Origin: a virus | Direction: 5' to 3' (one strand) | DNA length: 26,154 nucleotides | Virus record (IMG/VR): IMGVR_UViG_3300009285_000529 | Location: 1 to 26,154 of that record | In this document: piece by piece, positions 1 to 26,154 of the stretch | Layout of the letters: each line of letters starts with the position of its first letter | Position numbering within the stretch: position 1 is the first letter of the stretch | Made by a program: the position numbers and the translations under genes | Notes under the pieces: generated by a model | What the model was told of the DNA's origin: nothing | Databases searched by the model: none | Seen by the model: only the letters and a program-made list of their open reading frames with translations

Positions 1-359
1 TCGAAGGATCGGAACGAGATCATGTCTCGGCCTGGCTGATCCAGGATCTCCCGGTCGAAGTCCCACAGGTGCTCGTCTGCGTCGAAGTAGACAATCCAGT
101 CGCTCGGTCCCATGAACCTCTGGGCGCTGGCTAGGACTGCCTGCCGGTTGAACCACTCGGCCCGCTCGCGGTTGTGGTCGAAGAGATTGCTGGTGACGAC
201 CTCCTGAACGGCTGGGTGTTGCCTGCAGATGTCCGGCGTGCTGTCGATCGAGCAGTCGTCGTAGACGTGAATCCCGCCGTCGCATACCTGCGCCCAGTTG
301 TCCAGGGTGTCCTGGATGATGTGGGACTCGTTGCGAGCCTTGCAGATTCCCTTGATCAT
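1..359 (-). CDS. GT2-like glycosyltransferase, 3' end cut off by the window edge
   Basis: The visible 119 codons read as the N-terminus of a GT-A fold family 2 glycosyltransferase. The start is MIKGICKARNE, a typical GT2 first strand and loop. A YDDCSIDST segment at about residues 33-41 matches the nucleotide-binding 'DD.S.D.T' motif, and WIVYFDADEHLW at about 88-99 carries the DxD metal site (DAD). The ATG at 359 follows GAGAGGGCGAG, a good Shine-Dalgarno sequence. The frame is open to base 1, so the C-terminal half is outside the window. It is the last visible gene of the head operon and follows a strong stem-loop. The family transfers a sugar from a nucleotide donor. In a phage it could glycosylate a virion protein, a host surface sugar or modified DNA; the sequence does not say which. 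Confidence 0.82.
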   Translation of the reverse strand, partial: MIKGICKARNESHIIQDTLDNWAQVCDGGIHVYDDCSIDSTPDICRQHPAVQEVVTSNLFDHNRERAEWFNRQAVLASAQRFMGPSDWIVYFDADEHLWDFDREILDQPGRDMISFRSF

Positions 360-394
360 CTCGCCCTCTCGTTGTCTCGTCCTCGTGGTTTTAG

Positions 395-435
395 CCTGGG
401 CCGGTGAGGAGGGCGAGCTACCCACCGGCCCCAGG
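395..435. repeat. Stable stem-loop between the virion gene and the glycosyltransferase
   Basis: CCTGGGCCGGTG at 395-406 pairs with CACCGGCCCCAGG at 423-435, a 12-bp GC-rich stem with one bulged C and a 16-base loop. Neither strand has a T-tract after the stem, so it is not a classical intrinsic terminator. On the minus strand it lies just upstream of the glycosyltransferase and could slow polymerase, protect mRNA ends or lower expression of the downstream gene. Confidence 0.55.
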
Positions 436-470
436 AAGTGCTCCGGGGACCCGGCGCACACATGCGCTGC

Positions 471-1346
471 TTACGGGCAGATCTGCAGGAAGATCGGCCC
501 GTACTCGGTGTCGACTGCGGCGTTCAGGAAAAATCCTATAATCGGCTCGGTCGTGAAGAATGTCGTCTCCAGGACCAGGTCCGTGGTGACGACCGTCTCC
601 GAGTTGAGGGTGGATGAGAACCCGCCGCCGATTGGCTGGGCCGCTCCGTTGACGCCATCCGACAGGGTGGCGATGGTGCCCTTGGCGACGGTGCCTGCGG
701 TCTCGTCCATCAGGACCGTGCCCACCCCCCACGTCTGGAGCCAGCCATAGTAGTTGGCCGTCGAGATCGACCTGGCCGTGAGTCCGGACACGATCGCGTC
801 CGTGCCCGCGCTGGCGATGATCACGTTCCGGTAGGGGTTCCCCGTGATCTGGTAGCTGGTCTCGGAGTCGATCCCGAGTTCCAGCTTGTCGTACAGCGTC
901 AGCTTCAGGATTCCAGCCGTAGCCACTGCAGCGCTGGCGCTGATGCGGTACTGGTATCCCTCACCACCAGCGTCGGTGATGTGGAAGTAGCCACCAGCGA
1001 ACTGGTTGGCGGCCACGGTGGTGGGGAACACGTCGGAGTCGAACACGAAAATCTCGTTGTCCTCCGAGTCGTACGTGTCCTTCGCGGTCCCGGCGCTGTC
1101 GCAGATGGCGGCGTCCAAGGACGCCGTGCCGGTCGCCGAGATGTCCTGCGCCCCCAACTTCCCAACCGTCAGTGAGGTCAGAAAGTGGGTGTAGCGGTAG
1201 ACCCTGCCGTCGCTGAACCGCAGGGGCAGGCCGAGTTCCGAACTCTGGACAGATTCCTCCTTGTAAAGACCGAGCTTGGGGCCGACCTGGCCTACGCCGA
1301 CCTGGTAGGAGTTGTTGGCCCCTCCTCCTCCGAATGTCTGTGCCAT
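471..1346 (-). CDS. Probable virion structural protein next to the capsid gene
   Basis: This 291-residue protein starts MAQTFGGGG. An in-frame ATG lies 9 codons upstream, but the chosen ATG follows AAGGAGATTCACG, almost the same leader as the major capsid gene (AAGGAGCATTCACG). That suggests matched high expression. The protein is rich in Gly, Thr, Ala and Ser with alternating beta-like segments, has no membrane span or Cys-rich motif, and ends in a hydrophobic stretch (TEYGPIFLQICP). I do not recognise the family. Position directly after the major capsid gene and low-complexity beta composition suggest a head decoration, head-fibre or other abundant virion protein. This is inference from context. 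Confidence 0.7.
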   Translation of the reverse strand: MAQTFGGGGANNSYQVGVGQVGPKLGLYKEESVQSSELGLPLRFSDGRVYRYTHFLTSLTVGKLGAQDISATGTASLDAAICDSAGTAKDTYDSEDNEIFVFDSDVFPTTVAANQFAGGYFHITDAGGEGYQYRISASAAVATAGILKLTLYDKLELGIDSETSYQITGNPYRNVIIASAGTDAIVSGLTARSISTANYYGWLQTWGVGTVLMDETAGTVAKGTIATLSDGVNGAAQPIGGGFSSTLNSETVVTTDLVLETTFFTTEPIIGFFLNAAVDTEYGPIFLQICP

Positions 1347-1436
1347 CGTGAATCTCCTTACGATTATGGGCAATCTGCGACTCGCTCACTCCATGCGAGA
1401 GAGCCAGGGTCCATTGGCTTGGTCCCCAGGAGTGGA

Positions 1437-2450
1437 TCAGGAAACTGCGGTCAGCACGAAGGACCGGCGCGGGTTGTTGGTCACCAACTGGCACGCGACC
1501 ATGTAGAAGCAGAGCTTCCCCACGACTCCCGTGGCGTCCGTTGGGACAAAGGGCGTCTTGGCAAAGTTCGCGGTGGACAGGATCTTCAGCTTGAGGTAGG
1601 CCACGTTGTAGCCGTAGATGTGGCTGGCTGCGGTGGCCCGCTCCTTGTAGATCCTGGCGTTGCGGTACTTCGGGCCGTCGTTGGTGCCCTGGCCTCCGGC
1701 GTTCAGTTGGTAGCCACCGGAGTTGCCCATGAAACGGGTGTATCCGGCGCTCTCCAGGGTGGACAGGGCCTTTCCGTAGAGCGTTGCACCCGTGGCGATG
1801 TGGGTGCATTCCTCGTTCATGTCGCTAGCGGCCTCGTATTGCACGCCGATCTGCACCCAGCCGTCAAACATGTTGGTGACCGTCTGGGTGGTGAACGTCA
1901 CGGCTGACGTGTAGGCCTGGTTCCTGAAGAACGAGTTGCCGGACACGGAGAGGTCGATGCCTCCGAGGGTGCCGGTGCTGACGCTGTCCCGGCTGGTGTC
2001 CTGGAATCCCAGGATGGACTTGCCCGACTGCGCCCCCAGCAGGGCGGTGTTGATCCCCGTTCGGAGGCCCTGCCTGGCCATGAGGATCTTGCTCTGGGCG
2101 AAATCCATTGCCTTGATCGCGCTGGCCTGGGCCCGGAGCTCGTCCGTCTTGTTGATCCGGACGGGGCACAGGGCGAATCTCCACGGGTAGATCGCCGTGG
2201 TGACGCCCTCCTTGTCGAGGGTGTTGACGCTCTGGCCCTCGGACATCCACTCGATGTCCTGGTAGGCGTAGAGAATCTTCTCCTCGATGCTCTCCCCGCC
2301 ATCGACCACCTCGACGTTCCCCGCTGAGTGCAGGATGTCGAGCGTGGGCTGGGAGTTCCCGATGTTGTCCGTCAGGCGGTTTGCCCGAGACCTGGCGGTC
2401 AGCGAGAACAACTGGTCATAAGTTACTGTTTCGGACGGTAATGTTGCCAT
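1437..2450 (-). CDS. Major capsid protein, HK97-fold type
   Basis: The 337-residue protein has the expected length and place for a major head protein, immediately downstream of a scaffold-like gene. The N-terminal third carries the pattern LTDNIGNSQPTLDIL (about 26-40) followed by VDGGESIEEKILYAY (about 49-63). I recognise this 'VDGG.sI.e.l.Y' pattern from phage HK97-fold coat proteins that lack a fused delta domain. A helix-rich region (about 103-137) matches the spine-helix position. The ATG at 2450 follows a strong AAGGAG sequence. It assembles on the scaffold and portal into the procapsid. No protease gene is seen nearby, so the N-terminus is probably not removed by a dedicated prohead protease, unless one is encoded elsewhere. 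Confidence 0.85.
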   Translation of the reverse strand: MATLPSETVTYDQLFSLTARSRANRLTDNIGNSQPTLDILHSAGNVEVVDGGESIEEKILYAYQDIEWMSEGQSVNTLDKEGVTTAIYPWRFALCPVRINKTDELRAQASAIKAMDFAQSKILMARQGLRTGINTALLGAQSGKSILGFQDTSRDSVSTGTLGGIDLSVSGNSFFRNQAYTSAVTFTTQTVTNMFDGWVQIGVQYEAASDMNEECTHIATGATLYGKALSTLESAGYTRFMGNSGGYQLNAGGQGTNDGPKYRNARIYKERATAASHIYGYNVAYLKLKILSTANFAKTPFVPTDATGVVGKLCFYMVACQLVTNNPRRSFVLTAVS

Positions 2451-2477
2451 CGTGAATGCTCCTTAGAGATGCTTAGG

Positions 2478-3458
2478 TTATCCTGCGCCGTATCCAAGAG
2501 CTTTTACCTGGCGCAGGGCCTCAGCCTCAGAGAGCTGTGGGGACGCTGGCGGTGTGGGACGTGGCGATGCCGGAACGACCTGCTTCTTCTTCTCGCCTCG
2601 GATCTCCTCATCCTCCGCCCTGGCGACAGTAGCTGCATCGGCGGTTTTTCCGGAGAGCCACTCATACATGCTCGTGATCGTGTGGGGTTCGCCTGTGGCC
2701 CGGTTGACCCATGCGGTCCTCACCCGGTTCCAGTTTGCGTCGAGGCCCAGGGCGTCGAGGATCTCTGTCGTGTACCCGTCGATCTCCTCCTTGCTGTACT
2801 TTTCCTGGGCTTCGGTTAACTGGGCACTGATCGTCCCTATGCGATCACGCTCCTGTTTCGCGGTCATGTTCTGGAGGACGGGTAGAGCCTCGGCCACCTT
2901 CGCCAGTCGATCCTCGATGCCCATTTTTTTCAACATGGAATTGACTTTTTTCTCTACCAATTCCAGGGCACTCCGGACCTCGGGGTCGGTGTTCGGGTCG
3001 GCCAGCATGGCCTCGATCTCGTCAGCCTCGCTCTCGACCTTCGCTACATCGGTCGTGGTCGGCTTCTCGGCAATGCTCGCCACCCGGCGCTCTATGGCCT
3101 CCAGTCTCCGTTCTTTCTCTGATAGTGCTCGCTCCCGCCTCAGCATGTCGGCATTTTGCCGATCTCGCTCCCCCTGCACGTCCTTAAAATCCTTCTGCAG
3201 GCGGATGAACTCGGCCCGATGCTCCTCTGGAACGTCCTCTGGCTTTCCTCGTCTGAGATCTGCTTTCGTCCAATCCCAGGCTGGCGTGTCGGCGGGACCG
3301 GCTTCGGGCGTGGCCTCATGCGTGTCCAGAGGGACGGCGGGCGCCTGCTCGGTCCCAAACAGGGGAGGGGGAGCGGGTGCCTTTTGTGCCGGGTCCGGAA
3401 CTCGCGGGCCTATGCCGAGGGCGGGGGCCTCTGCGATTTCTGGTACTGGTCCTGCCAT
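2478..3458 (-). CDS. Capsid scaffolding protein
   Basis: This 326-residue protein is strongly charged. A Pro/Ala-rich N-terminus (1-60) is followed by a long heptad-rich coiled coil (about 75-140, e.g. RRERALSEKERRLEAIERRV), an acidic helical segment (about 145-235), and a Pro-rich linker before a short basic-hydrophobic tail (LSEAEALRQVKALGYGAG). Scaffolding proteins typically show this composition, with a C-terminal coat-binding helix, and lie directly before the major capsid gene as here. It would line the procapsid interior and leave before or during DNA packaging. The start ATG follows AGGAGTTACGCGCA. No protease motif is seen, so it is probably not a protease-scaffold fusion. Confidence 0.78.
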   Translation of the reverse strand: MAGPVPEIAEAPALGIGPRVPDPAQKAPAPPPLFGTEQAPAVPLDTHEATPEAGPADTPAWDWTKADLRRGKPEDVPEEHRAEFIRLQKDFKDVQGERDRQNADMLRRERALSEKERRLEAIERRVASIAEKPTTTDVAKVESEADEIEAMLADPNTDPEVRSALELVEKKVNSMLKKMGIEDRLAKVAEALPVLQNMTAKQERDRIGTISAQLTEAQEKYSKEEIDGYTTEILDALGLDANWNRVRTAWVNRATGEPHTITSMYEWLSGKTADAATVARAEDEEIRGEKKKQVVPASPRPTPPASPQLSEAEALRQVKALGYGAG

Positions 3459-3504
3459 TGCGCGTAACTCCTCGTGATGATTGGTGTCTATCGCTTACTA
3501 TGCG

Positions 3505-3789
3505 TCAGTTCGCCCCTCCCATATTCCCGTCCGGAACCCACAGGCGCGGCTTCGCGCTCGACTTCCCCTCGGGGCTCGCGGTCTGCGCTGTAGCGTTGGC
3601 CTTGACCAGGCCGTGCAGTAGGATGTTCGCGGCGTCGTTCAGTGCGATCAGCATGGCCATCGGGCTCTGTGATGTGCTCTGGATGTTCGTGGTCACGTCT
3701 CCGCCTGGTTGCGCCGTCTGGGTTACGATCACCTTCAAGCTCAAGATCGCCGGTGCTGGCGGCTTCGGTGCTTCATCGGGTTCTGCCAT
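3505..3789 (-). CDS. Small head-operon protein of unknown function
   Basis: The 94-residue protein begins MAEPDEAPKPP and has a good ribosome site (GGAGGGCGAGACCA). A Pro-rich N-terminus precedes a beta-like stretch (ILSLKVIVTQTA) and a hydrophobic helix (MAMLIALNDAANILLHGLVKA, about 45-65), then a basic tail. It has no signal peptide or convincing membrane span. It lies between the FmdB-like gene and the scaffold gene, so a minor head or assembly role is plausible. I do not recognise its family. Confidence 0.7.
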   Translation of the reverse strand: MAEPDEAPKPPAPAILSLKVIVTQTAQPGGDVTTNIQSTSQSPMAMLIALNDAANILLHGLVKANATAQTASPEGKSSAKPRLWVPDGNMGGAN

Positions 3790-3802
3790 TGGTCTCGCCC
3801 TC

Positions 3803-4228
3803 CTATTTCACGCCGATCGGTGTCTGGCTGTGCTGCATGTCGCGCTGGACCTTTTGCAGGTCCCCGCGGTCCCCCCACTGGATGACCGAGTCGTCGGGTT
3901 CCGGCTGGCCGTCCTCGTTCATCGCCTCCTCGGAGTAGTGGCGGTTGCCCCGGTCCGGGTCGCTGGCCTCATACATCCCATACTTCCGCATGAGGGCCTT
4001 CTGGTGGTTGTAGTCTCGGATCACCTCGCCCATCTGCGGATGCCAGCGTCCGTATAGGGCCGGGTTGTCCAGGTCGATCTGGCCGGTTCCCCACTGGTCG
4101 AATATCTGCCTGGACGCCTTCTGCTTGCACTTCGGGCATCGCTTCTTCCTGGGCAGGTTGTCGTGGTGGTAGTAGAGGTCCCGCTCGACATTCCCGCAGG
4201 CCCGGCATTCGAAGTCGTGGATGGCTAT
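3803..4228 (-). CDS. FmdB-like zinc-ribbon protein, probable ATA start codon
   Basis: The first residues after the proposed start read AIHDFECRACGNVERDLYYH, and a second CPKC follows at about residue 30. This is the CxxC...CxxC ribbon of the FmdB/zinc-ribbon family, whose members normally begin M-P-I/T-Y/H-D/E-Y/F. No ATG, GTG or TTG lies at the family start. The codon there is ATA at 4228, overlapping the TAG of the upstream gene (ATAG) and preceded 8 bases upstream by GGGGGTG. The first upstream in-frame ATG (4447) would add 73 unrelated Arg-rich residues over the neighbouring gene. The C-terminal part (HWPQMGEVIRDYNHQKALMRKYG-like region, about 55-80) is helical and charged. From the ATA it is 141 residues. 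Function is unknown; a metal-bound assembly or regulatory role is inferred. Confidence 0.72.
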   Translation of the reverse strand: MAIHDFECRACGNVERDLYYHHDNLPRKKRCPKCKQKASRQIFDQWGTGQIDLDNPALYGRWHPQMGEVIRDYNHQKALMRKYGMYEASDPDRGNRHYSEEAMNEDGQPEPDDSVIQWGDRGDLQKVQRDMQHSQTPIGVK

Positions 4229-4653
4229 GGCGCAATCACCCCCAATCCTGGCGGCTCGTTGCTTTCTTCCTCGTCCGGAGGATACCCGTAGCTTCTGGAA
4301 GTAGAGTACTCGCCCTTCATACGCTTCTTCAGGGCGCTCTCGACAGATGCCTTGAACATTCTCACTTTGGAATCCACCATATGCACAAGGGCCTCGATGT
4401 CGTTGATGCGGTGAAGGTCCAGGTATCCAAACCGGATGTATGTGCATCCGTATCTGGGATGGTTAAGCTCTGGAAACTCCACCATTCCTAAAAACACGAT
4501 ATTGTTTTCTATTTCAACCCCGGTGCCCAACAGAACCTTGCGGTCCGGCATGTCGGCGTCCAGTAAGGGCGTGAGCATGCGGACCAGAATTTCAGGCCGG
4601 TAGTATGCCAGCGCCCCCACTGACCTCTGCGGCGCTGGTAGGTGCTCGGTCAT
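4225..4653 (-). CDS. Hypothetical protein coupled to the portal gene
   Basis: The 142-residue protein starts at an ATG overlapping the portal stop (ATGA), so its translation is probably coupled. It reads as a compact mixed alpha/beta protein: a hydrophobic N-terminal helix (YRPEILVRMLTPLLDADM), beta segments (VEIENNIVFLGMVEFPEL, YGCTYIRFGYLDL), a helix (INDIEALVHMVDSKVRMFKA) and a disordered acidic C-terminus. No known motif is visible. Its place between portal and FmdB-like gene suggests a head or connector accessory role, which is inference only. Confidence 0.75.
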   Translation of the reverse strand: MTEHLPAPQRSVGALAYYRPEILVRMLTPLLDADMPDRKVLLGTGVEIENNIVFLGMVEFPELNHPRYGCTYIRFGYLDLHRINDIEALVHMVDSKVRMFKASVESALKKRMKGEYSTSRSYGYPPDEEESNEPPGLGVIAP

Positions 4654-6764
4654 CTCCCCATCCTTTCCTGCGCCTGCCGCGTCAGCAGATCCGACGTGCT
4701 CTGGGCGTTGCTCTGGACCTGGGACATCAGGCTATCTGCCGGCCCTTTCATCCTGCCGTTGCTCGCGGGGGCTCCCCCGGACTGACCCTTGCCCTGCATC
4801 TCCTGCTCGATGGCTTGCTGGTGTGCCTGGGTGTGAGCCCCGACGAGCCTGATGACCATCTGCTGCAGCTCCGGGGCCAGGGCGGCGAACTGTGGGTGCT
4901 GCACCACGGCTTGCGGGCTCTGCAGGTCGATATGGGTCCGATGGTCCTCCCCAGGGGTGACGCCGGGATCGTGCTGGTAGGCGAAAAACATCTGCAGTTC
5001 GAGTTCCGCGGCCTTGGCGGCGTCGGTGTTCGTGCCGTCCTTCAGTAGTTGAGCGGCGTCCATCTCGCCACCGGCCCGGATGATGTACTTGTCGAGCTTG
5101 AGTTGGTCGACGTTCTGGCTCGCCCGTAGCTGGTCCACCACCCACTTGGCCCGGTCCTTCTGCATCGTCTCGTAGAGGATGTTGGCGCTGCCAGCTGCGA
5201 TGTTCACCGTGTACCTACCGGTAAGCATCCAGGCTTTCAGGGCCACTTCCGTCAGTCGTTGGCCGGCATCGGATGGCATACGCAGGTGGTGTTCCGTGGG
5301 CGCGAACTGCGGGTCGGACAGGATTGAGAATGTATTTCGAATGATCTGCACATAGATCCGCTCGACGGGGGCCTGCATATAATTGCGGTTCAGCTCCGTC
5401 TCGCTGGCATCGACGGCCACCTCCGTGGCGGTATCCGGGGCCTGGCTGGAGGTCGTGGTGCGTATCGTCTGGGCTTCGTAATTCAGCAGGCTCTGCTCCA
5501 GCTCACCGGTTCCCTCCGGCACCGATCCCCATTGGAGCTCGGCTTTGATCGCGTCCATGTCATCCAGGATGAGGGGATCTCCGTCTTTCCCCTTGCCCAG
5601 AACGTTGGCGATGTGGGCCTGGTTCGTGTCCCACTCGGACCGTTTTACCAGGGGGTGCCGCTTGAATCGCTGCAGGATGTCCATCCTACGAGTGATCATC
5701 TTCACAATGGCATTCTGGATCGGGTTCTCGTAGGCCAGCGGTGGCTCCCAGTAGAATTCGTGCGACAGGTCGAAGCAAAGCGTCATGAACGGAAATCCGC
5801 CGTCGACCAGGAACTTCTGCCTGGCCTTCACGCCCTCCGCTTTCATGGTCCTGTCAACAGGCCGAGGCCTGCGCTTCAGTGGCCGGCTTTCGCCTTCGAT
5901 AGGGTCTGGGATCGTCTCTGCGACGCTCGCCAAGAATGGATGGTCGATCTCCTCGATGGGGGCTTCGATCCCGTCCACGAAATAGAATCTCTGCTGGTTC
6001 AACCGGTCGTGGACCTCGTAGGCGCACTGAGTCATGGCCAGGCGGTGCGCCTCGCGCAGCACCTCAGACTCCACGTCCTCTCTGTCGTCGTATCGGTACT
6101 TGAGGGCCAGGTTCTTGTCCTGGGCACTCGCCTGGGCCTTTTTCTTGAGGCCAGCCAGTTGGGTTTTAGCGTTTTCAAACCTCGGATCTCTGGTCAGGTC
6201 GTCCAGGGACGGAAACATCTTTTGTATCACGAACCGGGACGTGTAAAAGTCGTGCGGCTGCACCAGGGGGTCTGTAAGCAACTGGTCTGGGGGCACCCAC
6301 TCGACGCACGTGAAATCCTCGACCATCGTATCGCTACCGCTGTAGGGGGCCACGCCCTGGCCTCCGGGGGGCACAATGCCCATCTTGAGCCATCCTCGGT
6401 AGCAGAACAGGGCGTCCAGGCCGGCCTGCTGGACTTTCGGGCGGCAGTCCATGAGCTCCAGGGCGTCGTTTCCGAAGGCCTCGAGGATCGGGCTGGCGTT
6501 CTGCAGGATCTCGGCGCTCTCCGGATCCCGTGGGTTCTCCTCGGCCTTGATGTAGACGTAGGGATGCCGGAACATGACGCTGGCGATGATCTCGCGGACG
6601 ATCTTGTAAAACCTTGAGATGTAGATGAGGTCGGTCAGGCCCGGGATGTCGTACTTGAGCCCTAGGCCCTGGCGCAGATCGGCCCAGGCCTTGGCTCTCG
6701 GCACCATCGCCTTCTCGCACATCTCGATGGTGGACTTCCAGTAGTCGATCTTTTCCTGGGTCAC
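4650..6764 (-). CDS. Portal protein
   Basis: This 704-residue protein starts at a GTG (6764) one base after the upstream stop, preceded by GAGG. Size and position (after terminase, before scaffold and coat) fit a portal. Seen in the sequence: an N-terminal helical region with FYKIVREIIASVMFRHP (about 52-68), typical of portals that begin by describing contacts to the clip and wing; a CVEWVPPDQLLTDP segment (about 152-165); a central region; and a C-terminal Gln-rich helical tail (about 620-704) resembling barrel or crown helices. The portal forms the dodecameric vertex through which TerL pumps DNA. The length suggests the larger, podovirus/P22-like or SPP1-like group, but tail type cannot be decided here. 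Confidence 0.82.
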   Translation of the reverse strand: MTQEKIDYWKSTIEMCEKAMVPRAKAWADLRQGLGLKYDIPGLTDLIYISRFYKIVREIIASVMFRHPYVYIKAEENPRDPESAEILQNASPILEAFGNDALELMDCRPKVQQAGLDALFCYRGWLKMGIVPPGGQGVAPYSGSDTMVEDFTCVEWVPPDQLLTDPLVQPHDFYTSRFVIQKMFPSLDDLTRDPRFENAKTQLAGLKKKAQASAQDKNLALKYRYDDREDVESEVLREAHRLAMTQCAYEVHDRLNQQRFYFVDGIEAPIEEIDHPFLASVAETIPDPIEGESRPLKRRPRPVDRTMKAEGVKARQKFLVDGGFPFMTLCFDLSHEFYWEPPLAYENPIQNAIVKMITRRMDILQRFKRHPLVKRSEWDTNQAHIANVLGKGKDGDPLILDDMDAIKAELQWGSVPEGTGELEQSLLNYEAQTIRTTTSSQAPDTATEVAVDASETELNRNYMQAPVERIYVQIIRNTFSILSDPQFAPTEHHLRMPSDAGQRLTEVALKAWMLTGRYTVNIAAGSANILYETMQKDRAKWVVDQLRASQNVDQLKLDKYIIRAGGEMDAAQLLKDGTNTDAAKAAELELQMFFAYQHDPGVTPGEDHRTHIDLQSPQAVVQHPQFAALAPELQQMVIRLVGAHTQAHQQAIEQEMQGKGQSGGAPASNGRMKGPADSLMSQVQSNAQSTSDLLTRQAQERMGR

Positions 6765-6765
6765 G

Positions 6766-7917
6766 TTACCTCGACACGGTTCCCTTGAGGCCGAGATGCA
6801 GCTTTCCGTTCGTGCCTAATGCCCGAGCGTATACCACCACGTAGCTGTACGTCGGGCAGGCTTCCTTCATGGGCTTCACAATTGGTTCAAAGTTGGCGTT
6901 CCACGTCGCCGGAAAAACGTACGTGGTCGTCGTGCTGGTGTCTCCGCTCGCGGCTTTCCCGTTCACGATGAATCTGTGGTAAGGGCCGGTAGCCGAGTTC
7001 AATGTGACCGCTGTGTAGCGCAGGTTCGCGCTCAAGGCAGACCCGGAGGATAGGGAATCGATGGCCGTTCCTGTGTTCCAGGTTGAACCATCTGGGCTGC
7101 TCTGGACGTAGTAGGCCTGGTTGCTCGTCCCAACGGACGTGACCACTGTAGCAAAAACGTATGATGTCCCCGGGGATGCCAGGAACATCGTGGCCCCGGT
7201 GTCGTTGTCTGTGGACACGATCTGCTTGCTCACCTGGGGGCGTAGGATGGGCAGACCTCCGGTGGTGCCGTTAAACAGGATCGAATACCCCACCTCCGGC
7301 GTGGCGACGGGTTCGACGTGGCTGCGGTAGAGGCGCACTTGAAACTCGACCATTGGCGAGAACGGAGACGGGTAGATGCACAGTTCAGTAACCGATCCCT
7401 GCTTCGCCCCAAAATAGTATTGGCCCAGGGACGTTTCCAGCTTCCCGGGGGCGATCTGGGCAAGGTTCGATGTCCCGGTCTTGGCCTTGATGCTGATAGT
7501 CCCGGCGCTGGTGGTGTCCATGAACACGCCGAGCAGCTTGTAGGCCTTGTCTGTTCCTATGAATACCGAGTCCGCGCCTGATAGTTGGCCCTGCACCGTG
7601 ACGGGAAGGTAGGTGCTGTTCTTGAGGAACACAACGGCGAATTTGGACGAATCTGCCTCCGATGAGGAAAAAATACGGAGACTGTCCGGCGTGGTTGGCT
7701 GCGTGATCCCGGACCCAGTCTCCACTCTCTGCCATGACGTCCCAATGGTCGTGTCCTGGACGACCGCCTCCCAGGAATCTCCTGGCAACCCGATCAGCAG
7801 GTCGGTCTGGATGGGGGTTGGGTTGGGGCGGGTCTGGGCCGCAGCTTTTCCGGCGAGCAAAGTCATCGCTGCGATGACAACCACTGCCCAGAAAGCTCCT
7901 GGTAAAGTCGGTTTCAT
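6766..7917 (-). CDS. Sec-signal-bearing protein inside the head operon
   Basis: The 383-residue protein begins MKPTLPGAFWAVVVIAAMTLL, a basic start followed by a hydrophobic core of about 16 residues. AGKAAA then precedes QTRP, a good signal peptidase I site (A-x-A) near residue 27. The rest is Ser/Thr/Gly-rich, beta-like and nearly Cys-free, with one aromatic-rich C-terminal region. It lies between the small proteins after TerL and the portal, with the portal GTG one base after its stop. Exported proteins are unusual there. It could be a secreted or surface protein, a virion protein with a signal-like N-terminus, or a moron. I do not recognise a family. Start support is a GGAGGG sequence upstream. 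Confidence 0.75.
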   Translation of the reverse strand: MKPTLPGAFWAVVVIAAMTLLAGKAAAQTRPNPTPIQTDLLIGLPGDSWEAVVQDTTIGTSWQRVETGSGITQPTTPDSLRIFSSSEADSSKFAVVFLKNSTYLPVTVQGQLSGADSVFIGTDKAYKLLGVFMDTTSAGTISIKAKTGTSNLAQIAPGKLETSLGQYYFGAKQGSVTELCIYPSPFSPMVEFQVRLYRSHVEPVATPEVGYSILFNGTTGGLPILRPQVSKQIVSTDNDTGATMFLASPGTSYVFATVVTSVGTSNQAYYVQSSPDGSTWNTGTAIDSLSSGSALSANLRYTAVTLNSATGPYHRFIVNGKAASGDTSTTTTYVFPATWNANFEPIVKPMKEACPTYSYVVVYARALGTNGKLHLGLKGTVSR

Positions 7918-7933
7918 GGGTCTCTTTCCCTCC

Positions 7934-8338
7934 CTACAGCGTCACGATGATGGCATCGATGTTCACCCCACCCCCAACCGCTCCACCGAAAGTCGTCAGA
8001 AGGATATCTCCGGTGGTTCCCGTAGGAATGGGATCGATGATCATGTCCCCCGCGACCAGGTCCTCCCGGTCGAACGGTGGCGGGTACTTCACCAGGGGCC
8101 CATCCGGAAAAGCGCATATGAAGGCATCTGTGGTGGCGTCCCACTCCAGCACGGCGTATAATCCCCCAGCCTGTCCCTGAAGCTGCATGACCTGCGTTTT
8201 CGTAAATCCCGGCGCGTCGGCGCTGATGTCGAACAAGACGTAATCATCCAGGTCTGAGACGTCGGCCTGGCCGGAGTAGTGCAGGATGAACCGATTTTGA
8301 CCGGCTCGGTATAGAATGCGTCGATGTGTCCAGGCCAT
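7934..8338 (-). CDS. Small head-operon protein of unknown function
   Basis: The 134-residue protein starts MAWTHRRILYRAGQNRFI with an excellent ribosome site (GGGAGGACACG). It is predicted beta-rich with a Gly-rich C-terminus (TTFGGAVGGGVNIDAIIVTL) and has no Cys cluster or membrane segment. Similar-sized beta proteins near terminase in other phages are minor virion or head-fibre proteins, so a virion role is likely. This is a contextual inference, not a family match. Confidence 0.7.
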   Translation of the reverse strand: MAWTHRRILYRAGQNRFILHYSGQADVSDLDDYVLFDISADAPGFTKTQVMQLQGQAGGLYAVLEWDATTDAFICAFPDGPLVKYPPPFDREDLVAGDMIIDPIPTGTTGDILLTTFGGAVGGGVNIDAIIVTL

Positions 8339-8350
8339 CGTGTCCTCCCG

Positions 8351-8509
8351 TTAGGTCTTTTCCACGTCCACGGGTCCAGGCTTCGGGGACGTCGGCAACC
8401 GTGCGCCGATCTCGTAGGCGTTCAGCGTCTCGATGATCTCGTTGATCTTAAGAATCATCTGCTTGAAGTCGATGCTGTCCGGGTTCAGTTTCTCGATGTC
8501 CTCTGGCAT
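8351..8509 (-). CDS. 52-residue protein directly after TerL
   Basis: The ATG at 8509 abuts the TerL stop (TAAATG), and the frame runs 52 codons to a TAA at 8351. The protein begins MPEDIEKLNPDSIDFKQMIL, continues with a short amphipathic helix (KINEIIETLNAYEIG) and ends in a Pro-rich tail. Ribosomes ending TerL could reinitiate here. The helix-rich, acidic character suggests a small oligomerising protein, perhaps a head-operon accessory. It is short, so support comes from the tight junction and protein-like composition. Confidence 0.6.
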   Translation of the reverse strand: MPEDIEKLNPDSIDFKQMILKINEIIETLNAYEIGARLPTSPKPGPVDVEKT

Positions 8510-10327
8510 TTACGTCACCTCCTTGCCTTCGCGGATGGCTCGTATACGGGCCAGGATGGTGGCCGGGTCGTCGCGCTCCACGGCCAGCGTCGCTGGCTGC
8601 TCTGCCCTGGCCTCTGGCTGGGCGATGAGGCGGGTGTCGATCTTGGCTCCGGTCAGGATCGTAGCCGGGTCGTCCAGGCGTCCCGTGGGTCTGGCAGGCG
8701 GGATCCCGGCGCGATAAATAAGGTCCAGTGCCCGTCCGATCATGCCCGCGGCGTCGCCCTCGTCGTTGGGTCTCCTGGGGAACCTCTTGAGCCTCCAGAG
8801 GAATCCCTCCACCCAGGGGGCTCCCTGGGGCAAGTAGACCTTGCCCAGGTTCCACCGTCCCTGGAATGACACGGCCCGCATCTCCTTGTCCCCCTCGCCG
8901 ATCGTGGGCAGGGTCTCGTATGTGAAGTATGCCCGGCGCTCCTGCATCCGCTTCCTTCGGGACGGCCCGACGGCTTTCTCGATGATCCCCCCTTCTCCAA
9001 ACCATTTCACAATCTGACGGTTATGCAGTTCGACAAGGTCGATCTGGGCGTCCACCCAGATGTCCGCGTCCGTCTGTCCTCTCCAGAGATCCAGGATGTA
9101 GACGTTGTCCCTTGGGTCCACCCCGAACACGATGTGGACGGTATAGCTGGTCTGTCCCAGCCTGGCGTCCTCCTCGTCGGTGACGGCTCCGTCCGTGACG
9201 GCGTACTTCCGGAGATGCCTGGGGGGGGACTTCCACTCATAGTATCTGGGCGATAAGCCGTCCACCACCCGGAAAAAGGCGTTTTCCCGGTTGGTCTCCG
9301 GGCGGTTCAGCATCTGGCAGGAGAAAACGAACGGCCCCATGTCCAGGCGCTTCTGGTTCCAGGACTCCTGGGAGATCAGCAGGGGTTTTCCGTCTGCCTC
9401 CCCGGTGTCGGACCCAGCCACGATCCGCACCTTCACGCTTCCGCGGTCCTGCATGGTCTGGTAGGTGTCGGCCTCGTCCCACCTGGTGCCGTGGTATCGC
9501 TTCCTCCCGCCCTCGCTGCCCAGGTTTGTGGAGGTCGACCACCCATCGGTGGTTTTCTGGATCATCTCCGGGCCGGTCACGGACTCCCGGGTGACGATGT
9601 CATCGTAGACCAGGACACCGAAGTGCTTGCTCGTGGGCTGGCCGTCAATTAAGCCCCAGGCCTCCACGGTCTGCTCGTTCGGGTTGCTCCGGCGTTTTAC
9701 CGAGAGCCCGTCGTCCTCAGACCACTTCAGAGCCTCCCTCTTGGGCCGAGACCACAGGATGTCGGGAAACAGGTCCTTGAGATCCTCGTTGATCTCGAAT
9801 TCCGTTTTGATCTGCCTGAGAAAACCCTTTGCAATGGGCCTGGTGTGGCTGAATATCCCGAAGGTGGGCTCACTACCCTTCCAGTCCGGAATGGGCTGCT
9901 CGCCGTGGGAGGCCAGAATGTCCCGAATTGTCAGCCCAAAGGTTTTGATCGTGCTCTTGTAATGCTCCCGCGGCCAGAGGTCCAAGTAGCCATCCGGCTC
10001 CGCCTGCACCTCCCTGCATCGGTCCAGCAGCCACTGGCGGGCGACGTCCGCCCGGTGCAGCTCGTATCGAAGCAAGTAGTAGAGGTCGGTCCTGGCCAGG
10101 TACCGGCGCTCAAACCGGCATTCCTCCTCTGGCAAGGCATCCAGGAACGCCTGCAGGTCGAGGTATGCCTCGATTGTGGTCAGGGAACTCAGGAAGTCTC
10201 TGCAGCGCAGCTTCTCAGGGGGCGGGCTGAGCGTCCTGGCCGTCTCCCCCTGGCGTCTCTGCCTGCGGCTGCTCCGCTCCTGCAGGAGTGCCAGGTGGCG
10301 CTCCTTCACCTCTCTCAAGTCGCTCAA
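8510..10327 (-). CDS. terL: Terminase large subunit
   Basis: The 605-residue protein carries the terminase ATPase and nuclease signatures. WPREHYKST (118-126) is the variant Walker A; FGVLVYDDI (236-244) is Walker B; YHGTRW (278-283) is the coupling motif. The RNase H-like nuclease has acidic sites at AVTDGAVTDEED (376-387), GEGDKE (477-482) and DEGDAAGM (522-529). It binds the portal and packages and cuts DNA with TerS. The best start is a TTG at 10327, giving a 113-base overlap with TerS; a GTG six codons later is the alternative. No ATG is available upstream of the conserved region. The basic N-terminus (RRQRRQ) may contact DNA or TerS. Confidence 0.93.
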   Translation of the reverse strand: MSDLREVKERHLALLQERSSRRQRRQGETARTLSPPPEKLRCRDFLSSLTTIEAYLDLQAFLDALPEEECRFERRYLARTDLYYLLRYELHRADVARQWLLDRCREVQAEPDGYLDLWPREHYKSTIKTFGLTIRDILASHGEQPIPDWKGSEPTFGIFSHTRPIAKGFLRQIKTEFEINEDLKDLFPDILWSRPKREALKWSEDDGLSVKRRSNPNEQTVEAWGLIDGQPTSKHFGVLVYDDIVTRESVTGPEMIQKTTDGWSTSTNLGSEGGRKRYHGTRWDEADTYQTMQDRGSVKVRIVAGSDTGEADGKPLLISQESWNQKRLDMGPFVFSCQMLNRPETNRENAFFRVVDGLSPRYYEWKSPPRHLRKYAVTDGAVTDEEDARLGQTSYTVHIVFGVDPRDNVYILDLWRGQTDADIWVDAQIDLVELHNRQIVKWFGEGGIIEKAVGPSRRKRMQERRAYFTYETLPTIGEGDKEMRAVSFQGRWNLGKVYLPQGAPWVEGFLWRLKRFPRRPNDEGDAAGMIGRALDLIYRAGIPPARPTGRLDDPATILTGAKIDTRLIAQPEARAEQPATLAVERDDPATILARIRAIREGKEVT

Positions 10328-10829
10328 GCCTGGCGATCTCCTGGTCGATCTCGTCGTCCGTCTTGTCCGTGAAGTCGTGTATGTCGTGCCGTTCCGGGCG
10401 GTCCGTGCCCAGGACCTTCCGGCGCTCCCTGGTGCTCTCCAGGACCAGTCGGAGGTAAGCCGGGTCTCCTGACTGGCCCTCGGTCCTGATCGTCGCCTCT
10501 ACCGGCATCCCCTGGGCTCCAGCCTCGGCCTTCCGCATCCGCTGGGTCCGGACCTCGGCGTCCTCCTTGCTCTTGTCCCACGCGCCCCAGGCCTCCTGCT
10601 CTACCAGGGCGATCTTGGCAACCTCGGCGGCTCGACGGTGGGAGACGTTCTCGACCTGGGCTTCGAGATATCGCCGGTCCAGGATCCGGCAGTCTCGGTG
10701 AATGTTTCGAAGGGCGATCCCGAACCGCTCGGACATCCTGGTTGGGGCCCAACCCTTTCTGTAACAGATTGATAACTCGGTGAGATAGTTTTCTCTGTCG
10801 GCCTTCGTTTTGAACTTCGGCGCTGCCAT
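10215..10829 (-). CDS. Probable terminase small subunit
   Basis: The 204-residue protein starts at MAAPKFKTKADRENYLTEL. Residues 10-50 form an HTH-like segment (YLTELSICYRKGWAPTRMSE, then FGIALRNIHRDCRILDRRYL) typical of DNA-binding N-termini of small terminases. A helical oligomerisation region follows (about 60-145), then an acidic Pro/Gly-rich tail (about 165-204). Its 3' end overlaps the TerL start by 113 bases. TerS recognises the packaging site and loads DNA onto TerL. The family identification rests on location, HTH-like N-terminus and size rather than a signature motif. The ribosome site is weak (AGGGG about 12 bases upstream). Confidence 0.72.
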   Translation of the reverse strand: MAAPKFKTKADRENYLTELSICYRKGWAPTRMSERFGIALRNIHRDCRILDRRYLEAQVENVSHRRAAEVAKIALVEQEAWGAWDKSKEDAEVRTQRMRKAEAGAQGMPVEATIRTEGQSGDPAYLRLVLESTRERRKVLGTDRPERHDIHDFTDKTDDEIDQEIARLERLERGEGAPPGTPAGAEQPQAETPGGDGQDAQPAP

Positions 10830-10854
10830 TAGATGAGTGATACCCCTGTGAAGT

Positions 10855-10867
10855 GATACTAAGTATC
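10855..10867. repeat. 13-bp palindrome at the methyltransferase stop / TerS leader
   Basis: GATACTAAGTATC is a perfect palindrome around a central A. It overlaps the methyltransferase stop codon. The octamer AGTGATAC occurs here (10852-10859) and again 17 bases away (10835-10842), both just upstream of TerS. It could be an operator, a TerS packaging-site element or chance. No promoter boxes are evident. Confidence 0.3.
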
Positions 10868-12226
10868 CAGCCTCGGTTCCAAACCCATGCCCTTCAGTCG
10901 TTCCAGGATGATCCCCATGCAGGCCGGCAATAGCTCGATGGCGTAGCAGATCCGGCCCTGGCGCTCGGCTGCCACGATCGTGGTACCACTTCCCGCGAAC
11001 GGCTCGTAGACGTCGCCCTCGTGGTTGCGGATCGGCCGCTCCATGCATTCGAGGGGCTTCTGCGTGGCGTGGCCTCCGTCGGCGGTCGTGTCGTGGTTAA
11101 TCTTCCAGACCGTGCTCTGGGAGTGGTCCCCGATCCACTCGGCGGTCTCGCCGTCCCGGACCGCGTAGCTGCACAAGTCGTGCGCCTGGTGGTATTCTTT
11201 AGATTGTGCCACAAGGACTTCCGGGTCCGGGTCTGGCATCCCTTTCCAGGCTGGGTCGGCCCCCTGCCGGACCGCGTACAGGCAGGGCTCGTGCTGCCAG
11301 GAGTAATGGCCACGGGCGATGGCGAACGCTGATTTGATCCAGACGATCTGGGCGCGGACTTCAAACCCGACGGCTTCCACTGAAGCCATGACCGGGACCG
11401 TCTTTAGTCCTCCGTGCCAACAGTATATCACGTTGCCGGGGAAGTGTGTCCAGGCCACCCCCCAATCAGTTGTCACATCCTCAAAGGTGGTTTTGCGGCT
11501 CGCCGCAAAACCAAGCAGCCCTTTCTTCGCGGCTTCATCCCTCCACCCGGCGTCATACTCCACGCCATATGGCGGGTCGGTCACCATCAGGTTGGGCTTC
11601 GCCCCGGCCAGCGCCCGTTTCACAACCTCCCCATCCGTGCTGTCCCCGCACACCAGCCGGTGGCTCTCTCCCGGGCGCGTCAGGCTGGGGATGGTCCACG
11701 CCTGGCCCTCTGCGGCGCCCCACTGGGCCGCCAACTCGTCAGCCCGTCCTACCTGTACGCCTGGGTCCTCTCCCTGTCCCAGGGCCCGCATCTGGCGCTC
11801 CAGGTCCTTGATGAACTTGGCGTCGAATCCGGGGATGTTCTCGCCTGCGCCGCGTAGCTGGTCCAGCAAGGCCTGGTCGTCCCACTCTGCCAGGTCGCTG
11901 GTGCCGTTGTCGGCCAGGGCCAAGCGGGTAGCCTTCAGGTCGTCGATATCCTGGTAATGGACATCGATGTGGGTCCACTGCAGAGCCTGGGCCGCAGCGT
12001 AGGTGTGGTTCCCGCAGAGGATATATCCGGTGGCCTTCTGGACGACGAGGGGCTTGAACTGTCCGAATTCAGCGAGGGAGGAGGCTATCTGGGGGATGTT
12101 GCCGCGTCTGGCGTTGTCTGGGTGTGGGATGACCGTGTCCATCCTGACCCGGTCCACCTGCACCAGGGGTGTCTGGTGGGCCTTGCCGTTGGTTTTTGTG
12201 GGGCGTTTCGCTGTGGCTGCTGGCAT
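10859..12226 (-). CDS. ParB-like domain fused to DNA methyltransferase
   Basis: The 455-residue protein has two parts. Residues about 22-110 resemble a ParB/sulfiredoxin-like N-domain (VIPHPDNARRGNIPQIASSL, then GYILCGNHTYAAAQAL). Residues about 185-455 form an amino-methyltransferase with VTDPPYGVEYD (motif IV, DPPY 217-220) before FAGSGTT (motif I, 410-416), the beta-class order. DPPY favours N6-adenine methylation. The fusion is common in phages and usually acts as an orphan methylase protecting phage DNA. The start MPAATAKRPT was chosen because the ATG 15 codons upstream lies inside the preceding gene; neither has a strong ribosome site. It sits immediately before TerS. No partner endonuclease is adjacent. 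Confidence 0.9.
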   Translation of the reverse strand: MPAATAKRPTKTNGKAHQTPLVQVDRVRMDTVIPHPDNARRGNIPQIASSLAEFGQFKPLVVQKATGYILCGNHTYAAAQALQWTHIDVHYQDIDDLKATRLALADNGTSDLAEWDDQALLDQLRGAGENIPGFDAKFIKDLERQMRALGQGEDPGVQVGRADELAAQWGAAEGQAWTIPSLTRPGESHRLVCGDSTDGEVVKRALAGAKPNLMVTDPPYGVEYDAGWRDEAAKKGLLGFAASRKTTFEDVTTDWGVAWTHFPGNVIYCWHGGLKTVPVMASVEAVGFEVRAQIVWIKSAFAIARGHYSWQHEPCLYAVRQGADPAWKGMPDPDPEVLVAQSKEYHQAHDLCSYAVRDGETAEWIGDHSQSTVWKINHDTTADGGHATQKPLECMERPIRNHEGDVYEPFAGSGTTIVAAERQGRICYAIELLPACMGIILERLKGMGLEPRLDT

Positions 12227-12231
12227 CGGGG

Positions 12232-12417
12232 TCAGGCTTTCACCCAGAACAGGTGACCGTAGCTGTTGCACTTGTACTGCTTCAGCAGCTTCCCGGCGCT
12301 GCTCACGCGGGTCTTGCCGGTGAAGTAGGCCCCCGAGTCGTCCTCGGGGCAGGTAATAGCCACGGCGGCAATGGCCAGCAGGGCCAGGACCATCAGCAGA
12401 ATGGTGGCTGTTCTCAT
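12232..12417 (-). CDS. Small membrane-anchored or exported two-Cys protein
   Basis: From the preferred ATG (12417, preceded by GAGG) the protein has 61 residues. A hydrophobic segment (ILLMVLALLAIAAVAI) is followed by a polar domain with CPEDD and YKCNSYGHLFWVKA. An upstream in-frame ATG at 12429 lies right after the terminator T-tract and lacks a ribosome site. The C-terminal pattern (CP..., GK...GKLLKQYKC..YGH) resembles small zinc-finger-like phage proteins, but only two Cys and one His are visible. It is the first gene after the terminator and probably the first late gene. Function is unknown. Confidence 0.6.
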   Translation of the reverse strand: MRTATILLMVLALLAIAAVAITCPEDDSGAYFTGKTRVSSAGKLLKQYKCNSYGHLFWVKA

Positions 12418-12429
12418 AGTGGGCCTCAT

Positions 12430-12475
12430 AAAAAACGCCTGTCTGCCCGTGGGGAGGTCGGGCGTTGACAGGCGT
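12430..12475 (-). terminator. Intrinsic terminator before the late gene block
   Basis: On the minus strand, ACGCCTGTC and GACAGGCGT form a perfect 9-bp outer stem (12467-12475 with 12435-12443). An inner GCCCG/CGGGC stem (12459-12463 with 12445-12449) follows, then six T residues (12430-12435, the first overlapping the stem). It stands about 65 bases downstream of a strong promoter and directly before the late genes, so it probably gates late transcription. Confidence 0.85.
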
Positions 12476-12541
12476 CTCGGTTCAGGGTCGGGTGTTCACG
12501 GTTGCTCCCCATCCTGGCAAACGGTATGCCTCAATGGGGGG

Positions 12542-12570
12542 AATATACGTCAGGATGCGTGATCTGTCAA
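12542..12570 (-). promoter_or_regulatory. Strong sigma70-type promoter before the late block
   Basis: On the minus strand TTGACA (12565-12570), a 17-base spacer and TATATT (12542-12547) form a near-consensus promoter, with an A-rich stretch upstream (AGAAAAAG). It overlaps the 3' end of the preceding small gene. Transcripts would start near 12535 and meet the terminator at 12430-12475 almost at once. Confidence 0.82.
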
Positions 12571-12806
12571 ACTTTTTCTGTCTCCGTGGGTACGTCGAGG
12601 CTTGGACTGCTCCCCACTGCCTGCGCTGGCGCCTGGATGCGCTCGGCCAGTCTCACCAGGGCTTGCAGGGCCCCGATGGCCTCGGCCTGCGCCCAGGGGA
12701 AATCGAACGCGACTCTTCCGACTTCCGTGGCGTATTCCCTGAAAGTGGCGGCTGCTGCTGCCTTTTTCTCGTCCAATTCCTTCGCTATGCGGGTTTTCCT
12801 GGGCAT
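12567..12806 (-). CDS. Small coiled-coil protein
   Basis: The 79-residue protein starts MPRKTRIAKELDEKKAAAAA, with GAGAGGCGG five bases upstream of the ATG. An in-frame ATG 13 codons earlier falls inside the previous gene. It is alpha-helical, with a basic N-terminus and a heptad-like segment (FPWAQAEAIGALQALVRLAERI). The gene overlaps the end of the preceding one. It may be a small DNA- or protein-binding accessory factor. I do not recognise a family. Confidence 0.65.
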   Translation of the reverse strand: MPRKTRIAKELDEKKAAAAATFREYATEVGRVAFDFPWAQAEAIGALQALVRLAERIQAPAQAVGSSPSLDVPTETEKV

Positions 12807-12820
12807 GTTCCGCCTCTCAG

Positions 12821-13114
12821 TTATCGGGCCCGGTGCGTCTGCCACCAGGCCCTTATCCGGTCCGTGACCGTGCGTTTCTGCACGCCTCGACCCACGGCCA
12901 GGCCTTCCCGGCTCAGGAACAGGATCCGGTTCAGACGGTAGACCTCCGGGGTGCGGGTGTCGAAGGCCACCTGCTCGATCGACTTAAGGGTATCCCGGAG
13001 GTTCGCCACGGCCAGGGTCAGGGCGTCGTTCTCGGCGCGTAGCTGGCGCAGGGCGATGTCCGTGGCGGGTTGGACGGGGATCTCGCTGGGGATCAGGTCG
13101 GGCATGTCGCTCAC
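12821..13114 (-). CDS. Small coiled-coil protein, ATGA-coupled
   Basis: The 97-residue protein begins MSDMPDLIPSEIPVQP; its ATG overlaps the TGA of the upstream gene. A leucine-rich coiled coil (ALRQLRAENDALTLAVANL, about 21-40) leads into an Arg-rich, positively charged C-terminus (VTDRIRAWWQTHRAR). This suggests a dimeric nucleic-acid or partner-binding protein. Function is unknown. Confidence 0.65.
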   Translation of the reverse strand: MSDMPDLIPSEIPVQPATDIALRQLRAENDALTLAVANLRDTLKSIEQVAFDTRTPEVYRLNRILFLSREGLAVGRGVQKRTVTDRIRAWWQTHRAR

Positions 13115-14037
13115 CCCTTCAGAATGATCTGCCTGGCCGCGTAGAGGACGGCCTTCCGCAGCTCGTCATCGCTGGCCTCTTGCCACTCGTGCTCCAGACG
13201 GGGCCGCGTGGCTGCCAGGGCCGGGTGCGTGAACATCTCGGCCTTCAGGGTTTCCAAGGGGTTCCCCTGGGCGATCCAGGTGTCCAGGTGTCGGGCCGCG
13301 TTCTGGGCCAGAAAGGTGCTTTCGCTGGCCGTGTGTGGTTTCTTCAGCAACCCGGCCATCTCCGTGATCCTGGCGGGCTTCGGGGCCCAGCGGTTCCGGT
13401 TCAGGTCGATGTAGAGCCCCCGGGCGCTGGTGCAGATTTCAGCCTCGGTGGTGATGCCGTGCCGCAGCATCACGGCCCGGCTCATCGTCATGGAGGCATC
13501 CAGGGTCGCCATCAGACGCAGGGGCAGGTCGTCGTGGGCCGCCTGGGGATCCTGGGCAGGTCCCGGGTCGGATGCCTGCGTCGGCGGTGGGGCTTGCTGT
13601 GGGGGAGGCTTCTGTTGGGGCTCTGGGTGCGCGATGGGCTGCTCCTGCTCCCCCGCGGCCTCCTGTGCGCGGTGTTTGTCGACGTCGAGGTCCAAGGAGG
13701 TGGTGGTCTGGCCGTCCTTCACGACTTCCCAGTACTTTTTCTTCTTGTCCTCGGGGTTGACTCGGTACCGGATCTTCAGGGTCACCCGCTTCCCCACTCC
13801 CGCGGTCTGCATGGTCTGATGCAGCCACTCCGTGGCGTAGAGCGGGATTCGCGGGTCGTCCCGGCCTATCCCGAACTCAGGAAGCTGCACCGTGTAGGCA
13901 TACTGCTCGGGCAGCTTCTTCTCGTTGCCATCCTCACCGATGATCGTTTTCCCGCCGGTGACCTTGAAGTCTCCGAACGGGAAATACATGACGATCGGGT
14001 CGTCCAGGAACTCAATTTTCCGCGGTACGTCTGCCAT
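13111..14037 (-). CDS. Two-domain protein with Pro/Gln linker, possible nucleic-acid binder
   Basis: The 308-residue protein starts MADVPRKIEFLDDP, with AAGGAGGATGAG just before the ATG. Residues 1-118 form a beta-rich domain (FGDFKVTGGKTII, VGKRVTLKIRYRV, KKKKYWEVVKDGQ) that looks like an OB-fold or similar barrel. Residues 125-168 are a Pro/Gln/Ala linker, and 170-308 are helical (LMATLDASMTMSRAVMLRHG, ARHLDTWIAQGNPLETLKAE). A barrel, a flexible linker and a helical domain are compatible with single-strand DNA binding or recombination, but no diagnostic motif is present. It is ATGA-coupled to the next gene. Confidence 0.7.
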   Translation of the reverse strand: MADVPRKIEFLDDPIVMYFPFGDFKVTGGKTIIGEDGNEKKLPEQYAYTVQLPEFGIGRDDPRIPLYATEWLHQTMQTAGVGKRVTLKIRYRVNPEDKKKKYWEVVKDGQTTTSLDLDVDKHRAQEAAGEQEQPIAHPEPQQKPPPQQAPPPTQASDPGPAQDPQAAHDDLPLRLMATLDASMTMSRAVMLRHGITTEAEICTSARGLYIDLNRNRWAPKPARITEMAGLLKKPHTASESTFLAQNAARHLDTWIAQGNPLETLKAEMFTHPALAATRPRLEHEWQEASDDELRKAVLYAARQIILKG

Positions 14038-14203
14038 CTCATCCTCCTTGAAGGGGGGGAACCCCTGTGGTTGTGTAGCCTGGTGGCCCGGGGCGCTCAT
14101 AACACCCCGGACCCGCTCAAACCCCTTAACACCTGCCCCAGGCCGGCCCCTTGGTTCTTCGCGGTTGCGCTCCCACGCGCTCCGCAGGGGCCTTTCTTCG
14201 ATG
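14038..14203. other. 166-bp intergenic stretch
   Basis: No convincing gene is present. It contains GC-rich inverted segments and the Shine-Dalgarno AAGGAGG for the downstream gene, but no -35/-10 pair or T-tract terminator. A minus-strand open frame across 14097-14366 is mostly a shadow of the neighbouring gene. Confidence 0.4.
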
Positions 14204-14605
14204 TCACTTCGCGACTACGGCCCGCAGGCTCACGGACGGGGAGCCCTCCGCGCGGAAGTGCAGAACCTGGGGGTTGGCCTTCGAGTAGCCTTCCAGGCCC
14301 TTGCTGTCCCAACTTACGCGGCCCTTCATCCAGATTGCGTGCAGGTGGGTGGACTTCGTCGAGCACCCCTCGGCCTCCACGCGGACCCTGATGTTCGCTT
14401 CCATGTTCTGGACCCTGGCGGCCTGCTCGGTGATCGGCTCCTCAAACTCCGCGTCGATGCTCAGGAGTCTGGACCGGACCTCGTCGGGGATCGCGGCGTC
14501 GCGGGCGTCCTTCCGGCGCAGGTTCAGTGCGTCCAGAAAGCAGCGGGCCTCGAAGAGGTCGTCGAGGAGTTCTTCGGTCGTGACTGGCTTATTCTGGGAT
14601 TCCAT
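14204..14605 (-). CDS. Conserved phage protein with GRVSWD motif
   Basis: The 133-residue protein starts MESQNKPVTTEELLDDLFEA after AGAAGGGAACCGACA. The N-terminal two thirds is a helical coiled coil. The C-terminus reads HAIWMKGRVSWDSKGLEGY followed by FRAEGSPSVSLR (about 90-130). I recognise this 'GR.sWD.kgL.Gy ... FR..G.PSVs.R' tail from uncharacterised phage early proteins. Its job is unknown; neighbours suggest an early DNA-metabolism or accessory function. It overlaps the preceding gene by 17 bases. Confidence 0.72.
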   Translation of the reverse strand: MESQNKPVTTEELLDDLFEARCFLDALNLRRKDARDAAIPDEVRSRLLSIDAEFEEPITEQAARVQNMEANIRVRVEAEGCSTKSTHLHAIWMKGRVSWDSKGLEGYSKANPQVLHFRAEGSPSVSLRAVVAK

Positions 14606-14801
14606 TGTCGGTTCCCTTCTTAGATTCTGCATGGACCCGGATCTGCCTGAAGAAAGCCCTGCTGGTCGCTTCCTCCGGGTAGGACACGGCGGCGTCAAAG
14701 AGGTTGACGATCACCGCTCGGAAATCCTCTGGTGCCAGGCGGGCTAGGAGGTCGATAAACTCCGTCACCCTAGCGTCGCGGTTGGGGTCCGGGGACGTCA
14801 T
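14589..14801 (-). CDS. Small acidic protein, ATGA-coupled
   Basis: The 70-residue protein starts MTSPDPNRDARVTEF at an ATG overlapping the upstream TGA, with GGGAG before it. It is a helical, slightly acidic protein (FIDLLARLAPEDFRAVIVNL, then EEATSRAFFRQIRVHAESKK). No motif is recognised. It lies in a coupled series of small early genes. Confidence 0.65.
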   Translation of the reverse strand: MTSPDPNRDARVTEFIDLLARLAPEDFRAVIVNLFDAAVSYPEEATSRAFFRQIRVHAESKKGTDNGIPE

Positions 14802-15172
14802 AAGTATCGCTCCCGGATCTGCTCGGCCACGTCGCGGTAGAACGCCCGGCGTGGCATTGAGCTTCCCCCCCACATTATCCCTAGCTCGTCATGGATGCCC
14901 TGAGCTTCCTGGGGGTTCTCCTCCAGGTATTCCCAGAGCCTGCGCGTGATCCCGAACTGGATATCGTAGATCGCCGTGTGGCGCTCCACGTCGAACCCGT
15001 CCCTGGTGAGCATCGGGTGCCGGTCAGCCTCCCCGTTCAGGACCATCGCCTGGCCCTCAAAGAGAATGGCCCGGTAGATGTCGCCCTTCTGCCGGCAGGC
15101 CTCTGCCCTGCGCTGGCATCCGTCGGCGACCCGGGCCTTGATTTCCTCGGGGGTTTCGGTTACATTCTGCAT
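14798..15172 (-). CDS. First gene of the 15.2 kb promoter unit, unknown function
   Basis: The 124-residue protein starts MQNVTETPEEIKARVADGCQ with GGAGGCAGCCA before the ATG. An earlier in-frame ATG would lie at about the -10 region and is rejected. It is alpha-helical: a TPR-like pair (VADGCQRRAEACRQKGDIYR, AILFEGQAMVLNGEADRH) followed by a charged C-terminus (EQIRERYL). It is the first gene after a strong minus-strand promoter. No family is recognised. Confidence 0.72.
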   Translation of the reverse strand: MQNVTETPEEIKARVADGCQRRAEACRQKGDIYRAILFEGQAMVLNGEADRHPMLTRDGFDVERHTAIYDIQFGITRRLWEYLEENPQEAQGIHDELGIMWGGSSMPRRAFYRDVAEQIRERYL

Positions 15173-15250
15173 TGGCTGCCTCCATCTGGGTGGTGGTGGC
15201 CTGCCCCAGGGATGCTTGGCGCGTCCCCGGGGCGTTCTGTTTCTGGATGT

Positions 15251-15279
15251 AGTATAAGGCATTCGGTGCGCGCTGTCAA
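15251..15279 (-). promoter_or_regulatory. Consensus sigma70-type promoter with shared upstream box
   Basis: On the minus strand TTGACA (15274-15279), 17 bases and TATACT (15251-15256) make a near-perfect promoter. The 16 plus-strand bases TGTCAAGTTATTTCTT (15274-15289) are identical to those at the 23.48 kb divergent promoters, indicating shared regulation or UP-element contacts. Confidence 0.88.
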
Positions 15280-15488
15280 GTTATTTCTTTATGATATGAA
15301 CGGTGGTTCTCCAGCTCTCCCAGCAGGACGCGCATCTCCGTCCGCAGGTCGGCGATCTCCTGGTCCTGGGCCTCGATGTGGGCCATCAGGCGATGGGCCG
15401 GACAGGGGTCGTCGGGCGTGCAGGGCTCGTAGGTGCAGGCCTCCATAGCCAGGTCCTCCACCTCGGCGTGCGTCAGCTTCACAGTCAT
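15276..15488 (-). CDS. Small coiled-coil protein, ATGA-coupled to the methyltransferase
   Basis: The 70-residue protein starts MTVKLTHAEVEDLAMEACTY; its ATG overlaps the methyltransferase TGA. It has Cys at CTYEPCTPDDPCPAH (about 18-32), which could bind metal, and a C-terminal coiled coil (HIEAQDQEIADLRTEMRVLL). Its stop codon overlaps the -35 region of the 15.2 kb promoter. Function is unknown. Confidence 0.62.
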   Translation of the reverse strand: MTVKLTHAEVEDLAMEACTYEPCTPDDPCPAHRLMAHIEAQDQEIADLRTEMRVLLGELENHRSYHKEIT

Positions 15489-16669
15489 AGCGCCAGTCCT
15501 ATCGTGGTCGTGGTGCGCTGTTCGGCAAGTTTCACATATTCCGGGTTCAACTCTATCAGGATTGCCGACCGTCCAAGCTCAAGAGCGACCTTACCCGTGG
15601 TGCCGCTGCCCGCGAACGGGTCCAGGACCGTAGCCGGGACGGGGTCTGCCGGCGGGCAGTCGCAGGTGGGGGACCAGCCGGTGGTACGATCCGGGTTGGC
15701 GTTTCGCCATTCCTGGTACTTCTGTCCAGCACTTGTCGCTCCCTGAAAATCGTTGATACTTTTTGACGTTTCTGATCTCCTTGGGCGATTCTTCATATCA
15801 GGTTTCACCATCCTCCTCCTCCATTGTGCTCCGCACGCCAGGCACACTCCACGGGCGCTCGTACCCGCGAGTATGGCGCGGCGCGGGATCTCCGTGGGGA
15901 AGGTGGCAAAATGGGCGGCGGAGTACGGCTCGGGTGACAGGATCCAGTAGTTGCGGAGGTTGGCACCTGATCCATTACGGTTAGCTATTCGGATCCCTGT
16001 ATGTGGGCTGGATATGCCCCCACTCGGTTCTAATGATGGCTGTCCAGTGACAATAGACCTCGGATGGTCCAGCCCAACGTCAATTTGTTTCACCGCCTCT
16101 GCATCGTAGAAATACCTCTGGTTCTTCGCCAGCAGAAACACATGTTCCCATGCTGTCGTGGGCCGGTCGGTCACGCTCTCGGGCATCGGCGCACGCTTGC
16201 ACCAGGCGATGTCCGACCGGATATACCAGCCAGCGGCCTGGAGTGCAAGGGCCAGGCGGGAAGGCACCAGGCAGAGCTCCTTGGGCTTGAGGCCGGGAGG
16301 TATCTGGTGGCTACCCTTGTGTTGTTCGTCGCAGGCTAAATGTTTGTTGTCTGGGACCTGGTAACTTCTACTCGCTGCGTAGCTATCCCCCATGTTCACC
16401 CAGGCCGTGCCGTCGTCCCGCAACACGCGCCGGACCTCCCGAAACACCCCCACCATCCGGCAGATGTAGCACTCTCCGCATTCGTTTTTCGTGGCCCACC
16501 CGAGGCAGTCCAGGGTCTTCTCGCTGCCAAGTTCACCGTTCTCGTGGCCGATTCCATACGACCTAAGTCCCCAATACGGATGCGACGTTACGCACATGTG
16601 GACGCTCCGGTCCTCCAGCGTCCGCAGGACCTCCCGGCAGTCGCCCGTCAGGATGCGCCCGTCAGGCAT
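15485..16669 (-). CDS. Beta-class DNA methyltransferase with variant SHPY motif
   Basis: The 394-residue protein has motif IV CVTSHPYWGLRSYG (26-39) near the N-terminus and DPFAGSGTTGKVALELGRSA (350-369, motif I) near the C-terminus, the beta order seen in N4-cytosine and some N6-adenine methylases. A CLACG/CDC pair (276-280, 336-338) suggests a zinc site in the target-recognition region. The catalytic tetrapeptide is SHPY where SPPY is usual; a Pro-to-His change could reduce activity or alter substrate. Start ATG 16669 follows GCGAGGCCGCCA. It probably protects phage DNA from host restriction. An HNH nuclease gene lies two genes upstream. Confidence 0.88.
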   Translation of the reverse strand: MPDGRILTGDCREVLRTLEDRSVHMCVTSHPYWGLRSYGIGHENGELGSEKTLDCLGWATKNECGECYICRMVGVFREVRRVLRDDGTAWVNMGDSYAASRSYQVPDNKHLACDEQHKGSHQIPPGLKPKELCLVPSRLALALQAAGWYIRSDIAWCKRAPMPESVTDRPTTAWEHVFLLAKNQRYFYDAEAVKQIDVGLDHPRSIVTGQPSLEPSGGISSPHTGIRIANRNGSGANLRNYWILSPEPYSAAHFATFPTEIPRRAILAGTSARGVCLACGAQWRRRMVKPDMKNRPRRSETSKSINDFQGATSAGQKYQEWRNANPDRTTGWSPTCDCPPADPVPATVLDPFAGSGTTGKVALELGRSAILIELNPEYVKLAEQRTTTTIGLAL

Positions 16670-17039
16670 TGGCGGCCTCGCGGTGGCGCGAGTTGTACTG
16701 GCACCCGAGGGCGAGGAAGAATATCTCGGCCCTGGCCTCTACAATGTCGAGGGCCGTCTCGGTCTGCAACTCCAGGCCGTGTTGCTCGAAAGTACACCAC
16801 GGGTGGTTGGTGGTGATCTCGGCGGTCCATGTCCACATCGATCGGTACGGGGCCAGGTTTCGACCGTATCCCCACGGGGCTATATGGTATTTGATGCCGT
16901 CAGCATCAGAGATTGCGCGTTGGAATGCCCGGTCCGCACGTTTCAACTCGTAGTACGGCTTGGCGTCGAACTCCGCGTAGCCCCGGCCCAGGAGCAGGGC
17001 GGTCGTGACCTGGAGGGCGTTGTCGGCGGTGTCGGTCAT
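16662..17039 (-). CDS. Hypothetical protein, ATGA-coupled
   Basis: The 124-residue protein starts MTDTADNALQVTTALLLGRG at an ATG overlapping the HNH gene stop. It is mixed alpha/beta with many aromatics (WGYGRNLAPYRSMWTWTAEI) and a helical C-terminus (ALDIVEARAEIFFLALGCQY). It overlaps the methyltransferase start by 8 bases. No family is recognised. Confidence 0.7.
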   Translation of the reverse strand: MTDTADNALQVTTALLLGRGYAEFDAKPYYELKRADRAFQRAISDADGIKYHIAPWGYGRNLAPYRSMWTWTAEITTNHPWCTFEQHGLELQTETALDIVEARAEIFFLALGCQYNSRHREAANA

Positions 17040-17359
17040 CGGCGGTTCCTCCGCAGTCTTCGCATTTCCCACATAAGATGACAGGACTTGCAACAACTCA
17101 CGAGGTCATTCATAGCCGCCTCGTGGAAAAAGTTTGTGGTCCGGTGGTGGACCTCAGTGGCCGGCGTCGCATGCGAAGCCGTCATGAGTTCGCACACCTG
17201 GCAGAACGGGTGAATCTCCAACTTGAATGCGCTGGTTTCGCTCCAGTGGGCGGTCCGCCTATACCGGCTGTAACACGCACGCCAAGGCTTCCCGCCTCTC
17301 GGGAGGAGTATTAGGTCGCGCCGAAGGGCGTCCTGTGTGTCAGGCTTCCTGGTGGTCAT
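17036..17359 (-). CDS. HNH endonuclease
   Basis: The 107-residue protein starts MTTRKPDTQDALRRDLILLP at an ATG overlapping the upstream TGA, with GGGAG before it. CQVC (53-56), EVHH (69-72) and NDLVSCCKSCH (84-94) form the zinc-stabilised HNH module, with the EVHH His pair as catalytic candidates. Such small phage HNH proteins are free-standing nucleases that may act in packaging, homing or defence. This one is near a methyltransferase rather than the terminase. The start could also be 12 bases upstream. Confidence 0.82.
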   Translation of the reverse strand: MTTRKPDTQDALRRDLILLPRGGKPWRACYSRYRRTAHWSETSAFKLEIHPFCQVCELMTASHATPATEVHHRTTNFFHEAAMNDLVSCCKSCHLMWEMRRLRRNRR

Positions 17360-17553
17360 GGCTTCTCCCATCCAATGACCTCCTTGCAGCCGTGACAAAT
17401 AATCGCGCAGTATGGTCGCTTGGGTCCCACCCACAACCACCGTTTACCGCGTTGCACTTGTCCGCGCATAAATTCAGGGAACCGTTGTCCGCAGTGAGGG
17501 CACATCTCCAGAGCGTATGGCATCTTGGACAGCAGACCTACTTCGATGTTCAC
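17356..17553 (-). CDS. Small zinc-ribbon protein
   Basis: The 65-residue protein starts at a GTG overlapping the upstream TGA (GTGA). It has CPHC (18-21) and CAIICHGC (49-56), a four-Cys ribbon, with aromatic residues between. It overlaps the following HNH gene by ATGA. Function is unknown; it may bind nucleic acid or partner the HNH protein. Confidence 0.68.
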   Translation of the reverse strand: MNIEVGLLSKMPYALEMCPHCGQRFPEFMRGQVQRGKRWLWVGPKRPYCAIICHGCKEVIGWEKP

Positions 17554-17783
17554 GGCGCCACCGTCCGTTTCGTCATCCAGAACACGGGTTGGAATCCCGC
17601 GTTCAGGGCGTCCATCAGGTCCTCGGCGGCATTCTCATCCAGGGTGATCGACACCTGGAACTTGGTGCCGACGTGCAGGCTGCCGGTCGATAGGCGCTTG
17701 TAGTCCTTGGAGGACACGGATTTCCCCACCGAGCCCTGCCAGTCGTAGAACACGAGCGCCACGCCAAGGGTCACTGGCTGCAT
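17550..17783 (-). CDS. Small beta-rich protein
   Basis: The 77-residue protein starts MQPVTLGVALVFYDWQG with GAGGAGG upstream. It reads as beta strands (TLGVALVFYDW, HVGTKFQVSITL) plus a helix (AAEDLMDALNAGF). It overlaps the end of the previous gene by 13 bases. No motif is recognised. Confidence 0.68.
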   Translation of the reverse strand: MQPVTLGVALVFYDWQGSVGKSVSSKDYKRLSTGSLHVGTKFQVSITLDENAAEDLMDALNAGFQPVFWMTKRTVAP

Positions 17784-18049
17784 TTCTTGGCCTCCTCCCT
17801 CGTTTTCTTGTCCTCCGCTTGCATATGGTCTTCATCCACCCACGTTTCGCCCATGACATCCGAGTCTGCGATCACCCATCGCGGGTTGTGCAGGTGTCGG
17901 CGCTTGATCCAGACGCGGACCAGGAAGGTTTCGCGGGGCTCGTCGGTCATGGCTTCTCCGTCGAGGTCATCAATCTCCGGCTCTGTCGCGACCTCATCGG
18001 CCCTAGCAAACCGTCGTGTGTAGATGTCGTCTATCAGGTCGCCTCGCAT
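17771..18049 (-). CDS. Small protein, apparent paralogue of its upstream neighbour
   Basis: The protein has 92 residues from ATG 18049, which follows GAGGAGGCCAAGAG. A second start, MTDEPRETFLVRVW at 17950, has its own GGAGAAGCC site. The C-terminal half has the layout of the upstream gene: LVRVW...W, a TWVD segment and an EEAKKC ending, versus LVRWS...W, TWVD and EEAKRC. This suggests a tandem duplication. In both genes the EEAK(K/R)C codons double as the Shine-Dalgarno sequence for the next gene. Function is unknown. Confidence 0.66.
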   Translation of the reverse strand: MRGDLIDDIYTRRFARADEVATEPEIDDLDGEAMTDEPRETFLVRVWIKRRHLHNPRWVIADSDVMGETWVDEDHMQAEDKKTREEAKKCSQ

Positions 18050-18228
18050 CTCTTGGCCTCCTCTTCGCTTGCGATCCGTTCAGCCTCGGCCATGTCCGCC
18101 GTCGACACCCACCCGAAGGCGTCTACCCACGTCAGCCGCTCTCCCCTCGGCCATTGCACCCATCGGTGCTGGCTCCATCGCACGAGCCAGTAGCCCGAGG
18201 GCAGCAGGGTTATCGTGGGGGTGATCAT
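18034..18228 (-). CDS. Small Trp-rich protein, paralogue of its downstream neighbour
   Basis: The 64-residue protein starts MITPTITLLPSGYWLVRWSQ at an ATG overlapping the upstream TGA, with AAGGAGG before it. It has beta strands with Trp residues, a LTWVDAFGWVSTADMAEAER segment and an EEEAKRC ending, resembling the next gene. This Trp-rich style occurs in small phage proteins of unknown function. Confidence 0.66.
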   Translation of the reverse strand: MITPTITLLPSGYWLVRWSQHRWVQWPRGERLTWVDAFGWVSTADMAEAERIASEEEAKRCEAT

Positions 18229-18647
18229 CGGTCCTCCTTCTCGCCGCGTGCGATGGCGATGGCATCTTTCGCTTTCATCTCCCACTCCTTAGCCGCGGCT
18301 TCATCGCCTGTGGATGCCCACATTAACGGGGCGGATTCGCAGAGGACATTGATCAATTCGCCCATGTGCCTCCGCAGGTCATCCCGCTCGGTCTCGGCCT
18401 TCTCCGCGCGTTCACGCTGACTTTGAACAGCTTTAGTTCCAACCACCAAAAAAGAAGCCTTCTCTGCCTGGAGTTTGGCCTCGGCACGGGCCACGTTGTT
18501 CGCGTTGGCGAGTGTTATCCTCCTCCAGGCTCGCGTTCTTCTTGCTGAGTTCCGCACGGTGGGCACCGCAATTATCGGCGCTCCCGGCTCCATCGGGCGC
18601 GAGCCCCTGCTTGTCTCCGTCGTGTATCCCATTGCCTTGTCAGCCAT
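18225..18647 (-). CDS. Coiled-coil protein with probable compensating frameshifts
   Basis: From MADKAMGYTTETS (ATG 18647, AGGAGG upstream) the frame is open for 140 residues. Residues about 8-45 are Arg-rich and unlike a normal protein. The same bases in another frame (18627 to about 18511) read IHDGDKQGLAPDGAGSADN and on to HRAELSKKNASLEEDNTR, a natural coiled coil that would join the downstream coiled coil (VARAEAKLQAEK, RERAEKAETERDDLRRHMGE). Two indels, one near 18628 and one near 18511, could restore it. The intact protein would be a long coiled coil; as read, the N-terminal quarter is scrambled. Confidence 0.6.
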   Translation of the reverse strand: MADKAMGYTTETSRGSRPMEPGAPIIAVPTVRNSARRTRAWRRITLANANNVARAEAKLQAEKASFLVVGTKAVQSQRERAEKAETERDDLRRHMGELINVLCESAPLMWASTGDEAAAKEWEMKAKDAIAIARGEKEDR

Positions 18648-18897
18648 CGCCTTGACCTCCTGTGGTTCTCGGCTCAACGTCTCTAGTATCCTCCACGCCC
18701 GGCACGGCGCGTATGCGGGCCTCCAGGTCCAGGCTCTCCTCGACGCCAATTTCCTGGAAAGTGCTCAAGCACTCCCGCAGCAGCGCCTTCGCTGCCGCGA
18801 GGTCGTCCAGGCCTCCGGTGCGGATGTAGCTGGTCGCTGTCCGTAGTGCCCCCCGGTAAGCGGCGATCTCGCGGTCGGCCTGAGTCTCAGTACTCAT
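18640..18897 (-). CDS. Small helical protein, ATGA-coupled
   Basis: The 85-residue protein starts MSTETQADREIAAYRGALRT; the ATG overlaps the upstream TGA. It is helical (AAAKALLRECLSTFQEIGVE) with an acidic end. It overlaps the next gene by 8 bases. No family is recognised. Confidence 0.66.
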   Translation of the reverse strand: MSTETQADREIAAYRGALRTATSYIRTGGLDDLAAAKALLRECLSTFQEIGVEESLDLEARIRAVPGVEDTRDVEPRTTGGQGDG

Positions 18898-19085
18898 CCC
18901 TGGTGCGCTCCTTCCGAGCAGTTACCGCACGGCTCACCATGCTTGGTGCGATCCACGCAGAAACAGTATTTGCACCCACACCGCAGACCCTCACACTCAC
19001 ACTCATTCAGGACGCCTCCGCAGTTCTCGCATTGCCATTCCTCAAACACATATTCGTCGTCTGCGCATTCTTTTTCCGCACTCAC
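18894..19085 (-). CDS. Small Cys-rich, zinc-binding-like protein
   Basis: GTG 19085 follows GGAGGTTCAG directly; another GTG lies 12 bases upstream with no better site. The protein (63 residues from 19085) has CENC, a CECEGLRCGCKYCFC cluster and CGNC, twelve Cys in total, enough for two to three zinc sites. It is acidic at the N-terminus. It may be a metal-binding regulator or inhibitor. Function is unknown. Confidence 0.62.
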   Translation of the reverse strand: MSAEKECADDEYVFEEWQCENCGGVLNECECEGLRCGCKYCFCVDRTKHGEPCGNCSEGAHQG

Positions 19086-19109
19086 CTGAACCTCCACAAG
19101 GATTGAAAC

Positions 19110-20201
19110 TTACGTTACCACCACAGGGGTTTCACGCGTTCCGTTGCGCCACGACAGGGCATCTAGAACAGTCTTGCAATCTGTATGCACGCCCTCGATA
19201 TGCCATGTTCCGATGCTCGGGTTCAGCATTTTAAGGTAGGGCCGATGTCGGCCATCTTGGAGGTCTAGCGTGATGAGGCTGTAATTCCCCCAGGTGTCCA
19301 ATTCCTTGCCGCCAAGCGTGGAGTATACCCGATCTACGCCGACCTTCCGCACGAGTTCCCGACGTACCTCAGCATTTTTCTCGGACAGGATTAATCGCGG
19401 ATCAAGGTCAGCAGTAGGAGTCTCAGCTACAATTTGCGGGACTCGTGCGCCGTTCAGGTTCCACATGGCCCACCCATCACGGCAACGAACGGAGGGACCG
19501 CCGTCCCTATGAAGGTGAAAACGGAAATCTTGTCCAGGAATAGGGACCATTTGAATTTCTGATGGCCGTTCAGAAATCACGCAAATGTTTTCATGCGGCC
19601 ACCACCAACATGACGACTTTGCAGATTCCGCCCATAGATTTAGTATTTTCTTGTCATTTTCTTCAAATGGAACGCCTATTTCAGCGCAAAACAAGAATAA
19701 AGCAATCCATCCAGAATCCATTTGTGCCCACATAGACGTAGGCACAAAATTTAATTTGTTGGCCCTCAGGCTGTCCCTCAGGTTGGCCCACAGGTTGTCC
19801 CTCAGGTTGGCCCCCAGGTTGGCCCAGAGGTTGGCCCACAGGTTGTCCCTCAGGCTGACCCCCAGGGTGGCCCTCAGGTTGGCCCCCAGGCTGGCCCTCA
19901 GGTTGGCCCCCAGGTTGGCCCTCAGGTTGTCCCTCAGGTTGTCCCCCAGGTTGGCCCCCAGGTTGTCCCACAGGTTGGCCCCCAGGTTCAAAAAAAGTTC
20001 CGAAGTCATCAGTCCATCGAACCAAAAAAACACAGGCTTATCTTTCCCGATAGCCGCATATAACCCGGTTATAGCCGCTTCTGCCTTCGGCCTATCGGCG
20101 GGTTCAGTGCAAGTTCCTACATCAAACCAGTGCTTCCTAAAAACAGGCAAGTATTTCGCCTGTTCTGGCGTCAGGCATTCGATACTCTTAGTCTGCGACA
20201 C
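19110..20201 (-). CDS. DUF6745-like protein with tetrapeptide repeat array
   Basis: GTG 20201 follows GGAGGAGGTACGAC and gives 363 residues. Residues about 72-149 are some 19 copies of a four-residue unit, [G/R/W][A/D]NL (for example GANL, WDNL, RDNL). Residues about 200-363 resemble the DUF6745 family: GGPSVRCRDGWAMW, NGARVPQIV, EVRRELVRKVG and a final TWHIEG segment. I recall that architecture from bacterial and phage genomes, where the function is unknown. The array may form a solenoid-like surface. It lies after the GDV-type small protein, another frequent neighbour of DUF6745. Alternatives are a scaffold or adaptor role. Confidence 0.75.
   Translation of the reverse strand: MSQTKSIECLTPEQAKYLPVFRKHWFDVGTCTEPADRPKAEAAITGLYAAIGKDKPVFFWFDGLMTSELFLNLGANLWDNLGANLGDNLRDNLRANLGANLRASLGANLRATLGVSLRDNLWANLWANLGANLRDNLWANLRDSLRANKLNFVPTSMWAQMDSGWIALFLFCAEIGVPFEENDKKILNLWAESAKSSCWWWPHENICVISERPSEIQMVPIPGQDFRFHLHRDGGPSVRCRDGWAMWNLNGARVPQIVAETPTADLDPRLILSEKNAEVRRELVRKVGVDRVYSTLGGKELDTWGNYSLITLDLQDGRHRPYLKMLNPSIGTWHIEGVHTDCKTVLDALSWRNGTRETPVVVT
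19758..19989. repeat. 12-bp tandem repeat array within the DUF6745-like gene
   Basis: About 19 imperfect units of the 12-mer CAGGTTGGCCCC/T are read on the plus strand. Each unit encodes one NL-containing tetrapeptide on the minus strand. Because the period is a multiple of three, all frames stay open, which creates spurious long reading frames. The array is a candidate for copy-number variation between isolates. Confidence 0.9.
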
Positions 20202-20511
20202 GTCGTACCTCCTCCGCGAAGTGGTCATACTCCCGGACCCGGCTGATCTGATATAACCCCTTCGGGAGCGCGATGGGTTTGTGTTCCTCGTGCTGGATCG
20301 CGATCCGCTTGGGCACGGACATGAACACATCCCCGGTAAGGGTGTTGCCTTGCCGAAAGATATCTACTTTCCCAAGGACCCTGTGCGCGTGACCCGTAAC
20401 TTCTCCTACGGCCAACGTGTTCTTGTGCTGGTCTGGCGCGAGCTTCTTGGCGTCTGCCGGGATTTCATCTACCGTCTGGACCAGGACATCGCCCTGCTGA
20501 TAGAGTGCCAT
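20188..20511 (-). CDS. Conserved small phage protein, GEVTGHAHR motif
   Basis: The 107-residue protein starts MALYQQGDVLVQTVDEIP with GGAGTAGACCA before the ATG. It contains LAVGEVTGHAHRVLG (about 35-49) and HEEHKPIALPKGLYQISRVR-EY (about 75-98). I recognise this 'GD(V/I)l...GE.TGHaH...HeeH..i.LP.G.Y.v...rEY' family from many phages and bacteria. It is uncharacterised and frequently sits near DUF6745 proteins. The ATG used is well supported; upstream residues of the same frame are non-conserved Arg-rich. Confidence 0.82.
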   Translation of the reverse strand: MALYQQGDVLVQTVDEIPADAKKLAPDQHKNTLAVGEVTGHAHRVLGKVDIFRQGNTLTGDVFMSVPKRIAIQHEEHKPIALPKGLYQISRVREYDHFAEEVRRVAD

Positions 20512-20533
20512 TGGTCTACTCCATTGTGATGAG

Positions 20534-20842
20534 TTACATGCTATTCCTTGGGTCCCCCCGGTGGTTGTTCGCGCCTCCGCGTCCCGCCGTCGTGACTCCC
20601 AGCTTATGGGCCGTCCAGGAGATCGTCGCAGCCGGGATGCCAGTCGCCCGGCTCGCGGCATTGACCCCGCCATGCACCGCTAGCATCCGACGCAGCTCGT
20701 CCTGCGTCAGGCCCAGGTGAGCCCGATCCTGCCAGGGGCGGGTCAGCCACGCCCGGACGCGCCACTCGTCCACGCCTACTGGTACTCCTCCAGCCCGCAC
20801 GCGGACCTGTCGGCGGCCTACGGCGCGGAGCAGGTGAGTCAC
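20534..20842 (-). CDS. HTH DNA-binding protein
   Basis: GTG 20842 overlaps the helicase TGA (GTGA) and gives 102 residues. The C-terminal half contains LTQDELRRMLAVHGGVNAAS followed by RATGIPAATISWTAHKLGV (about 49-87), a homeodomain/Fis-like helix-turn-helix. The N-terminus is Arg/Val-rich. It may regulate early gene expression or recognise a site for recombination. I cannot assign a precise family. Confidence 0.72.
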   Translation of the reverse strand: MTHLLRAVGRRQVRVRAGGVPVGVDEWRVRAWLTRPWQDRAHLGLTQDELRRMLAVHGGVNAASRATGIPAATISWTAHKLGVTTAGRGGANNHRGDPRNSM

Positions 20843-23283
20843 GCCTTCGTCGCCCTCTCCATAAGTTCGCTCTGGATCTGCCGACGGTATTTCGTCACGA
20901 TCTTCATGCCCAGCGCAGCCTGCCTCGGCGTGAGGCTCCCACGCTCTGCCAGGGAGTGCCCGATTGGTCCGTCCGCGGAGTTGTATCCCACGCCGTTCCG
21001 GTCTAGGGCGTGATCCGGGTCCAGACCCGCCAGGATCCGCAGGCACTCGTGGATGGCCTGGGCCTGATCGGGGGTGATCCTGGATGCCGCGTCGTCGATG
21101 CCCTTCCGGGTCATGCTGGCCGTGGCCGGCTCGTCGCCCTCTCTGGTCGGGAGGATCGGGATGTCGAGGATGTGCCGGCTGGTGGGGTCGTCCAGGGCTG
21201 CGTCGATGACGGTCTGTTTCGACACGATGACCTTTGCCATCCGGCAGTCGAGGCTATCCTCGAGGACCAGGTGCTGCACCAGGACGTTGTCCCTCTGGCC
21301 GATCCGGTGAAGCCGGTCCTCCGCCTGGCTCACGTTTCCCGGCACCCAATCGAGCTCGGCAAATATCACGTGGCTCGATGCCGTCAGGGTCAGGCCTACA
21401 CCAGCGGCCTGAATGTTGCCGACGAATACCCGGCACTTGGGATCACTTTGGAATCGATCAACAGATTCTTGTCTGTCTCGGATATCCATTCGACCATCTA
21501 CTCTGACCGCAATACTTTCTTGAAATTCTGAACAATCTTCTCCAGTTCTTCCAGAGTGGCATCGTGCTTGATCACGTTCGCTCTCCAGGACACAACCCAT
21601 GTGTTCTCTGGCGTATACCCCTTGGCGGGGTCCTTCCTGTCGATGGAGGGGTTCGTTGAGCAAAATCTTCTGTGCGTGAACGCTATCGGAATTTCCAGGA
21701 GTGGACATGTTTTTGGAATTACTATTTTCCTCCAATCCAGGGTGAATTCTATGCCCGCCTTCTTTGCCCTGCTCTTTGCTATTGAGCATAGTTTGTAAAC
21801 CCGACTTCGGGCTTGTCCATGTTTCATCGGCCTGCACTTCAGGCACCCCCTGGACCTCCCACTTACAAGCGTGGGTGCGCTCACTGGTTTCGTTGTTCCG
21901 CATACGCACCTGCACAGGTATCTTTTCCCTCTGTTCGTATTTCTGCTGACTGGCCCCAAGTCCTTGATCACAGTCCATTTGCCGAACACTTTTCCCGTAT
22001 GATCCACCAGTTTTCCCATTCATGGCCTCCAAAATTGAATCTACTACATCATGGTGCCACGCGAAAACTACCACCTTGCCCTCGCTCTCCAGGGCGTCCT
22101 CGATGTGGGCGACCACCTGTGGGATCTTCGCCACGGCGGTCTCGTGACGAAGTTTCGAGATCTCGGCGAACGCCACCTGCATTTCCTCCCGGAGGCGGTC
22201 CACGGCTGCCTTGTAGGTGGCCTCGTGCTCGTCCGCCTTGGCAAGCTCGACCTGGGTCCGAAGGCGCTCCGTGCGTTCCCGGTGGGCATCCCAGGCGTCC
22301 CGCTCCCGGGCGACGATCCCCGCGCAACCGTTCGCCGGAAGCTCGACCACTTGGCGGCGCTTCGGCGGAAGCTCGGTCAGGACGTCTTTCTTCAGGCGCC
22401 TGACCATGATCGTCGCTCGGAGGGTATCCTGGAGTTCGTCCAGATTGGAGGCTCCGCTGAAATCCCATCCCCATCGAGTCTTCTGGGCGTTCGCATAGCG
22501 GATCGCGTAGGGCATGAATTTGGGCCATTTCTGCGGGTCGAGGTAGTGCAGGATGGAGAAAAGCTCGGCTGGGCGGTTCACGATCGGGGTGCCGGTCAGG
22601 ACCAGCTTCCGACGTCCCTGGATGGCGTGGGCGGCCTTCGTACGCTGGGCTCGCATGTTCTTGATCTTGTGGGCCTCGTCGATCACGACCAGGTCCCACT
22701 CGATCTCCGACAGCCAGGGGAGTTTTACGAGGATGTCAAAATTGCAGATGAGTATGTCGGCGTAGTCGCCCTCGCATCGGGCCGTCCGGGACGTGGCCTG
22801 GACGATCCTGCGGGGATCGACCAACCATTTCTCCAACTCCCTCTGCCAGTTGATTTTGATGCTGGCAGGGCAGATGATCAGGACCCGCTTCAGGGTCGGG
22901 TCCGCGTTCATGATGCCGACGGCCTGGATCGTCTTGCCGAGACCAGGTTCGTCACCTATCAGGCAGGCCGGGCGTCCCATCGCGTAGGCGATACCCGCCT
23001 TCTGGAAGGGCATGTATTCCAGCCCCTCCGGGCAGGGGACGTCTACCTGGGCGTCGGTGGCCCGGCTAGCCTCGCGGGCGACGTCGCTCTGGGCCAGGCA
23101 GTCGTCCAGGATCTTCCTGGTCTCCTGGTCGGCGATGGATAGGAGCTTCGCAGCCTTCTCCGGGTCGTCGGTCCACCACATCTTCGCGGCGGGGTCCCAG
23201 CGGAACCTGGCGGCCTTGGGGTAGTCGCGGTCGTCGTACCTGCCCAGGAACAGGTACCGCTCTCCCACCTTGGTGAGGATCAT
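20839..23283 (-). CDS. SNF2-family helicase with a 170-residue in-frame insertion
   Basis: This 814-codon frame has a HARP-like N-terminus (FRWDPAAKMWWTDDPEKA, 27-44), DEPGLGKT (111-118, Walker A), DEAH (202-205), LTGTP (229-233), motif IV VVVFAWHHD (404-412), motif V AAGVGLTLTASSH (626-638) and motif VI QAEDRLHRIGQ (653-663). It belongs to the SMARCAL1-like SNF2 helicases common in phages, probably used in replication-fork or recombination work. Between motifs IV and V, residues about 422-590 are a hydrophilic stretch with no family match. It coincides with the endonuclease gene in another frame. If translated straight through, the domain carries a large surface loop. The start overlaps the upstream TGA. 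Confidence 0.85.
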   Translation of the reverse strand: MILTKVGERYLFLGRYDDRDYPKAARFRWDPAAKMWWTDDPEKAAKLLSIADQETRKILDDCLAQSDVAREASRATDAQVDVPCPEGLEYMPFQKAGIAYAMGRPACLIGDEPGLGKTIQAVGIMNADPTLKRVLIICPASIKINWQRELEKWLVDPRRIVQATSRTARCEGDYADILICNFDILVKLPWLSEIEWDLVVIDEAHKIKNMRAQRTKAAHAIQGRRKLVLTGTPIVNRPAELFSILHYLDPQKWPKFMPYAIRYANAQKTRWGWDFSGASNLDELQDTLRATIMVRRLKKDVLTELPPKRRQVVELPANGCAGIVARERDAWDAHRERTERLRTQVELAKADEHEATYKAAVDRLREEMQVAFAEISKLRHETAVAKIPQVVAHIEDALESEGKVVVFAWHHDVVDSILEAMNGKTGGSYGKSVRQMDCDQGLGASQQKYEQREKIPVQVRMRNNETSERTHACKWEVQGVPEVQADETWTSPKSGLQTMLNSKEQGKEGGHRIHPGLEENSNSKNMSTPGNSDSVHAQKILLNEPLHRQEGPRQGVYAREHMGCVLESERDQARCHSGRTGEDCSEFQESIAVRVDGRMDIRDRQESVDRFQSDPKCRVFVGNIQAAGVGLTLTASSHVIFAELDWVPGNVSQAEDRLHRIGQRDNVLVQHLVLEDSLDCRMAKVIVSKQTVIDAALDDPTSRHILDIPILPTREGDEPATASMTRKGIDDAASRITPDQAQAIHECLRILAGLDPDHALDRNGVGYNSADGPIGHSLAERGSLTPRQAALGMKIVTKYRRQIQSELMERATKA
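21498..22019 (-). CDS. HNH homing-type endonuclease nested in the helicase gene
   Basis: The 173-residue protein starts MGKLVDHTGKVFGKWTVIKD, with GGAGG six bases before the ATG. The N-terminus has a ribbon, CRCVCG (36-41) and CLKC (59-62). A helical basic linker (SRAKKAGIEFTLDW) follows, then the phage HNH signature: CPLLEIPI (105-112), NPSIDRKDPAKGYTPENTW (123-141) and SWRANVIKHDATLEELEKI (144-162). It is read in the +1 frame relative to the helicase, from helicase codon 422 to 596, and its stop overlaps the helicase VRVDGRM motif. Its GC content is lower than the surroundings by eye, suggesting recent transfer. No intron ribozyme or intein motif is visible. Confidence 0.88.
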   Translation of the reverse strand: MGKLVDHTGKVFGKWTVIKDLGPVSRNTNRGKRYLCRCVCGTTKPVSAPTLVSGRSRGCLKCRPMKHGQARSRVYKLCSIAKSRAKKAGIEFTLDWRKIVIPKTCPLLEIPIAFTHRRFCSTNPSIDRKDPAKGYTPENTWVVSWRANVIKHDATLEELEKIVQNFKKVLRSE

Positions 23284-23411
23284 GGCAGCTTCTCCACCGC
23301 CTCCAGGGCTACCTCTACAGCCCTGAATGTGGAAAGCTTCCCGTAATAGTCAGGAAGCCCGAGCGTAATTTCGAACTCATCCGCCATGCGGATAAGCTCG
23401 TCCAGCTCCAT
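23280..23411 (-). CDS. 43-residue leader-proximal protein
   Basis: ATG 23411 follows AGGAGCGGAG and gives MELDELIRMADEFEITLGLP and on to AVEVALEAVEKLP, an acidic helical protein. It is the first gene after the leftward early promoter (transcription start near 23451) and is ATGA-coupled to the helicase. The longer in-frame start at 23501 lies upstream of the promoter and is rejected. It could be a true small protein or a translational starter for the helicase. Confidence 0.62.
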   Translation of the reverse strand: MELDELIRMADEFEITLGLPDYYGKLSTFRAVEVALEAVEKLP

Positions 23412-23457
23412 CTCCGCTCCTGGTTCGGTGCTCGTTGCTCTCCCCCGTCTGGCTCCT

Positions 23458-23486
23458 AATATACGGCCTCTTTTGCCACATGTCAA
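23458..23486 (-). promoter_or_regulatory. Leftward early promoter
   Basis: On the minus strand TTGACA (23481-23486), 17 bases and TATATT (23458-23463) precede the 43-residue gene and helicase. The -35 box is one arm of the central palindrome. Confidence 0.88.
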
Positions 23487-23500
23487 GTTATTTCTTGACA
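23481..23500. promoter_or_regulatory. Palindromic operator-like site between divergent promoters
   Basis: TGTCAAGTTATTTCTTGACA has perfect 7-bp arms (TGTCAAG/CTTGACA) around six bases. Each arm contains the -35 box of one divergent promoter, so a dimeric repressor bound here would block both. The left 16 bases recur at the 15.27 kb promoter. The neighbouring HTH protein is a candidate binder. Confidence 0.7.
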
Positions 23501-23523
23501 TCTGTACGGTTTGTTATTATCTT
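23495..23523 (+). promoter_or_regulatory. Rightward early promoter
   Basis: TTGACA (23495-23500), a 17-base spacer and TATCTT (23518-23523) lie 30 bases before the HTH gene start. The -10 is weaker than that of the leftward promoter. An alternative TATTAT sits three bases closer but would give a 14-base spacer. Confidence 0.72.
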
Positions 23524-23552
23524 GGGTCTGGGTGATCACAGAAAGGAGCCCA

Positions 23553-23798
23553 ATGTCTGCATCTGAAACCGTGACCGTGTCCAGGATCTCGATGCTCGAC
23601 GCCGCCGACCGCAGGGGGATCTCCCGTCAGGCCGTCTGGGACGCGATCCAGGCGGGGAAGCTCAACGCCGTCCAGGTCAAGGGCTCGGAGGATTGGGTCC
23701 GGGGCGAGTGGTACGTCTACCTGGACGAGAAATGGGAAGCCTGGCGGGTCCGGCCCAATGTGCTGCGGAAAGCGGCCAAGGGCAAAAACAGGACTTGA
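23553..23798 (+). CDS. HTH regulator, excisionase/MerR-like
   Basis: The 81-residue protein starts MSASETVTVSRISMLDAADR with AGAAAGGAGCCCA upstream. RISMLDAADRRGISRQAVWD followed by AIQAGKLNAVQV (11-42) is the winged helix-turn-helix found in excisionases and AlpA/MerR-like proteins. It ends in a basic tail (RKAAKGKNRT). It is transcribed from the palindrome-containing promoter and may autoregulate it. Without an integrase in view, a regulator is more likely than a true excisionase. Confidence 0.82.
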   Translation: MSASETVTVSRISMLDAADRRGISRQAVWDAIQAGKLNAVQVKGSEDWVRGEWYVYLDEKWEAWRVRPNVLRKAAKGKNRT

Positions 23799-23823
23799 CT
23801 TCCAGGCCTGGATGCCGTAACAT
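23795..23823 (+). promoter_or_regulatory. Probable rightward promoter before the structured leader
   Basis: TTGACT (23795-23800), 17 bases and TAACAT (23818-23823) resemble a sigma70 promoter. The -35 overlaps the HTH stop codon. Transcripts would start near 23830. Confidence 0.55.
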
Positions 23824-23827
23824 GGGG

Positions 23828-23955
23828 ACGTGCGTGGAACCTGAAGGGACTTTCCCATTTTACAGGCTACAAGTTCCTACGGGTGATAACCGTGGGAATC
23901 GCCCGCTTGGGTTCGTCTCTTCGGAGCCGCGCACACCCCGAGCGGGCTTTTTATT
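23828..23955 (+). ncRNA. Candidate structured leader RNA or small RNA
   Basis: Between the promoter and the terminator lie several pairings: GGGA/TCCC with a 3-base loop inside a CCTG/CAGG stem, then TTCCTACGG (loop GTGATAA) CCGTGGGAA, and finally the terminator stem. The stretch lacks a supported gene. It may be a small RNA about 125 bases long, or a leader whose terminator controls the replication gene. Confidence 0.45.
23901..23955 (+). terminator. Intrinsic terminator before the replication gene
   Basis: GCCCGCTTGGG (23901-23911) pairs with CCCGAGCGGGC (23937-23947), an 11-bp stem with one G-T pair, followed by TTTTTATT (23948-23955). The 25-base loop may form its own small hairpin. It lies 17 bases before the replication gene start, so readthrough or a conditional switch would be needed to express that gene from upstream promoters. 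Confidence 0.8.
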
Positions 23956-23971
23956 GCCCTTGAGGTGACCT

Positions 23972-24898
23972 GTGGATCGTGGGTGGGTAAAGCTCTGGAG
24001 AAAAACCCTAGACTCCGAAATATGGAGGATGCCTCCGCTCTACATCAAGGTCTGGTCGTGGCTCCTAGTGTCTGTTGATCGTTCGACCGGTGTACTCCCG
24101 TCCTACAGCCTCTCGACCATCGCGGATAAGGTGTCCTGGTCAGAAGAAAATGGCCGGATCGTGGTCCCGTCCAAGAGCTACATTTTCAAGATTCTACACT
24201 GGCTGGAGGGTCAAAATGCCCTTAAAATAACCAAGAACGGTCAAAAAACGGTTTTAACCATTGTTAATTGGGATATTTACAACAATTCAAATAATATACC
24301 TGTGAACGGTCAAAAAACGGTCAAAAAACGGCTTGAGAACGGTTCCCATGATATGGTTGTACAAGAAGTACAAGAATTAGAACCTAAAAGCATGGCGTCG
24401 CCGGAGGCTCCGCCCGTCCCATCTCGGAAGGCCTCGAAGGCTCCTGTGGACCCTCGGGTCAACAGCAGGCCCTTCCTGAAGCGCCTTGAAGATGCCGGTC
24501 TGTTGATCTCCTGGGCTCGGGATGGGAAACTGGTCGGGGAGATCCTCCGGGCTCGGCTGGCGTCAGGGGTGGACGACGCGCAGGGTGAACTGGTGACGCT
24601 CTGGGATCGGTTTCTGGAAATCGACTCCGATCCTGCCTCGGGCGTGTTCACGATGCGGGGCCGGGCGCATGACGTGCCCGCGTTCCGGCAGCACCTGAAT
24701 TTGCTGCTGGAGGGAGCATCTGGAAACGGGAAAGCCCATCATCCACAGGCAACGTGTCCCGATCACGGACCCGGTTCTATGCGCCGGGAGGCCTGGGCCG
24801 GGAAGCTGGTGCTGAAGTGCCACGCGTGTGAGTTCGCTTACAGGACGGAGGCGTTATGGACAGATCGACCTCAATCGTGGGAGAAGGATCTAAAGTAG
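23972..24898 (+). CDS. O-like replication initiator with C-terminal zinc ribbon
   Basis: GTG 23972 follows GAGGTGACCT and gives 308 residues. Residues 1-105 are a winged-helix replication domain (WVKLWRKTLDSEIW, LYIKVWSWLLVSVD, GVLPSYSLSTIADKVSW, YIFKILHWLEGQNALKI, TVLTIVNWDIYN), typical of phage replication initiators such as O-like and DnaD-like proteins. A variable linker (about 110-165) holds two NGQKTV repeats coded by the iterons. The C-terminus has CPDH and CHAC (about 260-290), a probable zinc ribbon. It should bind the iterons in its own gene and recruit host helicase. Part of the domain assignment is by pattern. Confidence 0.82.
   Translation: MDRGWVKLWRKTLDSEIWRMPPLYIKVWSWLLVSVDRSTGVLPSYSLSTIADKVSWSEENGRIVVPSKSYIFKILHWLEGQNALKITKNGQKTVLTIVNWDIYNNSNNIPVNGQKTVKKRLENGSHDMVVQEVQELEPKSMASPEAPPVPSRKASKAPVDPRVNSRPFLKRLEDAGLLISWARDGKLVGEILRARLASGVDDAQGELVTLWDRFLEIDSDPASGVFTMRGRAHDVPAFRQHLNLLLEGASGNGKAHHPQATCPDHGPGSMRREAWAGKLVLKCHACEFAYRTEALWTDRPQSWEKDLK
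24236..24348 (+). other. Candidate replication origin: 11-bp-phased iterons flanking an AT-rich stretch
   Basis: AACGG begins at 24236, 24247, 24305, 24316, 24327 and 24338. The spacing is 11 bases within each cluster (two copies, then four). The best units read AACGGTCAAAA; two diverge after AACGG. Bases 24252-24300 between the clusters are strongly AT-rich (runs such as TTGTTAATTGGGATATTTAC). Lambda-type origins also sit inside the initiator gene with iterons next to an AT-rich unwinding region. Confidence 0.75.
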
Positions 24899-25230
24899 CG
24901 AAATCGATAAGTAAACTGTTTCCTGGAAATCTGATGGACAGGAAACTACTTAGGCCAGTAGTGCAAGCGTGTGTGAATGTGAAGGGTATGGACTACGAAG
25001 CAGCGCACGCATACCTGTATGCTCGGGCCGAAAAGATTGGATTTGAACAGCCGGACCATACTCCAGATTGGTTGCTTACTCTTAAAACCACCGAGAATCG
25101 TCGTCGGATTGCCAAAGACAATGCGGAACGTAAAATCTTAAAGGGTAAATTTGTGGACGATGACGGTAAAGGGGAATCTCCAGACATTGATGATTACGGT
25201 CTTGTTCGTTCCCATCGCGGGGGCCGGTGA
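24856..25230 (+). CDS. Small basic protein downstream of the initiator
   Basis: The 124-residue protein starts MDRSTSIVGEGSKVAKSISK with GGAGGCGTT before the ATG, overlapping the initiator by 43 bases. It is helical and basic with a polar acidic tail (FVDDDGKGESPDIDDYG). Position after an O-like gene fits a helicase loader or replication accessory factor, as with lambda P, but no AAA+ or other motif is visible. Function is inferred only. Confidence 0.65.
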   Translation: MDRSTSIVGEGSKVAKSISKLFPGNLMDRKLLRPVVQACVNVKGMDYEAAHAYLYARAEKIGFEQPDHTPDWLLTLKTTENRRRIAKDNAERKILKGKFVDDDGKGESPDIDDYGLVRSHRGGR

Positions 25231-25511
25231 TGCGTTACCGCGAGGTGGCGACGGGCGCCCTGGTGGACGCCGACCAGATCCGCCCCCACATCTGCGTTGC
25301 CGCAGATGCCGTTACGATGCGGGTTCGGACCCCTGCGGGCGTGGTGTCGGCTGTCGCTGGTGACTGGCTCGTGGGTCGTCGTGACGGGAGCGTCGGGGTG
25401 TTCCAGTCTGCGGACTTCGACACGCGGTTCGTGCCGCACGCTCCCCCCGAGCGCCCGCCGGAGTGGAGCAGGCGGACCAAGCGGGACAAGCAGAAAGGCG
25501 GAAAGTTTTGA
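25230..25511 (+). CDS. Small conserved phage protein with GDW motif
   Basis: The ATG overlaps the previous TGA (TGATG); a GTG lies three bases earlier. The protein has about 93 residues and contains VRTPAGVVSAVAGDWLVGRR (about 32-51) and VFQSADFDTRFVP (about 57-69). This resembles the widespread small phage family with 'G.m.a..GDWii.....g.f..f....F...y'. Function is unknown. The C-terminus is strongly basic (RRTKRDKQKGGKF). Confidence 0.75.
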   Translation: MRYREVATGALVDADQIRPHICVAADAVTMRVRTPAGVVSAVAGDWLVGRRDGSVGVFQSADFDTRFVPHAPPERPPEWSRRTKRDKQKGGKF

Positions 25512-25936
25512 TGAACATCTGCCCCGAGTGTGGCCAGCGGCCATGTTATGGCCCAAAGGCCAAGTCCTGCAAGGTCTGCCTGCCGGGGATAAAGAAACGA
25601 CAGGCGGCCCGGTGGAAGGCGGAGCATCTGGATGTCGTCCGGGAGAAGGACCGCGACAGGTATCGCCGGAAGACCGGAGGTCGGGACCCTGGGAAAACTC
25701 ACGCGAAGGCCCAGGTGTCGGCGGGTATCCTGCCCATCGTGATCCAGCGGATATTGCCGGGGCAGATGGAGGCCGCGATTCAGGCGATGCTTGATCGACG
25801 GGAGGCGGAATATGCGGAGCGTGTGCGGGAGGATGCCCACGAGGCGGTTGCGAGGACGAGGGTGCGCCAGGAAGGGCTAAGGCGCCTCTCAGAACTGCGG
25901 GAAGCATCTGGCAGAGAGGCCCAAAGCGGCCCATAA
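25511..25936 (+). CDS. Zinc-ribbon plus basic helical protein
   Basis: The ATG overlaps the upstream TGA (TGATG) and gives 141 residues. An N-terminal ribbon CPEC...C...CKVC (4-23) is followed by a very basic helical region (KKRQAARWKAEHLDVVREKD) and a long charged helix (MLDRREAEYAERVREDAHEA). It may bind DNA or RNA. Its tail is low in recognisable motifs. Confidence 0.7.
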   Translation: MNICPECGQRPCYGPKAKSCKVCLPGIKKRQAARWKAEHLDVVREKDRDRYRRKTGGRDPGKTHAKAQVSAGILPIVIQRILPGQMEAAIQAMLDRREAEYAERVREDAHEAVARTRVRQEGLRRLSELREASGREAQSGP

Positions 25937-25995
25937 GGCGACGATCTACCCCCAACCCGTATCCGAACCCGTTCCGGACATTTTATTGGGCTAAA

Positions 25996-26154
25996 ATGGC
26001 GTTCTGGTCGTTTTTGACAGGTGTGTGGGCATCCTACCGGGCTGACCCCTGGCTGGCGGTAGCTATCGTGGCCATGATCGTGGCGGTCGTGGGGCTCACG
26101 CTGGAGCTGGCCTGGATGTTCGAGGCGCGGGAGGCGACGGCGCTGTGTTGCCTG
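25996..26154 (+). CDS. Membrane protein, cut off by the window edge
   Basis: The frame from ATG 25996 reads MAFWSFLTGVWASYRADPWL followed by a hydrophobic stretch (AVAIVAMIVAVVGLTLELAW) and a charged start (MFEAREA) and stays open to the last base. At least one transmembrane segment is visible. Upstream the frame continues open and reads TPNPYPNPFRTFYWAK, so the true start may be an ATA at 25933 overlapping the previous TAA. Possible roles are superinfection, lysis or an unrelated membrane function. Confidence 0.5.
   Translation, partial: MAFWSFLTGVWASYRADPWLAVAIVAMIVAVVGLTLELAWMFEAREATALCCL

Follow-up and report, generated by a model that had tools for sequence, protein, structure and literature searches.

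An HNH endonuclease gene lying out of frame within a DNA methylase gene, whose own frame remains open, has been described in a mycobacteriophage as the ShiLan domain (Arsenault, Gosselin and Gogarten 2025, PMC11855218), and an element of this type is also present in Applejack gp54/gp55 (PMC12613952). A second published case is the hidden HNH of Pacc40 gp60, a helicase-methylase (PMC11855218). For the mycobacteriophage methylase elements, the splicing of the insert and the route by which the endonuclease is translated were left open in 2025. HNH homing endonuclease genes inside conserved phage genes are further exemplified by mobE in nrdA of Aeh1 and mobA in gene 60 of T4 (PMC2988022).

The window, i.e. 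the whole 26,154-nt stretch of DNA analysed here, is an IMG/VR-type viral record of 26 kb, in which genes for the large terminase and the major head protein are also present. Its SNF2-family helicase is encoded by an ORF without any internal stop (phrog_62 in PHROGs) that contains, at an offset of 1264 (1 mod 3), a second ORF matching the PHROGs endonuclease families phrog_3322, phrog_374 and phrog_1035 (Table 1). ORFs, Pfam and PHROGs therefore agree with the first-pass annotation, which had reported an HNH gene nested out of frame in a SNF2 helicase gene with both frames open. The helicase retains the family-invariant residues (26 homologues compared) on both sides of the insert, and the HNH protein is modelled with confidence (mean pLDDT 88.8), its best Foldseek match being PacI (3ldy, E=5.8e-3).

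Table 1. Coordinates of the nested genes and of their features in the window
Feature	Position	Strand	Remarks
SNF2-family helicase gene, 814 codons	20839..23283	-	Pfam SNF2-rel_dom and Helicase_C; open across the insert; motifs intact on either side
Insert in helicase gene, codons 425-591, 501 nt	21511..22011	-	missing from 137/139 homologous loci; borders +/- ~3 codons
HNH endonuclease gene, 173 codons	21498..22019	-	out of frame in helicase gene; start and stop in or against host codons; family-invariant residues kept
HNH catalytic core (C105-P106 ... SIDR ... KGY ... N139 ... RAN148 ... K151)	21567..21707	-	invariant or near-invariant columns in 26 relatives; mostly gone from L266
N-terminal zinc-ribbon-like Cys cluster of HNH protein (C36, C38, C40, C59, C62)	21834..21914	-	
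Shine-Dalgarno-like GGAGG	22026..22030	-	6 nt before HNH ATG, inside helicase codons Leu-Glu-Ala

Once residues 425-591 (167 codons) are removed, the helicase aligns without gaps to the homologues L003 and L004. Uninterrupted homologues differ in length by just about -1 to +4 residues at the insert site, so the borders can be placed to within about 3 codons. This alignment with insert-free homologues, proposed at first pass as the way to define the borders, bears out the initial reading that the insert adds a multiple of three and has no stop in the helicase frame. The GC content is 50% in the insert versus 63% in the flanks. Furthermore, the HNH start codon overlaps the N-G codons of helicase 'MNGK' and the HNH TAG stop overlaps the V-D codons of 'VRVDG', within the VRVDGRM coding region as originally described, so that the element has almost no DNA beyond the endonuclease gene, also as originally described. 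In the AlphaFold model, helicase residues 425-587 have a pLDDT below 50 and lie between a helix (411-423) and a strand (591-595), the rest being well modelled. The insert site is, according to the model, a surface loop whose length already varies among homologues, and the suggestion that the insert is tolerated as a loop is favoured, this loop being predicted to be disordered.

The same insert was also looked for at the same site elsewhere, as had been advised, and two further copies were found: L285 in a helicase scan and L266 when genomes were scanned with the HNH family. Three insertions are thus known, two of them with an intact HNH. A long insert between the helicase halves was detected only in L266 and L285 among the 139 loci with both halves, which were screened solely for a long gap at this place. 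The inserts of the window, L266 and L285 measure 501, 414 and 507 nt, respectively, each length being divisible by three and each host frame open. The L285 contig is viral and 69 kb long; its host frame is open over 852 codons and its HNH is intact (53-56% identical). L266 is a contig of a Candidatus Binatia bin, with the same helicase and, at the shared site, a related insert; as part of a metagenome-assembled bacterial bin, it may be a prophage or a stray virus. Most of its HNH core has been lost through a net deletion of 87 nt (a multiple of three) and a stop, and its host frame is open, as would be predicted for a helicase that continues to be required and is translated across the insert. 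A homologous segment in helicases devoid of an endonuclease gene, held at first pass to speak against a mobile element, was not encountered among the 139 loci, L266 with its broken HNH being a decayed copy. The L266 helicase gene (L266:31-3549) bears two mobile elements, namely an intein-like insert at Walker A and the decayed HNH insert in the loop between motifs IV and V.

Comparison of the copies indicates which of the two frames is constrained. Indeed, differences between the window and L285 number 62, 57 and 110 at HNH codon positions 1, 2 and 3, and the identity is 56% in the HNH frame versus 20% in register in the host frame; across the three copies, it amounts to 48-56% and 20-31%, respectively. 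Since both measures favour the HNH frame, the HNH protein is the conserved product, and the host-frame peptide is, from these alignments, unconstrained except for its lack of stops. An intein, or another excision at the protein level, would likewise leave the host frame open across the insert, and intein-like inserts are known at the Walker A motif of homologues. However, the low identity of the host-frame peptide among the three copies, with the constraint in the other frame, speaks against this explanation, intein motifs are not seen by eye, and residues 425-591 contain no Pfam intein/HINT domain and are modelled as disordered; excision at the protein level is thus extremely improbable.

The openness of the helicase frame was evaluated by synonymous codon permutation within the HNH gene, counting the stops generated in the helicase frame. 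In the window, a mean of 6 stops is expected and 0 are seen (P(0) 0.00014-0.00028), close to the chance of about 3 in 10,000 calculated initially; P is 0.016 when codon usage is instead taken from the helicase flanks. A helicase-frame stop requires an HNH codon ending in T before AA, AG or GA, and such T-ending codons number 0/44 in these contexts versus 21/94 elsewhere in the window HNH (Fisher 1.4e-4), the pooled HNH relatives giving 412/1107 versus 964/2178. In addition, all 88 free-standing HNH relatives in the phage/viral sets examined have at least 2 stops in both alternative frames over the match. The test in the window is post hoc, which is why independent copies at the same site matter: in L285, P(0) is 1e-4 and T-ending codons number 0/35 versus 30/100, and the window and L285 pooled give 0/79 versus 51/194 elsewhere (Fisher 2.9e-9). 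Third positions differ at 110/167 between these two copies, so that their codon choice is largely independent. The openness of L266 is less striking by permutation (P ~0.02), and, this copy having been noticed through its open alternative frame, it is not an unbiased test. The insert-frame peptide showed no unusual hydrophilicity compared with synonymous shuffles (P 0.55), hence selection is visible on stop-freeness alone and not on composition. The open helicase frame is not due to chance, and stops are selected against. If the insert is retained in the helicase protein, selection would indeed remove or prevent stops in this frame. An alternative frame is also open in three GC-rich relatives (L270, L274 and L233), apparently through chance, and these have no recognisable host gene.

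Selection against stops counts against mechanisms that leave the insert untranslated in the helicase frame. Phage group I introns commonly carry HNH genes, and the insert is site-specific and mobile-looking, as would be the case if it was a group I or II self-splicing intron harbouring an HNH gene and if the helicase frame was open by mere coincidence. This explanation is nevertheless very unlikely: there was no Rfam match at E values up to 10, the RNA fold z-score of -0.72 gives no structure signal, the HNH codons fill the insert and leave no room for a catalytic core, and avoiding stops in two diverged copies would be pointless if the RNA was spliced. RNA removal, initially listed as an alternative, is consequently disfavoured, and the early remark that neither an intron core nor an intein motif is visible agrees with Rfam, folding, Pfam and the structural model. 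The known bypass gap of T4 is about one tenth of the ~500 nt concerned here. Ribosome bypassing was the other alternative listed, and T4 gene 60 is likewise associated, as a split gene, with a homing endonuclease gene, mobA (PMC2988022), but this tenfold difference in length, the lack of a stop after a possible take-off site in the helicase frame, and the avoidance of stops in a stretch that need not be stop-free if bypassed, make it scarcely credible. Finally, the insertion could be genuine and the helicase non-functional, the open frame being a relic or luck, given that the helicase activity is a predicted one. The motifs and family-invariant residues kept on either side, the stop avoidance repeated in L285 and the host frame kept by L266 after HNH loss render this very unlikely. 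It is therefore very probable that the insert is a homing HNH element, the host frame of which is read through and which is kept in the helicase as a disordered loop.

As regards the expression of the endonuclease, GGAGG is found upstream of only one of the 33 ATGs of the helicase gene, that of HNH. Putative ribosome-binding sites are also present in the other copies (GGAGG-6 nt-ATG in L266 and AAGGAG-7 nt-ATG in L285). The sequence ATGGAGG occurs at the same place in the uninvaded L002 and L131, so the putative ribosome-binding site is apparently supplied by host codons. The HNH protein is thus probably made by internal initiation from a Shine-Dalgarno formed by helicase codons.

The HNHs of the window, L285 and L266 form one clade (100/92), separate from 37 relatives, the closest HNH outside the clade being the free-standing L046. 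Their three host helicases are scattered in the helicase tree (3 changes), which is deep and partly unsupported, and each has a closer uninvaded relative. The discordance between the HNH and helicase trees suggests horizontal movement; a single old gain followed by many losses may also account for it, the depth and partial lack of support of the helicase tree leaving room for this scenario. Horizontal movement accords with the initial proposal of a mobile element that entered a conserved gene in frame, which is upheld by three insertions at the same site, a single HNH clade, selection against stops and the decayed copy in L266. No DNA-level relatives were found among phage records, and a plasmid search gave a single weak HNH protein match. 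HNH matches annotated over other genes (muut ligase, the 'dUTPase' of Rosita and phiCDKH02, the HTVC119P polymerase and others) were free-standing or mis-annotated rather than nested.

Overall, the insert would be a site-specific homing element, comprising little beyond its HNH endonuclease gene. Its targets would be SNF2-helicase genes of phages, and its insertion point a loop in the second RecA domain that varies in length and connects the helix following motif IV to the strand after it. The HNH protein probably cuts or nicks insert-free helicase alleles, the repair of which would then copy the element in, while the helicase frame would be read straight through and a disordered loop of ~167 residues would stay in the protein. 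Cleavage and homing are predicted from the endonuclease family and its distribution, and the HNH protein is presumably translated and the loop-bearing helicase presumably active.

Elsewhere in the window, an ORF with a DUF6745 domain (19110-20330, minus strand) contains an array of a 12-nt unit repeated 19 times (19758-19988), which encodes four-residue repeats such as NLGA/NLRD and in which the remaining frames are open as well. Two DNA methylase genes are also encoded (10859-12271 and 15485-16669), one of them with a ParB-like N-terminal part. A second nested HNH was looked for in the methylase gene at 15485-16669, which is longer than its profile, and none was seen.

Like the window element, the ShiLan domain is an out-of-frame HNH that fills its insert, whose length is divisible by three and whose host frame is open, and no intron or intein was found; its host-frame peptide has no confident predicted fold and its distribution is scattered. 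It differs by its host, a methylase, by its insertion between conserved residues instead of in a length-variable helicase loop, and by its GTG start with no detectable ribosome-binding site (PMC11855218), whereas the window has a clear Shine-Dalgarno. The Applejack HNH has no BLASTP match with the window HNH. Stops are also avoided in ShiLan-type elements by permutation (P(0) 7e-4 in Applejack and 4e-4 in L264, whose near-identical HNHs count as one case). In another ShiLan-type methylase insert (L265:2110-3300), an in-frame deletion has removed the HNH core and the methylase frame is open, which parallels L266.

Pacc40 gp60 likewise has an out-of-frame HNH within the helicase part of the gene, only distantly related to that of the window (27% over 131 aa), and PacI serves as structural comparison for both (PMC11855218). 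A second copy of this type of insertion was found in L184. The Pacc40 host nevertheless belongs to another family (weak match to the window helicase), the relative frame is different and the site, by inspection, precedes the second helicase domain. Aeh1 mobE and T4 mobA also lie inside conserved phage genes with host function kept, as shown for Aeh1 nrdA, but these genes are split into separate polypeptides, unlike the continuous host frame of the window; these insertions are related to the window element in origin and not in architecture. Lastly, the intein-like inserts found at Walker A in homologous helicases of phages (L032, L033 and L266) are mobile, occur in the same helicase family and keep the host frame open, yet differ in site, in being read in the host frame and in the protein splicing that is expected of them. 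L032 is Erythrobacter phage vB_EliS-L02 and L033 Brevundimonas phage Domovoi, their genes being annotated as helicase / RNA polymerase-associated protein.

In summary, the sequence comparisons identify the window element as a further member of the ShiLan/Pacc40 kind, with a new host gene, site and HNH clade and a putative internal ribosome-binding site. It is likely that these elements represent a class of homing elements devoid of RNA or protein splicing, in which the same DNA encodes a conserved endonuclease and a stop-free host frame, the loop being carried by the host protein and the ribosome-binding site being one that host codons can supply; the life cycle of this class (invasion, dual-frame maintenance, and disappearance of the endonuclease core but not of the loop) would be visible across the window, L285 and L266. 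Beyond methylases and mycobacteriophages, the present case provides quantitative support for a host frame selected to stay open, and it indicates conservation of the endonuclease frame rather than the host frame, as well as a putative ribosome-binding site, formed by host codons, in front of the HNH gene. It suggests that hidden HNH elements are more widespread, and that they can be found as stop-avoiding inserts in conserved phage genes.
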